Origin: Sandaracinus amylolyticus
GTDB taxonomy: Bacteria > Myxococcota_A > Polyangia > Polyangiales > Sandaracinaceae
Assembly (NCBI RefSeq): GCF_021631985.1
Contig: NZ_CP070225.1
Span: forward strand, 496,001 to 560,000
Reading direction: 5' to 3'
Length of the DNA stretch: 64,000 nt
Positions 1 through 64,000 of this stretch are shown here, in pieces (the first letter of the stretch is position 1; every line of letters starts with the position of its first letter). Made by a program: the position numbers and the translations under genes. The notes under the pieces are model-generated. The model was not told the DNA's origin. It ran no database searches and worked only from the letters and a program-made list of their open reading frames with translations.

Positions 1-186
1 CAGCGAGAGGCCGTACGCACAGCGCGCCACGAAGAGGCGCTCCGACTGGAACATGGTCGGCTCCATCGAAGGGCCGTCCACCTCGTACGCCTGTGCGATG
101 CCGATGCGGACGCCGAACGCGAGCACGATCGCGAGGAGGATCGTCTTCGCATGGCCGCGCCAGCCGTCGTTGCCCTCGTGCGCCAT
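1..186 (-). CDS. lepB: signal peptidase I, N-terminal part (runs off the window)
   Basis: Read on the minus strand from ATG at 186, the 62 visible codons give a short hydrophilic start (MAHEGNDGWRG), one membrane segment (about residues 16-32, ILLAIVLAFGVRIGIA), then VDGPSMEPTM. That last stretch is the conserved box around the catalytic Ser of S26 signal peptidases, which remove signal peptides from exported proteins at the outer face of the inner membrane. The catalytic Lys and the rest of the domain lie outside the window. It is divergent from the kinase at 267, with about 80 bp between them. The family call rests on the SMEPT box directly after an N-terminal anchor; the symbol assumes it is the main or a paralogous LepB. 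Confidence 0.85.
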   Translation of the reverse strand, partial: MAHEGNDGWRGHAKTILLAIVLAFGVRIGIAQAYEVDGPSMEPTMFQSERLFVARCAYGLSL

Positions 187-266
187 CGTCCTGCTTCCTC
201 CCACCCCCGGCCGCGGCGAACCGTCGCGCCGCTGGCGCCATTCCTCGAGCCTTGCATGATGGTCGC

Positions 267-1142
267 GTGACGTCGCGTGCGCTCCACGATCCCAACGCCG
301 AGCTCGTCCCCGGTGACCGCATCGACGAGCGTTACGTGGTCGAGTCGGTGATCGGGCACGGGACGACGTCGATCGTGTACCGCGCGCGGTCGATCCCCGA
401 CGGCGGGGGCGTCGCGCTGAAGGTGCTGCGCGCGGCGCTGGTGCGCGGGGCGATCTCCGCGACCCGCCTCGAGCGCGAGGCCGAGCTCGTCGCGCGCCTC
501 GATCATCCGTCGATCGTGCGCGTCTTCGAGACGGGGTGGCTCGAGACCGGGCAGATCTGGATCGCGCTCGAGCTGCTGGAGGGCGAGACGCTCGAGGCGC
601 TCCTGCAGCGCGAGGCACCGCTCGGGGTCGAGCGCACGGTGCGCCTGCTCGACGACGTGCTCGCGGGGCTCGCGGTCGCGCACGGCGCGCAGATCCTCCA
701 TCGCGATCTGAAGCCCGCGAACCTGGTGGTGGTGCGCGACGAGCGAGGCGAGGAGCGCGGGAAGCTGCTCGACTTCGGCGTGGGGCGCGATCTGCGCGAC
801 ACCGGGCCGCGGCTGACTGCGCCGCAGGCGCTGGTGGGCACGCTCGCGTACCTCGCGCCCGAGCAGCTCACGCCGGGCATGGATCCCGACGCGCGCGCCG
901 ATCTCTGGGCGCTCGCGGTGGTGGCGTACCGGGCGCTCACCGGGCGTGCGCCCTTCGGGCTGCGCGGCGCGCGCATGGTCGCGACGATCGTGCGCCACGA
1001 CCCGGAGCCTCCGAGCGCGCTGGTGCCCGCGCTCGGCGCGCGCGTCGACGCGTTCTTCGCGCGGGCCCTCGCGAAGGACCGCGACGCGCGATGGCAGGAC
1101 GCCCACGCGATGCGCGAGGCGTTGCTCGCGCTGGTGCGCTGA
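267..1142 (+). CDS. Ser/Thr protein kinase, single catalytic domain
   Basis: A 291-residue eukaryote-like (Hanks-type) kinase that fills the whole protein. The Gly-rich loop is IGHGTTS (29-35), the ATP-anchoring Lys is K52 in VALKVL, the catalytic loop is HRDLKPAN (145-152), DFG is at 169-171 and APE at 197-199, so it should be active. There is no C-terminal membrane segment or sensor domain, which suggests a cytosolic signalling kinase whose targets cannot be read from context. The frame is open further upstream, but that part is low-complexity and overlaps lepB on the other strand. I chose the GTG at 267, which precedes the conserved GDRIDERYVV start of the fold. Confidence 0.9.
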   Translation: MTSRALHDPNAELVPGDRIDERYVVESVIGHGTTSIVYRARSIPDGGGVALKVLRAALVRGAISATRLEREAELVARLDHPSIVRVFETGWLETGQIWIALELLEGETLEALLQREAPLGVERTVRLLDDVLAGLAVAHGAQILHRDLKPANLVVVRDERGEERGKLLDFGVGRDLRDTGPRLTAPQALVGTLAYLAPEQLTPGMDPDARADLWALAVVAYRALTGRAPFGLRGARMVATIVRHDPEPPSALVPALGARVDAFFARALAKDRDARWQDAHAMREALLALVR

Positions 1143-1185
1143 GGCGGCTGGACCAGCGCGCGCGTTGGCACTAGTCCTGCGCGCG

Positions 1186-1737
1186 ATGTCGAGCGCCGTT
1201 TCTCCCGCGCGCGAGGGCTCGGACCGCGCGTTCTACCTGGCGAATGCCGCGATCTCGCTGGCGGCGGTCGCGCTGCTGGGATGGATCCTCGTGCTGCGCG
1301 AGCCTGCGGGCGACACCGGCGCGCTCGCGTTCATGCCCGCGGTGAACGCGACGATGAACGGCATCGCCGCGAGCTGTCTCGCCGCGGGATGGATCGCGAT
1401 CAAGCGCGGCAAGCGCGACCTGCACCGCGCGCTGATGCTCTCGGCGTTCGGCGCGTCGGCGGTCTTCCTGGTCGGCTATCTCGTCTATCACTGGGTGCAC
1501 GGCGACACGCGTTATCCCGAGGGCGCGCCGCTGCGCGGGCTCTATCTCGGCGTGCTCGCCTCGCACGTCGTGCTCTCGATCGTCGTGTTCCCGATGATCC
1601 TCGCGACGTTCTGGTTCGCGCTGCGCAATCGCTTCGCGACGCATCGCAAGCTCGCGCGCTGGACCCTGCCGATCTGGCTCTACGTGTCGGTGACCGGGGT
1701 CGCGGTGTTCCTGATGCTGCGGCTCGCGATCGGGTGA
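1186..1737 (+). CDS. DUF420 family membrane protein
   Basis: A 183-residue integral membrane protein with five predicted hydrophobic segments and conserved-looking histidines between them (DLHRAL, YHWVHG, SHVVLS, THRKLA). This layout matches the DUF420/YozB family, small proteins often found near haem-copper oxidase assembly genes. The role is not established, and here there is no oxidase gene nearby. It starts at ATG 1186, shortly after the kinase on the same strand. Its stop is followed within 2 bp by a strong hairpin. Confidence 0.75.
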   Translation: MSSAVSPAREGSDRAFYLANAAISLAAVALLGWILVLREPAGDTGALAFMPAVNATMNGIAASCLAAGWIAIKRGKRDLHRALMLSAFGASAVFLVGYLVYHWVHGDTRYPEGAPLRGLYLGVLASHVVLSIVVFPMILATFWFALRNRFATHRKLARWTLPIWLYVSVTGVAVFLMLRLAIG

Positions 1738-1738
1738 G

Positions 1739-1769
1739 GCGATCGCGTGGCGTGCTGCCACGCGATCGC
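1739..1769. terminator. perfect 12-bp hairpin between convergent genes
   Basis: GCGATCGCGTGG and CCACGCGATCGC form a perfect 12-bp stem around a 7-nt loop (CGTGCTG), immediately after the DUF420 stop and before the convergent YugP-like stop. There is no T-run, as is common in very GC-rich genomes. It is a likely bidirectional transcription end. Confidence 0.6.
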
Positions 1770-1815
1770 TGCGACACCGTCATCGTCGAACCATCGGCTC
1801 GCCCGCCGGTCCCTA

Positions 1816-1867
1816 CCGTCCGCGCGCTTCGCGCGCTCCCGTCCGGGACCTGCGGGACGAGCACTCC
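1816..1867 (+). repeat. dispersed hairpin repeat family 2, copy 1
   Basis: A 52-bp stretch almost identical to 39404-39456. Its core is GCGCGC-TTC-GCGCGC, followed by CTCCCGTCCGGGACCTGCG and ending CGAGCACTCC. It lies just past the terminator-like hairpin and before the YugP-type stop, so it is wholly intergenic. Confidence 0.65.
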
Positions 1868-1876
1868 GGCGAGGGC

Positions 1877-2569
1877 TCACTCCTCGCGCGGCGAGAACGC
1901 GCCGAGGCGCAGCAGGAAGTAGAGCAGGGTCAGGATGCCGGTGATCGCGGCGCCGACGTAGGTCATCGCTGCCGCGGTGAGGACCTTCGAGACGCCGTGC
2001 TTCTCGCTCGGCGAGACGATCGCCAGGCGATCGAGCTCGAGCTTCGCGCGGCGCGACGCGTCGAGCTCGACGGGCAGCGTCACGACCTGGAACGCGACCG
2101 TCGCCGTGAAGAGGATCACGCCGGCCCAGATCATCTGCGCGAACGAGAGCACGAAGCCGATCATGATCAGGAACCAACCGAGGTTGGAGCCGAGGTTGGC
2201 GACCGGCACCGCGAGGTTGCGCAGCTGCATCGGCAGGTAGCGCTGCTGGTGCTGGATGGCGTGGCCGACCTCGTGCGCCGCGACCGCGAGCGACGAGATC
2301 GAGCTCCCGTAGTAGGTGTCCTCCGAGAGCCGGACGACGCGGTGGATCGGGTCGTAGTGGTCGCTGAGCATCCCGCGCGCGGGATGCACCTGGACGTCGT
2401 GCAGGCCGTTGCGATCGAGGATGTACCGGGCGGCCTGCGCGCCGCTCACGTGGCGCCGGTTCGGGACCTGCGACCAGCGCTGGAAGCGCGAGCGCGTCGC
2501 GAACGCGGCCCATGCCGAGAGCAGCATGGCGGGGGCGAGCAGGACGAAGTAGAGCGGGTCGAGGATCAT
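1877..2569 (-). CDS. YugP-type membrane zinc metallopeptidase
   Basis: A 230-residue membrane protease of the Zn_peptidase_2 (YugP) family. An N-terminal hydrophobic segment (about 5-25) is followed by a soluble stretch and the zinc-binding HEVGH at 99-103. Three more hydrophobic segments follow (about 115-165 and 190-220). HExxH supplies two zinc ligands and the general base; the substrates of this family are not well established. The ATG at 2569 gives the expected full length. The gene is convergent with the DUF420 gene. Confidence 0.82.
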   Translation of the reverse strand: MILDPLYFVLLAPAMLLSAWAAFATRSRFQRWSQVPNRRHVSGAQAARYILDRNGLHDVQVHPARGMLSDHYDPIHRVVRLSEDTYYGSSISSLAVAAHEVGHAIQHQQRYLPMQLRNLAVPVANLGSNLGWFLIMIGFVLSFAQMIWAGVILFTATVAFQVVTLPVELDASRRAKLELDRLAIVSPSEKHGVSKVLTAAAMTYVGAAITGILTLLYFLLRLGAFSPREE

Positions 2570-2661
2570 CTCGGGTGGCCTCCGGTGGAAGCTCAGGCAC
2601 GAGTAACCACCGCGAATTGCTCGAGCAAGAAGCTCGCCCCTGCACGGACGGAGAGTCGTCG

Positions 2662-3471
2662 TTGAGATTGCTGGCCATCGGCGACGTGCACGTGGAGCAT
2701 CGGGCCAACCGCGAAGCGCTCGTCGCGCTTCCGCCGCAGCCCGACGACTGGCTCGTGCTGGCCGGCGACGTGAGCGAGTCGATCGCGAATCTCGAGCACG
2801 CGCTCGACGTGCTGCGACCGAAGTTCGCGCAGCTCGTCTGGGTGCCCGGGAACCACGAGCTCTGGACGGTGCCGCGCAGCGGGGAGCCCGAGCGCGGAGA
2901 GGCGCGCTACGACGCGATGGTCGCGGCGTGCCGTGCGCGCGGAGTGCTCACGCCGGAGGACGAGTACGTCGAGTGGCCCGGCGATCGATCGCTGCGCATC
3001 GCGCCGCTCTTCGTGCTCTACGACTACTCGTTCGCGCCGGATGGCATCGAGGGCGCGGACGCGGCGCGCAAGTGGGCAGCGGAGGACGGCATCGTCGCGA
3101 CCGACGAGGCGCTCTTGCACGCGGATCCACATCCTTCGATCGACGCGTGGTGCCGCGCGCGCATCGCGCGCACCGTGCCGCGGCTCGAGGACGCGTCGCG
3201 CGCCCATCGCCTCGTGCTGATCAACCACTGGCCGCTGCGGCGCGATCTGGTGCGCATCCCGCGTGTGCCTCGTTACGTGCCGTGGTGCGGCACGCGCGCC
3301 ACCGAGGACTGGCACGTCCGGTATCGCGCGGAGGTGGTCGTGAGCGGGCACCTGCACGTGCGCGCGACCGATCATCGCGACGGCGTGCGCTTCGAGGAGG
3401 TGAGCCTCGGTTATCCGCGCGACTGGGACGCGAAGCTCGGCGCGGCCACGTACCTGCGGCGCATCGTGTGA
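2662..3471 (+). CDS. calcineurin-like metallophosphoesterase
   Basis: A 269-residue cytosolic phosphoesterase. The metal-binding blocks are in order: GDVH near the N-terminus, LAGDVSES, GNHELW, a central INHWPL and a C-terminal VSGHLHVR. These chelate the two metals in the calcineurin-like superfamily. The substrate is unknown. The frame is open further upstream, but the conserved first strand begins LRLLAIGDVH, so the TTG at 2662 with a GGAG about 8 bp upstream is preferred. It stands alone, divergent from the zinc protease. Confidence 0.8.
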   Translation: MRLLAIGDVHVEHRANREALVALPPQPDDWLVLAGDVSESIANLEHALDVLRPKFAQLVWVPGNHELWTVPRSGEPERGEARYDAMVAACRARGVLTPEDEYVEWPGDRSLRIAPLFVLYDYSFAPDGIEGADAARKWAAEDGIVATDEALLHADPHPSIDAWCRARIARTVPRLEDASRAHRLVLINHWPLRRDLVRIPRVPRYVPWCGTRATEDWHVRYRAEVVVSGHLHVRATDHRDGVRFEEVSLGYPRDWDAKLGAATYLRRIV

Positions 3472-3517
3472 GACGAATTCGTGAGCCGTTCGCGCGCCGC
3501 GGCGGACCTCTTGCGGC

Positions 3518-5107
3518 ATGAACGAAAGAGCTTGTTCCTGGGCTTCGCTTCTATGCTCGCTCGCTCTCGCGGGGTGCGCGATCAGCCGCACCCCGCTCGA
3601 CCCGATCGACGGATCGATGGGCGGCCACGACGCGGGATCCTCGGACTCGGGCCGCAGCGACTCGGGCCGCGCGCCGAGCGACTCGGGCACACCGGAGAGC
3701 GACGCCGGTGGTCCGAGCGACCCGCGCGAGTGCGTGACGCCGGAGGCGATCCTCGAGATCGCGAGCTCGGGGCAGGGCGTGGAGGGGCACGCGGTGGCGA
3801 TCGACGGCGCCGGCAACCTGTACGTCGGCGGCGGGTTCAGCGATCCGATGACGGTGCGCACCACGACGACGCTCGATCCGACCGGGCCGAACCGGCGCGA
3901 CGGCTTCGTCGTGTCGCTCACGCCTGGCGGGGCGGTGCGTTGGGCGCGCGTCTTCGGCGATGCGAACGACAGCGACCAGACGGTCGTTGGGGCGTTCCTC
4001 GCCGGCGATCTGGTGATCGTGTCGGGCCAGTTCGACGGCGAGCTCGATCTGCACGTGCCGGGCACGTCGGGCGACCTTCCTCCCATCGTCTCGTCACCAT
4101 CGCGTTCGAGCACCGGGTTCGTCGCCGCGCTGCGCGCGTCCGACGGGACGCCGGTGTTCGCACACGTGTACGACGGCGCACTGGCTGCTGCGGGGGGGAC
4201 CGAGATCGTGGCGGCCGGAGGCGCTCATCCCGCTTGTGGCGCGACGACCGGTGACCTCCAGGTCGCGCGTCTCGACGTCGCCGCGCTCGTGACCGATCCC
4301 ACGACGGGCGCGCGCGCGCCCACGTGCCGGCGCGCAGTCGGCTTCTCGGGCGCGACCATCACGCGCGCGATCGTCGCGACCGGCGGCGATGTGCTGATCG
4401 CCGGGACCTCGGTCGAAGACACGTTCGGCACCGTGTCGATCTCCCGGCCCGCGGCGTCGACGGGCTCGAGACCGGACGGCTTGGTCGTGCGGCTCTCGCC
4501 CGACCTCGCAGTGCGGTGGGCCCGCGGCTACCAGACGCTTCCGCACCCGACCCACCCGCACCCTTCGCACTTCAGCATCGCCGCTCTCCAGGAGCGCGGG
4601 GGCGCGCTCGTCATCGCGGGGCGCGTGCTCGGTGCCGTGGATCTCGGTGGAGGACCGATGATCGGGTTCACCAGCGGCTCCGACTGGGACATCGCGATCG
4701 CGGGCCTCGACCCCGCGACGGGCGAGACGCGGTGGAGCGACCTCTTCGCCTGCGAAGGCAGCGACGCGCTCGCCGGCATCGCGGCCGATGAAGAGGGTCA
4801 GCTCCACGTCGCCGGTCGCTTCGGCGGCCCGGCGTTCGATGTCAGCGGGGGTGTCGCGCCACTGGCGGGCCAGGGGCAGCTCTTCGCGGCGACCTTCGGC
4901 GAGACGGGCGCGCATCAGTGCAGCCGGGCGAGCACCGGTGGCCCGGGATCGACGACGGCTTCCTCGACGGGCACGACCCCCGACGGCCACGAATGGCTCG
5001 TGGTCGGCAGCACGGTCGGCAGCCTCGACTTCGGCGCGGGTGCGATCGGCGACTCCAGCTCGCCTCGCTCGCGGGTGTTCGTCCAGCGCTTCTCGCTCGT
5101 CGAGTGA
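3518..5107 (+). CDS. secreted lipoprotein with beta-propeller-like repeats
   Basis: A 529-residue lipoprotein. The signal peptide ends in the lipobox LAGC (Cys20), followed by a disordered linker rich in Ser, Gly and Asp to about residue 70. The body alternates motifs of the type 'DGAGNLYVGGGF' and 'GDVLIAGTS' with blocks beginning 'VRWAR', repeated at roughly 60-70 residues. This periodicity resembles SBBP or delta-60-type propeller proteins that report on their own sequence context; no catalytic residues are visible. Likely displayed on the envelope. The function is unknown and the fold is inferred from repeat rhythm only. Confidence 0.6.
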   Translation: MNERACSWASLLCSLALAGCAISRTPLDPIDGSMGGHDAGSSDSGRSDSGRAPSDSGTPESDAGGPSDPRECVTPEAILEIASSGQGVEGHAVAIDGAGNLYVGGGFSDPMTVRTTTTLDPTGPNRRDGFVVSLTPGGAVRWARVFGDANDSDQTVVGAFLAGDLVIVSGQFDGELDLHVPGTSGDLPPIVSSPSRSSTGFVAALRASDGTPVFAHVYDGALAAAGGTEIVAAGGAHPACGATTGDLQVARLDVAALVTDPTTGARAPTCRRAVGFSGATITRAIVATGGDVLIAGTSVEDTFGTVSISRPAASTGSRPDGLVVRLSPDLAVRWARGYQTLPHPTHPHPSHFSIAALQERGGALVIAGRVLGAVDLGGGPMIGFTSGSDWDIAIAGLDPATGETRWSDLFACEGSDALAGIAADEEGQLHVAGRFGGPAFDVSGGVAPLAGQGQLFAATFGETGAHQCSRASTGGPGSTTASSTGTTPDGHEWLVVGSTVGSLDFGAGAIGDSSSPRSRVFVQRFSLVE

Positions 5108-5145
5108 GCCGTTTCGCCGACTCCGAAGCCCATCTGGTCGAGCCC

Positions 5146-5784
5146 ATGCCCGAGCCGAGCTCCTCTCGCGCGCGACGGATCGCAGCCACCGACGACGTCG
5201 GGTCGGTCGCGAAACGTCGCGCGCTGCGCGACGGCGGTCACCCCGACGGCGTGCTGGTGGTGCGCGCGCGGGAGGGCGATCGCTGGGCGCAGGAGGTGCT
5301 CTTCCGGCGCTACATGACGCCGCTGGCGGGCACGGTCACGCACATCGTCGGCAACGTCGCCGACGCCGACGACGTGCTGCAGGACACCTTCGCCGACGTG
5401 CTCCGCGACCTGCCGCGGCTGCGCGAGCCCGAGGCGTTCCGCGGGTGGCTGTACCGGATCGCGATGAACCGCGCGCGCAAGGCGCTGCGCAAGCGGAGGC
5501 TGCTGCGCTTCCTCGGGCTCGACGGATCGGTCGACGACGCGACGCTCGCGATCGAGGCGTCGAGCGCGTCGAGCCCGGAGGTGCTCACCGAGCTGAGGCT
5601 GCTCGACGAGGCGCTGCGGCGGGTGCCCGCGGACGAGCGCATCGCGTGGATGCTCCGTCACGTGCACGGCGAGCAGCTCGAGGACATCGCGTCGTGGATC
5701 GGGTGCTCGCTCGCGACGGTGAAGCGACGCATCGAGGCGGCGCAGTCGCGCATCGACCTGCACGTGAACGGGAGGGCCCGATGA
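5146..5784 (+). CDS. ECF-type RNA polymerase sigma factor
   Basis: A 212-residue sigma-70 family factor with only the two domains of the ECF group. Region 2 (about 45-115) contains ADADDVLQDTFADVL and RGWLYRIAMNRARKALRKRR. Region 4 (about 150-205) contains the helix-turn-helix EDIASWIGCSLATVKRRI. It should recruit polymerase to a stress or envelope regulon and is co-transcribed with its likely FecR-type inhibitor, whose ATG overlaps the sigma stop (ATGA). ATG 5146 is chosen; a GTG at 5104 overlapping the previous stop is an alternative that would add 14 residues. Confidence 0.85.
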   Translation: MPEPSSSRARRIAATDDVGSVAKRRALRDGGHPDGVLVVRAREGDRWAQEVLFRRYMTPLAGTVTHIVGNVADADDVLQDTFADVLRDLPRLREPEAFRGWLYRIAMNRARKALRKRRLLRFLGLDGSVDDATLAIEASSASSPEVLTELRLLDEALRRVPADERIAWMLRHVHGEQLEDIASWIGCSLATVKRRIEAAQSRIDLHVNGRAR

Positions 5785-6857
5785 AGCGCTCGCTGCCGAG
5801 CCTTCCCGAGCGCATCGCGGACACGCTCGACCTGAGCGTCGACGAGGCGCGGGTGCAGCGCACCTGGCGCGGCGCGCGACGACGTGCAGCGGTGCCGTCC
5901 CGGCGCACGGCGGGGGCGGTCGTCGGAGTGATCGCGGTGGCCGCGGTGGTGGCGCTCGCGGTGCTCGCGCGTCGCGACGAGCCCGTGGTGATCGAGCGTG
6001 GCGGGCTCTTGCTCGCGGGGGGCGGCGCGCCGGTCGCGCGCGAGGTGTCGGAGGGTGCGGCGCCCGAGACGCTGCGCTTCGCGGAGGCGAGCGCGATCAC
6101 GTTGTGGTCGAGCGCGCGGCTGGTGCCGCTGCACAACGACGGGGCGCGCTTCGAGACCGAGCTCGAGCGAGGGCGCGCGCGCTTCTCGGTGACGCCGGGT
6201 CTGGGTCGGGCGTGGCGGGTCGTCGCGGGCGACGTGCAGGTCGAGGTCGTCGGGACGGTGTTCGAGGTCGAGCACACCGAAGGGCGCACGAGCGTGTCGG
6301 TGGAGCGCGGCGTGGTGCGGGTGTCGGGGCCTCGGGTGCCGGGGCTGGTGGTGACGCTGCGCGCGGGCGAGGACGTGGTGGTCGAGCGCGAGGTCGCGAC
6401 GCCGCGCGAGCCTCTGGTCGTGACGAGCGTCGAGCCCATCGTGGCGGAGGAGGCCCCTGCGCCGCGGGCGCCGATCGCGCGCCCGAGCGAGTGGCGCGAC
6501 CTCGCGACGCGAGGGCGCCACGACGAGGCGTACGAGGCGCTGCGAGGCCGCGGGATCGTGCGCGAGGCCGAGCGCGCGTCCCCCGAGCAGCTGCTCTTGC
6601 TGGCCGACGTCGCGCGGCTCTCGGGGCATCCCGCCGAGGCCGTCGCGCCGCTCGAGCGCCTGCTCGCCGAGCATCCGCGCGACGAGTCGGCGAGCTTGGC
6701 CGCGGTGACGCTCGGGCGACTCTTCATGGACGCGCTCGGGCGTCCCGAGGACGCGAGGCGTGCGCTGGAGCGAGCGCGCGAGCTCGGCGTGCCTGCGGCG
6801 CTGCGCGCCGACGTGGATCGGCGGATCCAGGCGCTCGAGGTCGAGTCGACGCCTTGA
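5781..6857 (+). CDS. FecR-domain anti-sigma factor
   Basis: A 358-residue single-pass membrane protein. A short cytosolic N-terminus (about 43 residues) would bind the sigma factor, the membrane segment is at about 44-63, and the FecR domain follows at about 100-200. The FecR part reads ITLWSSARLVPL, ELERGRARFSV, VEVVGTVFEVE and VSVERGVVRVSG. The C-terminal third (about 230-355) is helical with TPR-like spacing. The gene overlaps the sigma gene by 4 bp. The family typically relays an envelope signal to the bound sigma; the inducing signal here is unknown. Confidence 0.8.
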   Translation: MKRSLPSLPERIADTLDLSVDEARVQRTWRGARRRAAVPSRRTAGAVVGVIAVAAVVALAVLARRDEPVVIERGGLLLAGGGAPVAREVSEGAAPETLRFAEASAITLWSSARLVPLHNDGARFETELERGRARFSVTPGLGRAWRVVAGDVQVEVVGTVFEVEHTEGRTSVSVERGVVRVSGPRVPGLVVTLRAGEDVVVEREVATPREPLVVTSVEPIVAEEAPAPRAPIARPSEWRDLATRGRHDEAYEALRGRGIVREAERASPEQLLLLADVARLSGHPAEAVAPLERLLAEHPRDESASLAAVTLGRLFMDALGRPEDARRALERARELGVPAALRADVDRRIQALEVESTP

Positions 6858-7918
6858 GGTGCGCCGCGATCGTGTGGGGCGTCGTGATCGCGGTGAGCTC
6901 GACCGTGCATGCACAGCCACGCGCGGTCGGGCTCGAGGTGCCGGCGTGCGAGGTCGAGTGGGCGAGCTTCGAGCAGCTCGCGCCGTTGGTGCGGGTCGAG
7001 CTTCGCGCGCTCGGGGTCGAGCTCGACGTGGTGCGGGCGAGCGAAGCGGGCTCGGGCGCGCGGCTGGTGGTGCGCACCGCGTGCGGCGAGGGCGTGCCCG
7101 ATGTGTCGTCGATCGCGCTCGAAGCGCACCATGCGCACGGCGCGCCACGAACGCGGGTCATCGACTTGCTAGACGTGAGCGGATGGAATCGCGCGCGGAC
7201 GCTCGCGATCGCGCTCGTCGATCTGCATCGCGAGCTCGAGGCCGAGCCCGAGGTCGTGCTGCCCGAGCCCGACGAGCTGATCGCGGAGGGCGAGGTGATC
7301 GCCGATCCGCTCGTGCTCGAGCCCGAGGGCGCGATCGATCGCGGCGCGCGATCGCTCGACGTTCCGGGCACGCCGTCGCCCCCGCGCGACCCGCTGCGCA
7401 TCGAAGGGCTCGAGCTCGCGATCGGCGGTGCGCTCGCGATCGGAGCGCGCGGCCCGGATGCGCTCGCCGGTGGGCACGTCGAGGGCTCGCTCGTGATCGC
7501 GACCGATGCGCTCCGTGCGCACCTCGGCCTCGCGCTCTCGCTGCGTCACGCGACGCGCGACGTGTCGCTGGGCACGCTGCGCCTCTCGCTCGCGGGCGCT
7601 GCGCTCGTCGCCGACGCCGCGGTGGTGCTCGGCGCGGTCGACCTCGGGGCGCGGCTCGAGCTGATGCCGGCCGTCGCGCTGAGCAGCGGCAGCGCGACCG
7701 AGGACGACGTGATCGAGCGCGAGGCCCTCGATCCGACGTTCGAGGCGTCGCTGCTCCTCCAGGCGCGCTGGACGATCGTCGAGCGCTTCTTCCTGCGCGT
7801 CGAGGGCGGCGCGACGTTCGTCGGCCGCGGGGTGCAGATCCTCTTCGCGCGGGAGCGCGCGCTCGGCTGGACCGACTGGGCGTTCCCGATGCGCGTCGTG
7901 CTCGGGATCGTGATCTGA
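6854..7918 (+). CDS. secreted hypothetical protein, third gene of the sigma/FecR operon
   Basis: A 354-residue protein starting at a TTG that overlaps the FecR stop (TTGA), giving a signal peptide that ends VHA-Q (cleavage near residue 20). The middle (about 130-190) is Glu/Asp/Pro-rich. The last 150 residues alternate short hydrophobic and polar stretches (for example FLRVEGGATFVGRGVQILF), as in small outer-membrane barrels. No family is recognised. Translational coupling to the anti-sigma gene suggests it is a target or sensor part of the same envelope response. Confidence 0.6.
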   Translation: MRCAAIVWGVVIAVSSTVHAQPRAVGLEVPACEVEWASFEQLAPLVRVELRALGVELDVVRASEAGSGARLVVRTACGEGVPDVSSIALEAHHAHGAPRTRVIDLLDVSGWNRARTLAIALVDLHRELEAEPEVVLPEPDELIAEGEVIADPLVLEPEGAIDRGARSLDVPGTPSPPRDPLRIEGLELAIGGALAIGARGPDALAGGHVEGSLVIATDALRAHLGLALSLRHATRDVSLGTLRLSLAGAALVADAAVVLGAVDLGARLELMPAVALSSGSATEDDVIEREALDPTFEASLLLQARWTIVERFFLRVEGGATFVGRGVQILFARERALGWTDWAFPMRVVLGIVI

Positions 7919-7924
7919 CCTCGA

Positions 7925-10558
7925 TCAGGTGCTCGCGGGGAGGCGGTGGAACACGAACGCGCCGTCCTTCGCGTCGATCTCGATCGTGTCGCCGGGCTGG
8001 TAGCCGCCGCGGAGGATCTCCTCGGCGAGCGGGTCCTGCAGGTTCTTCAGGATCACGCGCTTGAGCGGGCGCGCGCCGAACGCGGGCTCGTGGCCGAGCT
8101 CGGTCAGGCGATCCTTCGCGGCGTCGGTCACGTTCAGCGTGAGCCGGCGATCCTGGACGAGCTTCTGCAGCCCGCGGAGCTGGATCTCGACGATGCCGCG
8201 CAGCTCGTGCTTGCCGAGCGGATCGAAGATCACGACGTCGTCGATGCGGTTCAGGAACTCGGGGCGGAAGTGCTTGCGCAGCTGTCCGTCGAGCGTCTCG
8301 CGGATCGCCTCGCGGGTGACGCCCTCGCCGTGATCGAGGATCGCCTGCGAGCCGACGTTGCTCGTCATGATGATCACCGTGTCCGCGAAGTACGCGAGGC
8401 GACCGCGCGAGTCGGTGAGGCGACCGTCGTCGAGCACCTGCAGGAGGATGTTGAAGACGTCGGGGTGCGCCTTCTCCATCTCGTCGAAGAGGATCACGGA
8501 GTAGGGCCGCTTGCGCACCGCCTCGGTGAGGAAGCCGCCCTCTTCGCTGTCGACGTAGCCGGGCGGCGAGCCGAGCAGGCGCGCCACCATGTGCTTCTCC
8601 ATGAACTCGCTCATGTCGAGACGCGTGAGCGAGAGCTCGTCGTCGAAGAGGAACTCGGCGAGCGCCTTCGCGAGCTCGGTCTTGCCGACGCCGGTGGGGC
8701 CGAGGAACAGGAAGCTGCCGATCGGGCGCTTGGGATCGCGCAGACCGACGCGACCACGCCGCACCGCCTTCGCCACTGCCGCGACCGCGGGATCCTGACC
8801 GACCACGCGCTCGCGGAGCTTGTCCTCCATGCTGAGCAGCTTGACGGTCTCGGCCTCGAGCATCCGCGACACCGGCACGCCGGTCCACGCCGCGACCACG
8901 TCGGCGACGTCGGCCTCGACGACCTGATCGCGCACCCGCGGCTCGTTCTCCGCACCGCCCGCGATCGCACCGGCGCGGGCGCGTGCGTCCTCGAGCTTCT
9001 TCTCGAGCAGCGGGAGCGTGCCGAAGCGCAGCTCGCCCGCCTTCGCGTGATCGCCCGAGCTCTTCGCGTCCTCGTACTGCTTGCGCGTGGCCTCGAGCTC
9101 CTGCTCGATCCCGCGCACTTCCTTGGTGCGCGCGAGCGCGGCGGCCCAGCGTGCGCGCGCATCGCTCGCCTTGGGGCGCAGCTGCGCGATCTCGGCGTCG
9201 ATGCGCGCCTTGTGGCGCTTGCTCTCGTCGTCGGTGTCGTCCTCGAGCGAGTGCGCCTGCATCTCGAGCGCCTCGAGCCGACGTTCGAGCGCGTCGAGGT
9301 CCGCGGGCACGCCGTCGATCTCGACGCGCACCCGCGCTGCCGCTTCGTCGATCAGATCGATCGCGGCCTTCGGGAGCTGCGCGCCGGGCACGTAGCGGCG
9401 CGCGAGGCGCACCGCGGTGAGCAGCGCGGGATCGGCGATGCGCACGCCGTGCGCCTGCTCGTAGCGCGGCACCACGCCGCGAAGGATCGCGATGGTCTCG
9501 TCGGCGGTCGGCGGATCGATCGCGATGGCGACGAAGCGGCGCGAGAGCGTGGGGTCGGCCTCGAACGCCTTGCGCATGCCGTCGGTGGTCGCGAGCCCGA
9601 TCACCTTGAGCTCACCGCGGCCGAGCGCGGTCGAGAGCAGCTGGCCCGCGCCGCTCGGCGCGCGATCTCCGGCGAGCGCGCCGAGATCCGGGATGAACAG
9701 GATGATCTCGCCCGCGCGATCACGGATCGCCGCGAGCAGCGCCTTCATGCGCTCCTCGGCCTCGCCCCGGAGCTTCGCGCCCGCGAGCAGCGCGCCGGTC
9801 TCGAGCGCGACGAGGCGCTTGCCCTGCAGCGTCGCAGGGACGTCGCCGCGCACGATGCGCATCGCGAGCGCGTTGACGATCGCGCTCTTGCCGATGCCGG
9901 GCTCGCCGACGAGCAGCGGGTTGTTCTCGTGGCGCCGCGCGAGCACCTGCAGGATGCGCCGCAGCTCTCCGTCGCGACCGATGACGGGATCGAACTTGCC
10001 GTCGCGCGCGAGCTTCGTGAGGTCGCGCCCGTACTGCTCGAGCGGGTCGCCCTTGCCGCCGCTCGATCCGGGGCGCGACGCGCCGCTCTGGCCGTTGCTC
10101 GGCGTCGCGGGCTGCAGCTTCTCGCCCGACGCGGTCGCGCGCAGCACCGGGCCCGAGAGGCCGCACGCCTTGAGCACGCCGCTCACCGCCGCCGTGGTGT
10201 CCTGCGAGCATGCGATCAGCAGGTGCATCACGTCGACCGGGACGCCCCCGCCGCGCGCCGCTTCGCCCTCGGCGCGACCGAGCAGCTCGAGCATGCGCGG
10301 CGAGAGGTACGCGACCGCGCCCTCGACCTTCGTGAGCTTGCGGAGCTGTGCCTCGCCCTCGACCAGCACGTCGACCGGGTCCACCCCGGCGCGACGGATG
10401 GCCTGCTGCACGGGCTCGCTGCGCTCGATCAGCCGATAGAGCAGGTGGAGCGGCTCCACCTCGGGGTTCTTGCGCTCGTCGGCGAGGCCTTGCGCGGCGG
10501 CGATGACGGCGCGCGCATCACGGTCGTAGGCCTCGAGGCGAAGGGTGAGCGTCGACAT
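7925..10558 (-). CDS. clpB: ClpB-family disaggregase paralogue with degenerate first ATPase site
   Basis: An 877-residue Hsp100 protein. It has a Clp-N domain (1-145), NBD1 (about 175-410), a coiled-coil M domain (about 420-530, including LEATRKQYEDAKSSGD and GELRFGTLPLLEKKL) and NBD2 (about 585-877). NBD2 looks intact: Walker A GPTGVGKT (620-627), Walker B VILFDE (688-693). NBD1 keeps Walker A (GEPGIGKS, 218-225), but the usual FIDELH Walker B reads FIPDLG (288-293), losing the Asp-Glu pair. The pore-loop Tyr of KYRGEF is Leu (KLRGEA, 262-267). Hydrolysis in NBD1 is therefore probably impaired. The first in-frame ATG is 6 codons upstream; MSTLTLRLEA is the better start. It is convergent with the gene ending at 7918. 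Confidence 0.88.
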   Translation of the reverse strand: MSTLTLRLEAYDRDARAVIAAAQGLADERKNPEVEPLHLLYRLIERSEPVQQAIRRAGVDPVDVLVEGEAQLRKLTKVEGAVAYLSPRMLELLGRAEGEAARGGGVPVDVMHLLIACSQDTTAAVSGVLKACGLSGPVLRATASGEKLQPATPSNGQSGASRPGSSGGKGDPLEQYGRDLTKLARDGKFDPVIGRDGELRRILQVLARRHENNPLLVGEPGIGKSAIVNALAMRIVRGDVPATLQGKRLVALETGALLAGAKLRGEAEERMKALLAAIRDRAGEIILFIPDLGALAGDRAPSGAGQLLSTALGRGELKVIGLATTDGMRKAFEADPTLSRRFVAIAIDPPTADETIAILRGVVPRYEQAHGVRIADPALLTAVRLARRYVPGAQLPKAAIDLIDEAAARVRVEIDGVPADLDALERRLEALEMQAHSLEDDTDDESKRHKARIDAEIAQLRPKASDARARWAAALARTKEVRGIEQELEATRKQYEDAKSSGDHAKAGELRFGTLPLLEKKLEDARARAGAIAGGAENEPRVRDQVVEADVADVVAAWTGVPVSRMLEAETVKLLSMEDKLRERVVGQDPAVAAVAKAVRRGRVGLRDPKRPIGSFLFLGPTGVGKTELAKALAEFLFDDELSLTRLDMSEFMEKHMVARLLGSPPGYVDSEEGGFLTEAVRKRPYSVILFDEMEKAHPDVFNILLQVLDDGRLTDSRGRLAYFADTVIIMTSNVGSQAILDHGEGVTREAIRETLDGQLRKHFRPEFLNRIDDVVIFDPLGKHELRGIVEIQLRGLQKLVQDRRLTLNVTDAAKDRLTELGHEPAFGARPLKRVILKNLQDPLAEEILRGGYQPGDTIEIDAKDGAFVFHRLPAST

Positions 10559-10597
10559 GAGGGCGAGAGCATACAACGGCCCTCGCCGCTCTGTTCC

Positions 10598-10912
10598 TCA
10601 GCGGCCGCGGTGCTTCGCCAGGTAGCGCTCGCGGAGATCCGCGATCACGTGGGCGAGCATCCGATCCTCCTCGCCGCTGAGGTTTCCCTCGGTCTTGCGG
10701 TCGAGCATCTGCAGGATCTCGATGGTGTGGCGCGCGGACTCGAGATCGATCGCGGTGCGACCCTCGGGATCCGTGATCTCGCCCAGCTGGATCATGCACG
10801 ACGTGCTCATCGACAGGATGAACGTCGTGAAGTCGATCGGCGCCGTGGCCTCGGCGCCCGGGAGCGGGGCGAGGCCGGTCTCGTCGAGGTCGCGATCGTC
10901 GTCGTTCGACAT
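10598..10912 (-). CDS. DUF1844 family protein
   Basis: A 104-residue soluble protein. After an acidic first 25 residues it matches the DUF1844 pattern: DFTTFILSMSTSCMIQLGE, then LESARHTIEILQMLDRKTEGNLSGEE and a final LRERYLAKH. The family is small, mostly helical and of unknown function, and is common in delta-type proteobacteria and myxobacteria. It lies 39 bp upstream of clpB on the same strand and could be co-transcribed with it. Confidence 0.8.
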   Translation of the reverse strand: MSNDDDRDLDETGLAPLPGAEATAPIDFTTFILSMSTSCMIQLGEITDPEGRTAIDLESARHTIEILQMLDRKTEGNLSGEEDRMLAHVIADLRERYLAKHRGR

Positions 10913-10942
10913 GGTTCCCCCGGCCTCGCGCTCGCGCGCTCC

Positions 10943-11149
10943 TCAGCCCTCTTCGTCCTCGTCGTCCTCGTCCTCGTCCTCACCCTCGTCGATGTCGGTG
11001 AGGTCGTCCTCGAGCGCCGCGGTGGCGGCGTTCTCGGCGCGGTCGGGCAGCGACGTGAGCAGCTTGTCGTACTGCTTCGCGTCGACGAGCCCCTTGTCGA
11101 TGTTCCGCTGGAGGATGCGCTTGTCGATCAGGAAGTCCTTGTACGCCAT
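10943..11149 (-). CDS. small conserved acidic protein
   Basis: A 68-residue protein from ATG 11149 (MAYKDFLIDKRILQRNIDKG). A basic, amphipathic first 35 residues contain LVDAKQYDKLLTSLPD, and the tail from about residue 48 is almost entirely Asp and Glu. It lies 30 bp upstream of the DUF1844 gene on the same strand, so the two are probably one transcript. No family name is assigned. The strongly polar head and tail suggest a binding or adaptor protein, which is inference only. Confidence 0.6.
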   Translation of the reverse strand: MAYKDFLIDKRILQRNIDKGLVDAKQYDKLLTSLPDRAENAATAALEDDLTDIDEGEDEDEDDEDEEG

Positions 11150-11241
11150 CGGGGCTTTTTCCTCTCGGGCCGCCGAGTCTAGGGACCGTGCCGCGCGTGT
11201 CAAACACCGGGCGATCCGCGGAACGTGGCACTCTCGCGGCG

Positions 11242-12054
11242 ATGTCGTGGGTGCGCGAGCCGGTGGTGCACTTCGTGGTGCTCGGGGCGCTCCTGCTCGC
11301 GCTCGATCGGGCGCTCGCGGGAGGCGATGCGGACGAGACGCTCGAGCGCTCGATCGTGGTCGACGACGCGGTGCGCGCCGAGCTCGCGGACGGATGGCAG
11401 CACGCGCACGGCGCGCCTCCTTCGCAGGCCGAGCTCGATGCGCTCGTGGCGCGATGGATCGACGACGAGATCCTCTATCGCGAGGCGCTCGAGCGCGGGC
11501 TCGAGCGGGACGATCCGCAGGTGCGCGCGCGCTTGGCGTCGAACATGGGGTACGTGCTCGACGCGCAGGCGCTCGCGATCGAGCCGAGCGAGGACGAGCT
11601 GCGCGCGCACTTCGACGCGCACCGTGATGCGTGGGCGCAGGAGGCGCTGATCGACTTCACGCACGTGTTCGTCTCGAACGAGCACGAGGACGCGCGAGCG
11701 CGCGCCGAGGCGCTGCTCGCGCAGGTCACGGCCGGCGCGTCGCCGAGCGGGCTCGGAGACACGTTCTCGGGCGGGCGCCGTTATCGCCGGAGGCGGATCG
11801 TGCAGCTCGAGGAGAGCTTCGGCGCGGAGTTCGCGCGCGGGCTCGAGCCGCTCGAGCAGGGCGCGTGGGCGCTCGTGCCCTCGCGCTTCGGATGGCACGT
11901 GGTGCGCGTCGACGGGCGGAGCGCCGCGAGCGACGCGGACTTCGACGCGGTGCGCGAGGACGTGCTCCACGATCTGCGCGAGCAGCGGACGATCGAGGCG
12001 CGGGCGCGCGAGCTCTCGCGGCTGCGCGAGCGCTGGGACGTGGTGGTGCGATGA
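11242..12054 (+). CDS. parvulin-type peptidyl-prolyl isomerase (PpiC-like), membrane anchored
   Basis: A 270-residue protein. An N-terminal hydrophobic segment (about 8-24, VVHFVVLGALLLALDRAL) acts as anchor or uncleaved signal. A SurA/PrsA-like helical region contains DDEILYREALERGLERDDPQVR. The rotamase-like domain (about 130-245) includes IDFTHVFVSN, GDTFSGG and FGWHVVRVDG. It would assist folding of exported proteins in the periplasm. ATG 11242 begins the conserved anchor. The stop overlaps the next start (ATGA), so it is translationally coupled to the HupE/UreJ gene, a pairing seen in other proteobacteria. Confidence 0.75.
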   Translation: MSWVREPVVHFVVLGALLLALDRALAGGDADETLERSIVVDDAVRAELADGWQHAHGAPPSQAELDALVARWIDDEILYREALERGLERDDPQVRARLASNMGYVLDAQALAIEPSEDELRAHFDAHRDAWAQEALIDFTHVFVSNEHEDARARAEALLAQVTAGASPSGLGDTFSGGRRYRRRRIVQLEESFGAEFARGLEPLEQGAWALVPSRFGWHVVRVDGRSAASDADFDAVREDVLHDLREQRTIEARARELSRLRERWDVVVR

Positions 12055-13004
12055 GGGCGTGGCTCGTCGCGGCGATCGTGGTGGTCGCGATCGCGTCGCG
12101 CGCCGAGGCGCACGACTCGCGCCCCGGCGTGCTCGCGCTCGTCGAGCGTGCGCCGGGCTCCTATGCGGTCGCGTGGACCGCGCCGGTCGATGCGCGGACG
12201 CCGGAGGGCACGCTGCGCGTGGTCTATCCCGCGGGGTGCGAGGCGCGCGGCGGGCAGCTCACGTGCGAGCCCGGCGCGATCGAGGGCGGCGAGATCGCGA
12301 TCGAGGGCCCGCTGGATCGCCGCACGCGCGTGGTGGTCACGCTCGAGACGCGGCAGGGCGAGCACCTCGAGGCGATCGCGACCGGCGCCGCGCCGCGGGT
12401 GCGGCTCGTCGCGGGTGACGGCTCGTGGACGCGATGGATCGCGATCGGCATCGAGCACATCGCGTTCGGGCTCGACCACGTCGCGTTCGTGCTCGGGCTC
12501 GTGCTGCTCGTCGGCTTCGACCGGCGGATCGTGATCACGATCACCGCGTTCACGATCGCGCACTCGATCACGCTCGCGCTCGCCGCGCTCGACCTGGTGC
12601 GGCTTCCCTCGGCGCCGGTGGAGGCGACGATCGCCGCGAGCGTGGTGCTCGTCGCGCGCGAGGCGATGCACGATCGCGCGACGCTCTCGCGGCGATGGCC
12701 CTGGCTCGTCGCGCTGCTCTTCGGGCTCGTGCACGGGCTCGGGTTCGCGGGCGCGCTGCGCGAGGTGGGACTGCCCGAGCACGGCCTGGTGCGCGCGCTC
12801 GCCGGCTTCAACGTCGGCGTGGAGCTCGGGCAGCTCGCGCTGGTCGCGCTCGCCTTCGTCGTGGTCGCAATCGGGCGCAGGGTCGTGCGGGAGCAGCGAG
12901 TCGTCGCGCAGGCGCGCCCGCTCGCTTGCTACGCGCTGGGCGCGGTCGGAGCGATGTGGCTCGTCGACCGCACCCTCGCGATCGTGCTCAGGGCGTGGTC
13001 GTGA
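12051..13004 (+). CDS. HupE/UreJ family membrane protein
   Basis: A 317-residue protein. It has a signal peptide (ending near SRAEAHD), an extracytoplasmic beta-rich domain (about 25-125) and six or seven membrane segments. The His-rich helices typical of the HupE/UreJ_2 family are present: GIEHIAFGLDHVAFVLGL, TIAHSITLAL and LVHGLGFAGAL. Relatives are linked to nickel or other metal uptake, but substrates of this long variant are not established. The 3' end overlaps the convergent lipoprotein gene by 17 bp. Confidence 0.75.
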   Translation: MRAWLVAAIVVVAIASRAEAHDSRPGVLALVERAPGSYAVAWTAPVDARTPEGTLRVVYPAGCEARGGQLTCEPGAIEGGEIAIEGPLDRRTRVVVTLETRQGEHLEAIATGAAPRVRLVAGDGSWTRWIAIGIEHIAFGLDHVAFVLGLVLLVGFDRRIVITITAFTIAHSITLALAALDLVRLPSAPVEATIAASVVLVAREAMHDRATLSRRWPWLVALLFGLVHGLGFAGALREVGLPEHGLVRALAGFNVGVELGQLALVALAFVVVAIGRRVVREQRVVAQARPLACYALGAVGAMWLVDRTLAIVLRAWS

Positions 13005-15045
13005 AGCGCGAGACCGGCGTGCGCACGGTGTGATCGCAGTCGCGGATCGTCGCGTACCACTCGTACACGCGGCCGGGCTCGAGGCCGTCGATCGTCGCGG
13101 TCGCCGGTGATGCGCCGCGCTCGGCGCGCGCGACCTCCTCGAACGCACCGCCCGCGCCGCGCAGCGGGACGCGCAGGGTGAACTCGCTGTTCGCGTCGGT
13201 CTCCCAGCGATCGTGGGTCGGCGAGTACGTGCGCACCGTGAGCTCGCCCTCGGCGGGCGAGAACTCCCAGATGCGCATGAACCCGTTGCCGCCGTTCTCG
13301 CGCGACTGGTAGTCCGCGAGCATCGAGTCGATGCGGTGCCCCTCGAACGTGTCGTTGCGACGGCTCTCCGCGCTGATGTGCCCGCACGTCATCAGGTGCA
13401 GGTTCTGCACGCTGCGCAGCGCGTTGTAGATCGCCTGTCCCTGCGCGCCGAACGTCCCGTCGGAGTTGACGATGTAGTGCGCGTTGACGATGCCGAAGTG
13501 ATCGGGGTGCGTCTCGAGGATGCGGCGCGCCCACGCGAGCACCGCGGCGTCGGGCGCGGGGTCGTACTTCATGTCGACGACGACGAAGTCCATCCCGCCC
13601 GCGGAGAACGTGAACCAGTGCTCGTCGTTCGTGCTGCCGTAGTGGCCGCCGTAGTAGGCGCGCCCTTCGAAGCGATCGACGCCGAAGAACTCGTTGTAGC
13701 GGGTGGCCGGGCCGACCTGGCTCACGACGCTGAGGTCGTGGTTCCCAACTGCGACGCCATAGGGCATTCCGTCGGGCATCCCGGGCAGCGCGGCCTCGAG
13801 CGTCGTCATCGCGCGGTCGGCGACGCGCCACTGGAAGACCTGCGAGTCGCCGTTGTTCACGAGGTCGCCGTTGTGGATCACCGCGCGGATGTCGTAGGCG
13901 TCGTGGTTGTCGACGATCCACTGCGTCTGGTCGTAGAAGAACTGCTCGAGGTTGCGATCGTCGACCGTGTAGTACTGCGTGTCGGGCAGCACCACGATGG
14001 TGAACCCGTCGTCCTCGCCGAGCGCGCGCAGGTGGAACGTGACGTCGAGCTCCTCGCCCTCGAAATCGGTGGCGCCGACGCTGAGCTCGACGCTGTCTCC
14101 GGTGACCTCGAGCGCGTCGCTCGGGATCGTGCCGGTGATCGTCGGAGGCAGGCCGCGATCGAGCACCGGGCCGGTCTCGACGAACGTCGCGCCGGTGATC
14201 GTCGCGTCGAGATCGCCGATCGTGTCGGTGCCGTCGCCGTCGAGCGCCCAGCGCGCGAGCAGGCCCTCGCCCGACGCGACGCGCTCGAAGCGCGCGCCGG
14301 CGATCTCGTCGGCGGTGCGCGCGCGATCCCACACCCGCAGCTCGCTCACCGCGCCGTGGAGGCGGCCCGCGGCGCGGCCCATCGAGTCGAGCGCGGTGCC
14401 GATGCCGAAGTGCTGGATGCTGTCGGCGCGCGGCGTCGCGTTGGCGCGCGCCGAGCCGTCGAGCGCGCCGTCGAGGTAGAGGCGCCACGTGGTTCCGTCG
14501 TAGGTCACCGCGACGTGGTGCCACTCGCCGGATGCGACGCGGGTGCGGCCGACCACCGGATGGTTCGCGCCGGTCGCCATGTCCTCGAAGTCCGCGCCGA
14601 GCACGTCTCCGACGAAGCCGAACGCGTAGTTGCAGTCGACGTTGCTGCCGTCGTCCTCGCCGCGTCCCTTGCCTGCGATCGGGACGATCGAGAGGCCGCC
14701 GACGCCGGTGCCGGTCGCGACGCCCGGACCGTCGCGCCGCACCCACGCCTCGACGGTGAAGCGCGCGAGGCCGAGCGGGCGGGCTGCGCCCATCGACGCG
14801 CCGTCGTCGGTGCCGTCGAACGCGAGCGCGCGCGATGGGGGCGCGGCCTCGCAGCCCGGCGCGCCGCCGTCTTCGTCCTGGCCCGGCGTGCCGCCGTCGC
14901 TCGCGGCGGCGTCGCGTCCTGGGATCGCGCCGTCGGTGCCGCGAGGGTTCTCGTTGCCACCGGCGCACGCGCCGAGCGCGAGCGCGGTGAGGATGCAGAG
15001 GAAGCGAGCACGCACGGGCGCTGCGTCGAGCAAGCGATGCGCCAC
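12988..15045 (-). CDS. LamG-domain calcineurin-like phosphoesterase lipoprotein
   Basis: A 685-residue lipoprotein starting at GTG 15045 (GAGG about 7 bp upstream), lipobox LGAC (Cys27), then a Gly/Asp-rich linker. Residues about 60-230 form a concanavalin-like LamG domain (ALAFDGTDDG, FTVEAWVRRDG, WHHVAVTYDG, ELRVWDRART). The catalytic domain follows: VVLPDTQYY (about 350), HNGDLVNNGD, VAVGNHDLS (about 432), NAHYIVNSDG and a GH motif in MTCGHIS. An Fn3-like end (about 600-685) closes it. It is probably a surface hydrolase of phosphoesters; the substrate is unknown. It is the last gene of the DUF1592/DUF1552 run on this strand. Confidence 0.75.
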   Translation of the reverse strand: MAHRLLDAAPVRARFLCILTALALGACAGGNENPRGTDGAIPGRDAAASDGGTPGQDEDGGAPGCEAAPPSRALAFDGTDDGASMGAARPLGLARFTVEAWVRRDGPGVATGTGVGGLSIVPIAGKGRGEDDGSNVDCNYAFGFVGDVLGADFEDMATGANHPVVGRTRVASGEWHHVAVTYDGTTWRLYLDGALDGSARANATPRADSIQHFGIGTALDSMGRAAGRLHGAVSELRVWDRARTADEIAGARFERVASGEGLLARWALDGDGTDTIGDLDATITGATFVETGPVLDRGLPPTITGTIPSDALEVTGDSVELSVGATDFEGEELDVTFHLRALGEDDGFTIVVLPDTQYYTVDDRNLEQFFYDQTQWIVDNHDAYDIRAVIHNGDLVNNGDSQVFQWRVADRAMTTLEAALPGMPDGMPYGVAVGNHDLSVVSQVGPATRYNEFFGVDRFEGRAYYGGHYGSTNDEHWFTFSAGGMDFVVVDMKYDPAPDAAVLAWARRILETHPDHFGIVNAHYIVNSDGTFGAQGQAIYNALRSVQNLHLMTCGHISAESRRNDTFEGHRIDSMLADYQSRENGGNGFMRIWEFSPAEGELTVRTYSPTHDRWETDANSEFTLRVPLRGAGGAFEEVARAERGASPATATIDGLEPGRVYEWYATIRDCDHTVRTPVSRFTTTP

Positions 15046-15139
15046 GCAATCCCTCGCAAAACGCGCCGGAAATGGCCGTTCTGCGGTGTCGAGAGAGCGA
15101 TCGGAGCGCGCGGGGACGCGCAGCGCGATCAGGATCTGG

Positions 15140-16519
15140 TCAGCCCGCGAGCAGCTCGCCGAACGTCGTCGTCGCGCGGCCCGGGCTGAACACGTTCGAG
15201 CCGTTGTACGCGTAGCTCTCGTCGACGCCGAACGACTCGACCGGGATCCCCGCGCCGCGCAGCGCGGTGAGCACCGCGATGCTCGTGTTCTCGCGATCGA
15301 CGCGGTGGTGCACGTTCCCCCGCAGCGCACCGCCACCGCGGCCGCACACGAGGATCGGGAACTCGCGGTTGCTGTGGGTCCAGCCCTCGCTGAGCTCGCT
15401 CGTCGCGAGGATCGAGGAGTTGTCGAGGACGTTGCCGCCCGCGGCGTCGGGCGTGTCGCGCAGCCGCGCGAGGAAGTAGCCGAGCTGCTCCATCGTGAAC
15501 ACGGTCGCGGCGTGCACCGTGTTGTGCGGCGGCCCTTCGTCGTGGTTGATCTGGTGCAGGCCGTTGCTCGCGCCGACGGGCCACATGATCACGCCCGAGC
15601 CCGCGGTGCTGAAGAACATCGAGAACGAGCGGGTGAGATCGCACGCGAGCGCGAGCGCGCAGAGATCGCTCATCGCGCGGTTCTGATCCGCGATCGGCTC
15701 GCGCCCGCCGACGTCGGGGAAGTCGCCGGGGTTCTCGGGCGGCGTGCACGTCGCGGCGCCCGCGGCGAGGCGCATCTCGAGCGCGCGCACGCTGTCGAAG
15801 TGCTGCTCGAGGCGCACCTGATCGGCGCGCGACACCCGCGGCTGCAGCGCGCGGATCTGCTGGCCCACCGCGTCGAGCACGCTCTGCCGCGCGAGGTCGA
15901 GCTGTGCGTCCACCGGCGCGCCGAAGAGACGCGCGAACATGCGCGAGGGCGAGTACTCGCTCGGGTTCGGGTTGTTCGGCCCGTTGTGCGAGAGGTGCTG
16001 GAAGCTCGTGCCCTCGTCGGTGCCGCGGAAGCGCGTGATGCCGAACTCGAGCGAGCGGAACGGCGCCATGCCCTCGAAGTGCGCGGCCGCGACCTGATCG
16101 ACCGAGGGATACGCGAACGTCGAGACGATCGTGTCGCGCGTCGTGCCGTTCTGGTGGAAGTGCGCGCCGGTCATGATGCCGGCCATGCCCGAGTGGTGCG
16201 GGTGCGTCGCGGTCTTGATCTCGCAGCCCGTCACCACGCTGACCCAGGGCTTCACGCCGGCGGTCGCGAGCGGCGCGAGCTCCTCGCTCGGCGTCCAGTC
16301 CACGGTCCCGCTCGGCGTCCAGCGCTCGGGCCGCACGCCGTTGCCCCAGAACCAGACCCCGAAACGTACGGGCAACGGCTCACCGCCCGCGAAGGCGACG
16401 CCGTTCTCGTCGAGCATCGCGTCGAGGATCGGCACGCCGATGCTCACCGCCGCGCCGGTCGTCAGCAGGCCGCGCAGGAACGTGCGGCGCTTGAGAGACG
16501 TGGTCTTCTTCATCGCCAT
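15140..16519 (-). CDS. DUF1552 protein with Tat signal
   Basis: A 459-residue exported protein. The N-terminus KRRTFLRGLLTTGAAVSIGVP is a twin-arginine signal, so it is folded before export. The body has the DUF1552 hallmarks: FGVWFWGNGVRPERW, a His-rich ATHPHHSGMAGIMTG, TIVSTFAYPSVDQ, RSLEFGITRF, SPSRMFARLF, QRVRALEMRL-like helices and a late NSSILATSELSEG. The biochemical role of the family is unknown; the His cluster suggests metal binding. Only 7 bp separate it from the upstream DUF1592-type gene, and the start has a GGAG box. The two families are consistently paired in Planctomycetes and myxobacteria. Confidence 0.85.
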   Translation of the reverse strand: MAMKKTTSLKRRTFLRGLLTTGAAVSIGVPILDAMLDENGVAFAGGEPLPVRFGVWFWGNGVRPERWTPSGTVDWTPSEELAPLATAGVKPWVSVVTGCEIKTATHPHHSGMAGIMTGAHFHQNGTTRDTIVSTFAYPSVDQVAAAHFEGMAPFRSLEFGITRFRGTDEGTSFQHLSHNGPNNPNPSEYSPSRMFARLFGAPVDAQLDLARQSVLDAVGQQIRALQPRVSRADQVRLEQHFDSVRALEMRLAAGAATCTPPENPGDFPDVGGREPIADQNRAMSDLCALALACDLTRSFSMFFSTAGSGVIMWPVGASNGLHQINHDEGPPHNTVHAATVFTMEQLGYFLARLRDTPDAAGGNVLDNSSILATSELSEGWTHSNREFPILVCGRGGGALRGNVHHRVDRENTSIAVLTALRGAGIPVESFGVDESYAYNGSNVFSPGRATTTFGELLAG

Positions 16520-16526
16520 CTCTCCT

Positions 16527-19100
16527 TCACCGCACGCACGCGACCTGGAGCTCGTCGCCGCCGTTCTCGAGCGGCCCGTATCCGCTGACCGCGCCGCGCG
16601 ATCTGCAGAAGCGATGGATCGCGGCGTTGCAGTCGCGCCCGATGCGCGAGGTCGCGGTGCACGCCGCATGGATCGCCGAGAGCGCGGTGTACGTCGTGCC
16701 GATCGTCTCGGCGCCCGGCGTGCACGCGACCGTGACGCCGTCGCCCGAGACGCGCACTGGGCCGTAGCCGGTCGTGAGCCCCGCGGCCGCGCAGTAGCGG
16801 TGGATCGCGGCGTTGCACTGCATGCCGAGGCGCTCGGTCGCGCCATCACACCCCGCGTGGTGCGACGCGAGCTCGGCGAACGTCGTGGTCCGCAGCGTCG
16901 CGCTCACGCACGCGACGTGCGCGACGTCGCCGCTGTTCTCGACCGGTCCGAAGCCGCTCGATCCGCAGGTGCCCGCGGCCGATCCGCAGAGGCCGTGGAT
17001 CGCCTCGTTGCACTCGAGCCCGCTGCGCGTCGCGCCGTCGCAGACCGGATGGTGCTCGCGCAGCGCGGTGTACGTGCTCGCGACCGACTGCGGCGCGAAG
17101 CCCTCGTCGACGCGTCCATCGCAGTCGTCGTCGGCGTGGCTGCAGGTCTCGGTGGTCGGGGTGCGCGCGCTGCACGCGGTGAACGAGCCCGCGACGCAGG
17201 TCTCGACGCCCGCGCCGCACTCGGTGGTGCACGCGCGCGCGACGCCCTCGTCGGTGGTGCCGTCGCAGTCGTCGTCGACCGCGTTGCAGGTCTCGGTGGT
17301 GCCGCTCGGCGCACTGCACGCGGTCCATGCGCCGCGCTCGCACGCCTGCGTTCCGGCGCCGCACGCGTTGGTGCAGTCGCGCGTCTCTCCGTCCTCGCAG
17401 TCGCCCGGCGCGTAGCTCGCGTAGCGGAACCCGGGCGAGAGCACGACGAGCTCGATCAGCGCGCTCATGCGATGCCCGGCGCTCGCGAACTCGCGCGCGA
17501 GGCGCTCGATCTCGACCTGCTCGCCGCGCGTCTCGAGGTGGCCCGACGCCCAGCGATAGAAGCGACGCGTGAAGCACGCGCCGACACGATCGCTCCCCGC
17601 GAGGTGCGCCCCGAGCTCGTCCGCGCCGTCGACCGCGACACCGTCGACGTCGCCGCTCGCGTCGATCGGGAGCCCGTTGTCGAGGTCGCGGAAGCGACCG
17701 ACGGGATCGAAGTGCTCGAGCGTGAAGCCGAGCGGATCCATCAGCGTGTGGCAGCCCGCGCAGACGGGATCGGTGCGGTGGCGATCGAGGCGCTGGCGCA
17801 GGGTCTCGGGCTCGCCGCTTCCTTCGGGCAGCTCGGTCGAGATGCCGGGCGGCGGCGGCGGGATGTCCTGACAGAGCAGGTTCGCGCGCACGAATTTGCC
17901 GCGGAACGTGGGCGAAGTGAGCGTCGCGTGGGCCCACATCGAGAGCACGCCGGCGCGTCCCATCACGCCGCCGCGGTGCTGCTCGGCGGGAAGCGTGGTG
18001 CGCATGCGCGCTCCGTCGGGCGGCGCGGGCAGGCCGTAGTGCGCGGCGAGCTCGGCGTCGACGAACGTGACGTCGGTCGAGAACACCTCGCGCACGTCGG
18101 CGTCGCGCTCGTAGACATCGGCGAAGATCGCGTCGATCTCCGCGCGCATCGACGCGCGCAGGGACGGCGTGAACATCGGGAAGAGCTCGGGATCCTTGCT
18201 CACCGTGTCGAGCCGCTCGAGCTGCATGAACTCGCCCCAGAAGCGCGTCATCGCAGCGCGCGCCCGAGGGTCGCGGGTCATGCGCGTCACCTGCGCGCGC
18301 AGGCCGTCTTCGGTCACGAGCTCGCCCGCCGCGGCCGCGCGCAGCAGCTCTTCGTCGGGCGTGCTCCCCCACAGGAAGTACGAGAGGCGGCTCGCCATCT
18401 CGAAGCCGGTGTAGCGGAGCCGCGTGCGCTCGCTCGGATCGGGCTCACCGCGCTCGACGCGGAAGAGGAAGTGCGGCGACTGCAGGATCGCGGAGAGCGC
18501 GAACCCGGCGCCGCGCCACGCGTCGCGCAGCATCGCGCCGGTGTCGGTCGCGATCGAGACCAGTGCCTCGACCTCGCCCGGCTCGAGCGCGCGGCGCCAC
18601 GCGAGACGACCGAAGCGCACGATGAACGCGCGCAGGCAGGGCTCGCCCTCGCTCGCGACGTCGCACCCGAAGAACGCGGTGCGGCGTGCGGGATCGGCGA
18701 GCATCTGCGTCGCGAGCGCGTTCGCCGAGGACTCGTACTGCTCGACCTCGAGCGGCGGGATCGTGAGCTCCGACGCGCCGACGGTGCTGAAGCCGTGCAG
18801 CAGCGTGTCGTTCGGGAGATCGCCCGGGACGGTGGTGCCCGCCGGGAAGAGATCGCGGATCGTCTGCTCGTACTCGGCGCGCGTCAGGCGATGCAGCATC
18901 GCGGGCGCGGGCGTGAGCACGGTTGGATTCGGCGTGTCGGGTCGCGAGGTGCCGCGCGGTCCGCTCGGGCCGTCGAAGAGGTTGCCCTCGCACCCCGCGA
19001 GCGCGCAGCCCAGCGCGAGCGTCCAGGATGCGATCGTACGGGCGCGCCGTGGTGGCGCGACGTTGCGGCGTCCCGCGTGCTGGCTCGAACGAACGGCCAT
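16527..19100 (-). CDS. DUF1587/1592/1588/1585-type haem lipoprotein with MopE motifs and three C-terminal repeats
   Basis: An 857-residue lipoprotein (lipobox LAGC near residue 32). It carries the planctomycete-type PSD/PSCyt domain series: LHRLTRAEYEQTIRDLF, then GFEMASRLSYFLWGSTPDEEL (DUF1592), GRAGVLSMWAHATLTSPTFRGKF and a c-type haem site C447AGCH451 inside the DUF1588 part, then HFDPVGRFRD and the DUF1585-like end. Beyond about residue 590 lie two MopE-like metal-binding motifs (DDDCDGTTDEG, DDDCDGRVDEG). The last 190 residues hold three repeats of about 63 residues with shared HxxC, CNxAIHxxC, GYGP and VAC positions. It is probably an outer-membrane redox protein working with the DUF1552 partner. 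ATG 19100 gives a proper signal peptide. Confidence 0.82.
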   Translation of the reverse strand: MAVRSSQHAGRRNVAPPRRARTIASWTLALGCALAGCEGNLFDGPSGPRGTSRPDTPNPTVLTPAPAMLHRLTRAEYEQTIRDLFPAGTTVPGDLPNDTLLHGFSTVGASELTIPPLEVEQYESSANALATQMLADPARRTAFFGCDVASEGEPCLRAFIVRFGRLAWRRALEPGEVEALVSIATDTGAMLRDAWRGAGFALSAILQSPHFLFRVERGEPDPSERTRLRYTGFEMASRLSYFLWGSTPDEELLRAAAAGELVTEDGLRAQVTRMTRDPRARAAMTRFWGEFMQLERLDTVSKDPELFPMFTPSLRASMRAEIDAIFADVYERDADVREVFSTDVTFVDAELAAHYGLPAPPDGARMRTTLPAEQHRGGVMGRAGVLSMWAHATLTSPTFRGKFVRANLLCQDIPPPPPGISTELPEGSGEPETLRQRLDRHRTDPVCAGCHTLMDPLGFTLEHFDPVGRFRDLDNGLPIDASGDVDGVAVDGADELGAHLAGSDRVGACFTRRFYRWASGHLETRGEQVEIERLAREFASAGHRMSALIELVVLSPGFRYASYAPGDCEDGETRDCTNACGAGTQACERGAWTACSAPSGTTETCNAVDDDCDGTTDEGVARACTTECGAGVETCVAGSFTACSARTPTTETCSHADDDCDGRVDEGFAPQSVASTYTALREHHPVCDGATRSGLECNEAIHGLCGSAAGTCGSSGFGPVENSGDVAHVACVSATLRTTTFAELASHHAGCDGATERLGMQCNAAIHRYCAAAGLTTGYGPVRVSGDGVTVACTPGAETIGTTYTALSAIHAACTATSRIGRDCNAAIHRFCRSRGAVSGYGPLENGGDELQVACVR

Positions 19101-19290
19101 CCTCGACCCTCCGCGATGCGCAGAGCGCGCGCCGCTCCGCGTGCGAGAGCAGTGGACGTGCCATGTCGCGCGCCCCGGAAAACACGCGTGTAGGTGCATC
19201 GCGCTGGGGTCAGCCGACCCGCTCCGCGGAGCATTTCGGGCTCCAGCGACCTCGACCTGCTCGCGCATCGAGCTTGCTGCACGAGCCTCC

Positions 19291-21090
19291 ATGCAGGCCG
19301 ACATGCGCAACCTCGTCGAGTGCTACCAGAGGAGCTGCGAGCGCTTCGCCGATCGCCCGGTGCTCGGCACGAAGGGCGCGTCGACGTGGATCTGGACGAC
19401 CTACGGCGAGCTCGGATCGGAGATCGACTCGGTGCGCGGCGGGCTCGCGTCGCTCGGCATCGGGAAGGGCGACGTGGTCGCGATCATCTCGGGGAATCGC
19501 GTCGAATGGGCCGTCGCCTGCTACGCGACGTACGGCCTCGAGGCGACGTTCGTCCCGATGTACGAGGCGCAGCGTGTCGACGAGTGGAAGCACATCCTCG
19601 GCGACTGCGAAGCGAAGCTGGTGATCGCGTCCACGCGCGAGATCTTCGATCGGCTGCTCGCGATGCAGCCCGAGCTGCCGGCGCTGCAGTACGTGATCGG
19701 GATCGATCTGCCCGAGGACGATCCGCGGTCCTTCGCCACGCTCGCACGCGAGGGAGTGGCGTCGCCGGTGCCCGCGCGCTCGCCCGACCCGAGCGTCACG
19801 GCCGGTCTGATCTACACGTCGGGCACCACCGGCAAGCCCAAGGGCGTGATCCTGAGCCACGGCAACCTCGCGTCGAACGTCGTCGCGATGAGCCGTGTGT
19901 TCCCGCTCGAGCCGACCGATCGCACGCTCTCGTTCCTGCCTTGGGCGCACTCGTTCGGACAGGTCGCCGAGCTGCACCTCGCGGTGAGCATCGGCGCGTC
20001 GCTCGCGCTGAACGACGCGCTGCCGCGCCTGCTCGAGAACCTGAGCGAGGTGCGCCCGACGCTGCTCGTCGCGGTGCCGCGGATCTTCAACCGCATCTAC
20101 GAGTCGGTGAACGAGCAGATCCGGCGTCGGCCCGCGCCGATCCGCCGGCTCTTCGACGACGGCGTGCGCAGCGCGAAGCGACGCACGCACGGCGAGCGCT
20201 TGAGCCTCCTCGAGCGCGCGGAGCTCGCGATCGACGACAAGCTGATCTTCGCGAAGATCCGCGAGCGCTTCGGAGGTCGGCTCCGCTGCGTGATCAGCGC
20301 GAGCGCGGCGCTGAGCCCGGAGGTCGCGGAGTTCGTCGATGCGATCGGGCTGCCCGTCTACGAGGGCTACGGCCTGACCGAGACCAGCCCCGCGGTGACG
20401 GTGAACACGCCGGCGCACCGGAAGATCGGCAGCGTGGGAAAGCCGCTGCCCGGCGTGCGCGTGGTGATCGACGAGTCGAAGGGCGACGTGCCGGGGCAGG
20501 GCGAGGTGGTCGTGTACGGACCGAACGTCATGCGCGGCTATCACCGTCGTCCCGAGGAGACCGCGAGCGTGCTCACCGCCGATGGCGGCCTGCGCACCGG
20601 CGATCTCGGGCGTTTCGACGAGGACGGCTACCTGTTCATCACCGGCCGCATCAAGGAGCAGTTCAAGCTCGAGAACGGCAAGTACGTGATGCCCGCGCCG
20701 CTCGAGGAGAAGATCAAGCTCTCGCCCTACGTGGCGAACGTGCTGATCCACGGCTCGAACCGTCCGTACGTCGTCGCGGTGGTCGCGCCCGACGTCGACG
20801 CGGTGCGCCGGTGGGCGCAGGAGCGTGGCGTCGCGCTCGGCGATCTCACGAGCGATCCGCGGGTGCGCGAGCTGATGCTCCGCGAGGTCGACGCACGCAG
20901 CGCGGGCTTCGCAGGGTTCGAGGTGCCGAAGAAGGTGCTCGTCGTCGGCGAGGACTTCACGACCGACAACGACCTCCTCACGCCGACGCTGAAGCTGAAG
21001 CGGCGCAACGCCGAGGTGCGCTTCGCGCGCGGGCTCGATCAGCTCTATCGCGAGCCGCTCACGACCCCCGAGCCGGTCGTCGCGCCGTAG
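19291..21090 (+). CDS. long-chain acyl-CoA synthetase (AMP-forming)
   Basis: A 599-residue ANL-family enzyme that would activate fatty acids with ATP and CoA. The phosphate-binding motif is LIYTSGTTGKPKGV. The A5 motif is EGYGLTETSP, GLRTGDLGRFDEDGYLFITG is the A7/A8 hinge region, and KEQFKLENGKYVMPAPLEEKI carries the later C-terminal-domain sequence, with TLKLKRRN at the end. The layout is closest to FadD15-type bacterial long-chain ligases. ATG 19291 (or ATG 19303) follows a 190-bp gap from the divergent lipoprotein gene. No membrane segment or fatty-acid operon partner is nearby. Confidence 0.88.
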   Translation: MQADMRNLVECYQRSCERFADRPVLGTKGASTWIWTTYGELGSEIDSVRGGLASLGIGKGDVVAIISGNRVEWAVACYATYGLEATFVPMYEAQRVDEWKHILGDCEAKLVIASTREIFDRLLAMQPELPALQYVIGIDLPEDDPRSFATLAREGVASPVPARSPDPSVTAGLIYTSGTTGKPKGVILSHGNLASNVVAMSRVFPLEPTDRTLSFLPWAHSFGQVAELHLAVSIGASLALNDALPRLLENLSEVRPTLLVAVPRIFNRIYESVNEQIRRRPAPIRRLFDDGVRSAKRRTHGERLSLLERAELAIDDKLIFAKIRERFGGRLRCVISASAALSPEVAEFVDAIGLPVYEGYGLTETSPAVTVNTPAHRKIGSVGKPLPGVRVVIDESKGDVPGQGEVVVYGPNVMRGYHRRPEETASVLTADGGLRTGDLGRFDEDGYLFITGRIKEQFKLENGKYVMPAPLEEKIKLSPYVANVLIHGSNRPYVVAVVAPDVDAVRRWAQERGVALGDLTSDPRVRELMLREVDARSAGFAGFEVPKKVLVVGEDFTTDNDLLTPTLKLKRRNAEVRFARGLDQLYREPLTTPEPVVAP

Positions 21091-21185
21091 CACGACCTGG
21101 CACGGATCGAGATCGTCGGTCGCATCGCGATCCTCGGAAATCGCGCGAAACACGCGATGGAACGCGAGCTGCTCCGTCGCGCGCC

Positions 21186-21671
21186 ATGACGCTTCGATGC
21201 CTCTCGTGGGTGACGGCGATCGCGGTGCTGCTCGTGGCTCCCGTCGCGTCCGCGCAGACGAGCGAGGTGCTCGCGCTCCCATCGCCGAGCACGCATCCCG
21301 ACGAGGGCCTGATGATCGCCGGAGGCACGGTGTTCCTCCTCGGCGTGACCGTCGGTGTCGCGGTGCTGATGCCGATCGAGCTCGCGGGCTGCGTCGAGCC
21401 GAGCGATGCGGGCTCGCTCCCGCCCGACCACTGGGGCGCGACGTGCAGCCAGGCGCCGCTCTCGGCGATCCCGTTCGCGCACTTGATGGGCGGTGGCATC
21501 GCCTCGATCGTCGCAGGGCCGATCCTGCTGGTGGCCGAGATCGTCGGCCTCTTCACGTTCATCGGCGGCGCTGCGCACCACCATCCGGACGAAGCACCGC
21601 AGGCCGGCGACGTGCGGCTCTCCGGCGTCGCCGGCGCCGACGCCGGCCTCTCGGTCACGATCGACTTCTAG
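21186..21671 (+). CDS. small membrane protein with signal peptide
   Basis: A 161-residue protein. The signal peptide ends near VASA-Q (residues 1-23), followed by two hydrophobic segments (about 41-60 and 100-128) separated by a Cys-containing loop, and a polar C-terminus ending LSVTIDF. No family is recognised. The stop codon shares the palindrome CTAG with the stop of the convergent TamA-like gene, so the two genes overlap by 4 bp. Confidence 0.6.
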   Translation: MTLRCLSWVTAIAVLLVAPVASAQTSEVLALPSPSTHPDEGLMIAGGTVFLLGVTVGVAVLMPIELAGCVEPSDAGSLPPDHWGATCSQAPLSAIPFAHLMGGGIASIVAGPILLVAEIVGLFTFIGGAAHHHPDEAPQAGDVRLSGVAGADAGLSVTIDF

Positions 21672-24600
21672 AAGAGGCCGATCGAGAAGTGCAGCGAGCC
21701 GAAGGGCTCGCCGAGATCTTCGCGTCGATCGAGGTTGAACCCGTAGTCGAGCGCGATCGGGCCGACCGGCGTCGCGATGCGCAGGCCGAGCCCCGCGCTC
21801 CATCGCACCGCGAGCTCGTCGACGTTCGACACCACTGCCCACACGTTGCCGACGTCGAGGAACACGCCGCCCTGGAGCGCGTCGACGATCGGGAAGCGCA
21901 GCTCCGAGCGGAACAGATAGAAGAGGTCGCCGGTGCGCGTGATGTCGACCGGATCGATCCCGCTCTCGCGCACGAGGCGCGCCTGGTCCTCGGGGATCAC
22001 CTGGTCCTGCAGGAAGCCGCGCAGCGTGTCGACGCCGCCCATGTAGAACGCGCGGTTCGGGTACGTCTGCGAGCCGGTCTCGAGGTGCGCGACGATGCCG
22101 CCGCGCGCCTGCAGCGCGAGCACCCAGCCCTCGGTGATCGGCACGTAGCCCGAGAGCCCGAGCGTGAGCTTCAGGAAGTTCGAGAAGAACGGCGGCTGCG
22201 GCGGCAGGCCTTCCTGCGGCGGAAGCTGCTCGCTCGCGATGCTGTGCACGAGCTCCATGCCGCCCGCCGCGAAGATGCCGCGCGTCGGCGTGAACGGGTT
22301 GTCGCGCAGATCGAGCGAGCCCGTGAGGCGCGTGCTGCCGATCGCGGTGTTGCCCTGGGGGACGCGCAGCAGGCGCTGCGCGCGCACGTCGCCGCGCTCG
22401 ATCGCGTCCTCGAGCAGCTCCTGCAGCGAGCGCTGATCGAAGAGCTGGATCCCGTTGTGCTCGATCTCGCCGGAGAGCGTGAGCGCGAAGACGCGCTCGG
22501 GGACCCACGTGAACGAGAGCGTGATGCCGTTCTTGTCGTATCCGAAGTCGCGCTCGTTGTCGCGGATGTGTGCGAGGTCGAGCGCGCCGCGCACGTTGGG
22601 CAGCCCCGGGATCCACGGCACGCCGATGCCGACCGTGATGCGGCGCTCGAGGCGGTTGAGCGCGCTGAGCTGCGTGATCGACTCCTCGAGCTCTTGGTCC
22701 TGGAAGAAGAGCTGGTACGCGAGCTGGATGCGCAGCGTGAGCGTGAGCGCGAGGCCGAGCAGGTTGCGGTACTGGTACTCGAAGGTGCCGCGCGCGCCCT
22801 CGCCGGTGGCGAACCCCGCGCTGAGCCCGACGACCTGGGGATCGCGCTCGCTCACCGTGACGATCACTGGCTTCACGCGCTCTGCGAGATCGGGATCCGC
22901 GGGCGCGACGTTCACGCTCGCGAACACGCCGAGCGTGCGCAGCCGCTCCTCGCTCTCGCGCGCCTGCGAAGGACGATAGAGATCGCCGCTGCGCAGCGCG
23001 ACCACGTCGCGGACGAGGCCGAGATCGGTGGACGTCGCGCCCTCGATGCGGATCTCGCCGACGTGCACCGGGAAGCGCTCGACGATCTCGAACACGATCT
23101 CGGCGCGCTCTCCGTCGGGCGAGAAGCGCACCTGGGGATCGACGCGCGCGAAGAGGTGACCGCGCTCCGCATAGAGGTCGCGCACACGGCGTCTCGCCTG
23201 CTCGAGCGGCAGGTATCCGAACGCATCGCCGCGGGCGATCTGCGCGGCATCGAGCAGCTCGCGCGTCCCCGCGATCTCGTTGCCGTGCACCCGCACGTCG
23301 TAGACGAGCGTGCGTGGTCCTTCGAACACCGGCACCACGACGACCGCGCGATCGTCCTCGAGCTCGCGCAGCTCGGGCGTGCCCACGCGCGCCGCGAGGA
23401 AGCCCGCGGCCTGATAGAGCTCCTGGATGTGCGACGCCGCCTCGGCGTAGGTCGGCTCGAACCAGATGCGCGCCGGCACGACCTCGACGTCGGCGGGCAC
23501 CTGGCGTCGCGCGCGGGTGCGCTGACCGCTGAGCCCGATGCGATCGACGACCTCGGAGTCGACCGGCCAGAAGAGCTCGGGCGAGGGCAGATCCTCCTCG
23601 AGGTAGCTGTCGATCTGATCGCGCAGGAAGTCCGTCTCGAAGTGCGACGCGCCGGGGAACGAGACGCCGATCACCTGCAGCTGCGTGCCCGGCGTGACCT
23701 CGATCGAGAGCAGCGCGGCGCGGCGCTGATCGATGCGCTGGGGATCGCGGGTGCGCCGGATCTCGACGCTCGCGCGGTGGAAGCCGTGCCGACGGTAGAC
23801 CTCCACGATGCGCTCGCGCACCGCGCTGATCACCGGCGGTCCGAGGGGCTCGTCGGCGAGGTGCAGCACCTCGTTGACGGTGTCCTCGTCGACCGGCGCG
23901 TGGCCGTGCAGCTCGACGCGGTAGTGACGACCGAGCTCCAGCGGCACGTGGATCACGACGCCGCGCTCGGCGGGCTGCAGCGCGGGCTCGCCGAGCCGCG
24001 CCTCGAGCCAGCCGTGCTCGCGCAGGCGCGTCTCGACGCGGCGCACGCCTTCGTCGAGACGACGTCGATCGAGCACGTCTCCGTCGTGCAGCCCGAGCTC
24101 GTCCCACGCGTGCTCGGTCTCCGGCGCGTCCTCCGCGCCGTCCCACACCACGCCGCGCACGCGCATCGGCTCGTTCTCGACGACCTCGGCGAGCAGCACC
24201 TTGCGCGCGGGATCGTCGGTGTCGCGCAGGCGAAGGCTCACGTCGGCGCGCACGAAGCCACGCGACGCGTAGAGCTCCTGCGCCGCTTCCGCCATCGCGG
24301 GCAGCTCGCCCGGCTCGAGCTCGCCGCCCTCGCGCACCCGCAGCGACGCGCGCAGCTCGTCGTCGTCGATCGCCGAGTTCCCGCGCAGCTCGATGCGCGT
24401 GATCACGATGCGCGGCGTGAGCCGCACCGAGAGCGCCACGCCCCCGTCGGTGATCGCCGCGTCGATCTGCACGTCGGCCCAGCGCCCCGACGCGAGCAGG
24501 TGCGCGATCGCGTCGCGCACGCGCCGTCGATCGAGCCGCTCCCCGCGCACGAGGCCCGCGTCCGCGAGCTCGCTCTCGGTCGCGCCGCCTTCGATCGTGA

Positions 24601-24715
24601 GCTCCGCGATCGGCCGCCCCGCGAGCTCCGAAGGCACGTCGGCGCGCGCCGGTGCGACGAGCACCGCGACCAGCAGCAGCCACGCGAGGAGCGCCGAACG
24701 AACGATCACCACCAC
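21668..24715 (-). CDS. BamA/TamA-like outer-membrane assembly protein with many POTRA domains
   Basis: A 1015-residue Omp85 protein. After a signal peptide (ending near APARA-D) I count about seven POTRA-like units in residues 27-620. Each has a conserved 'I..I.I.G(N)' opening and an 'LY...G....V' helix, for example RIELRGNSAIDDDEL and VYDVRVHGNEIAGTREL. The barrel (about 620-1015) starts QVVGLSAGFATGEGARG and includes GGVDTLRGFL (the VRGF/Y-type loop). It ends with a beta-signal SLHFSIGLF, which closes on Phe as barrel proteins do. BamA has five POTRA domains and TamA three, so this is long. Adjacency to the TamB-like gene upstream supports a TAM-type envelope role. Confidence 0.85.
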   Translation of the reverse strand: MVVIVRSALLAWLLLVAVLVAPARADVPSELAGRPIAELTIEGGATESELADAGLVRGERLDRRRVRDAIAHLLASGRWADVQIDAAITDGGVALSVRLTPRIVITRIELRGNSAIDDDELRASLRVREGGELEPGELPAMAEAAQELYASRGFVRADVSLRLRDTDDPARKVLLAEVVENEPMRVRGVVWDGAEDAPETEHAWDELGLHDGDVLDRRRLDEGVRRVETRLREHGWLEARLGEPALQPAERGVVIHVPLELGRHYRVELHGHAPVDEDTVNEVLHLADEPLGPPVISAVRERIVEVYRRHGFHRASVEIRRTRDPQRIDQRRAALLSIEVTPGTQLQVIGVSFPGASHFETDFLRDQIDSYLEEDLPSPELFWPVDSEVVDRIGLSGQRTRARRQVPADVEVVPARIWFEPTYAEAASHIQELYQAAGFLAARVGTPELRELEDDRAVVVVPVFEGPRTLVYDVRVHGNEIAGTRELLDAAQIARGDAFGYLPLEQARRRVRDLYAERGHLFARVDPQVRFSPDGERAEIVFEIVERFPVHVGEIRIEGATSTDLGLVRDVVALRSGDLYRPSQARESEERLRTLGVFASVNVAPADPDLAERVKPVIVTVSERDPQVVGLSAGFATGEGARGTFEYQYRNLLGLALTLTLRIQLAYQLFFQDQELEESITQLSALNRLERRITVGIGVPWIPGLPNVRGALDLAHIRDNERDFGYDKNGITLSFTWVPERVFALTLSGEIEHNGIQLFDQRSLQELLEDAIERGDVRAQRLLRVPQGNTAIGSTRLTGSLDLRDNPFTPTRGIFAAGGMELVHSIASEQLPPQEGLPPQPPFFSNFLKLTLGLSGYVPITEGWVLALQARGGIVAHLETGSQTYPNRAFYMGGVDTLRGFLQDQVIPEDQARLVRESGIDPVDITRTGDLFYLFRSELRFPIVDALQGGVFLDVGNVWAVVSNVDELAVRWSAGLGLRIATPVGPIALDYGFNLDRREDLGEPFGSLHFSIGLF

Positions 24716-24740
24716 GACGTCGTACCGCGCTCAGTTCTCG

Positions 24741-24840
24741 GAGGGGTCTTGGAAGACCCCTCCCCCCGACCGGCGAAGCCGGATCGGGGCCCCCCACCCC
24801 GAACGCTGCGCGCGGGGCCCCACCCCCACTTGCTCGCGTT
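24741..24840 (+). repeat. dispersed 98-bp hairpin repeat family 1, copy A
   Basis: It begins with GAGGGGTCTTGGAAGACCCC (a perfect 9-bp stem with a 2-nt turn) and a C-run, then CCGACCGGC-GAA-GCCGGATCGG. It continues with an unpaired CCCCGAACGCTGCGCGCGGGGCCCC segment and ends TTGCTCG. Near-identical copies lie at 31808-31905 (reverse) and 37631-37729. This copy sits between the tamB-like stop and the tamA-like start. Confidence 0.8.
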
Positions 24841-24869
24841 CGCGCAGGTTCCGATCCATCGACAGCCTC

Positions 24870-27800
24870 TCACTCGAATTCCAGACGCCATCGGAGGTCG
24901 CACCCGACGTTTCCGAACGACGTCGCGCTGCCCTGCGTGAAGTTGTCGTAGCTGCACTGGACGCCGGTGGTGTCGTCGAGCTGCACGTCGACGAGCGCGC
25001 GGAAGTCGCGCGCATCGCCCGCGCCCACGCCCGTCGTCGCGCTGAGGCGCACCCGATCGGCGATGCGCTTGCCCACCGAGATCTGGGGCTCGGTGCGCCC
25101 GCTCCGGAGCGAGTACCCGCTCGAGATCCGGAAGTCGTCGATCAGCGGCACCGCGCGCCGCACCTCACGATCCACGCCGGTGATCTGCGTGAGCGCCTCG
25201 AGCGCCGCGGTGCTCGTCACGTCGCCGGTCTGCAGCTGCTCGAACTCGCCGCGCGTCATGCCGACCGCGAGCAGCATGAGGATGTCCTCCTGCGGCAGAT
25301 CGGGATCGCTGCTGGTCTGGATCTCGAACGAGCCCATCGAGCCCCGCGCGTCGAGCAGGATGCGCCACCGCGCCGCCGCGAGATCGCCGCTGCGCCGCAC
25401 CTCGGTCACCGCGCCGAGCGTGAACGTGGGATCGATGCGGGTGTCGTCGTCGAACGAGAGCGAGCCGTTCCGCACGTCGAAGATCGCGTTGCGGAAGAAG
25501 ATGCGCCCGCGCGTGAACTGCATGCTCCCGAGCACGCCGTAGCGCTGATCGGTGCCGACGATCCGGAACGCGCGCTGGGTGTCGTCGATCACCAGCTCGG
25601 CCTCGACGAGGTTGTTGCGCACCACGAACGGCTGCTCGTCGACGATGCGCAGATCGAGCGCGACGCGATCGGCGTCGGGATCGTAGCGCTGCACCTCCGC
25701 GCGCTGCGTGCGCGAGAGCTCGCCGAGCGTGGTGCCGAGATCGATGTTGCGCGTGAACGCGAGGCGCCCGACGCGCAGCTCGCCGCGCGCCGTCGGGAGG
25801 CGCTCGCCGCGCGTCCAGCCGACCTCGACGTCCGCCGCGAGCGCGAGATCCATCCCGTCTGCCGGCGCGAGCTCGAGCCCCTCGCCGTGCACCCGCACGT
25901 TCCAGCGAGAGAGCCGGCCGTCCGCGAGCTGCGCCTCGCCGTTGCCGCGGATCGTCCCGCCCGCGAGGTGCGCGCGCAGCTCGTCGATCTGGATGCTGCG
26001 CGCGCTGAACGTCACGTGCGCGTCGAGCCCCTCGACCGGCGTGGGCAGCGCCGCCGCGCGCAGCGAGCCGCCCTCGAGCCGCGCGTCACCGTAGATCTCG
26101 GGATCCGAGATCGGCCCGCTGATCGCGAGGCGCGCGACGATGTCTCCGTCGGCCTCGGTGACCGCGGGCGTGATGCGCGCGAGCAGCCCGAGATCGACGC
26201 GCGCGTCCATCTGCAGCGCGAGCCCTCCGTCGTCGCCGGGGACCGGCAGCGCGTACTGACCGCGCACCCGGATGCGCGAGTCGGGCCCGACGAGCCGCGC
26301 GCGATCGACGCTCGCCACGCCGTTCTTCAGCGAGAAGAGCAGGGGCCCGCGGTTCGTGAACGCGACGTCGCCGCGGGCGAGCTCGAGATCGCTCACCTCG
26401 AGGCGCCCGGCGAGCGTCGAGAGATCGCGCAGCCCGCCGTCCTCGAGCACCAGCTCCGCGCTCACCTTCCCGCGCGACGCCGGCGCGCCGGGCGAGGGCA
26501 CCGGCATGAACGCGGCGAGCTCGAGCCCGTCGAGCGCGATGCGACCGCGCAGCGGGTACTGCTGGGTCCGGCCCACCGCGAGATCGACCGTCATGCGTCC
26601 GTCGAGCGCGGTCCCGCAGATCACGAACGCGCTCGCGCGCGAGAGCCGCGGCTGGAGCCCGTCGACCGTGCGGAGCGGCGGATCGTTCGGCCAGTTCGCG
26701 CGCGCCAGGCCCATGCGCGCGAGCGGGCAGTCCTCGTGCTCCGGCGGCTGTCCTTCCCACGCGAGCGCGTCCTGGATCCACGCGTCGTCCTGATGGGTCT
26801 GGCGCACGTACGCGCGCGCATCGCCGATCGCGCGCCCCGCGTACACGACGTTGGTCAGCCCCACGTCGAGATCGATGCGCATCGCGTCGGGCGTGCCGCC
26901 CACCTGCGCGGTCGCGGTCGCGATCCCGTCGAGCCCCGGGAACCGATCGCCGATGCCCTCGAGCTCGCGCAGCGCGAGCGCATCGGCGGCCGCGGTCATG
27001 CGCAGGGCGCCGCCGACGGCCATCGTGCCCTGCAGCGAGACAGTGCCCTCGCCCTTGTGGAGGCTCGCGTGATCGATCAGCAGCTCGGCGCCGCTGATCC
27101 CGCGTGACCAGTCGAGCCACCGGAAGCGTCCCTCGAGCGCGCCCCTCTCGAACTGATAGTCGTCGACCGACATGTCCGAGAGCGCGAGGCGCATCCCGAC
27201 GTCGAGCGTCCCGCTCGGCGAGTCGCCGGGATAGCCGTTCGTGTAGTCGATCTCCGCTTCGCCGTGCGCGACGCCCTGGTACGGCGTGAAGCGCTCGTCC
27301 GCTTCGAACCCGAACACGTGATAGAAGTCCGCGAGCTCCATCCGCTCGAGCGCGAGCCGCCCCGACATGCGGAACGCGTTGCGGTGGAAGTCGAGATAGA
27401 CGTCGTTCGCCGCGTAGCGGCTGTCGTCCTTCACCGCGACGATGTGCGGGAACGTGACGCCCATGCCGTCGGAGTCGAGCACCGCGTCGCTGTCGACGTC
27501 GCCGAGGCGGAACGAGTCGAACACGAAGTCCTGGATGCGCACGTGCCCGGTCACGCGCGGCGCCTGGTAGAAGCCGTCGATCTCGCAGGTCGCGGTGCCG
27601 ATGCCGGCGAGCTGGAAGCGCGTGAGCGGCGAGACGTCGCGCAGGTCCGCGGGATCGGCCCGCGCGCTCACGCGGAGCTCGTTGCGGAAGCCGAGCAGCA
27701 CGTCGGCGTAGAGCCGGCTGTGCGGGAGATCGGCGACGAGATCGGTGAACCGGATCGCGTCGTTGCGGATCGACCACTCACCGCGGAAGTGCCCGCGCGG

Positions 27801-29099
27801 GATGGCGATCACCGTGCGCAGCGGGCGCTCGTGGTACGCGTTCGCGCTGACCGTGAAGTCGTGGGTGCGCAGATCGACGGGCCCCGAGAGATCGAGGTCG
27901 CGCAGCGATCCGCGCAGCACCATCGAGCCCTCGAAGATCCACTCGACGATCGAATTCTGCGACACCGAGAGCTGATCCATCAGGTGCGCGAACGAGAACG
28001 CGTGGAGCTCCGCGGTCACGTCGAGCGGCAGCTCCTCGGTGAGGCCCAGCGTGCCGCCGAGCGTGAGCGTCCCGCCGCCTCCGACGACCTGCACCTCGCC
28101 GCTCGTGATGCGCACTTCGCGAGGCGTCGCCTCGAACTCGATCTGCGCGACGTCGCCGATGCCGAACTCGGTGATGCGCCCGTGATCGAGCCGCACGCTG
28201 CCGGTCGCGCGCTGTCCGTGCGCGCCGTCGTGCGAGAGACGCGCGCGGATCGCGGCGTGGCCCCACATCGCGGGGAGCGTGATCGGCAGGCCGAGCGTCG
28301 CGAGGTGCTCGAGCTCGTAGTCGACCGCGATCTGGCCCACGTAGCCGCGCGCGCCCTCGGTGCGCGGATCGGGCGGCGGGAGCGGCACGTAGCCCTCGCC
28401 GATCTCCGCGTGCAGCGGGCCGAGCGCGAGCGCGAGCTGCTGCACACGCAGCGCGTCGGACGCGATCTCGACGTGACCCTCGAGCCGCTCGAGCGCGTGC
28501 TCCGTGCCCTCGCGCGTGATCGATCCCGTGCCCTCGACGACGGTCACGTCGATCACGCCGCCGCGCTCACCGCGCACCGTGATCTCGTCGACGTGCAGCG
28601 CGCCGCTCGCGATGGGATCCGCGTCGACCGTGAGCGACGCCTCGCGGATCACCAGCTCGCCGAAGGGCAGGGTCATCTCGCCGCCGCCACCCCCGCCCTC
28701 GATGCGCGGCAGGTTGCGGAGCTGTCCGTCGCGGATGACGAGGTGCACGCTCGCGCCGTCGAGCTCGATCGCGTCGAGGTCGACCTGCCCGCGCAGCAGC
28801 GCACCCACCGAGGGCCGCACCGCGATGCGCGACGCGTCGGCCACGCGCCCGTACACCGGGTCCGCGAGCGAGACGTCGCGCGCGACGATCGCGAAGGGCG
28901 AGAGCTGGAGCTGCACCGGCCCCAGCGACGCGCTCATCCCGAGCTCCTGGCGGATCGTGTCGATCAGCAGGGCGCGGAGCCGCGTGTGCGCTTCGGACGA
29001 GCGAATCGTGAGCGCGGCCGAGACCGGGATCCCGATCGCGAAGACCGCGAGGACCACCGCCCACTTGCGCCACCGGCGAAACGCGATCCCACGGCCCAC
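24870..29099 (-). CDS. TamB-like translocation and assembly protein (DUF490)
   Basis: A 1409-residue protein. One N-terminal membrane anchor (about 10-30, WAVVLAVFAIGIPVSAAL) is followed by an AsmA-like start (LGPVQLQLSPFAIVARDVSLADP). A very long region of repeated beta-strand segments predicts a periplasm-spanning groove. The DUF490 domain at the C-terminus contains FTRGRIFFRNAIFDVRNGSL, DPTFTLGAVTEV and PQEDILMLLAVGMTRGEFEQ. Such proteins bridge inner and outer membranes with an Omp85 partner, here encoded directly downstream. GTG 29099 is chosen because it opens just before the anchor; the frame continues 63 codons upstream without family features. Confidence 0.85.
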   Translation of the reverse strand: MGRGIAFRRWRKWAVVLAVFAIGIPVSAALTIRSSEAHTRLRALLIDTIRQELGMSASLGPVQLQLSPFAIVARDVSLADPVYGRVADASRIAVRPSVGALLRGQVDLDAIELDGASVHLVIRDGQLRNLPRIEGGGGGGEMTLPFGELVIREASLTVDADPIASGALHVDEITVRGERGGVIDVTVVEGTGSITREGTEHALERLEGHVEIASDALRVQQLALALGPLHAEIGEGYVPLPPPDPRTEGARGYVGQIAVDYELEHLATLGLPITLPAMWGHAAIRARLSHDGAHGQRATGSVRLDHGRITEFGIGDVAQIEFEATPREVRITSGEVQVVGGGGTLTLGGTLGLTEELPLDVTAELHAFSFAHLMDQLSVSQNSIVEWIFEGSMVLRGSLRDLDLSGPVDLRTHDFTVSANAYHERPLRTVIAIPRGHFRGEWSIRNDAIRFTDLVADLPHSRLYADVLLGFRNELRVSARADPADLRDVSPLTRFQLAGIGTATCEIDGFYQAPRVTGHVRIQDFVFDSFRLGDVDSDAVLDSDGMGVTFPHIVAVKDDSRYAANDVYLDFHRNAFRMSGRLALERMELADFYHVFGFEADERFTPYQGVAHGEAEIDYTNGYPGDSPSGTLDVGMRLALSDMSVDDYQFERGALEGRFRWLDWSRGISGAELLIDHASLHKGEGTVSLQGTMAVGGALRMTAAADALALRELEGIGDRFPGLDGIATATAQVGGTPDAMRIDLDVGLTNVVYAGRAIGDARAYVRQTHQDDAWIQDALAWEGQPPEHEDCPLARMGLARANWPNDPPLRTVDGLQPRLSRASAFVICGTALDGRMTVDLAVGRTQQYPLRGRIALDGLELAAFMPVPSPGAPASRGKVSAELVLEDGGLRDLSTLAGRLEVSDLELARGDVAFTNRGPLLFSLKNGVASVDRARLVGPDSRIRVRGQYALPVPGDDGGLALQMDARVDLGLLARITPAVTEADGDIVARLAISGPISDPEIYGDARLEGGSLRAAALPTPVEGLDAHVTFSARSIQIDELRAHLAGGTIRGNGEAQLADGRLSRWNVRVHGEGLELAPADGMDLALAADVEVGWTRGERLPTARGELRVGRLAFTRNIDLGTTLGELSRTQRAEVQRYDPDADRVALDLRIVDEQPFVVRNNLVEAELVIDDTQRAFRIVGTDQRYGVLGSMQFTRGRIFFRNAIFDVRNGSLSFDDDTRIDPTFTLGAVTEVRRSGDLAAARWRILLDARGSMGSFEIQTSSDPDLPQEDILMLLAVGMTRGEFEQLQTGDVTSTAALEALTQITGVDREVRRAVPLIDDFRISSGYSLRSGRTEPQISVGKRIADRVRLSATTGVGAGDARDFRALVDVQLDDTTGVQCSYDNFTQGSATSFGNVGCDLRWRLEFE

Positions 29100-29256
29100 G
29101 CGATTGATCCCGGAAGGACCGTCGAGGCTAGCACGAGGTCCTCTCGTGGCGCGCGTAACCGGCACGAGATGTGCGACGCGTGCGCGCGCCTCTCTCTTCA
29201 CCCGCGATGTGCGCGACGGCTCGCGGGAGCGTGCGCGAGGGACTACACACCGTGCG

Positions 29257-29742
29257 ATGGACCCGAACGCGCTGCTCGCCGGCCGCACGCGCGAGACGAA
29301 GATCCGACGCGACGCCCGCGGCCGATGGTTCGACGGAGCGGACCCGATCGATCACGTGCTCCTGACGCAGGCGTTCGACGCGTGGATCGACCGCGCCGAC
29401 GACGGTCGCTACTGCCTCAAGAACGACATCAACTGGGCGTACGTCACGATCGAGGGCGCGCCGATCTTCGTGCGCACGATCGAGCGCGAGGGCGACGTCG
29501 TGTGGCTGCAGCTCTCCGACGGGCGTCGCGAGCCGCTCGATCCCTCGACGCTGCGCGAGGATCGCGAGGGCGCGCTCCACGCGCAGGTGCGCGGCGGCAC
29601 GCTCGCCGCGCGCTTCGACGTGCACGCGGCGATGCAGCTCGAGCCGCTGATCGCCGAGGACGAGCGCGGCGCGCACCTCGTGATCGCCGAGCGCGTGGTG
29701 CGGCCGCCGGTGGTCGACGACCCGATCGCCTGGCCGCTCTGA
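29257..29742 (+). CDS. DUF1285 family protein
   Basis: A 161-residue soluble protein matching DUF1285: IRRDARGRWFDGADPIDH near the start, YCLKNDINWAYVTIEGAPIFVRTIE in the middle, and a C-terminal domain ending VVDDPIAWPL. The family has a two-domain fold of unknown function. It is divergent from the tamB-like gene. ATG 29257 opens the conserved part. Its stop lies 7 bp from the convergent TlpA-type stop. Confidence 0.78.
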   Translation: MDPNALLAGRTRETKIRRDARGRWFDGADPIDHVLLTQAFDAWIDRADDGRYCLKNDINWAYVTIEGAPIFVRTIEREGDVVWLQLSDGRREPLDPSTLREDREGALHAQVRGGTLAARFDVHAAMQLEPLIAEDERGAHLVIAERVVRPPVVDDPIAWPL

Positions 29743-29749
29743 GGGCGGG

Positions 29750-30358
29750 CTAGAGGAAGCTCTCGATCGCGTCGACCGCGATCGCGCTCGACCACTCGCG
29801 CGGTCCGTCCACCCGCAGTCGGATCACGCCGTCGCGATCGATCACCCAGGTCTCGGGGTAGAGCCGCGTCCCGAAGCGATCGCGCACGATCGCCTTGTCG
29901 GGGTCGAGCAGCACGGTGAGCGGCGAGGTCGGCGCGACGACGGTCGAGACCTGATCCCAGGTGCGATCGGTCGAGATGGTCACGAGCTCGACGTCGTCGC
30001 GCTCACCCACGATGCGCGCGAGCTCCTCGAGCGTCGGCATCTCCTCGACGCACGGCTGGCAGGTGATCGTCCAGAAGTTCAGGACGACGACCTTCCCGCG
30101 ATGATCGGAGAGGCGCCACGCGCGCCCTTCGCGATCCTGCAGCGTGAAGTCGGGCGCGAGGCGATCGTTGCCGAGGTAGTGCTGATCGGTCTGCTCGCCG
30201 CGGGCCAGCGCCTCGAAGGCGTCGCTCCCGAGGATCGCGCGGAGCGGCGCTTCCCTGCGACGCACCTCTCCATCGGCGAGAGCGCTCGCGAACATGAACG
30301 CGAGCGGGGCTCCGACGAGGAGCACGGCGAGGCCGGCGAGGATCTCTGCGCGCCGCAT
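29750..30358 (-). CDS. TlpA/ResA-like thiol-disulfide oxidoreductase
   Basis: A 202-residue periplasmic thioredoxin. The membrane anchor is at about 5-27. The thioredoxin fold starts LAPDFTLQDREGRAWRLSDHRGKVVVLNFW, with active-site C100-Q-P-C103 and a cis-Pro region LYPETWVID. It would reduce disulfides, for example in apocytochrome c. Its position 46 bp after ccmB and ccmA fits a CcmG/ResA-type role in cytochrome c maturation. A TTG at 30397 could add 13 residues; ATG 30358 is preferred because it starts at the anchor. Confidence 0.82.
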   Translation of the reverse strand: MRRAEILAGLAVLLVGAPLAFMFASALADGEVRRREAPLRAILGSDAFEALARGEQTDQHYLGNDRLAPDFTLQDREGRAWRLSDHRGKVVVLNFWTITCQPCVEEMPTLEELARIVGERDDVELVTISTDRTWDQVSTVVAPTSPLTVLLDPDKAIVRDRFGTRLYPETWVIDRDGVIRLRVDGPREWSSAIAVDAIESFL

Positions 30359-30404
30359 GGGCAGCCGGACTGTGCGGTTTCCGGCGAGCAGGGGCAAGCC
30401 CGCT

Positions 30405-31082
30405 CTAATCGCTGACGAGCGGGCCGAAGAGGAACCACCCGCAGACGCCGACGACCAGGTCGTAGGCCCCGAGGATCCGCATCCACGCCAGCGTCTCCTC
30501 GAGCGGCTCGCCCGCGAGGATCCCGCGCGTCGCCACCACGCCCGCGAGCAGCGCCGGCGTCACCAGCGGGAACAGCACCACGCTCAGCATCAGATCGCGC
30601 GAGCGCGTCCGCACCGTCATCGCGCCGAAGAGCGTGCCCGTCAGCACGAACCCGAGCGATCCGAGCAGCAGCGTCGGGATCATCAGCGGCAGCGCGGGCA
30701 CCAGATCGAGATGGAAGAGCACCGCGACCAGCGGCACCAGCATCAGCTCGATCGCGACGATGAACGCGAGGGTCCCCACCGCCTTGCCCGCGAAGATCGC
30801 GGGCCGCGGGATCGGCGCGAGGAGCAGCCCGCGCATCGCGTCGTTCTCGCGCTCGCGCCCCCAGGTGCGACCGATCGCGAGCACACCCGCGAACGCGATC
30901 GCGATCCACAGCACGCCCGGCGCGATGCGCCGCGCGATCACGTCGTCCACGTAGAACGAGAGCGACGTGAGCACGACGGTGAGCACCGCGAAGAGCCCGG
31001 TGCTCACCGTGATCTCGCGGGTGCGCAGCTCGATCCGCAGGTCCTTCCAGGCGAGCAGCGCCGCCGCGCGCAAGACGCTCAC
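30405..31082 (-). CDS. ccmB: haem exporter permease CcmB
   Basis: A 225-residue membrane protein with six hydrophobic segments and the CcmB pattern: LAWKDLRIELRTRE at the N-terminus, GRTWGRERENDAMRGLLLAPIPRPAIF in the first cytosolic loop, and LFPLVTPALL late. With CcmA it forms the ABC module of cytochrome c maturation, which releases haem from CcmE. The GTG start at 31082 overlaps the ccmA stop (GTGA). CcmC, CcmE and CcmF are not in the window. Confidence 0.88.
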   Translation of the reverse strand: MSVLRAAALLAWKDLRIELRTREITVSTGLFAVLTVVLTSLSFYVDDVIARRIAPGVLWIAIAFAGVLAIGRTWGRERENDAMRGLLLAPIPRPAIFAGKAVGTLAFIVAIELMLVPLVAVLFHLDLVPALPLMIPTLLLGSLGFVLTGTLFGAMTVRTRSRDLMLSVVLFPLVTPALLAGVVATRGILAGEPLEETLAWMRILGAYDLVVGVCGWFLFGPLVSD

Positions 31083-31765
31083 GCGCTCGCTCCTTCGCGC
31101 GCGACGAAGGGCTCGTCCTGCTCCACACGGCCGCGCGACAGCCGCACCCGCCGGTCGCCGATCGCCTCCGCGAGCGGTACGTCGTGCGTGACCAGCACGA
31201 CGATCGCGCCGCGCGCGCGCTCGGCGCGGACCGCCGCGATCAGTCGATCGACCGACGCGGGATCGAGCCCGGTCGAGGGCTCGTCGAGCAGCAGCAGTCG
31301 AGGCTCGTGGACGAGCGCGCGCGCGAGCGCGATGCGCTGGAGCTGACCGCGCGAGTAGGTGCGCGTCGGTCGCTCTCCGAAGGGCCCGATCTCGAAGCGC
31401 TCGCGCAGCGCGGCGATGCGCCGATCGGCATCGCGCACGTCGTGCAGCTTCGCCGCGAGCGCGAGGCTCTCCGCGCCGGTGAGATCGGGATAGACCATCG
31501 CCGCATGCGCGAGCACGCCGATGGTCGCGCGCAGCACCTCGGCGCTCGCGAGCGCGTCGTGCGACCCGAAGCGCACGGTGCCGCGGGTCGGCCGCACTAG
31601 CAGCGAGAGGATGCCGAGCAGCGTGGTCTTGCCCGACCCGTTCGGCCCCTCGATGACGGTCACCGATCCGGCGCGCAGCGCGACGTCCACACCCGCCAGC
31701 GCGCGGGTCGGCCCGAAGGTCTTCACCAGCCCGCGCGCGTCCACGCGCTCGAAGTCGATCGCCAC
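31079..31765 (-). CDS. ccmA: haem exporter ATPase CcmA
   Basis: A 228-residue ABC ATPase. Walker A is EGPNGSGKTT, the signature is YSRGQLQR in place of LSGGQ, Walker B is LLLLDEPSTGLD, and the switch His is in VLVTHD. The size, the CcmB partner overlapping its 3' end, and the nearby thioredoxin identify it as CcmA rather than a general exporter. A family 1 repeat lies between the upstream transpeptidase gene and this start. Confidence 0.85.
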   Translation of the reverse strand: MAIDFERVDARGLVKTFGPTRALAGVDVALRAGSVTVIEGPNGSGKTTLLGILSLLVRPTRGTVRFGSHDALASAEVLRATIGVLAHAAMVYPDLTGAESLALAAKLHDVRDADRRIAALRERFEIGPFGERPTRTYSRGQLQRIALARALVHEPRLLLLDEPSTGLDPASVDRLIAAVRAERARGAIVVLVTHDVPLAEAIGDRRVRLSRGRVEQDEPFVAREGASA

Positions 31766-31807
31766 GCGGGCCGGAGCTTAGCAGCCCGCGGATCGAAGCC
31801 GTGACGA

Positions 31808-31905
31808 ACGAGCAAGCCCGGCTGGGGCCCCGCGCGCAGCGTTCGGGGTAGGGGGACCCGATCCGGCTCCGCCGGTCGGGGGGAGGGGTCTTCCAAGACC
31901 CTTCC
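31808..31905 (-). repeat. dispersed 98-bp hairpin repeat family 1, copy B
   Basis: Reverse-complement copy of the 24741-24840 element, with a few substitutions (the first stem has one mismatch, GAAGGGTCTTGGAAGACCCC). It lies about 6 bp after the penicillin-binding transpeptidase stop, in the direction of that gene's transcription, and 42 bp before the ccmA start. That position fits a transcription end. Confidence 0.8.
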
Positions 31906-31911
31906 CGCGAG

Positions 31912-32904
31912 CTACAGCAATGCCGTCGCGATCCTTGCGAACGCGGGCGCAGCGACGGTCCCGCCGGTGTAGCCCTCGTCGACCGTGTCGACGCCCACGA
32001 CGATCACGAAGCGCGGCGCCTCGAGCGGCGCGACCCCGGCGAACGCCGCGTACGACGCACCATCGTCGAGCCTCGCCGTCCCGGTCTTGCCCGCCACGCG
32101 ATGCCCGGCGACGAGCGCGCCGTGTCCGGTGCCGTCCTCGCGCACGATCGACGCCTCGAGCAGCGCGACCATCGTCGCCGACGTCGCCTCGCTCAGCACG
32201 CGCTCGCCGGGGGACGGCGCTTCGCCCTCGCGCCACGGCGCGTGGTACGTGCCTCCGTTCACGATCGCCGCGAACGCTGCCGCGACCTCGAGCGGCGTCG
32301 GCGCGAGGCCCGCTCCGATCGCGACGGGGATCGTCTCTTCCACGTCGGCGCGAGCCGCCTCGGGCACCCGATGATCGAGGTGCAGCCGCGCCATCCCCTC
32401 GAGCCAGGCCTCGCGTCCCACGCGCTCGAGCACGCGCGCAGTGCCGATGTTCGACGAGAACGCGACCACGTCCTCGAGCGACATCACGCCGTGCGGCGAT
32501 GCGTCGCGCATGCGCAGCGCCCCGAACGTCGCGGCGCCCTCGCCGCCGTCGAACGCGTCCTCGGTGGTGATCGCCCCGCGATCGAGCGCGATCGCGATGG
32601 TGAACGTCTTGCCCACCGAGCCGTGCGGCACGGCATCGCGCTCGGGGATCGCGGGATCGACCGACTCGCCGCGCCGTCCGTTCATCGCGATCACCCGTCC
32701 GGTCGCGGGATCGAGGACGACGATCGACATCGCGCGGGTCGTGGGCTCCGCGAACGCGCGCGCGAGCTCGAGGTCGATCACCTCGCGCGCTCGCGCGTCG
32801 AGCGACGTGCCGGGCGCTGGCGTCGTCGCGGTCGTGTCGGTGGGGGCCGGAGCTGCGTGCGCGCACGAGGAGAGCGCGACGAGGAGCATTGCGTATCGAG
32901 TCAT
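31912..32904 (-). CDS. small penicillin-binding transpeptidase lipoprotein
   Basis: A 330-residue protein with a short signal peptide ending LSSC (Cys14), a Thr/Pro/Ala linker, and one transpeptidase domain. The three active-site motifs are present in order: S96-V-G-K99, S150-S-N152 and KTG in HRVAGKTGTARL. It would cross-link peptidoglycan in the periplasm. FtsI/PBP2-type enzymes are normally 550-700 residues with an N-terminal pedestal, which is missing here; the protein is catalytic domain only. ATG 32904 gives the signal peptide. It is flanked by ccmA and hemW on the same strand without overlap. Confidence 0.82.
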   Translation of the reverse strand: MTRYAMLLVALSSCAHAAPAPTDTTATTPAPGTSLDARAREVIDLELARAFAEPTTRAMSIVVLDPATGRVIAMNGRRGESVDPAIPERDAVPHGSVGKTFTIAIALDRGAITTEDAFDGGEGAATFGALRMRDASPHGVMSLEDVVAFSSNIGTARVLERVGREAWLEGMARLHLDHRVPEAARADVEETIPVAIGAGLAPTPLEVAAAFAAIVNGGTYHAPWREGEAPSPGERVLSEATSATMVALLEASIVREDGTGHGALVAGHRVAGKTGTARLDDGASYAAFAGVAPLEAPRFVIVVGVDTVDEGYTGGTVAAPAFARIATALL

Positions 32905-33022
32905 GAGGCGCGCGCGCAGAACAATGCTCGTGCCGGCGCGCCGGCACCCGCATCTTCGCGTCCTCTCGTGCAGAGCCGCGTCCCCTCGGCAACGCGTGCG
33001 CGTCGCGCGGGACACGCCGCGA

Positions 33023-34177
33023 TCAGAAGAGGTCGGTCACGATCGCGTCGAGCGCGAGCCACGACGTGTGGGGCACCCGCATCCGCGCGCCCTCGATCAC
33101 CAGCTCGCCGCGCGCCACGCGCCGCTCGAGCGCCCGCTCGCGCCCGACCCGCGCATCGACTCCGGTGCGCGCGCGCAGCGCGTCGAGGTCCACACCTTCG
33201 CGCGTCCGCAGCCCGAGCATCAGCGCCTCGCGCACCCGATCGTCGGCGCTCAGCGTCTCTTCCCACGACTCCACGCGCGCGAGCTCGCCGCTGCCCTCGA
33301 GGTACTTCGCCGGCAGCGCCTCGTCGCGCCAGCGCCGCCCTCCACCGCGTCCGTCGCCGAGACATCCCACCGCGCCCGCGCCGAGCCCGACGTAGTCACC
33401 GCCGCGCCAGTAGTGCAGGTTGTGGCGCGCCTCCTGGCCCGGCCGCGCGTAGTTCGACACCTCGTAGTGCTCGAGCCCGCGCGACGCGAACATCGACTCC
33501 GCCGCGAGGAACGTCTCCGCGTAGTCGTCGTCGGGCGCGACCGGCAGGCGTCCCTTCTTGTGCAGCTCGCCGAACTGCGTGCCCGGCTCGATCGTCAGCG
33601 CGTACGCCGACACGTGATCGACGCCGGTCTCGAGCACGCGATCGAGCTCTGCCTCGAAGTCGTGCGCCTTCTGTCCGGGCATCCCGAACATCAGATCCGC
33701 GCTCACCCGCGTGATCTCGCGACGCGCCTCGCGCACCGCGGTGAGCGCCATCGGCGCGTCGTGCAGGCGTCCGAGGAACTTCAGCCGCGACTCGTCGAGC
33801 GACTGCACGCCGATCGAGATCCGGTTCACCCCCGCCTCGCGCAGCGACGCGGCGCGCGCCTGATCGAGCGAGGTCGGATTGCACTCGACCGTCACCTCGA
33901 GGTCCGCCTCGCGCGCGCCGAACGCGCCGTGGATCCCGGCGAGCACGCGCCCGAGCGCGCGCGGATCCCAGAGCGACGGAGTCCCGCCGCCCACGAAGAT
34001 CGACACCAGCGTGCGCCCCTCGAGCTGCCCGCGACGCGCCTCGAGCTCGCGCAGCACCGCGTCCGCGTAGGCCTCGTGCGGCACGTCGTCGCGTGCGGTG
34101 CCGTACGAGTTGAAGTCGCAGTACGGGCACTTCTTGAGGCACCACGGGAAGTGCACGTAGACGCTGGTCGCGGTCAT
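33023..34177 (-). CDS. hemW: radical SAM haem chaperone HemW
   Basis: A 384-residue radical SAM protein. The cluster motif is CLKKCPYC (13-20). The glycine motif is FVGGGTPSLW, the SAM-binding stretch runs ISIGVQSLDE, and the HemW-specific HNLHYW is present at about residue 250. The C-terminal region carries the winged-helix part of this family. HemW delivers haem to target proteins and is not the coproporphyrinogen oxidase HemN it resembles. No signal peptide, so it is cytosolic. The start at 34177 places the cluster at the expected distance. Confidence 0.88.
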   Translation of the reverse strand: MTATSVYVHFPWCLKKCPYCDFNSYGTARDDVPHEAYADAVLRELEARRGQLEGRTLVSIFVGGGTPSLWDPRALGRVLAGIHGAFGAREADLEVTVECNPTSLDQARAASLREAGVNRISIGVQSLDESRLKFLGRLHDAPMALTAVREARREITRVSADLMFGMPGQKAHDFEAELDRVLETGVDHVSAYALTIEPGTQFGELHKKGRLPVAPDDDYAETFLAAESMFASRGLEHYEVSNYARPGQEARHNLHYWRGGDYVGLGAGAVGCLGDGRGGGRRWRDEALPAKYLEGSGELARVESWEETLSADDRVREALMLGLRTREGVDLDALRARTGVDARVGRERALERRVARGELVIEGARMRVPHTSWLALDAIVTDLF

Positions 34178-34240
34178 CGAGGGCCGCGGATCGTGGGGCT
34201 CGGCCCGCGCAAGTCAACGTGGACGCAGCAACCGGCCGTC

Positions 34241-34321
34241 CACGACCACGTTCACGTCGCCGACCACGTTCACGCCGACGAGGTCGACGTGGTCGTGAAC
34301 GTGAACGGCGACGTGGTCGTG
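34241..34321. terminator. large imperfect stem-loop downstream of yceI
   Basis: An outer stem CACGACCACGT (34241-34251) pairs with ACGTGGTCGTG (34311-34321), and an inner stem CACGTTCAC (34265-34273) pairs with GTGAACGTG (34295-34303). Each arm also carries a direct repeat (CGACCACGTTCACG twice, CGACGTGGTCGTGA twice). It begins about 19 bp past the YceI stop and ends about 60 bp before the hemW start, so it may end the yceI transcript or affect hemW expression. Confidence 0.5.
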
Positions 34322-34339
34322 ATCGGCCTTCTTCTCCGG

Positions 34340-34900
34340 TCAGGCCTGCTTGATCAGCGACACCTCGATCACGATCGAGATCTCGTCACCGACCAGCACA
34401 CCGCCCGCCTCGAGCGCCGAGTTCCACGTCATCCCGAACTCCGAGCGACGCACCTTCGCGCGCGCCGACGCACCGATGCGGCGGTTGCCCCAGGGATCCG
34501 TGTGCTCCGCCGTCACGTCGTCGACGGTCAGCGTCACCTCGCGCGTCGTGCCGCGGATCGTCAGGTCACCGACGACCTCGTAGCCGTCGCCCGCGCGGCG
34601 CACGCGCTTCGACTCGAAGGTCATGCTCGGGTGCTTCTCCGCGTCGAAGAAGTCCGCGCTGCGCAGGTGCCCGTCGCGCTTCTCCTCGCGCGTGTTGATC
34701 GACGCCACGTCGATCGTCGCGCTCACCTTCGACGCCTCGGGCTTCGAGGGATCGAAGACCACCTCGCCGGAGACCTTCTGGAACTCGCCGCGCACGTTCG
34801 TGATCATCATGTGGCGCACGCTGAAGCCGACGCTCGAGTGCGAGGCGTCGAGGGTCCAGCGGCTGGGCTGCGAGGCGGTCTGGGGGGCTGCGGTCGTCAT
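34340..34900 (-). CDS. YceI family lipid-binding protein
   Basis: A 186-residue lipocalin-like protein: WTLDASHSSVGFSVRHMMITNVRGEF, SKVSATIDVASINTREEKRD and HLRSADFFDAEKHPSMTFES are the YceI core, ending with FGMTWNSALEAGGVLVGDEI. The family binds polyprenoid or other hydrophobic ligands in a beta-barrel. Most relatives are periplasmic, but this one has a Thr/Ala/Ser-rich N-terminus without a signal peptide, so it may be cytosolic. It is divergent from a LysR regulator 108 bp away, which probably controls it. Confidence 0.88.
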   Translation of the reverse strand: MTTAAPQTASQPSRWTLDASHSSVGFSVRHMMITNVRGEFQKVSGEVVFDPSKPEASKVSATIDVASINTREEKRDGHLRSADFFDAEKHPSMTFESKRVRRAGDGYEVVGDLTIRGTTREVTLTVDDVTAEHTDPWGNRRIGASARAKVRRSEFGMTWNSALEAGGVLVGDEISIVIEVSLIKQA

Positions 34901-34972
34901 GGCTCGTCCTTCTTTCCTTCGTCTTTCGTCGACGACACCAACATGGACCGTTGCTCCAGCACGCACTAGAGT

Positions 34973-35007
34973 CGTTCTCGCGAACGCATCGTTCGCCGGA
35001 TTCGAAC
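34973..35007. promoter_or_regulatory. paired inverted repeats, likely LysR operator
   Basis: CGTTC-tcgc-GAACG (34973-34986) is followed 4 bp later by GTTCG-ccggatt-CGAAC (34991-35007), ending one base before the lysR ATG. Both share GTTC and GAAC half-sites. LysR regulators bind such dyads in the spacer to their target, which here is the divergent yceI. The position next to the start codon suggests negative autoregulation. Confidence 0.5.
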
Positions 35008-35008
35008 A

Positions 35009-35908
35009 ATGGATCTCCACCGCGTCGCCATCTTCGTGAAGGTCGTCGACGAGCGCGGCTTCACCGCCGCCGCGCGTGCGCTCGATCTCCCGAAGTCCTC
35101 GGTGAGCCGCGCGGTCGCGCTCCTCGAGCAGGAGCTCGGCGCGCGCCTGCTCCGCCGCTCCACCCGCACCGTCGCGCTCACCGAGGCCGGCGCCGCGTTC
35201 TACGAGCGCGCCTCGCGCGGCCTCGCCGCCATCGCCGAGGCCCGCGAGGTCGTGGTCGATCTCGAGGCCACGCTGAGCGGTCCGATCCGCGTCACCACCG
35301 CGGTCGACGCCGGCGTGTGGCTGCTCGCGCCGATCATCGGTGCGTTCATCGCGCAGCACCCCGACGTGCTCGTCGACGTCGTGCTCACCGGGCGCGTCGT
35401 CGACCTGGTCGAGGAGGGCATCGACCTCGCGCTGCGCGCCGGTCCGATCCGCGACGACACCCTGGTCGCGCGCCGTCTCCCGGCCGTCGACTTCGCGCTC
35501 GTCGCGTCGCGCGCGTACCTCGATGCGCACGGCGCGCCGAAGCGCGTCGCCGACCTCGCGCGCCACCGCTGCGTGCTCTTCCGCGGCGTGCACGGCCGCG
35601 CGACGTGGACCCTCGAAGGCCCGCGCGGCGAGGAGAGCCTCGAGGTGCGCGGCGCGGTCAACGCCGACGACTTCACCTTCGCGCACCACGCGGTCGCTGC
35701 GGGCGCCGGCATCGGCCTGCTGCCTGCGTTCGTCGGCATCACCGGCGGCGACGTCGTGCGCGTCCTGCCGAAGCACAGCGCGCCCGGCGCGCCGTTCCAC
35801 CTCGTCTACCCGAGCGCGCGTTACGTCCCGCGCCGCGTCGCGATGTTCCGCGACTTCCTGCTCGACACGATCGCGCGCACGACCTCACTCGCGACGGCGC
35901 GCCGGTGA
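35009..35908 (+). CDS. LysR-family transcriptional regulator
   Basis: A 299-residue regulator. The winged HTH is at residues 1-60 (FVKVVDERGFTAAARALDLPKSSVSRAVALLEQELGARLL, read as helices 2-3). A linker helix and a periplasmic-binding-like effector domain follow (about 92-290), including GPIRVTT, GIDLALRAGP and AGAGIGLLPAFV. It divides yceI from the phosphate genes; being divergent from yceI with dyads in the spacer, it is likely that gene's regulator. The ligand is unknown. Confidence 0.88.
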   Translation: MDLHRVAIFVKVVDERGFTAAARALDLPKSSVSRAVALLEQELGARLLRRSTRTVALTEAGAAFYERASRGLAAIAEAREVVVDLEATLSGPIRVTTAVDAGVWLLAPIIGAFIAQHPDVLVDVVLTGRVVDLVEEGIDLALRAGPIRDDTLVARRLPAVDFALVASRAYLDAHGAPKRVADLARHRCVLFRGVHGRATWTLEGPRGEESLEVRGAVNADDFTFAHHAVAAGAGIGLLPAFVGITGGDVVRVLPKHSAPGAPFHLVYPSARYVPRRVAMFRDFLLDTIARTTSLATARR

Positions 35909-35957
35909 CCCGCGCGCCTTGACGACCCGGCCCCGCGGCGCGTAAACGGCGCCCGCG

Positions 35958-36596
35958 ATGGCGCTCCAAGACCTCGTACGCTGGCTGATCCCTCGCGAGC
36001 AGCACTTCTTCGAGTTCCTCGAGCGGCAGGCCGCCGCCGCGCACAAGGGCGCACGCGCGCTCGGCGAATTCGCGAACGGCAAACGCATCGAGGACGTGCA
36101 GTCCGCCGTGCAGATCTGCGAGCACGAGGGCGACAAGGTCGTCCACGAGCTCGAGGAAGCGCTGGGCCGCACCTTCGTCACCCCGATCGATCGCGAGGAC
36201 CTCCAGCACCTCTCGTCGGAGCTCGACGACGTGCTCGATCTCACGAACAGCGCCGCGCGCGCGTGCCTGCTCTTCGGCGTCTCGAAGCCCACCGAGCCGA
36301 TGAAGAAGCTCATCGCGCTGCTCATCCAGTGCACCGAGATCCTCGAGGGCGCGCTGCCGCGGCTCGGCAAGCACGACTACGGCGCGCTGATGACCGCGAG
36401 CCGCGCGATCCGCCAGCTCGAGAAGGACGCCGATCGCATCTTCCGCCAGGAGCTCTCGCGCCTCTTCCACGACGAAGGCGTCGACGCGAAGGAGATCCTC
36501 CGCGAGAAGGAAGTGCTCGAGGATCTCGAGCACGCCGTCGATCGCTGCGAGCGCGTCGCGCACACGCTCGCGAACCTGGCCGTGAAGCATGGTTAG
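35958..36596 (+). CDS. DUF47 PhoU-like protein of the phosphate transporter
   Basis: A 212-residue all-helical protein of the DUF47/PhoU-like family: FFEFLERQA at the start, EHEGDKVVHELEEALGRTFVTPIDREDL in the middle (metal-binding ExxxD-type helix), and KEILREKEVLEDLEHAVDRCERVAHTLANL at the end. It partners Pit-type transporters and is thought to modulate them. The stop overlaps the pit start by 8 bp, so the two are translationally coupled. Confidence 0.88.
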   Translation: MALQDLVRWLIPREQHFFEFLERQAAAAHKGARALGEFANGKRIEDVQSAVQICEHEGDKVVHELEEALGRTFVTPIDREDLQHLSSELDDVLDLTNSAARACLLFGVSKPTEPMKKLIALLIQCTEILEGALPRLGKHDYGALMTASRAIRQLEKDADRIFRQELSRLFHDEGVDAKEILREKEVLEDLEHAVDRCERVAHTLANLAVKHG

Positions 36597-37623
36597 TCTG
36601 CTGATCGCGGTCGTCGTCGCGGCCGTCGTCTTCGACTACATCAACGGCTTCCACGACGCAGCGAACGCGATCGCGACGGTCGTCTCCACCGGCGTGCTGC
36701 CGCTGCGCACCGCCGTGATCATCGCCGCGATCTTCAACTTCGTCGGCGCGATCACCGGCACCGCGGTCGCCACCACGATCGCGACCGGGTTCGCCGATGC
36801 CCAGATCGTCGATCAGACGGTCGTGCTCTGCGCGCTGCTCGGCGCGTCGGCGTGGAACCTGATCACGTGGTGGTACGGCATCCCCTCGTCGAGCTCGCAC
36901 GCGCTGATCGGCGGGCTCGCGGGCGCGGTGGTCGCGCACGCGGGCGTCGCCGCGTTCCACTGGGAGACGCTCGGCAAGAAGGTGCTCCTGCCGCTCGTCG
37001 TCTCGCCCACGCTGGGGTTCGTCGCGGCGTTCTTCCTGATGATCGCGCTGCTCTGGATCGTGCGCCGCGCGAGACCGGGCACGGTGCACCGCGCCTCGCG
37101 CCGGATGCAGCTCCTGAGCGCGTGCATGATGGCGTTCTCCCACGGCTCGAACGACGCGCAGAAGGCGATGGGCATCATCACGCTCGCGCTGGTCGCGTTC
37201 GCCGCGAACGGCGGCACCGGCGTGCCCGAGTGGATGATGCCGGTGGGCGACACTGCGGCGGACATGGAAGTGCCCCGCTGGGTGATCTACACGTGCGCGA
37301 GCGCGATCGCGCTCGGCACCGCCGCGGGTGGGCGCCGCATCATCAAGACGATGGGCACCAAGATCATCCGCATCTCGCCGCTCCAGGGCTTCGCGGCGGA
37401 GACCGCGGGCGCGGCGACGATCCTCGTCGCGAGCCACGCCGGCGTGCCGGTGTCGACCACCCACGTGATCAACGCGTGCATCATGGGCGTCGGCGCGAGC
37501 AACCGGATCAGCGCGGTGCGCTGGGGCGTCGCGACGAACATCGTGATCGCGTGGGTGCTCACGCTGCCGCTGAGCGCGGCGATCGCGTTCGTGCTCGAGC
37601 TCGTGATCTCGCCGCTGCTGTAG
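36589..37623 (+). CDS. pit: low-affinity inorganic phosphate transporter (PiT family)
   Basis: A 344-residue membrane protein with about ten hydrophobic segments. The duplicated PiT signature is visible: FDYINGFHDAANAIATVVSTGVL at the N-terminus and FSHGSNDAQKAMGII in the second half, plus GIPSSSSHALIGGLAG and GVPVSTTHVINACIMGVG. It would import phosphate as a metal-phosphate complex with protons or sodium. It is coupled to the DUF47 gene upstream. A family 1 repeat starts 8 bp after its stop, where a terminator would be expected. Confidence 0.92.
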   Translation: MVSLLIAVVVAAVVFDYINGFHDAANAIATVVSTGVLPLRTAVIIAAIFNFVGAITGTAVATTIATGFADAQIVDQTVVLCALLGASAWNLITWWYGIPSSSSHALIGGLAGAVVAHAGVAAFHWETLGKKVLLPLVVSPTLGFVAAFFLMIALLWIVRRARPGTVHRASRRMQLLSACMMAFSHGSNDAQKAMGIITLALVAFAANGGTGVPEWMMPVGDTAADMEVPRWVIYTCASAIALGTAAGGRRIIKTMGTKIIRISPLQGFAAETAGAATILVASHAGVPVSTTHVINACIMGVGASNRISAVRWGVATNIVIAWVLTLPLSAAIAFVLELVISPLL

Positions 37624-37630
37624 TTGGCGG

Positions 37631-37729
37631 GAGGGGTCTTGGAAGACCCCTCCCCCCGACCGGCAGAGCCGGATCGGGGCCCCCCCACCCCAAACGCTGC
37701 GCGCGGGGCCCCAGCCCCGCTTGCTCGTG
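37631..37729 (+). repeat. dispersed 98-bp hairpin repeat family 1, copy C
   Basis: Closest relative of copy A, with a perfect first hairpin (AGGGGTCTTGGAAGACCCCT) starting 8 bp past the pit stop. Its 3' half also forms the first unit of a 65-bp tandem array. Confidence 0.82.
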
Positions 37730-37895
37730 CTCGGCGCGCGTGGGGATGTCCGAGCGACGCTCATCGCGCGGGGCCCCAGCCCCGCTTGCTCGTGCTCGGC
37801 GCGCCTGGGGCCTTCTGAGCGACGCTCATCGCGCGGGGCCCCAGCCCCGCTTGCTCGTGCTCGGCGCGCCTGGGGCCTTCTGAGCGACGCTCATC
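37701..37895 (+). repeat. three tandem 65-bp units
   Basis: Units at 37701-37765, 37766-37830 and 37831-37895. Each begins GCGCGGGGCCCCAGCCCCGC and ends GCGACGCTCATC. Units 2 and 3 are identical; unit 1 differs in the middle (GTGGGGATGTCC for CTGGGGCCTTCT). The start of each unit is the 3' end of the family 1 element, so the array grew out of copy C. It fills the gap before a gene on the other strand. Confidence 0.82.
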
Positions 37896-37906
37896 GCGGC
37901 GGCTGA

Positions 37907-38359
37907 TCAGCTCTCCGAGGTACGGGTCCCGAACAGCTCGTCGAAGCGCGCGAACGCCTCGGCGACCTCGGGATCTCCGTCGGCCACGGCGCGCGCGATC
38001 TTGCGGGCCTTGAACAAGAGGCGCATCGCCTCGTCGCCGGCGCGCATGCGCTGATCGCGCAGCGGCGCGAGCTTCGCGAGCAGCTTCGTCTCGAGCGCGG
38101 TCTCCTTCGCGCGCGCCTGCGCCGCGCGGCGTCCGCTCGCCGCGAGCGCCGCGGGCGTGACCCCGGGCACCTTCACTTTCTTCGCGACCGCGCGCCAGCC
38201 GCTCTCGAACGTCTCGATCATCTCGTCGAGATCCTCGCCGGGCTTCAGCATCCGCGCCTTCTCGTCGCTCGAGAGACGCGCCGCGGCCTCGGACTTGCGC
38301 GCCGTGCGCTTCGAATTCGTCTTCTTCGCGCTCTTCTTCGTCGATTTCTTGGTCGCCAT
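37907..38359 (-). CDS. small Lys-rich hypothetical protein
   Basis: A 150-residue protein. The first 25 residues are almost all Lys, Ser, Thr and Ala (MATKKSTKKSAKKTNSKRTA), like bacterial histone-type or nucleic-acid-binding tails. The rest is helical and charged (LDEMIETFESGWRAVAKKVKV, LRDQRMRAGDEAMRLLFKARKIARA). The ATG at 38359 starts the Lys-rich tail. No family is recognised; nucleic-acid binding is inferred from composition only. The codon mix is less GC-biased at the N-terminus. Confidence 0.6.
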   Translation of the reverse strand: MATKKSTKKSAKKTNSKRTARKSEAAARLSSDEKARMLKPGEDLDEMIETFESGWRAVAKKVKVPGVTPAALAASGRRAAQARAKETALETKLLAKLAPLRDQRMRAGDEAMRLLFKARKIARAVADGDPEVAEAFARFDELFGTRTSES

Positions 38360-38801
38360 CGCCGTTTTCTGCCTCCCCGATTCGCGATTCTGCCCAGAAA
38401 TCGCGCACATCGGCGATGTCCCCGGCTGAGGTACAGGATCGAGCCTCCACGACCCTCGCTCCGAGCCTCCGCGACCCTCGCCCCGAGCCTCCGCGACCCT
38501 CGCCCCGAGCCTCGCGGACCCTCGCCCCGAGCCTCGCGCTGGCTCACCCGCCGACCGCTCGACCCCACCGAGCCACGCGCGAGACCCGTGCTCGTGCACC
38601 TGCTCGGCCCGCGTGCTCGTCCACGTGCCACTGCGCGTGCTCGATCAGATGTGCGCCGATCGAACCTCGCGCCCACGATCTCGACCTCGATGCCGTGACC
38701 ACCGAGCAGATCGTCGTCGTCGAGCCAGACCGCCGCGCGCGACACCCCCTGCTCGTGCTCGGCTCTTGTTGCGCTCTCACCCGGCGGGCACCCTGGATCT
38801 C
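38360..38801. other. gene-free stretch, tandem repeats in its first part
   Basis: These 442 bp separate two divergent small genes. The first part holds the 22-bp array described separately. From about 38540 to 38801 I see no gene: open frames on both strands lack family features, and the codon pattern is low-complexity. Promoters for both flanking genes must lie here, but no clear boxes are visible. Confidence 0.5.
38441..38539. repeat. 22-bp tandem repeat, four copies plus a partial
   Basis: The unit GAGCCTCCGCGACCCTCGCCCC repeats at 38441, 38463, 38485 and 38507, with a partial fifth at 38529. Copies 2 and 3 are identical; copies 1 and 4 differ at two or three positions. It is not in a recognisable coding frame. 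Confidence 0.8.
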
Positions 38802-39395
38802 ATGCGCTGTCGTCTCGCTTGCTTCGCCGTCGCGCTCCTCACCGCCTGCAGCAGCAGTCAGCTCTCCGAGCCCGACGCGTCCACGTTCGACGCGGGCGTC
38901 GATGCCGCTTCCCTTGCCGTCGACGCGGGCAACGATGCGCCCACCGTCGACGCGAGCACACCCGTCGACACCGGCCCGCAGGGCGCCGACATCGGCGAGG
39001 CCTGCGCCGACGACGACGCGTGCCGCTACCCGGACGAGCTCGGTGACGAGCTCCCCGAGTGCCTCGGAGGCCCGACGCCGTTCAACAACGGCAACGCGTG
39101 GACGAACGGCTACTGCGTGACCCCGTGCGCGCTCCCGCCGGCGATCGTCGACGGTGCTGCGCTCGAGCAGAGCGACTGCCCCGACGGCGCGCTCTGCGTC
39201 CCGTTCCGCGACGAGTACGGCCTCTGCCTCCGCGGCTGCGAGTCCGACGACGACTGCCGCACCGAGGAGGGCTACTACTGCCGTCGCGCGTTCGGCGGCG
39301 GGATCAACGAGGACCCGTCCACGTCGAACGGGGTCTGCATGGCGTCGCACTGCCAGTCGCGCGGCTGCCCGGGAAGCGCGGTCTGCGCCTGCTGA
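38802..39395 (+). CDS. Cys-rich lipoprotein
   Basis: A 197-residue lipoprotein with lipobox LTAC (Cys17) and an Asp/Ala/Val-rich linker to about residue 62. The rest is Cys-rich: IGEACADDDACRYPDE, NGYCVTPCALPP, SDCPDGALCVPF and GLCLRGCESDDDC. The spacing suggests many disulfides, as in small surface-exposed myxobacterial lipoproteins. No family or enzymatic motif is recognised. Confidence 0.65.
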   Translation: MRCRLACFAVALLTACSSSQLSEPDASTFDAGVDAASLAVDAGNDAPTVDASTPVDTGPQGADIGEACADDDACRYPDELGDELPECLGGPTPFNNGNAWTNGYCVTPCALPPAIVDGAALEQSDCPDGALCVPFRDEYGLCLRGCESDDDCRTEEGYYCRRAFGGGINEDPSTSNGVCMASHCQSRGCPGSAVCAC

Positions 39396-39403
39396 CGCCT
39401 CTC

Positions 39404-39456
39404 CCGTCCGCGTGCTCCGCACGCTCCCGTGCGGGCCCTGCGCCAGCGAGCACTCC
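39404..39456 (+). repeat. dispersed hairpin repeat family 2, copy 2
   Basis: A 53-bp stretch matching 1816-1867. The stem is GCGTGC-TCC-GCACGC here and GCGCGC-TTC-GCGCGC in copy 1: a C-G pair has become T-A, so pairing is kept. It follows the Cys-rich lipoprotein stop by 8 bp. Confidence 0.65.
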
Positions 39457-39536
39457 AGCTGGACTGACGCGCGTCCACTCACAGCGCGCGGCGTGTCCCC
39501 TTGTCGCCGGGGCACCCCCCGAGCAACAACCCACCC

Positions 39537-40586
39537 ATGCTCGACCTCCTCGCGCTCCGCGCGCCGGGCTCGCTGCCCGCGCTCCCTCCCGCCCCGCTCG
39601 GCTTCGGTCGTGTCCTCGGTCCGTTCGCGCTGGTCGCGGATCACGACCCCGAGCGCGGCTTCCACGGGGCGCGCATCGTGCGGCGCGAGGAGGCGACGAC
39701 GGTCGCGTCGGCGGCGAGCGTGCAGTACGCGCTCTCGGTGTTCGAGGGGCTCAAGGCGCTGCGCGGGCCGAGCGGTGCGCTGCATCTCTGGCGCCCCGAG
39801 CCCCACGCGCGCCGCTTCGCGAAGAGCAGCGAGCGCCTCACGATGCCGGTGCTGCCGGAGGCCGCGTTCCTCGACGCGTGCCGTGCGATCGTGAAGGCGC
39901 ACGAGGGCTGGGTGCCCGCGCACGGCAAGGGCTCGCTCTACCTGCGCCCGACGCTCTACGCGACCGAGGAGTTCCTCGGCGTGCGTCCCTCGCGCACGCA
40001 CCAGCTCGCGATCGTCGTGAGCGCGGTCGACGCGTTCTACAGCACGCCGCTGCGGCTCTGGGCGGAGACCGAGCACGTGCGCGCGGCGCCCGGTGGGCTC
40101 GGCGACGCGAAGACCGGCGCGAACTACGCGGCGTCGCTGCACGCGGCGGAGCGGGCGAAGAAGCGCGGCTTCGATCAGGTGCTGTGGCTCGACGCGCACG
40201 ATCACGATCGGCTCGCCGAGGCGGGCACGATGAACGTGTTCGTGGTGATCGACGGAGTGGTGCGCACGCCCGAGCTCGACGGGACGATCCTGCCGGGCGT
40301 GACGCGCGATGCGTGCCTCGCGCTGCTGCGCTCGCGCGGCGTGAAGTGCGAGGAGGCGCCGATCTCGCTGCGCGAGGTGCACGAGGCGGCGAAGCGCGGC
40401 GCGCTCACCGAGGCGTTCGGCACCGGCACCGCGGCGATCGTCGCGCCGATCGCGGCGATCGGGAGCGCGGCGGGGACGATCGAGCTGCGCGCGCCGGGCG
40501 AGGTCGCGACGACGCTGCGCGCGGGCCTCGAGGCGATCCAGCAGGGCGTGGCGGACGATCCGTTCGGCTGGCGCGTGCCGGTGTGA
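39537..40586 (+). CDS. ilvE: branched-chain amino acid aminotransferase
   Basis: A 349-residue fold-type IV PLP enzyme of the longer BCAT2-like type. The conserved SVFEGLKALRG (67-77), RPTLYATEEFLGV, and the PLP lysine K192 in GGLGDAKTGANYAASL are visible. EAGTMNVFVVIDG, LDGTILPGVTR and EAFGTGTAAIVAPI follow. It transfers amino groups between Leu/Ile/Val and their 2-keto acids in the cytosol. ATG 39537 is preferred over an upstream TTG. It stands alone among lipoprotein genes. Confidence 0.9.
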   Translation: MLDLLALRAPGSLPALPPAPLGFGRVLGPFALVADHDPERGFHGARIVRREEATTVASAASVQYALSVFEGLKALRGPSGALHLWRPEPHARRFAKSSERLTMPVLPEAAFLDACRAIVKAHEGWVPAHGKGSLYLRPTLYATEEFLGVRPSRTHQLAIVVSAVDAFYSTPLRLWAETEHVRAAPGGLGDAKTGANYAASLHAAERAKKRGFDQVLWLDAHDHDRLAEAGTMNVFVVIDGVVRTPELDGTILPGVTRDACLALLRSRGVKCEEAPISLREVHEAAKRGALTEAFGTGTAAIVAPIAAIGSAAGTIELRAPGEVATTLRAGLEAIQQGVADDPFGWRVPV

Positions 40587-40590
40587 TGCG

Positions 40591-41157
40591 ATGCGCGGCG
40601 CGCTCGTGATGATCGCCATCGTCGCGAGCGCGTGCTCCAGCGCGCCGAGCGAGCCGGAGTGTGCGGCGCCCGGTGGCTGGGTCGCGTCGCTGGAGATCGA
40701 TCACGCGCCGGGCGCGCTGACGACGCCCGGGCCGATCACGTCGGACGAGGCGCGACCGATGTCGCCCGAGGTCGCGTTCGAGGTGCGCGGCACGCCCGAG
40801 GTGCGCGACGGCGTGGTGACGCTGCGCAGCGCGCTGGTGAACCGCAGCGCCAGCGCGCAGCAGGTCGACGTGCTGACCGGCGGGGTGCCCGGGCTCTCGT
40901 CGAACCCGCTCGCGATCCGGCCGCTGCCCGAGCCCGCGTGGCGCGTGGGGCGCGAGCCGTCGACGATGCAGGCGCCCGAGGTGTACCCGTCACCCGCGCG
41001 CTGGGTGCTCGCGCCGGGCGCGGAGGTCCGGCTCGTCGCGCGGTACTGCCTCGCGCGTCACGAGCTCGCGTCGGGGACGCGCGTGCGATTCGAGCGCTCG
41101 TTCGAGGCGTGGCACGAGCCGAAGCCGCGCGGTGACTTCGAGATCGTGGTGCCCTAG
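40591..41157 (+). CDS. small lipoprotein, 4 bp after ilvE
   Basis: A 188-residue lipoprotein: a short signal peptide with lipobox ASAC (Cys15), then a beta-rich domain (WVASLEIDHAPG, VAFEVRGTPEVRDGVVTLRSALVNRSASAQQVDVL, VRLVARYCLARHELA). It may adopt an immunoglobulin-like fold, judged from strand pattern only. No family is recognised. It is probably co-transcribed with ilvE but has no obvious metabolic link. Confidence 0.6.
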   Translation: MRGALVMIAIVASACSSAPSEPECAAPGGWVASLEIDHAPGALTTPGPITSDEARPMSPEVAFEVRGTPEVRDGVVTLRSALVNRSASAQQVDVLTGGVPGLSSNPLAIRPLPEPAWRVGREPSTMQAPEVYPSPARWVLAPGAEVRLVARYCLARHELASGTRVRFERSFEAWHEPKPRGDFEIVVP

Positions 41158-41218
41158 GGAGCGACGCGTCGTGGTGTGATCGAGGCCCTATGTCGTCGTC
41201 GTCACCGGGGGGGCGACG

Positions 41219-41734
41219 ATGAACGAGGCACCTACGATCTTCCATCGCGACGACGTGCTCTGCGTCGCGGCGTGGCGCGACGTGATGCTCGAGCTGTGGT
41301 CGGGCGAGGGGACGATCGAGCACTTCCGCGTGGTGCGCGCGAGCTCGCGGCGCATCGTCGATCGCGCGCAGGGCAGTCGGGTGTGCTTGGTGTCGAGCGT
41401 GCAGGTGCCGGCGCTCCGCGCGGTGCCGCAGGACGTGCGGAACGAGATGGTCGCGCGCGATCGCGAGATGGCGCCGCACCTGATCGCGGCGGCGCTCGTG
41501 GTGTCGAGCAAGGGGTTCGTCGCGTCGATCGTGCGCAGCATGCTCGCGGGGCTGCAGATGACGTCCCAGACGCGCGCGCCGTCGCGGGTGTTCGAGGACG
41601 AGCTCAGCGCGCTCGCGTGGCTGGCGCCGCACGTGTCGTCGATCGGCACGCGCGCGTGCACGCCGGGCGATCTGCGCAGCGCCATGGCGGAGGCGCGTGG
41701 TGCTCCGCCCACGCGCGCGCTCCACGTGTTGTGA
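41219..41734 (+). CDS. hypothetical protein, STAS/SpoIIAA-like appearance
   Basis: A 171-residue soluble protein. Its pattern (CVAAWRDVMLELWSGEGTIEHFRVV, then CLVSSVQVPALR, a long amphipathic helix and SALAWLAPHVSSIG at the end) resembles single-domain STAS- or SpoIIAA-like proteins common in myxobacteria. There is no clear catalytic motif, so the assignment is weak. It ends just before a truncated family 1 repeat and a hairpin. Confidence 0.5.
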   Translation: MNEAPTIFHRDDVLCVAAWRDVMLELWSGEGTIEHFRVVRASSRRIVDRAQGSRVCLVSSVQVPALRAVPQDVRNEMVARDREMAPHLIAAALVVSSKGFVASIVRSMLAGLQMTSQTRAPSRVFEDELSALAWLAPHVSSIGTRACTPGDLRSAMAEARGAPPTRALHVL

Positions 41735-41746
41735 TCGTCCGTCTGG

Positions 41747-41774
41747 GCAAGCGGGTTGGGGACCCGCGCGCAGC
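41747..41774 (-). repeat. truncated family 1 repeat
   Basis: GCAAGCGGGTTGGGGACCCG plus CGCGCAGC is the reverse complement of the last 28 bp of the family 1 element, with two changes. The hairpin half of the element is missing. It lies between convergent genes. Confidence 0.55.
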
Positions 41775-41786
41775 TGGGGGTCGACA

Positions 41787-41805
41787 GGGGGGCGCGCAGC
41801 CCCCC
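41787..41805. terminator. GC hairpin between convergent genes
   Basis: GGGGGGC and GCCCCCC form a 7-bp stem with a 5-nt loop, midway between the stops at 41734 (+) and 41813 (-). It is a likely bidirectional terminator. Confidence 0.5.
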
Positions 41806-41812
41806 GGGGAAC

Positions 41813-43009
41813 TCAGTCCCAGCGGTTCGTCATCGCGTCGAGCGACACGCGGTGCCACACGAACACGCCGCCGTCGCGGTAGTGATCGTGCTGCTCGCCC
41901 GCGCACATCACGTAGCCCTGCAGCGGGTCGCAGTGCGGTGCGCCGAAGAGGTGCCCCGTCTCGTGCACGAGGATGATCTGCGCGCGCTCGCGCGAGAGAT
42001 CGAAGTCGAAGAGCCCGCTCACCTGCACGTCGAGCCAGCCGCACGCCGCGCCGCCGCCCATCTCCTGGGTGAGGCCGACCAGCATGTCGAAGCCGTGGTG
42101 ATCGGGATCGGTGCGTCCCGGGCGGCTCTCGTCGACGTCCCAGTCGCGCGTGAGGCCGAGCTGCGCGCGCGCGTACGCGCCGACCTGCTCGCAGAACCCG
42201 CCGCCCGCTTCGTTCGCGGTGAGCCCGGGCAGCACGTGGAAGAGCTGCCGCACGTTCATCATCTCGTCGAACCCGCCGGGGAACGACTGGTAGGTGCCTC
42301 CGCCCGCGGGATCGAACACCTCGGTCGCGCGGGTGAACGCCTCGTGCAGGAAGACCTCGGGCGCGCGCGTCTCGCCGAGGCGCTGGAAGTACATCGGGTC
42401 GTACACCACCGCGACGAACATCGCGTCGCTCGTCGCGATCGAGAGCGCGCTGCCGGTGAATTCGGTGTCCGCCGCGCCGTTCACGTCGACGCGCGGGATC
42501 GTGTAGTCGCCGCGTCCGAGCGCGAAGCGATCACCGCGCGCCGCGTCGTGGAGGAAGGGTCCGACCTCGAGCGTCGCATCGACGCGGGCACGTGCGGCGA
42601 GATCGATCTCGACGGTGCCGAGCGGGACGTCGGTGAAGTCCGCGAAGCGCGCGCTGGTGACGTGCGGGATCAGCGTGACGCGCCCCGCGACGTCGCCGTG
42701 GTTCTCGACCGTGAGGACCACGCGGAGCGTGTCGCCCTTCGCCGGCGCGCCACCTGCGGCGTTGGTGATCGCGATCGCGACGACGTCGGGGCGCAGCTCG
42801 TCCACGAGCTCACCGCCGGCATCGGGCTCGATGGCCGCGTCGTCGGTGGATGGCGTCGCGGCGTCCCGTGGCGCGGCGTCGGTCGTGGGCACCGCGGCAT
42901 CGCGGGTCTCGGGATCGGTGAGCCGTCCCTCGCATCCGATGACGAGCGCGGTGATCAGGGACGCGACGAGCGTGACGCGAGCGCGGCCGTGCGGCGTGGT
43001 GGCATCCAT
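41813..43009 (-). CDS. metzincin-type metalloprotease lipoprotein
   Basis: A 398-residue lipoprotein: lipobox VIGC (Cys26), a linker rich in Asp/Ala/Pro/Thr (about 35-65), a CARDB-like beta domain (about 70-190, LRVVLTVENHGDVAGRVTLIP), then the protease. The zinc site is HETGHLFGAPH (H349, H353, H359), and GYVMCAGEQ supplies the Met-turn, both hallmarks of metzincins. Catalysis should cleave peptide bonds at the cell surface. Target unknown. The long spacer domain could position the enzyme away from the membrane. Confidence 0.75.
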   Translation of the reverse strand: MDATTPHGRARVTLVASLITALVIGCEGRLTDPETRDAAVPTTDAAPRDAATPSTDDAAIEPDAGGELVDELRPDVVAIAITNAAGGAPAKGDTLRVVLTVENHGDVAGRVTLIPHVTSARFADFTDVPLGTVEIDLAARARVDATLEVGPFLHDAARGDRFALGRGDYTIPRVDVNGAADTEFTGSALSIATSDAMFVAVVYDPMYFQRLGETRAPEVFLHEAFTRATEVFDPAGGGTYQSFPGGFDEMMNVRQLFHVLPGLTANEAGGGFCEQVGAYARAQLGLTRDWDVDESRPGRTDPDHHGFDMLVGLTQEMGGGAACGWLDVQVSGLFDFDLSRERAQIILVHETGHLFGAPHCDPLQGYVMCAGEQHDHYRDGGVFVWHRVSLDAMTNRWD

Positions 43010-43141
43010 CGGATGCCGAGTGGCGCGCGGGCGGGCGATCGGGTCACCGCCGACCCGACGAGCAGTGCTCGGGCGACGACCAGGAGCTCGCGAGCTCCGA
43101 TCGTTCCCACGTCGGCTCTATGGAGGTGGCGTGCGGACACG

Positions 43142-44326
43142 ATGAAGCTGCACATCGCGATGAGCGCGGCCCGGGACGTCGACCGTGCGGCGCGCGAAGC
43201 CGTGCACGAGGCGCTGCGCGACGCGCGCTCCCCCTCGTTCGCGCTCGCGTTCTGCACCGATGCCTACGATCCCGACGCGCTCGCGCGCGCAGTGACCCAC
43301 GAGCTCGGCGAGGTTCCGTGGGCGGGGTGCTGCAGCGCCGGTGTGTTCGCGGGGACGACGCTGGTGCGGCAGGGCGTGGTCGTGGGGGTGCTCGAGGGCG
43401 ACGACGCGACGTACTCGGTCGGCGTCGGTGGGCCGGTCAGCGCCGATCCGCGCGCGGCGGGGGCCACGGCGATGCGGGAGGCGCTCGCGGCATCGCGTCC
43501 CGGCGCGGCGGCACGCCACGGTCGCGTGCACCACGGGTTCCTGCTCTTCCCGGATGCGCTCACCGGGAACGCGGCCGAGGTGATCCGCGGGGCGGTGCAG
43601 GAGTCGGGCGCGGGCGCGGCCTGGGCGGGCGGCGGAGCCGGCGACAACCTCCGGTTCGTGCGCACCGCGCAGTTCGCGGGTGGTCGCGCGTGGCACGACG
43701 CCGTCGTCGCGGTCGCGATCGAGAGCGCGCAGCCCATCGCGGTCGGGAGCCGTCACGGATGGCGTCCGTACGGACCGCCCACGACGGTCACCAGCGCGCA
43801 CGACGTGACGGTCGTCGAGCTCGAGTACCAGCGCGCGTTCGAGATCTACCGGCGCACCGCCGCGGACAATGGCGACGAGGTCGACGAGCAGCGCTTCGCG
43901 GCGTTCGCGATGACGCACCCGCTCGGGATCCCGCAGGCCGATGGCGATCACGTGATCCGCGATCCGCTCGAGGTCGGTCCCGATGGCAGCCTGCGCTGCG
44001 TCGGCGAGGTGCCCGAGGGCGCGATGGTCCGCGTGATGCACGGTGATCGCCACGATCTGTTGGTCGCCGCGCGTGAGGCGGCGGTCGCTGCGCGTGGCGA
44101 GCACCGGCCGCCGGCGGGCGTGCTGGTGTTCGATTGCGTGTCGCGCGCACTGATCCTCGGGAGCGCGATGGAGCGCGAGCTCGAAGCGATCCAGGAGGGC
44201 ATCGGGCTCGGGATCCCGATGATGGGCTGCCTCACGCTGGGCGAGGTCGGTGCGCTCGGAACGACGGCGCCCCAGTTCCAGAACAAGACGGCGGTCGTGA
44301 TGGCGCTGCCGCGAGCGGGCGCATGA
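43142..44326 (+). CDS. FIST-domain sensory protein
   Basis: A 394-residue cytosolic protein with the FIST_N domain (about 30-240: FALAFCTDAYDP, WAGCCSAGVFAG, GFLLFPDALTGN, WAGGGAGDNL) and FIST_C domain (about 245-390: FEIYRRTAADNG, LRCVGEVPEGAMV, VLVFDCVSRALILG, GCLTLGEVGAL). FIST domains are proposed small-ligand (amino acid) sensors. The stop overlaps the histidine kinase start (ATGA), so this is the likely input partner of that kinase. Confidence 0.85.
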   Translation: MKLHIAMSAARDVDRAAREAVHEALRDARSPSFALAFCTDAYDPDALARAVTHELGEVPWAGCCSAGVFAGTTLVRQGVVVGVLEGDDATYSVGVGGPVSADPRAAGATAMREALAASRPGAAARHGRVHHGFLLFPDALTGNAAEVIRGAVQESGAGAAWAGGGAGDNLRFVRTAQFAGGRAWHDAVVAVAIESAQPIAVGSRHGWRPYGPPTTVTSAHDVTVVELEYQRAFEIYRRTAADNGDEVDEQRFAAFAMTHPLGIPQADGDHVIRDPLEVGPDGSLRCVGEVPEGAMVRVMHGDRHDLLVAAREAAVAARGEHRPPAGVLVFDCVSRALILGSAMERELEAIQEGIGLGIPMMGCLTLGEVGALGTTAPQFQNKTAVVMALPRAGA

Positions 44327-46011
44327 GCCTCGATCAACGCACCATCGAAGTGGGCCGGAGCGGGTGCGACGCCGGGGCGCGCGGCGAGGAGGGCCTCGCG
44401 CTCGCGAGCGTGCTGCAGGAGCTCACGGGCGCTGCGCTGGAGCTCTTCGATCCGAGCTGCTCGGCGGACTCGTTCCTCGATCGCCTCGTGGAGCGGCTGG
44501 GGTGCTACGCGGCCCTGCTCTTCGAGATGGGGGCCGCCGGTCGTCCCGAGCTCGCCGGCGCGAGCGGGATCGGCGCGGCCTCGCGCGCGCTTCCGGTCTC
44601 CGACGACGTGTCCGCGGCGATCGCAGTCGGGCGGAGCGAGCCGAAGCTGCCGTACGTCGAGCTCGCGCGGCCCGATCTCCTCGCGTGGCGCTTTCCGATC
44701 GACGTCGCGCGCCTGGGCGATCGTGCGTGCCTGCTCGTCTACTTCGATCGCGCCGCGAGCCTCCCGCTGCAGTACCGCGGGATGGTCGACCGGCTCTGCC
44801 GCATCCTCTCGACCGTGCTCGCGCACCGCGATCTCTTCGCGCGGACGATCGCGAGCGAGCGGCGGCTCGACGAGCGCACGGCGCTGCTCGAGCGCATCGG
44901 CGACGCGTCGAACGTCGGCATCGTCGTCTTCGATCCCGCCGGCGAGCTGCTCTTCTCGAACCAGCGGCTCCTCGAGATGTGGGGGCTCGACGCGTCGATC
45001 GTGCGCCCCTCGCGCGACGGCGTCGTGCAGGCGATCGCGGCGCAGCTGCTCGATCCCGAGGTGCTGCTGAAGTCGGTGCGCGAGAACGAGCGCAACGTCG
45101 AGTCCGAGATCCGCCTCGAGCTGCGGCTGCACGACGGGCGCGTGATCGACGTGCGCTGCGTGCCGGTGCGGGGCAGCGGCGGCGTGTACTACGGGCGCGG
45201 CGTCTACTTCGTCGACGTCAGCGAGCGGAAGCGCGCCGAGGCAGAGCGCGAGCGGCTGCTCGAGACCGAGCGCGCCGCGCGCGAGGCCGCGGAGGACGCG
45301 ATCCGCGCGCGCGACGAGTTCCTGTCGGTGGCGTCGCACGAGCTGCGCACGCCGCTGACCTCGATGCAGCTCGTGGTGCAGTCGCTGCGATCGGCGCGCG
45401 AGCGCGGGGTCGAGATGCCGCCCGAGCGCGCGCTGCAGCTGCTCGAGAACGTCGAGCGTCAGACGCGGAGGCTCGGTCACCTCGTCGACGAGCTGCTCGA
45501 CGTCTCGCGCATCCAGGCCGGTCGCCTGCAGCTCGAGCGAGAGCGCGTGGATCTCGTCACGGTGTGCCGGGACGTGATCGCGCGCTTCGGCGAGGAGTGC
45601 GCGCGCTCGGGGTCGACCATCGCGCTGCACGCGCGCGATCCGGTGCTGGGGCAGTGGGATCGGTCGCGGCTCGATCAGGTGGTCACGAACCTGCTCTCGA
45701 ACGCGCTGAAATTCGGGCGCGGACGGCCGATCGACGTGACCGTCGATCGCACCGGCGACGAGACCTCGGCGCGGCTCGACGTGCAGGATCGCGGCCTGGG
45801 GATCCCGCGCGAGCGGATGGGGCGGCTGTTCCAGCGCTTCGAGCGCGCGGTGTCGTCGCGGCACTACGGCGGGCTGGGGCTCGGCCTCTACATCGCGCGC
45901 TACATCGTCGAGATGCACGGCGGGCACATCGGCATCTCGAGCGAGCCGGGCGTCGGGTCGACGGTGACGGTCGTGCTGCCGCTCGTCGACGAGACGATCA
46001 CTCGAGCGTGA
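44323..46011 (+). CDS. sensor histidine kinase (GAF-PAS-HisKA-HATPase)
   Basis: A 562-residue soluble kinase with no membrane segment. It has a GAF-like domain (about 30-190), a PAS domain (about 195-310, IVVFDPAGELLFSNQRLLEMWG), and HisKA with the phospho-acceptor H339 in SVASHELRTPLT. The ATPase domain has an N-box in VVTNLLSNALKF, G1 DRGLGIP, and G2 YGGLGLGLYI. No receiver domain is attached and no response regulator is adjacent. It is translationally coupled to the FIST protein, which probably feeds it the signal. The last 14 bp overlap the convergent lipoprotein gene. Confidence 0.88.
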   Translation: MSLDQRTIEVGRSGCDAGARGEEGLALASVLQELTGAALELFDPSCSADSFLDRLVERLGCYAALLFEMGAAGRPELAGASGIGAASRALPVSDDVSAAIAVGRSEPKLPYVELARPDLLAWRFPIDVARLGDRACLLVYFDRAASLPLQYRGMVDRLCRILSTVLAHRDLFARTIASERRLDERTALLERIGDASNVGIVVFDPAGELLFSNQRLLEMWGLDASIVRPSRDGVVQAIAAQLLDPEVLLKSVRENERNVESEIRLELRLHDGRVIDVRCVPVRGSGGVYYGRGVYFVDVSERKRAEAERERLLETERAAREAAEDAIRARDEFLSVASHELRTPLTSMQLVVQSLRSARERGVEMPPERALQLLENVERQTRRLGHLVDELLDVSRIQAGRLQLERERVDLVTVCRDVIARFGEECARSGSTIALHARDPVLGQWDRSRLDQVVTNLLSNALKFGRGRPIDVTVDRTGDETSARLDVQDRGLGIPRERMGRLFQRFERAVSSRHYGGLGLGLYIARYIVEMHGGHIGISSEPGVGSTVTVVLPLVDETITRA

Positions 46012-46933
46012 ACGAGTCGAGGTAGCGCTGTGCCCACTCGGGCTCGTTGCCCGAGGGCGCGTAGACGCCGACGTTGTAGATGCGTGCGCCGCGCGTGACG
46101 ATGCGGCCCGCGCCGACCATGCCCGAGCCATCGGTGGCGGCGCATCGGAAGCGCGCCTCGGTCGAGGTCACGCTCGACTCGGTGATCGTCCCCGGAAGCG
46201 CGGCGACCGAGTCGCGCATCGCGGCCTCGGGGGTGCGCGGGAGGATGCCGTCGACGTAGATCGCCGAGAGCTGATTGCCGTCGATCACGCCGTGGAAGCC
46301 GCGGAGGAACGGCTGTGCGCTGCGATCGAAGAGCGGGTCCATCCGCGCCGGTGCGTCGATCGAGAAGCCGCCTTCGCGGTGGCGGATGCGGGTCGCGCCG
46401 AGGCGCGAGCCCTGCGTGAACGACGCGAGCATCGGCCCGGCGAGCGCGGGATCGCCGATGGCAGTGAGCAGGAGGAGCTCGTCGCCGCGGGGGACGAGCG
46501 CGTCGGTCTCGTTGCCGTCGGCACCGAGGCCGGAGAAGAGATGGCCTCCATCGCGCCACGGCGTGTCGGTCGTGAGCTGGAGCCAGCCGGAGGCGCGCAG
46601 CTGCGCGATCGGATCGGGCGAGGTGCGCGGCATGAGCGTGACCCGGACGATGCCGCGCGGCGTCTCGGCGAGGATCACGCGCGTCGTGCGCTCGGCGTTC
46701 GTGAAGGCGCGGGGCAGCGCGGGCATGGCCATCGCCCAGCCGTCGTGCGGCTCGTTGATCCAGATCCAGCCGTCGGGGAGCAGCCATCCCTCGGGCAGCT
46801 CGTCCGAAGGGGTCTCTTCGGTGCGCGCGACGCGCGGCTCGCTCACCGGCTCCTCGGCTCCGCTGCAGGCGGCGACGAGCGCGCCGAGCATGATCGCGGC
46901 GATGCGCGCTCGAGGAAGATCGATCCAGGCCAC
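45998..46933 (-). CDS. hypothetical lipoprotein
   Basis: A 311-residue lipoprotein from GTG 46933; the signal peptide ends VAAC (Cys23). Two similar halves are visible. Each has a 'GWL/GGFSID...P' strand cluster, an 'R.LLAET' or 'LPRTPEAAM' helix and a final 'MLASFT' or 'YLDSFTLE' helix, resembling a duplicated PsbP/Mog1-like or LppX-like fold (inference from pattern). No family is named with confidence. It lies downstream of the tandem 18-bp array. Confidence 0.55.
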   Translation of the reverse strand: MAWIDLPRARIAAIMLGALVAACSGAEEPVSEPRVARTEETPSDELPEGWLLPDGWIWINEPHDGWAMAMPALPRAFTNAERTTRVILAETPRGIVRVTLMPRTSPDPIAQLRASGWLQLTTDTPWRDGGHLFSGLGADGNETDALVPRGDELLLLTAIGDPALAGPMLASFTQGSRLGATRIRHREGGFSIDAPARMDPLFDRSAQPFLRGFHGVIDGNQLSAIYVDGILPRTPEAAMRDSVAALPGTITESSVTSTEARFRCAATDGSGMVGAGRIVTRGARIYNVGVYAPSGNEPEWAQRYLDSFTLE

Positions 46934-46958
46934 GTCGCAGGTACGCGCCCTGCGCGAC

Positions 46959-47066
46959 GAGCTTCCCGAGACGGTTGAGCTTCCGGAGGCGGTTGAGCTT
47001 CCGGAGGCGGTTGAGCTTCCGGAGGCGGTTGAGCTTCCGGAGGCGGTTGAGCTTCCGGAGGCGGTT
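46959..47066. repeat. 18-bp tandem repeat, six copies
   Basis: GAGCTTCCGGAGGCGGTT repeats at 46959, 46977, 46995, 47013, 47031 and 47049. The first copy has two changes and the other five are identical, which indicates recent expansion. It contains a partial CTTCCGGAGG palindrome. It is upstream of the lipoprotein gene on the minus strand. Confidence 0.9.
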
Positions 47067-47072
47067 AAGCGC

Positions 47073-47105
47073 GAAGGCCGGTCAGCGATGCGCTGGCCGG
47101 CCTTC
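47073..47105. terminator. 15-bp hairpin between two tandem arrays
   Basis: GAAGGCCGGTCAGCG pairs with CGCTGGCCGGCCTTC (one G-T type mismatch) around the loop ATG. It lies between the 18-bp and 20-bp arrays, downstream of the minus-strand tRNA-Gly. It may end the tRNA transcript. Confidence 0.6.
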
Positions 47106-47265
47106 GTTCACTGCCTCTTATCGAGGTTCACTGCCTCTTATCGAGGTTCACTGCCTCTTATCGAGGTTCACTGCCTCTTATCGAGGTTCACTGCCTCTTA
47201 TCGAGGTTCACTGCCTCTTATCGAGGTTCACTGCCTCTTATCGAGGTTCACTGCCTCTTATCGAT
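47106..47265. repeat. 20-bp tandem repeat, eight copies
   Basis: GTTCACTGCCTCTTATCGAG occurs eight times head-to-tail (47106-47265). Only the final base of the last copy differs. There are no spacers, so this is not CRISPR. It begins 4 bp past the tRNA-Gly 3' end on the minus strand and would form part of its 3' trailer. Confidence 0.92.
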
Positions 47266-47269
47266 CGAG

Positions 47270-47341
<72 letters not shown>

Positions 47342-47392
47342 GAGGGACGCCCTATCTAGCTCTCCCCCCCGGGAGCGTCAAGGACGTTTTCG

Positions 47393-48952
47393 TCATTCGT
47401 AGCGGACTCCTTCGGCGGGGAGCAGACGCGCCGCCCACCAGCTCGGGAGCAGCGTCGCGACGAGGCAGATCCCGAGCGCGATCAGCACCGTCGTCCCGAA
47501 CTCCGACATGCTCGTTCGCACCGGCACGTGATCGATCAGGTACACGTGCGGATCGAGCGGGAACCGATAGCTCTCGAGCCAGAACGAGACGCCTCCGCCG
47601 AGCGCGAGCCCGATCAGCGTGCCCACGAGCCCGATGATCAGCCCCTGCACCAGGAAGACGACGAGCACGTGCAGGTCGTGCGCGCCCATCGCCTTGAGGA
47701 TCGCGATCTCCCGCTTCTTCTCGAGCACGATCATGATCAGCGTCGCGATCACGTTGAACGCGGCGATGAAGATGATCGTCGCGATCACCAGGCTCAGCAT
47801 CACCTTCTGGATCTCGAGCGCGGTGAAGAGGTTGTGGTTGAGCTCCTGCCAGTCGAGCGTGTGGTAGGGCCCGCCGCCCAGCACGCGCTCGAGGCGGCGC
47901 GAGATCGCCGGTGCCTGCTCGAGGTCGTGCAGTCGGATCTCGACGCCGGTGACGCTGTCGCCGTGATCGAAGAACGCCTGTGCCTCGTAGAGATCGGCGT
48001 ACACGAGGCGCGAGTCGTACTCCTGGAAGCCCGCCTCGAAGATGCCGATCACCCGGAACTCGCGGGAGCGCGGGGTGCGCGCCTCGGCATGGAACATCGA
48101 GGTGTCGAGCCCGGAGAGCGGGCTGATCACGCTCACCCGATCACCGACGTGCAGGTCGAGCGTGCGCGCGAGCGTGGCGCCGACGACCACGCCGGGCAGT
48201 GACTCGGTCGGCGTGACCTGGGCCTCGGTGTCTTCGAAGAGCACGTCCTCGACCGGCCCTTCGCTGGGCGCGGTGTCGGTCCCTTCGAGCGCGGCCTCGG
48301 CCTCCTCGGGCGTCGGCACCCGCACCACCGGGAGCTCGTCGAGCGGCTCGTCGTCCTCGGGCGTCTCTTCCTCGTGGCTCGGCGCGGGCGTGCTCGCCGC
48401 GGACTCGGTCGCGCGCGCCGCGTCCTCGGGCGAGCTCCCGTCCTCGATGCGCTGGAGGAACGCGTCGAGATCGAGGCCCTCGGTGCGCGCGCCCTCTTCG
48501 TCGTCGGGGCGGCGCGGTGGCGCGGCGCCCTCGCGACGCAGCCCTTCGAGCGACCCGTCGACGAGCTGCGTGGGAAGGTCGAGCACCGTGGGCATCGCCA
48601 CCGGATCGACGCCCTTCACCAGCACGCCCGCGATGCGATCGCCGCGCGCGAGCATCATCTCGTTGATGACGAAGGGCGCGGCGCCCGCGACCTCCGGCAT
48701 CTCCATCGCGCGCGCCATCACGTCCTCGTACTCCTCGAAGTCGAGGCCGTACTTCATGACGAGCACGTGCGCGTTGACGCCGAGCACCTTGTTGCGGAAC
48801 TCGACCTGGAAGCCGCTGGTGATCGACATCACCACGAGCAGCGCCGCGACGCCGAGCGCGACGCCCGAGACCGCGATGAAGGTGATGACCGAGACGGTCT
48901 TCTTCTTCTTCGACCGCAGGTAACGCAGGCCGATCGTGAGGGCGTAGTCCAT
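47393..48952 (-). CDS. LolC/LolE-type lipoprotein-releasing ABC permease with acidic insertion
   Basis: A 519-residue permease. It opens with YALTIGLRYLRSKKKKTVSVITFIAVSGVALGVAAL (first membrane segment), has a large periplasmic domain and ends with three membrane segments (about 375-400, 425-455, 485-505). The conserved FNVIATLIMIVLEKKREIAILKAMGA lies between the first two of these. The complex extracts lipoproteins from the inner membrane for outer-membrane sorting. Residues about 141-250 are an insertion rich in Glu, Asp, Ala, Pro and Ser without hydrophobic core, so the protein is about 100 residues longer than usual (about 410). No LolD ATPase is nearby. Confidence 0.82.
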   Translation of the reverse strand: MDYALTIGLRYLRSKKKKTVSVITFIAVSGVALGVAALLVVMSITSGFQVEFRNKVLGVNAHVLVMKYGLDFEEYEDVMARAMEMPEVAGAAPFVINEMMLARGDRIAGVLVKGVDPVAMPTVLDLPTQLVDGSLEGLRREGAAPPRRPDDEEGARTEGLDLDAFLQRIEDGSSPEDAARATESAASTPAPSHEEETPEDDEPLDELPVVRVPTPEEAEAALEGTDTAPSEGPVEDVLFEDTEAQVTPTESLPGVVVGATLARTLDLHVGDRVSVISPLSGLDTSMFHAEARTPRSREFRVIGIFEAGFQEYDSRLVYADLYEAQAFFDHGDSVTGVEIRLHDLEQAPAISRRLERVLGGGPYHTLDWQELNHNLFTALEIQKVMLSLVIATIIFIAAFNVIATLIMIVLEKKREIAILKAMGAHDLHVLVVFLVQGLIIGLVGTLIGLALGGGVSFWLESYRFPLDPHVYLIDHVPVRTSMSEFGTTVLIALGICLVATLLPSWWAARLLPAEGVRYE

Positions 48953-49079
48953 GCGGTGCGGACCGGCGGGTCCTCTATCACGCAGGGCCGGGGAGAGCCA
49001 TCGTGGACCGCCCGTGCTCGGCGTCGCCAGCGAGAGGGCTCTCTCGGCGGGCGCTGGCCGGGCGAGGGCGACCCCCTAT

Positions 49080-50765
49080 ATGCTTGCGAAAGAGATGTAC
49101 CTTCGCTTGGCTGGGCTGCTCGCGGCGTGGGTGGCGCTCGCGGGCTGCCACGAACCCACCACGTTCGATCTCGATGCTGGACCCGCGGACGCGTCCCCAC
49201 CGGGCGCGACCGGGCTCATCGAGATCGAAGGCGCGCCCACGCTCGCGCTCGCGCCTGGTGCGCACGCCGAGTTCGTGGCGCGCTGGACCGATGCCGAGGG
49301 ACGACCGGTCGCGATGCGCGACGTGTCCTTCGCGCTCGACGGTATGGCGCGCGACTCGACGCTCTTCTCGCTCGGAGGGCGCACCGACGAGGACGGTCGC
49401 GTGACCGGGATGGTGATCGCGGGGAGCGAGACCGCGACCTTCCGCCTCCGCGTGGCGGCGCCGGGCGCGCAGGCCGCGTACCTCGAGGTCGCGGTGAGCG
49501 CCGACGGGTTCGGTCGCCTGGTCGTGGCGGTCGAGGGCGGCGATGGGCGCGACATCGCGCAGCGCACGGTGCTCGTGCACCAGTCGACGTCGGCGACCGA
49601 TCGCGTCTCGTGCGACGACGCGCTCACGCGGCGCGAGGCGGATCGATCGCGCACCATCGACGCGCTCGGCGAAGCGGTGTTCGCACCGCTGCCCGCGGCG
49701 CAGCGCTTCACGATCGTCGCGCGCGCGACCAGCAGCGCGTCGTTGATCGTCGCCGAAGGATGCGTCGAGGACGTGATGCTCGAGCCGCTGGGCGACACCC
49801 GCGCGACGGTCACGCTGGTGCCGCGCACGCTCGGCATCGAGGGCGAGTACGACGCGGAGCTCGCGCTGCGCGCGGGGATGGCCCCGAGCCTGGCGGCCGA
49901 CGCGCTCGCGCTCGCGCTCGAGGGCACGGTGGTCGCGAGCGGTGGCGACGCGTCGATGATGCTCGACGCGCTCGAGTCGACGCTGCGCGATCGCGGCGCG
50001 ACCGCCGCGCTCTCCGCGCTCGAGGCCGCGCGCGCGACGGGGAGCGCGGAGCGCGAGCTCGCGACGCGCCTGGCGCTGGACGGCGCGAGCCTGGCGGGCG
50101 GCGCGCGGGTGGTGCTCGAGGAGATCGTCGCGCTGCACCGCGGGCTCGTCGTCGACGGAGTGCTCTTCGTCGCGGGCTCGATGGACGGCCCGGTCGCGTC
50201 GTTCACGCGCGGCGAGGTGCGCCTCGGCGAGGCGGACGCCGATCTCGTGATGATCGATCTGCGCGAGGTGGGCGTCGCTGCGCGCGCGGCCGCCGCGGTG
50301 CGCTGGAACGAGGGGAGCGACGTGCTCCAGCTCGAGTCGATGCGCATCGAGCTGCCGGTCGCGACGCTGCTGGTCTCGGGGATCGAGGCGCTCGCCCGAG
50401 CGCGCGGGCTCGAGAGCGCGGGCGCGCTGATCGCGTCGCACGGCGGGTGCGACGTGCTGCAGGCGTGGATCGCGGAGCAGGACGATCTCGCCACCGCATG
50501 TGGCGCGGATTGCGCGACGGCGGCGTGCGACGCCGTCGGCGGCGCGGTGATGGCGCTCGCGCGCGGTGCGACGGCGCCGCTCGATGCGCTGAGCGCCCGT
50601 GTGGTGCTCGCGGGCCCGCTGTCGACCGAGGACGCCGACGGGAACCTGAGCGTGGACGCTCTGCGCGCCGAGACGCTGAGCGGCTCGTGGCGCAGCGCCG
50701 ACGGGCTCTCCGGCGAGGCCGTCGACGCGACGTTCGGCGGCGCGCGCATCTCGCCGTTGCCGTGA
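49080..50765 (+). CDS. large lipoprotein, first gene of the SLT cluster
   Basis: A 561-residue lipoprotein. The signal peptide from ATG 49080 ends LAGC (Cys23); ATG 49095 is a possible start. An Ig-like region (about 40-150, TLALAPGAHAEFVARWTDAEGRPV) is followed by largely helical, Ala-rich parts. A Cys cluster sits near residue 470 (HGGCDVLQAW, TACGADCATAACDAV). No enzyme motif is seen. The next gene's GTG overlaps its stop, so at least these two are translationally coupled. Confidence 0.6.
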   Translation: MLAKEMYLRLAGLLAAWVALAGCHEPTTFDLDAGPADASPPGATGLIEIEGAPTLALAPGAHAEFVARWTDAEGRPVAMRDVSFALDGMARDSTLFSLGGRTDEDGRVTGMVIAGSETATFRLRVAAPGAQAAYLEVAVSADGFGRLVVAVEGGDGRDIAQRTVLVHQSTSATDRVSCDDALTRREADRSRTIDALGEAVFAPLPAAQRFTIVARATSSASLIVAEGCVEDVMLEPLGDTRATVTLVPRTLGIEGEYDAELALRAGMAPSLAADALALALEGTVVASGGDASMMLDALESTLRDRGATAALSALEAARATGSAERELATRLALDGASLAGGARVVLEEIVALHRGLVVDGVLFVAGSMDGPVASFTRGEVRLGEADADLVMIDLREVGVAARAAAAVRWNEGSDVLQLESMRIELPVATLLVSGIEALARARGLESAGALIASHGGCDVLQAWIAEQDDLATACGADCATAACDAVGGAVMALARGATAPLDALSARVVLAGPLSTEDADGNLSVDALRAETLSGSWRSADGLSGEAVDATFGGARISPLP

Positions 50766-51229
50766 GCGACTCGCGTTATCCGCTCGAAGCGGCGCGCACG
50801 CTGCGCGCCGAGGAGCAGGAGGCGGCACAGCGCGCGCTCGCAGCGGCGATCGCGGCGCACGAGACGGTGCAGCGGGCGCGGGAGCGCGCCGAGGACGCGC
50901 GGCGTGCGCACGTCGCGGAGACCGAGCGCGTCGCGCGTGAAGAGCGGGCGCGCGAGGGGCGCAGCGCGCTCGACCTGGTGCGGCTCGAGGATTGGATGGC
51001 GCGGCGTCGTCGCGAGGAGCGCGCGATGGCGACGAGGGTGAGCGAGGCGCGCGAGAAAGAGCGCGCTGCGGAGCGGGCCGTCGAGGATGCACGTGCCTCG
51101 CTCGCGACGGTGCGCGCCGAGCGCGAAGCGGTCGAGCGACACCACGGCGCGTGGGTCGAGACGCGGCGCCGCACCGCCGAGAAGAAGGAAGAGGACGAGG
51201 CCGACGATCGCGCGTCGCGGCGGCGCTGA
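50762..51229 (+). CDS. FliJ/YscO-like coiled-coil protein
   Basis: A 155-residue protein of almost continuous charged helix (Ala, Glu and Arg), with a heptad rhythm from about residue 10 to 135, for example HETVQRARERAEDARRAHV and EKERAAERAVEDARASL. It begins YPLEAARTLRAEEQ and ends in a basic/acidic tail. Length and pattern resemble FliJ or YscO stalk proteins of secretion ATPases, but no such ATPase is in the window, so the call is structural only. The start is GTG 50762 over the previous stop. Confidence 0.5.
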   Translation: MSDSRYPLEAARTLRAEEQEAAQRALAAAIAAHETVQRARERAEDARRAHVAETERVAREERAREGRSALDLVRLEDWMARRRREERAMATRVSEAREKERAAERAVEDARASLATVRAEREAVERHHGAWVETRRRTAEKKEEDEADDRASRRR

Positions 51230-51314
51230 GCTCGGGAAGCGCGACCCGCGCCCGCCGTGTTGGATGGCGCGGGGAATTTGCCCGGTGCGATCTCGCTCCC
51301 TAGAGTGGCTCTGG

Positions 51315-53648
51315 ATGTTCGGGGCTGCGTCGCGTCGCACGCTGCTCGGCGCGCTCGCCGCGCTGTGCGTGACGTGTCACTCGCAGGTGAGCCCCACACC
51401 GTCGCACGCCGACCCCGAGCCTGCGACGACCGAGAGCGCACCGTCGGGGTTCGATGCCGACATCGCGCGCGTCGACCCGACGTGCGCGCTCGGTGTGGCG
51501 CGCGCGCGCCTCGACGCGAACGACGCGACCGAGGCGCGACGGATCGCGCTCGCTGCGTCGGCGCGCGACGGCGAGCCCGATCGCGATGCGCTGGTGTGGA
51601 TCGCCGCGCGCAGTGCCGAGCGCGCGAGCGAGGTCCCGCGCGCGAGCGAGGCGTGGTCGTCGATCGACGTGGCGAGGCCGCTCGGCGGATGGGCGCGGCT
51701 CGCTGCTGCGCGCGCGGCGATGGAGAGTGATCCGGCGAGCGCCGCGACGTCGCTCGCGCCGCTCCTCGAACTCGACTTCCCGGGGCGCGACGAGGCCCGC
51801 GCGCTCGAGGCGCTCGCCCGCGCCCGCAGCGGTGCGGAGGACGGCGAAGCGCGGCTGCGGGCCGCGATCCCCGATGCGCGCAACGCCACGCGCGCCGAGC
51901 TCGAGCGCGCGCTCGCCGACATGCTCTCGGCGCGCGACGACGTCGATGCGCGCGTCGAGGCGCTCTCGCTGCTGCGCGGGATCGATGCGCGTGGACCGGG
52001 CACGCGCGCCGGGCGCGAGGCGCTCGCGCGCGCCGACGAGGTGCTCGCATCGCTTCCTGCGGAGCGCCGTCGTGCGCTCGCATCGCCCTCCATCGATCAG
52101 CAGATCGCGCGCGCCGACGCGCTCGCCGCGGCGATGGACCACCAGGGCGCCGAGGACGCGTACGCCGCGATCGTGCCGCGCCTTCGCGACGATCGCGCCC
52201 GTCGCTGCGACGTGCGGCTCGCGCAGGGACGCTCGATGTACCGGCGTCGCGCGCGTCGCGAGGCATCGACGTTGCTGGTCGCGGTCGCCGACGAGTGCCG
52301 CGATCGCGAGGACGTCCGCGCGTGGGCGCGCTACTACGCCGCGAAGTCGTACTCCGGGCTCCAGGCGTACCCCGAGGCGATCGCGCAATACGACGTGCTC
52401 GCCGAGGAGCTCCCCGGCCATCGCCTCGCCGACGATGCGCTGATCAACGCGGCGCGCCTCTGCGAGGAGCGCGCCGACGCGGATGGCATGCGCGCGCGCC
52501 TCACGCGCATCGTGAACGACTTCGCGAGCGGCGACATGCGCGGCGAAGCGCGCTTCCTGCTCGCGTGGAACGCGCGTCGCGAGGGGCGTCTCGCCGATGC
52601 GCTCGCGCAGCTCGACGCGTCGCTCGCGGAAGGTCCGGGCGCGCACGAGGCGAGCGGCGAGAGCGCCGAGGACGTACGAGGTCGCGCCGCGTACTGGCGC
52701 GGTCGCGTCCTCGAGCAGCTCGATCGCGCGAGCGACGCGGCGGCGCAGTACGAGGCGCTCGCGCGCGCGCTGCCCCTCGCGTACTACGCGCAGCACGCGG
52801 TCGCGCGCCTCGCGACCCTCGACGAAGCGCGGGCGCGCGCGGTGATGCCCACGTCGAGCGCGTCGCTCCCGCCGCTCCGCTTCGCGCGTCGCGACGAGCT
52901 CGATCGACCGGCGTTCGCACGCGCGGTCGCGCTCCTGCGCGTCGGTGAGATCGCGTGGGCGGAGCGCGAGCTCGAGCAGGCGGGACTGCTCGCCGAGGAC
53001 GCGACGCCCGACGCGCTGTGGCTCGCGGCGGCGCTGCTCGATCGCGCGGGCGCGCACAGCAAGGCGATGGAGCTCGCGCGTCGTCGCCTGCGCGCGCCGC
53101 TCATGGCCTCGATGCCCGAGGGCCGCGCGCTCGCGCTCTGGCGCATCGCGTATCCGCGCGCCTACCACCCGCTGATCGACGACGCCGCGCAGAACGAGGG
53201 CGTGCCCGCGTCGTTCGTGCGCGCGATCGCGCGCGAGGAGTCGAGCTTCCGGCCCGAGGCGGTCAGCGTCGCGCACGCGTACGGCCTCATGCAGATCATC
53301 CGGCCGACCGCGCAGCGGGTGGCGCGTCCGCTCGGACTCCCCAGCGATCCCGGCGCGCTGCGCACGCCCGAGGTCAACGTGCGCATCGGCGCGCGCTACG
53401 TGAGCGGGCTGCGTCGTCGCTACGATCCGCAGCACGCGCTCGTGCCCGCCGCGTACAACGCGGGCGAGGGCGCCGTCGATCGCTGGCTGCGCGAGCGCGG
53501 TGATCGCGCGCTCGACGAGTTCATCGAGGAGATCCCGTACGACGAGACGCGCCGCTACTCGCGACGCGTGCTGCAGACGTGGGGCATCTACGCGTGGCTC
53601 GACGAAGGTCGGCTGCCGAGCTGGCCTACGACGCTTCCCGCGCGCTGA
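51315..53648 (+). CDS. soluble lytic murein transglycosylase (Slt70-like)
   Basis: A 777-residue periplasmic enzyme. The N-terminal signal ends near VTC (possible lipoprotein Cys), followed by a long helical, TPR-like U-domain (about 45-600) and the SLT catalytic domain (about 620-770). The catalytic E642 is in [12 protein letters not shown], with [11 protein letters not shown] and [11 protein letters not shown] completing the goose-type lysozyme fold. It cleaves glycan strands to 1,6-anhydromuropeptides. ATG 51315 gives the signal. The 3' end overlaps the convergent patatin-like gene by 23 bp. Confidence 0.85.
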
Positions 53649-54405
53649 CGATCACGCGTCCGTCGTCGACCGCACGATCGAGCGCGACCCGCGTCGCATC
53701 GCGTGCCGCCTTCATCGCGCGCAGGCCTTCACCGAGGCGATACGGGCCGACGCGCGGCAGTGCGTCGATCACGAGCGCGGTGAGCCCGGTGCGTCGTGGC
53801 ACCTCGAGCGCGGGATCGTTCTTCCGCCGCCACGGCGAGCGCGACGCGAGGTGATGGAAGAGCACGCGCTCGCCCTCGGGCACGCCGCGCAGCCCCGGTC
53901 GATCCGACACGCCTCCGTCGACGAGCCAGCGCCCCTCGACGCGCACCGGATGGAACATCAGCGGCACCGCGCACGACGCGTGGATCGCGGCCGCGAGATC
54001 CCCCGAGTCGATCACACGCGTGCGGTTCGACGCGACGTCGTGCGTCGAGATCGTGATCGGCACGCGCGCGCGGTCGAAGCGGCGCGCCGGCAACATCGAC
54101 TCGAGCTTCGCGCGGAAGAGCGCGCCTCGGAGCAGCCCCGCGCCCACGCCGGGATCCCAGAAGTGCTCGCGCCGCAGCGCCTCGAGCTCGCGCCCGAGCG
54201 CCCCCGCATCGAGCCCCGAGGCCCACGCGCCCGCGACCAGCGCGCCCGCGCTCGAGCCGGCCGCGCGTGAAGGAACGAGGCCTTCGTCATCGAGGACCGA
54301 GAGCACGCCCGTGTGCGCGAAGAATCCGAAGAACCCCGACGACATCGCGAGCGCGAAGGGACCCTCTCCGAGCCACTCGCGCAGCGTCGGACGCGCGCGC
54401 GTCAT
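53626..54405 (-). CDS. patatin-like phospholipase with divergent oxyanion loop
   Basis: A 259-residue patatin-fold lipase. The nucleophile is S52 in GSSAG (50-54), and the dyad Asp is D163 in LVDGGVSD. The glycine-rich oxyanion loop, normally GGGxxG, reads [12 protein letters not shown] here, with Phe in place of the usual Arg or Lys. It would hydrolyse acyl ester lipids; reduced or altered activity is possible. The ATG at 54405 overlaps the dnaJ stop (ATGA), so it is co-transcribed with dnaJ. Confidence 0.8.
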
Positions 54406-55466
54406 CCTTCCTTGTCGAACGTCTCCTGCAGCTCGAGCAGGAGCTTCTTCGCCTTCGCGCTCAGCTTCTTCGGGACGTCGACCTGGACCACGCACACGAG
54501 GTCGCCGCGACCGCGTCCGTCGAGCCGCGGGATGCCCTGGCCGCGCACCTTCACGTGCTCGCCGGGCTGGATGCCCGCCGGCAGCTTGAGATCGGCCTCG
54601 CCCTCGAGCGTCGGCACCTTCAGCGCCGCGCCGAGCGCGGCCTGCGTGAACGACACGTGCAGCTCGTGCAGCAGCTCGTTCCCGTCGCGCACGAAGCGGG
54701 GATCCGGCTCGATCTGCACGGTCACGTAGAGATGGCCGGCAGGCCCGCCCTTGCGACCAGGCTGACCCTGCCCGGATAGACGGAGGCTCTGGCCCTCGTC
54801 GATGCCACCGGGGATTGCGACCTTCACCTTGCGCTCGACCGGCACCTCGGCGCGACCGCCGCACTCTGCGCACGCCTTCGTCGCGATGCGCCCCATCCCG
54901 TGGCACGTCGGGCACGTCGTCCCGAGGAAGAACCCACCGCGCGCGTGCGCGACCTGACCGGCGCCCTTGCAGGTCTGGCAGACCTGCACCTTGCCGCCCT
55001 CCGCGCCGGTTCCGTCGCACGCCGTGCACGGCGAGGGGAACTGCACGGTGACTTCCTTCTGCGCGCCGAATGCGGCCTCGGCCATCGTGAGCACCACGCC
55101 GGTGCGCAGGTCCGCGCCGCGCGTCGGCCCGTCGCGACGGGCGCGTCCACCGCCGAAGCCACCGCCGAACCCGAAGAGGTCGCCGAAGATCTCCTGGAAG
55201 CTGGAGAAGATGTCGTCGACGTTCCCGAACCCGGCCTGACCCTGCAGGCCCTGGTGTCCGTAGCGATCGTAGACGGCGCGCTTCTCCTGATCCTGGAGGA
55301 CGCCGTAGGCCTCGCTCGCCTCCTTGAACCGCTCCTCCGCCGTCGCGTCACCGGGATTGCGGTCGGGGTGGAGCTCGAGCGCGAGCTTCTTGTAGGCCTT
55401 CTTGATCTCGGCCAGCGTCGCGGTCCGTTCGACCCCGAGCACTTCGTAGTAGTCGCGCTTGGCCAT
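54402..55466 (-). CDS. dnaJ: chaperone DnaJ (Hsp40)
   Basis: A 354-residue type I Hsp40. The J-domain has the HPD motif in [11 protein letters not shown] (about residue 34). The Gly/Phe region runs GFGGGFGGG. The zinc domain has four CxxC units, three followed by GxG ([24 protein letters not shown]) and a final CAECGG. The C-terminal substrate domains include [19 protein letters not shown]. It stimulates DnaK ATPase and delivers unfolded clients. ATG 55466 ([11 protein letters not shown]) is the standard start. dnaK and grpE are not in the window. Confidence 0.93.
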
Positions 55467-55512
55467 GTTTTCTTTGGTCGCGAGGGCTCGGAAGAGGCGG
55501 GCCACGATAAGT

Positions 55513-55526
55513 CGGAAACGATTCCG
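55513..55526. promoter_or_regulatory. short dyad upstream of dnaJ
   Basis: CGGAA-acga-TTCCG, a 5-bp perfect dyad, lies 46 bp upstream of the dnaJ start. It does not match CIRCE. It is a possible operator for the heat-shock regulator or for the divergent gene, based only on symmetry. Confidence 0.25.
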
Positions 55527-55687
55527 GTCAAGCCGCACGGAACCCGCGCGAAAGAGCGGTGTCGGTACCCAACGAGACGGGCGAGCGCGCGGACGCGAGC
55601 GGGCGAGAGCACCGCGTGCGCACGAGCCCCCGACCGGCGTGGCCGCCGGGAGGGACAGCTCCGTCTCGTGGAGGAGGTCGAGCGACG

Positions 55688-57160
55688 ATGGCGCAGGCGA
55701 GCGAGCGCAGGGTGCAGGTCGTGATGAGCTGGGGCGGCAACCCGCAAGGCGAGGTCAGCGTGAAGGCGGGCGGCTCCGTCGTGATCGGCGAGCGCGCCGC
55801 GCACTTCCTGTTGCCGGCCGACGCGGGCATCGAGCGGTTCGCGCTGGTGGAGAGCGACGGGACCGGCGGGTTCCTGCTGCGCGTGCCCTCGGGCGCGATG
55901 CTTCGCGCGTCGCGCGACGGTATCGACGTGAGCGCAGAGGCGACCAGCGATGCGACGGGCGCGCGCTCGCTCGCGATCGATCCCGCGACGCGCGCGGAGA
56001 TCGAGCTCGGTGCATTCACGTTCTTCGTGCAGGAGGGTGCGCCCACGATCGAGCGCACGCCGATGGCGCGGCCCGACTTCGCGAGCTGGCGGTGGGCGGG
56101 CGTCTCGCTCGCGGTGCACGGCGCGTTCTTGTTCTCGTTGCTCTTCTCGCCGCCCAACGCGGGCGCGCTCTCGCTCGATCTCACGCACGATCAGCAGCGC
56201 TGGGTCCAGGTGCGCCTCGACGCGATGGCGCAGGAGCGCGAGGAGGTGATCCCCGAGGTCGCGCTCGAGGACGCGACGCGCGGCGCGCAGTCGGGGCAGC
56301 CTTCGCCGGGTGAAGAGGGCGCGGCGGGGGCGCCGGACGAGACGCGCAGCACCGGTGGTGGCGTGCGTGTGCGTGGTGATCGCCAGGACCAGCGCGTGCC
56401 ACTCGATCGCCAGAGCGTCACGAGCGCGGGCGCGCTCGGCACGATCGCGGCGTTCACGCGCAGCATGAGCGCGGTGTCGTCGCCCTATGGCGCGGCGGAC
56501 GCGATGGGGTTCTCGGCGGACGACGCATACGGCGCGCTGATGGCCGACCAGGCGGGCTTCTCGCGCGGGTTCGGCGGGCTCGGGATGAACGGCGTGGGTC
56601 GCGGCGGCGGCTGTCTGCCGGGCCAGCCGTGCGGTCAGGGCACGATCGGCGTCGGTGGGCTCGGAACGGGATTCGGCACGTGCGGTCGCGAGACGTTCCA
56701 GCAAATCGAGTCGACGCAGGGCCACGCGGCGGCAGTCGCGCAGTGCGCGCCGGGAATGGCGGGTGGATCGGCGAGCATCGGGATGCCGGACCGCGGTGGT
56801 GATCACACCTCGCGCGTGCCGAGGCTGGAGTGCGCGCGGGGTCCGGACGGACACTGCGGTCAGGTCGCGGGCGGCCTGTCGCGCGAGCAGATCCGCCTCG
56901 TGGTCACGCGCAACCGCGGTCAGGTGCGCCACTGCTACGAGCAGGGGCTGCAGCAGCGCCCGGACCTCGAGGGCCGTCTGAGCGTCGCATGGACGGTGCA
57001 CTCGGAAGGGCGCGTGACGACCGCGGTGGTGAGCAACGGAAGTGATCTGCGCAACGCCGAAGTCGAGCAGTGCGTGCTCCAGGCGGTGCGAAGGTGGCAG
57101 TTCCCCGCGACCGACGGGATGACGGCAGTCACGTACCCGTTCGTGTTCCAGACGAACTGA
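55688..57160 (+). CDS. AgmX/PglI C-terminal domain protein with FHA-like head
   Basis: A 490-residue protein. An N-terminal FHA-like beta domain (about 5-115: VSVKAGGSVVIGER, GFLLRVPSGA) precedes a membrane segment (about 138-160), then a Gly/Gln-rich low-complexity region (about 185-370). The C-terminal AgmX/PglI domain (about 395-490) contains LSREQIRLVVTRNRGQVRHCYEQGL, GRLSVAWTVHSEGRVT and the TonB-like end VTYPFVFQTN. Relatives act in adventurous gliding and TonB-type energy coupling. The FHA part may bind phosphothreonine, as the window has a Ser/Thr kinase. ATG 55688 begins the FHA-like domain. Confidence 0.75.
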   Translation: MAQASERRVQVVMSWGGNPQGEVSVKAGGSVVIGERAAHFLLPADAGIERFALVESDGTGGFLLRVPSGAMLRASRDGIDVSAEATSDATGARSLAIDPATRAEIELGAFTFFVQEGAPTIERTPMARPDFASWRWAGVSLAVHGAFLFSLLFSPPNAGALSLDLTHDQQRWVQVRLDAMAQEREEVIPEVALEDATRGAQSGQPSPGEEGAAGAPDETRSTGGGVRVRGDRQDQRVPLDRQSVTSAGALGTIAAFTRSMSAVSSPYGAADAMGFSADDAYGALMADQAGFSRGFGGLGMNGVGRGGGCLPGQPCGQGTIGVGGLGTGFGTCGRETFQQIESTQGHAAAVAQCAPGMAGGSASIGMPDRGGDHTSRVPRLECARGPDGHCGQVAGGLSREQIRLVVTRNRGQVRHCYEQGLQQRPDLEGRLSVAWTVHSEGRVTTAVVSNGSDLRNAEVEQCVLQAVRRWQFPATDGMTAVTYPFVFQTN

Positions 57161-57173
57161 GCCGGAGATGGAG

Positions 57174-57215
57174 ATGAATCGGGCCGCGGATCACGAGATC
57201 CGCGGCCTGATTCAT
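57174..57215. terminator. 19-bp bidirectional terminator hairpin
   Basis: ATGAATCGGGCCGCGGATC pairs with GATCCGCGGCCTGATTCAT (one mismatch) around ACGA. It lies between the agmX-like stop and the barstar-family stop, and marks the left border of the toxin locus. Confidence 0.75.
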
Positions 57216-57727
57216 TCGACTCGATAGTCGAAGCGGTCCGACCAGCCGAAATCGAGATCCTGCCGCCGCGTCCTCTCGAGAACGGCCACGATCGCATCGA
57301 ACGTCGCGGTGCCCATCGCGGCCCGCGATTGTTCCGACTTCGTCCAGACGAGCAGGATGGGGCGTTCTAGGTCGGCCGAGAGTCGATCCCAGAGCGCGTT
57401 CAAATTGCAGCCGTAGTGGGGCCCGAAATCCAACAGCGCCGATAGCTCGCGATGGAAGTCCGATTCGCTGCGTACGCGGCTGCCAGCGAGCCCGTGTCGC
57501 ATCTTCGACTCCACTTTCCGATCTTCGAAAGAGCTCATGTTCGAGAATCGCGAGACTTCGCCTTCGAACCTCAGCCCGTTGGGCGTCGACTCCAGAGCGC
57601 GAACTATGACCGATCGCAAACGTGCTTCGAACTCAAGAATCTCTTGGAGTGTCAGCTCGTGCGAGTGCAGAGTGATCATCCGTACTTCGAAACTCGGGAC
57701 TTCAGCAGCAGCCGCCGCCGCTTGCAT
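57212..57727 (-). CDS. barstar-family immunity protein
   Basis: A 171-residue protein. Residues about 89-165 match the barstar fold: DFHRELSALLDFG, then YGCNLNALWDRLS (the RNase-binding helix and loop), ERPILLVWTKSEQSR, and a helix ending VLERTRRQ. Barstar-type proteins block RNase toxins by covering the active site. The first 80 residues (SHELTLQEILEFEARLRSVI, FSNMSSFEDRKVES) are a separate, unrecognised part; ATG at 57679 would skip 16 of them. Its start lies inside the preceding debris frame by 26 bp, as immunity genes often overlap their toxin. Confidence 0.78.
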   Translation of the reverse strand: MQAAAAAAEVPSFEVRMITLHSHELTLQEILEFEARLRSVIVRALESTPNGLRFEGEVSRFSNMSSFEDRKVESKMRHGLAGSRVRSESDFHRELSALLDFGPHYGCNLNALWDRLSADLERPILLVWTKSEQSRAAMGTATFDAIVAVLERTRRQDLDFGWSDRFDYRVE

Positions 57728-58316
57728 CGAGTCGTACTCCTCTCGCAGCAGAGGCGCTTCCGGCTCTTTGCGACGCTGTCGGCAGGACTGCGGTCCGGCG
57801 GTTCACTTCGACCTCGATGAAGCGCGGGCGGATCGCCGGCTGCGATAGCGAGCTCACATCGGCGGGTTCGCCTCGGCGGACTTCGACAACCAGGTTGCGT
57901 CCTCCGCCTCGCCAGCAGCGCGTCACAACGAAGAACTCGAGGCGTTGTCCGCGACGGTCCACCGCTTGGACCTCGCTCCACAGCCGTGCGGCAATATCGT
58001 GGGACTTCGACGCCGAGAACTTCCCTGCGATTCCACTTCGCGCCACCTCGGCGAGCATTCGCAACATCTCTGGCGGGGGCAGCACGTCGCTCTCCGCGAC
58101 CTCGTCGAACAGCGTGACTGCATGGGGCTCAGCGAACCGCCGGCGCGTGCCTTCGCCAGCGGAGCGGCGACGCGAGCGGTCGCTCGACGAGCAAGCCAGT
58201 CGGGTCGAAGGAGAGCTCGAGTAGGACGCTGCCGACGCGTCTCGTTTCGAGATCAGCCGGTCGGCGCGATCGTACGCGTACTGGTTGCGCGCGTGGCCGT
58301 ATCCTGCTCCGGGCAA
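57702..58316 (-). pseudogene. Rhs fragment joined by frameshift to a short C-terminal tip
   Basis: A frame of about 205 residues. Its first part is an Rhs core piece (YAYDRADRLISKRDA), then, after a one-base deletion near 58235, a different frame continues. The rest (about 145 residues: LFDEVAESDVLPPPEMLRMLAEVAR, SKSHDIAARLWSEVQAV, LEFFVVTRCWRGGGRNLVVEV, IRPRFIEVEVNRRTAVLP) has normal protein composition and ends 26 bp inside the barstar gene. It is probably the relic of a displaced toxin tip. No toxin family is recognised; an RNase would fit the barstar neighbour, which is inference. Confidence 0.6.
58177..58284 (-). repeat. orphan copy of an Rhs core segment
   Basis: About 100 bp almost identical to positions near 61990-62100 of the intact Rhs gene, including AGCAAGCCAGTCGG and GGAGAGCTCGAGTAGGACGC (one base differs from the intact gene) and ATCAGCCGGTCGGCG. 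One A is missing near 58235 (GCCGACGCG for GCCGAACGCG), so the frame breaks. Homology ends on both sides, as expected for a recombination remnant. Confidence 0.75.
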
Positions 58317-58505
58317 CGCTCGGAACGTTCCAGTCGACCCGGTCGCTGCTCGCCGTTCACGTCAACCGCCTCTACGATCCAGGCTCCTCGTGAGATCTGG
58401 CCTCAGCTGCACCCATCCAATAGCTCGAAAGGCGGAATGTTCGCCGCGAAGACCATCCGCCATCTGTCGTGCTCGATCTCGCCTCGCCACTTCGGAGCGG
58501 AGCTG
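58317..58505 (-). other. coding-like debris between cassettes
   Basis: No intact gene. On the minus strand, two short frames read like real protein: one from the end of the previous gene (APKWRGEIEHDRWRMVF, ANIPPFELLDGCS then stop) and, in another frame, GQISRGAWIVEAVDVNGEQR. This suggests a broken toxin or immunity piece. Nothing more can be supported. Confidence 0.35.
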
Positions 58506-59126
58506 TCACGCAGCAGGCGACGCGATCTCAAGGAGAATCATCTGCCTGACCCGGGGGTAGAATCGTAGCAGCCGTCGGGGGGCCAAGAAGAATTGTGCGC
58601 CGTCGCTCGAAGCTTCTACGACCAACCATTGCGCCATGTCCTGGAGCAATCGCTGGTGCTCGGGGGCATCGCTCTGCCTCGTAACCAGCGTCTCGTGGAC
58701 AACCCCACGCGAGTAGAACTCGTGCATCACGCCGTGGCGCTCGACTTTCATGTCGAAGGAGGGACAGGGGCCGCCGATTCCGGCGAACCATCCATCCGCC
58801 CTCAACTCGTATTGATGCACCGGGTTCGCATCGGCGCACGCGATGGCCTCGGGAAAGCCATCGTAGCCCGGAGAGATATGGACCCTATTGGGCTCGCTCC
58901 ATGTCGGAGGTAGTTTGGCATCTGCGGCCCGAGCGAGGCCCCAGATCGCGAAGTCGTCGGGCCCGACGACTTCGATGTAGCCGCCGAAGCGTTCCTGGAA
59001 ATCGAGCCACACCGCGTGCGGGGTACCTCCGGCATCGCGAATAAGTCGTTCGACCTGCATCGTGGGCATCGGAGTCTCGCGTTGGAGCGTCGCGAGCCAC
59101 GACATCGCACGTTTCGTGAGAGTCAT
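58506..59126 (-). CDS. unrecognised cargo protein of the toxin locus
   Basis: A 206-residue soluble protein: VERLIRDAGGTPHAVWLDFQERFGGYIEVVG, HISPGYDGFPEAIACADANPVHQYELRADGWFAGIGGPCPSFDM (read in pieces), then a helical C-terminus (LLQDMAQWLVVEASSDG). The pattern 'WLDFQERFGGY...' and the all-soluble alpha/beta mix resemble SMI1/SUKH-type immunity proteins, but the match is weak. Base composition is less GC-rich than the chromosome. Its place, same-strand after the Rhs gene, suggests immunity. Confidence 0.55.
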   Translation of the reverse strand: MTLTKRAMSWLATLQRETPMPTMQVERLIRDAGGTPHAVWLDFQERFGGYIEVVGPDDFAIWGLARAADAKLPPTWSEPNRVHISPGYDGFPEAIACADANPVHQYELRADGWFAGIGGPCPSFDMKVERHGVMHEFYSRGVVHETLVTRQSDAPEHQRLLQDMAQWLVVEASSDGAQFFLAPRRLLRFYPRVRQMILLEIASPAA

Positions 59127-59236
59127 CCTTCAGCTCCAGGTTCTCGAAGCCCTCCCTCTTGAGTCGCTTTGGGGATCGTGTGCGGCGTTCCCTCGCTGGA
59201 CCCTGCCGACGGCGGCGTGACGGAACCGATCTGAGG

Positions 59237-59680
59237 TTAGCGCAACCACTCTACGAAAATGCCTTCGGGCTGGCCATTGTTGTGTCGTCGGATCGTGAGG
59301 ATGGCGTTGGGCGTGATGCTGGTTCGCTCGCCCGAAACTAGCGGTATCGATCCGCCGGTCGGAATCGAGTTCACGACGGGGAGCCATTCCGTGAACGAGC
59401 GCCGCAGTTCCTGCAGTGTGTGTTCCGCGCCTTGTGAACTGCCGCCCAGCGCGACTCTCAGCGATGCACGTTGGCGAGTCGAATGGGGCATTTCAGCGAA
59501 GGAGAGGGATACTACGCCATCAGGTGTCGAGTCCTCTGCCGCTACCCACTCCGTCCACAGTCCGTGATTCACGCGCCGCCATTGGCCCCCCAAAATCGTC
59601 TGGACAGACTGCGCAGTCGGCGGGCTCAGCCGCGCGATCTGAATAATTGCTGCACTGAGGATCTTGCGCGAATCGGACAT
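59237..59680 (-). CDS. first gene after the Rhs toxin, candidate immunity protein
   Basis: A 147-residue soluble protein from ATG 59680 (a start 14 codons upstream is possible). Features: ILSAAIIQIARLSPPTAQSVQ, then WRRVNHGLWTEWVAAED, LRRSFTEWLPVVNSIPTG, and a final ILTIRRHNNGQPEGIFVEWLR. No family is recognised. It is 84 bp after the Rhs stop on the same strand, the standard place for the cognate immunity gene. The assignment to the metalloprotease tip is by position only. Confidence 0.55.
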   Translation of the reverse strand: MSDSRKILSAAIIQIARLSPPTAQSVQTILGGQWRRVNHGLWTEWVAAEDSTPDGVVSLSFAEMPHSTRQRASLRVALGGSSQGAEHTLQELRRSFTEWLPVVNSIPTGGSIPLVSGERTSITPNAILTIRRHNNGQPEGIFVEWLR

Positions 59681-59764
59681 GATGCGATTCCGGTGCTCTG
59701 GGTGTTGGTTGTCGAGGTTCAATTCGAACGATCGTAAGTGGCGCTGTTCTCGCGCTCTCCGTAA

Positions 59765-62700
59765 TCAGGGTACGGTGGTTGTGCTGCCGCCCGTTCCACT
59801 GCCGCCCGTTCCACTGCCGCCCGTTCCACTGCCGCCCGTTCCACTGCCGCCCGTTCCACTGCCGCCCGTTCCACTGCCGCCCGTTCCAGTTCCCGTACTG
59901 CCGGTCCCGACTACTCCCCCGGAGCCCTGCTGCGCAGGGTTTCCCGACGACGGGGGAGCCACATAGGTGTCCCACCACAGTCCATAGTGGTTGTCATACG
60001 CGGCTCGGTATTGGGCGCCAGTTGTACTCATCGTCTCAGAACCCATCGTGTCGCCTGTGTCCTGTATGAACTCGGAGCGCGTCGAGAATCCGCTGTCGTA
60101 ATCTTCGTAGAGCGCGCGGTAGGTTTGCGCATCCTTGCCAGGGACGGCGATATCGGGGCCACCATTGACGTAGATTTCGTAGGCGGCGCGCGACGCCATG
60201 AGCTGGGCCTCGGCTTCGTCGTCCAGGTGAGTTCGCGTGTTCCTCTCCACGAACTGGGCCCGAGTCAGTCCGTTCGGTGGCACGGGCGCCTGGGGAGTAT
60301 AGCGGGCATGCCCAGCTTCGTGTGCGACGACGGCTGCTTCGTACCCTGCGTTCCCTGAGCTCGGATCGATCCTGATCCAGTTGTTGCTGCGGTCGCAGTA
60401 CGACCCGGTCTGATGCTGCGACCCGGGAGGTGGGCTGTAGCTGATCGTCCATCCATCAGCCGCCAATGTCTGGAGTTCGGATTGCAGAGTCGGTGAGTGT
60501 GCGAGAATCGCGCGGACTTCCGGACGAAGCCCGGCGAGCATCGGATGGGACTGCGGCGTGCTAAGAAGCCCGAACCGTCGAAGCAAGCTGGCCGCGAAGT
60601 TCCGCAGACGCAGCCACGCGCGACGCGCGCCCCGCAACCCGTGCGGCATGGGCGCAGGGGCGACTGCGTGCTCGGTGGTAGGACCGTCTTCGTGCTCGGA
60701 GCGTGCGCGCGCGTCACCGTCACACGCGAGTCCGCGGACGTCGACCTGGCGAAGGGGGTTCTCCGAATATGCGTAGACGTTGATCCCGCCCGCGACGCCC
60801 CAGGGATCGCTCTCGAGATATCTGCCGAGCTCGGGCGAGTAGTAGCGGAATCGGTTGTAGTGGAGCCGAGTCTCTGCGTCCCAGAAGTGCCCGGGAAAGC
60901 GGAACGGTTGATGGAACTCGTGTCCACCCTCGACGACGAGTCCATAGGGCTCTCTTCGCGCCCACCAGACCGCTTCGCCTTCCTGGTCGCGGACCAGCTC
61001 GGGCGTACCTTGGTGATCGGTGAACAGGTAATAGCGCCGACCTGACTCGGGGGTTGAGTCGATATCCGCGCACTCGACGAAGAGTACGGGGACCATCGCG
61101 AAGTCATCGACGTAGACGTAGATGCGAACTCGCCCGTCCGGGAGCCGCTCTGCTGCGAGGCGATCGGTATCCCACCAATACGTGGTCTCGTGCGTCTCGT
61201 GTCGCTTCTTCGTACGGCGGCCGACCGCGTCGTACTCGGCGTTCCACGTGCTGCCGTCGGGGAGATCGATGCGGACGAGTTGGTCGCGCGCGTCGTGGTG
61301 GAATCGAGTCTCTCCCCCGTCGGGGCCACGGCGGACCGCGAGGTGGTGGCGATGGTCGTACTCGAAAGCGTCGCCGTTCGCTGCGTAGAGGCGATTCCCC
61401 TCGATCAGCGTGACCCCGCGAAGGCCGGGCTTTTCGAGGAGGTTGCCGGCGGGGTCGTAGACATGGCGACTCGGCTCGGGGGCGTTCTCGTGGCGGACGC
61501 TCGCGAGCTGATGAGCGACGTCGTGCTCGTAGTAGGTCGTGCCGCGGGCCGAGTCGCGGGCCGCGATCAGGTCACCTTCGCCGCTGTAGGCGTACTCCCG
61601 CGACCATGCGTCGCCCGAGGCCGTCGACATTGCCTTTGCGAGGCAGCGACCGTCCGGTGCGTATTGGACTAGCTCGCTCGCACCGTCGGCGAGCTCGCGA
61701 CGAAACACGCCGGGAGCGAGGCGATGTACGGTATGCGCAGCGCCCGTGGGGTCGACGATGCGAACCGAGCCATCCGGCCCTCGCTCGTATTTGATGTCGA
61801 AGCGACCGAGCGTGCGGGTGTTGACCAGGCGATCGCCGACGTAGCGGTGCTCGACGCCGAGCCCGTCTCGGAGATCTGCGACGCGATGGCCCCACGCGTC
61901 GTAGTCGAACGCGACCTTTCCCGCATCGTTCTCGACCACGCGGTAGCGGCCGCGCGCGTCGTACTGGAAACGCTGGACATCGCCGCTCGCGAGCTTTCGC
62001 TCCGCGAGCAAGCCAGTCGGATCATACGAGAGCTCGAGTAGGACGCGGCCGAACGCGTCTCGTTTCGCGATCAGCCGGTCGGCGAGGTCGTACGCATAGT
62101 GGTCCCGCGTCGTGCCGGCGCGACGAATCTCGACGAGGCGGTCCTTTTCGTCATAGCGATACTCGCTCAGGGTGCCGCCGGGATCGAGCAGCGACGCGAG
62201 CTTCTCGGCGTTCGTGTACGTGAAGCGCGTCGCGCGGCCGAGCGGATCACGCTCGAGGACGCGATGGTTCCACGACGCGTGCTCGCTCGAATACGTGCGT
62301 CCGTCGAAGTCGGTGTAACGGCGGATGTTGCCGTTCGGGTCATGGCCCCAAGTGCGACTGGCACCATCGCGCTGTTGCGCGAGCAGCAGGCCCTGCTCGT
62401 CCCGTCGGTCTCGGACCGCGACGAGCGCGGGCTCGTTCGCGGGTGTTCGCAGGAGCGAGCGCTCTGGCGCGAGCCAGGTCGTCTCCGGAAACGCGGTGGC
62501 CGCGTCGAAGTCGAGCGTTTCGAGATCTCCGAGCTCCCACTGCAGCGCGCAGCTGGGGACGCGATGGGCATCGGGCGGTAGCGCATCGTCGGGCTCGGGC
62601 AGCGGGACTCGACGTCCGCTCGGCTCGATGCGCGCGATCATCGCGCCGCGCGGGTCGTACTCGAACTGCGTCGTCGCGCCGGTCGGATCGACCTCGCGCA

Positions 62701-63637
62701 CGATCCGACCCGCGCTGTCGCGCTCCCAGAGGCGTACGCCGCCGAACGGATCGACGACCTGCAGGAGGGCGCCGACTGCGTCGTACTGATAGAGCCACTC
62801 GCCTCCGCTCGACTCGCGAACGACGGTCACGCACTCCTGCGTGCGGTGCTCGAGCCGCACCTCGAGCACACCGTCATCGCCTGCCGAGCGCACGCATCGC
62901 CCGTGGTGGTCGTACTCGAACGAGAACGCGTAGCCGCGACGATCGACGGTGCGCGTGACACGTCGCGATGCGTCGTACGCGAGCCGGAACGTCTGCTGGT
63001 AGGCATCGCGACCCTCGATGAGACAGCCGCGCTCGTCGTAGCGATAGCGAATCAGCGCCTTGCCGCCTCGGACAGAGTCGAGGAGGACGACCTGCACCAA
63101 GTGCCCGCGCTCCCAATCGACGCGCAGACGTCGGCCCGACGGGAGGACGACGGTGGTGAGCTGACCCAGACCGTCGTGCTCGAGCCGAAGGGACGCGCCA
63201 TCCTGGTCGATGCGAACGAGCCGCGCGAACGACGCGCCCTGCGCGCGCTCGAAATGACGATCGGGCGCTGCGTGGCCGCGCACGACGAAGCGTCGAGCAT
63301 CGACGCGCTCGAGCTCGAGCCCCCCGGCCGCACCGACGAGGCCCTCGGCGAAGGCGTGCGGGAACGCGACCGGCGGGTCGTGGGGACGCCGGTAGAGCAC
63401 CCCGTCGAGGTCCCACTCTAGCGTGTGGTCGAGCTCGTGGGCGAAGCCCCACCCGACGCCGCGATCGGTGTCGGAGCGGGTGCTGTCGTAAGAGCGCCGC
63501 CACACGAACGGGATCGGCTCGTCCGCGACGCGGAAGTCGGCGACACGGTCGAGCACGGCGCCGGTGACCACGTCGATCGGATCGCCGACCAGCCCGGGCC
63601 TCGAGCCCGCCGTGCATTCGCGACGTGAGTCGCTCAC
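59765..63637 (-). CDS. Rhs-family polymorphic toxin with metalloprotease tip
   Basis: A 1290-residue Rhs protein from GTG 63637. Its N-terminus is the typical GDPIDVVTGAVLDRVADF start that follows PAAR. Dozens of YD/Rhs repeats (for example YDERGCLIEGRD, YDPTGLLAERKL) build the cocoon shell. The core ends with YYSPELGRYLESDPWGVAGGINVYAY and NPLRQVDVRGL (about 933-975). The tip (about 1030-1230) has a zinc site H1106-E-A-G-H1110 and a downstream DDEAEAQ (E1141/E1143), a gluzincin-like arrangement. The tail is (GTGGS)7 and ends TTTVP. It is expected to be loaded by the PAAR-like protein, most likely by type VI secretion, and to cleave target proteins in rivals. Confidence 0.88.
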   Translation of the reverse strand: MSDSRRECTAGSRPGLVGDPIDVVTGAVLDRVADFRVADEPIPFVWRRSYDSTRSDTDRGVGWGFAHELDHTLEWDLDGVLYRRPHDPPVAFPHAFAEGLVGAAGGLELERVDARRFVVRGHAAPDRHFERAQGASFARLVRIDQDGASLRLEHDGLGQLTTVVLPSGRRLRVDWERGHLVQVVLLDSVRGGKALIRYRYDERGCLIEGRDAYQQTFRLAYDASRRVTRTVDRRGYAFSFEYDHHGRCVRSAGDDGVLEVRLEHRTQECVTVVRESSGGEWLYQYDAVGALLQVVDPFGGVRLWERDSAGRIVREVDPTGATTQFEYDPRGAMIARIEPSGRRVPLPEPDDALPPDAHRVPSCALQWELGDLETLDFDAATAFPETTWLAPERSLLRTPANEPALVAVRDRRDEQGLLLAQQRDGASRTWGHDPNGNIRRYTDFDGRTYSSEHASWNHRVLERDPLGRATRFTYTNAEKLASLLDPGGTLSEYRYDEKDRLVEIRRAGTTRDHYAYDLADRLIAKRDAFGRVLLELSYDPTGLLAERKLASGDVQRFQYDARGRYRVVENDAGKVAFDYDAWGHRVADLRDGLGVEHRYVGDRLVNTRTLGRFDIKYERGPDGSVRIVDPTGAAHTVHRLAPGVFRRELADGASELVQYAPDGRCLAKAMSTASGDAWSREYAYSGEGDLIAARDSARGTTYYEHDVAHQLASVRHENAPEPSRHVYDPAGNLLEKPGLRGVTLIEGNRLYAANGDAFEYDHRHHLAVRRGPDGGETRFHHDARDQLVRIDLPDGSTWNAEYDAVGRRTKKRHETHETTYWWDTDRLAAERLPDGRVRIYVYVDDFAMVPVLFVECADIDSTPESGRRYYLFTDHQGTPELVRDQEGEAVWWARREPYGLVVEGGHEFHQPFRFPGHFWDAETRLHYNRFRYYSPELGRYLESDPWGVAGGINVYAYSENPLRQVDVRGLACDGDARARSEHEDGPTTEHAVAPAPMPHGLRGARRAWLRLRNFAASLLRRFGLLSTPQSHPMLAGLRPEVRAILAHSPTLQSELQTLAADGWTISYSPPPGSQHQTGSYCDRSNNWIRIDPSSGNAGYEAAVVAHEAGHARYTPQAPVPPNGLTRAQFVERNTRTHLDDEAEAQLMASRAAYEIYVNGGPDIAVPGKDAQTYRALYEDYDSGFSTRSEFIQDTGDTMGSETMSTTGAQYRAAYDNHYGLWWDTYVAPPSSGNPAQQGSGGVVGTGSTGTGTGGSGTGGSGTGGSGTGGSGTGGSGTGGSGTGGSTTTVP
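59786..59890. repeat. 15-bp tandem repeat coding (GTGGS)7 tail
   Basis: Seven consecutive GCCGCCCGTTCCACT units (the last ends CAGT), in the final codons of the Rhs gene. They encode Gly-Thr-Gly-Gly-Ser repeats on the minus strand. Near-perfect identity suggests recent slippage or selection for a flexible end. Confidence 0.92.
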
Positions 63638-63724
63638 GACCGCTCTCCGGCCGACGAGGTGGGGACGTGCGGCGCGCGCATGCTGACCAATCGGCCGCGC
63701 GCGACGCGCGTTGCGTACGAATCG

Positions 63725-64000
63725 TCAGGCGCAGTCCGGCCGACCCACGAGGCCGCCGAGCCACCGCACCACGCGCGACCGGCTCCGGCACGAACGGCGC
63801 GCGAACGACTCGCGCAGATGCCCCACGACGAGTGATGCGCTCGGCATCGATGCGCCGCCGATCAAGACCGTCGTCGAGCCCATCGAGACGATGCCCACAC
63901 CGGGCGCGACGCCGACGTCGGTGCCCAGCAGCGCCTTGAGCGTCGCCGTCATCGCGTCGCATACCGCCTGCAGCGCGGCCATCGTGCCCGCGAGCGCTTC
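63725..64000 (-). CDS. PAAR-like protein, C-terminal part (runs off the window)
   Basis: The last 91 codons visible of a minus-strand gene that starts outside the window. A helical stretch (LAGTMAALQAVCDAMTATLKALLG) is followed by VGVAPGVGIVSMGSTTVLIGGASMPSASL, which fits the end of a PAAR-like motif (GSxTVLIGG). A basic tail ends GLVGRPDCA. PAAR proteins cap the VgrG spike and recruit Rhs effectors. The stop is 87 bp before the Rhs start. I call this from the motif and context; the family is moderately certain. Confidence 0.65.
   Translation of the reverse strand, partial: EALAGTMAALQAVCDAMTATLKALLGTDVGVAPGVGIVSMGSTTVLIGGASMPSASLVVGHLRESFARRSCRSRSRVVRWLGGLVGRPDCA

Follow-up and report, generated by a model that had tools for sequence, protein, structure and literature searches.

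A probably mobile family of multi-hairpin repeats located at stop codons in Sandaracinus and related myxobacteria

We describe a dispersed family of near-identical repeats in Sandaracinus amylolyticus that is locked to the stop codons of genes and whose insertions are largely species-specific, with empty sites in a congeneric genome, structural lesions in shared copies and target duplications that have no fixed length. The repeat most probably represents a short, non-coding, non-autonomous mobile family (∼100–150 bp) resembling REPs and MITEs, found in Sandaracinaceae and related myxobacteria.

The analysis started from the window, a stretch of 64,000 nucleotides. A preliminary description had reported three near-identical copies, a fragment at 41747-41774 and, in two copies, a hairpin just behind a stop codon. 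The three copies (24741-24840, plus strand; 31905-31808, minus strand; 37631-37729, plus strand) are real and 88–92% identical. The hairpin follows the stop in the copies at 31808 and 37631, and the copy at 24741 is reversed, with its right end at a stop. The fragment turned out to belong to a second subfamily (B), whose first hairpin is different (TGA-GTTCCCCGGGGGGCTGCGCGCCCCCCTGTCGACCCCCAGCTGCGCGCGGGTCCCCAACCCGCTTGC): it is the minus-strand tail of a complete copy. The features of the family in the window are:

24731-24869, plus strand: copy 1, complete including the right arm and inverted with respect to its neighbours.
24740-24763, ∼24764-24789 and ∼24810-24834, plus strand: hairpins 1, 2 and 4 of copy 1.
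31808-31911, minus strand: copy 2, adjoining the minus-strand gene 31912-32889, whose stop TAG (31914-31912) it directly follows.
37624-37729, plus strand: copy 3, starting right after the stop TAG (37621-37623) of gene 36589-37623.
37700-37898, plus strand: tandem triplication of the copy 3 tail hairpin (GCGCGGGGCCCCAGCCCCGCTTGC), with a 65-bp unit.
41735-41812, minus strand: complete subfamily B copy, with hairpin 1 GGGGGGCTGCGCGCCCCCC and tail GCGCGGGTCCCCAACCCGCTTGC.
30385-30404, minus strand: probable remnant GCGGGCTTGC of a lost copy, right after the stop of gene 30405-31082.

The minus-strand gene 24870-29099 ends in the stop codon TCA (24870-24872), which the right end of copy 1 (..ATCGACAGCCTC) adjoins. 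The subfamily B copy occupies the whole gap between the stop TGA (41815-41813) of gene 41813-43009 and a convergent stop at 41732-41734, starting right after the former.

Repeats of other kinds also occur in the window. A tandem array of eight identical 20-bp units (GTTCACTGCCTCTTATCGAG; 47106-47264) separates a minus-strand tRNA gene (47341-47270, apparently Gly-GCC), which it adjoins at the 3′ end, from a GC-rich hairpin; a second array, of six 18-bp units (46959-47070), follows. The large minus-strand gene 59765-63571 contains, at its 3′ end, seven tandem copies of a 15-bp unit (CTGCCGCCCGTTCCA; 59784-59888) that probably encode a repeated protein segment, and two 144-bp tandem units (17093-17383) within the minus-strand gene 16527-19100 probably correspond to a repeated protein domain.

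Read in sense orientation, the stop codon is followed by (G)YTTNCGG, hairpin 1 (GGAGGGGTCTTGGAAGACCCCTCC; GGAGGGGTC-TTGGA-GACCCCTCC), hairpin 2 (CCCGACCGGCRRAGCCGGATCGGG), a C-run/ACCCC link, RAACRCTGC, hairpin 4 (GCGCGGGGCCCCAGCCCCGC) and TTGC, and some copies continue into a right arm ending ..CGATNCATCGACAGCCTC. The element is ∼100–150 bp long and has three or more hairpins; its left boundary is nearly constant and its right boundary varies among copies. What had been called a fixed unstructured half in fact folds a third hairpin (GCGCGGGGCCCCAGCCCCGC, replaced by GCGCGGGTCCCCAACCCGC or GCGCGGGTCTTCGACCCGC in other subfamilies). The subfamily B sequence is TGA-N4-8-CCCGGGGGGCTGCGCGCCCCCCTGTCGACCCCCGAGCTGCGCGCGGGTCCCCACCCGCTTGC or, in a compensated form, GGGGGAGGCTGCGCGCCTCCCCTCTCGACCCCTCG; this subfamily likewise lies directly behind stop codons.

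Standard pairs accounted for 98.7% of 1719 predicted pair cells in 69 copies. Compensated stem changes were seen in the ATGGAT subfamily (GGAAGGGGTCA..TGACCCCTTCC), in copies with GGCGGGG..CCCCGCC and in subfamily B (GGGGGAGGC..GCCTCCCC vs GGGGGGC..GCCCCCC); inside a single species such changes are scarce, and part of them are inherited along a subfamily. The minimum-energy fold proposed a closing helix that pairs the left end (AGYUUNCGGG) with CCCRAACRCU, which was dropped when the pairing columns showed no covariation. Rfam 15 covariance models detected only a tRNA over the window at the gathering score, and at six loci of different subfamilies nothing at E ≤ 1 except a tRNA.

All copy counts come from pattern and similarity searches of genomes. 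In the source genome (G000; 10,963,797 bases in two contigs, 10.75 and 0.21 Mb) the hairpin core GGTCTTGGAAGACCC occurred at 46 sites with at most one mismatch, 44 of them exact, and the reversed-pattern control gave 0 matches. The similarity search yielded ∼41 near-full-length matches among the 40 best-scored candidates, and inclusion of the ATGGAT variant raised the number of copies with the first hairpin to ∼57, extending the four places of the preliminary description to the whole genome. A shortened copy with hairpin 1 and tail only (L066, ∼99877) is present on the 0.21-Mb second contig (C2). The congener G008 (10.33 Mb, one contig) carries ∼30 copies with the hairpin, mostly at other sites, plus tail-only relatives. 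At one locus (L107 in G008, L071 in G000) the element is tandemly duplicated or triplicated, and the unit boundaries differ between the two species (∼105 vs 76 bp).

No full copy was found in the third genome of this genus that was searched, an incomplete one of 6 Mb, or in genera g2, g4, g5 and g6. Matches to the shared tail GCGCGGG-N4..10-CCCGCTTGC number 74 in G000, 56 in G008, 16 in G002 and 31 in G003, with 0–1 matches of the reversed control in these genomes, and a search of 84,980 species genomes for the exact tail 24-mer hit only records labelled Sandaracinaceae, Polyangiaceae, Myxococcales or Deltaproteobacteria. Genus g3 (Sandaracinaceae) and MAGs labelled Polyangiaceae contain sister elements built from other stem sequences in the same layout (hairpin 1, hairpin 2, C-run, hairpin 3 in some, tail hairpin), at a stop spacing of −6/−8. 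Among 37 sampled sister hairpins, 27 had a stop-like trinucleotide, not ascertained as a genuine stop, 6–12 nt upstream, vs ∼16% by chance.

The position relative to genes is strikingly uniform. Among 87 copies in G000 and G008, 75 follow a gene in sense orientation, 69 have a stop 0–16 nt ahead of the GGGGTC of hairpin 1 in the same orientation and 43 share one offset, −9/−10; the stop distances rest on genes called with a simple home-made codon-usage caller. TGA, TAG and TAA are all used. A preference for the sequence TGA alone is insufficient to produce this lock, because genuine stops make up only 31 of the 246 intergenic stop-like trinucleotides in the window (∼13%; binomial p ∼1e-45) and only 13 of 55 when the baseline is confined to TGAG (p ∼1e-27). 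The reversed copies at 520743 (24741 in the window), 4163072, 9317007 and 1995142 place the element's right end at the stop (TCA) of a convergent gene. The lock has exceptions, namely one insertion within a coding sequence and several copies with no preceding stop.

We then located the flanks of G000 copies in G008, the single informative congener. About 41 sites were informative, of which ∼31 were empty in G008, three (8903101, 694540 and 671987) held an element or hairpin array of a different kind, and seven held the same element. Read base by base, these sites bear out the earlier suggestion of a mobile element, and the comparison indicates that the element has moved since the two species parted. 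At single empty sites the difference may reflect loss from G008 instead of gain in G000; losses do occur, as judged by the remnant at 30404 in the window, where the G008 ortholog of gene 30405-31082 still has an element at that stop. Copy 1 has a degenerate counterpart in G008. The site of copy 2 is empty there (TAG, 9 nt, then flank), as is that of the subfamily B copy. Copy 3 is absent as well, and in G008 its stop is followed by another, native hairpin that is missing from G000.

Empty sites usually retain the same stop codon. We rejected the possibility that genes are truncated by a stop carried in with the element (TGAG at its end), as the stop is usually in the same place in G008 and the next base is often not G. 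An overall test for target duplication (longest common substring) was not significant (6.03 vs 5.87 by chance, p 0.13), and therefore only sites with an empty ortholog were used to define duplications. At single sites these measured 0, 3, 8, 13 and ∼50 bp, without a fixed length; 10191449, 9567678, 1995142, 5438182, 6461494 and 9480904 are the clean cases:

6461494 (ATCTGA/CGCG), 7470393, 9100113, 9480904, 9655961, 2665181, 9762679, 1639264 and window copies 2, 3 and B: empty in G008, same stop.
6461494 and 9480904: clean empty sites, no gap.
1995142: CTC duplicated, 3 bp.
10191449: target CGGTAACT duplicated, 8 bp.
9567678: 13 bp of target (GATCGGATCGCGC) duplicated within a coding sequence, one mismatch.
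5438182: ∼50 bp duplicated.

Irregular duplications and a variable right end are presumably unlike the products of a DDE transposase. Neither the search for Y1 transposases nor the reverse transcriptase (RT) loci examined revealed a mobilising enzyme, and no long copy with an ORF between the element ends was seen; the ends share only GAG..CTC. An RNA-mediated or template-switching route of movement is possible. Insertion by a resident RT, through target-primed reverse transcription or at the transcript level, appears rather unlikely to us. It would suit the near-constant left and variable right boundary, although the right arm may be diverged instead of truncated, and it would suit duplications ranging from 0 to ∼50 bp. 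RT genes are found in every genome carrying the element in number, but they also occur in relatives without the element, they look like retron or group II types (judged by size, motif and copy number only), and no element copy was adjacent to the RT loci examined. G008 has eight near-identically scoring RT genes, at loci such as L178 and L185, that probably form a group II intron family and are absent from G000.

The preliminary description had also assigned the repeat a terminator role. In this alternative, the repeats are U-less intrinsic terminators or mRNA 3′-end stabilisers under selection, the lock reflects function and copies arise by recombination. Position and orientation do suit a 3′-end signal, the hairpins are very stable (copy 3: MFE ∼−62 kcal/mol, z −4) and their stems show compensatory changes. 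The loss from G000 of the native hairpin seen in G008 at the copy 3 locus points the same way, and the subfamily B copies, which are partly common to both species and look intact, would also fit a selected role. Yet in the window copies no T-run or U-tract follows any hairpin, the tail being CTTGC, and no terminator-like match was found at the copies. At 7470393, 8196542, 9655961, 3776579 and 9762679 a native hairpin has been kept downstream of the element, and 5–6 of the 7 subfamily A copies common to G000 and G008 carry a stem-breaking deletion or substitutions in one species. A conserved terminator role is unsupported on these three grounds. Furthermore, the ∼31 orthologous genes manage without an element, and a hairpin so near the stop would compete with terminating ribosomes. 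We consider this alternative distinctly unlikely.

It is highly improbable that the family consists of classical REP elements moved by a RAYT (Y1) transposase. The earlier REP-type label holds in so far as these are short extragenic palindromes, many near stop codons, like part of the E. coli REPs (PMC12306157). REPs are defined as palindromes of 20–40 bp ending in GTAG or CGTC (PMC3733652), however, and the element lacks the GTAG tag and has three or more hairpins in 100–150 bp. Searches for Y1_Tnp (PF01797) found no gene in G000 or G008; the domain is present in some other genera of the family, and the Y1 loci examined in other genera contained no copy of the element. Chance similarity or an assembly artefact, to which nothing lends support beyond the frequency of short matches at high GC, has a negligible probability given an exact 15-mer at 44 sites against 0 control matches and independent occurrence in several genomes from different projects.

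For the mobile family that we favour, we propose that a copy would go in within a few bases of an existing gene's stop, usually left end first and occasionally with its right end against a convergent stop. A trans-acting enzyme would copy the element to new places, steered to stop codons or to a DNA or RNA feature there, and selection would presumably remove insertions elsewhere. Once inserted, the element would be transcribed as a strong 3′-UTR hairpin array, which could stall ribosomes near the stop or shield the mRNA 3′ end, in the manner of stop-proximal REPs in E. coli; according to a study cited in PMC12306157, ribosomes stall at REPs that lie within 15 nt of a stop. Persistence of the copies does not look selected, as old copies decay.

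Tentatively, and with less than even likelihood, the family could constitute a new mobile class in which integration is steered by gene ends, that is by the stop codon, translation termination or a transcript-level step, and in which the multi-hairpin architecture is conserved across related myxobacterial genera while nearly every stem sequence has turned over. Mobile elements that avoid damage by inserting at harmless sites typically recognise tRNA genes, att sites or terminators. Base-precise landing at the stops of genes that are unrelated means either that targets are recognised in a new way or that insertions are strongly filtered, both testable with a pair of sequenced species and dozens of filled and empty sites. 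The repeats also pose an annotation risk, as they could pass for conserved terminators or regulatory RNAs.

The element is similar in kind to REPs and MITEs and lacks defining features of both. In the open-access literature, searches on repeats in Sandaracinus or Sorangium and on insertion directed at stop codons turned up no description of it. The GGGAATC G-rich repeats of Xanthomonas and Nostoc (PMC4692102) differ from multi-hairpin elements with empty sites in being tandem arrays of a quadruplex-forming heptamer. Intrinsic terminators without a U-tract share the strong GC hairpin close behind the stop, but the element is mobile and repeated, continues into more hairpins and sits upstream of native hairpins. 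Like MITEs and other small repeats (RUP, ERIC/RU, Correia, MITEAba12) it is short, non-coding, dispersed, polymorphic between genomes and presumably moved in trans; it differs in having no fixed target duplication and in its lock to stop codons and orientation bias, and may differ in its terminal inverted repeats, which are not clear beyond GAG/CTC, and in having no evident parent IS. With the REP/BIME families of E. coli and Pseudomonas it shares the many-copy extragenic palindromes at gene 3′ ends, including a stop-proximal subset (≤15 nt; PMC12306157), whereas its size of 100–150 bp, its three or more hairpins, its left end GYTTNCGG, the absence of a GTAG/CGTC tag from the alignment and the lack of a RAYT set it apart. 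The proportions also differ: ∼11% of E. coli REPs lie within 15 nt of a stop in the RepRanger survey (PMC12306157), compared with ∼80% of the copies described here within 16 nt and about half at a single offset.
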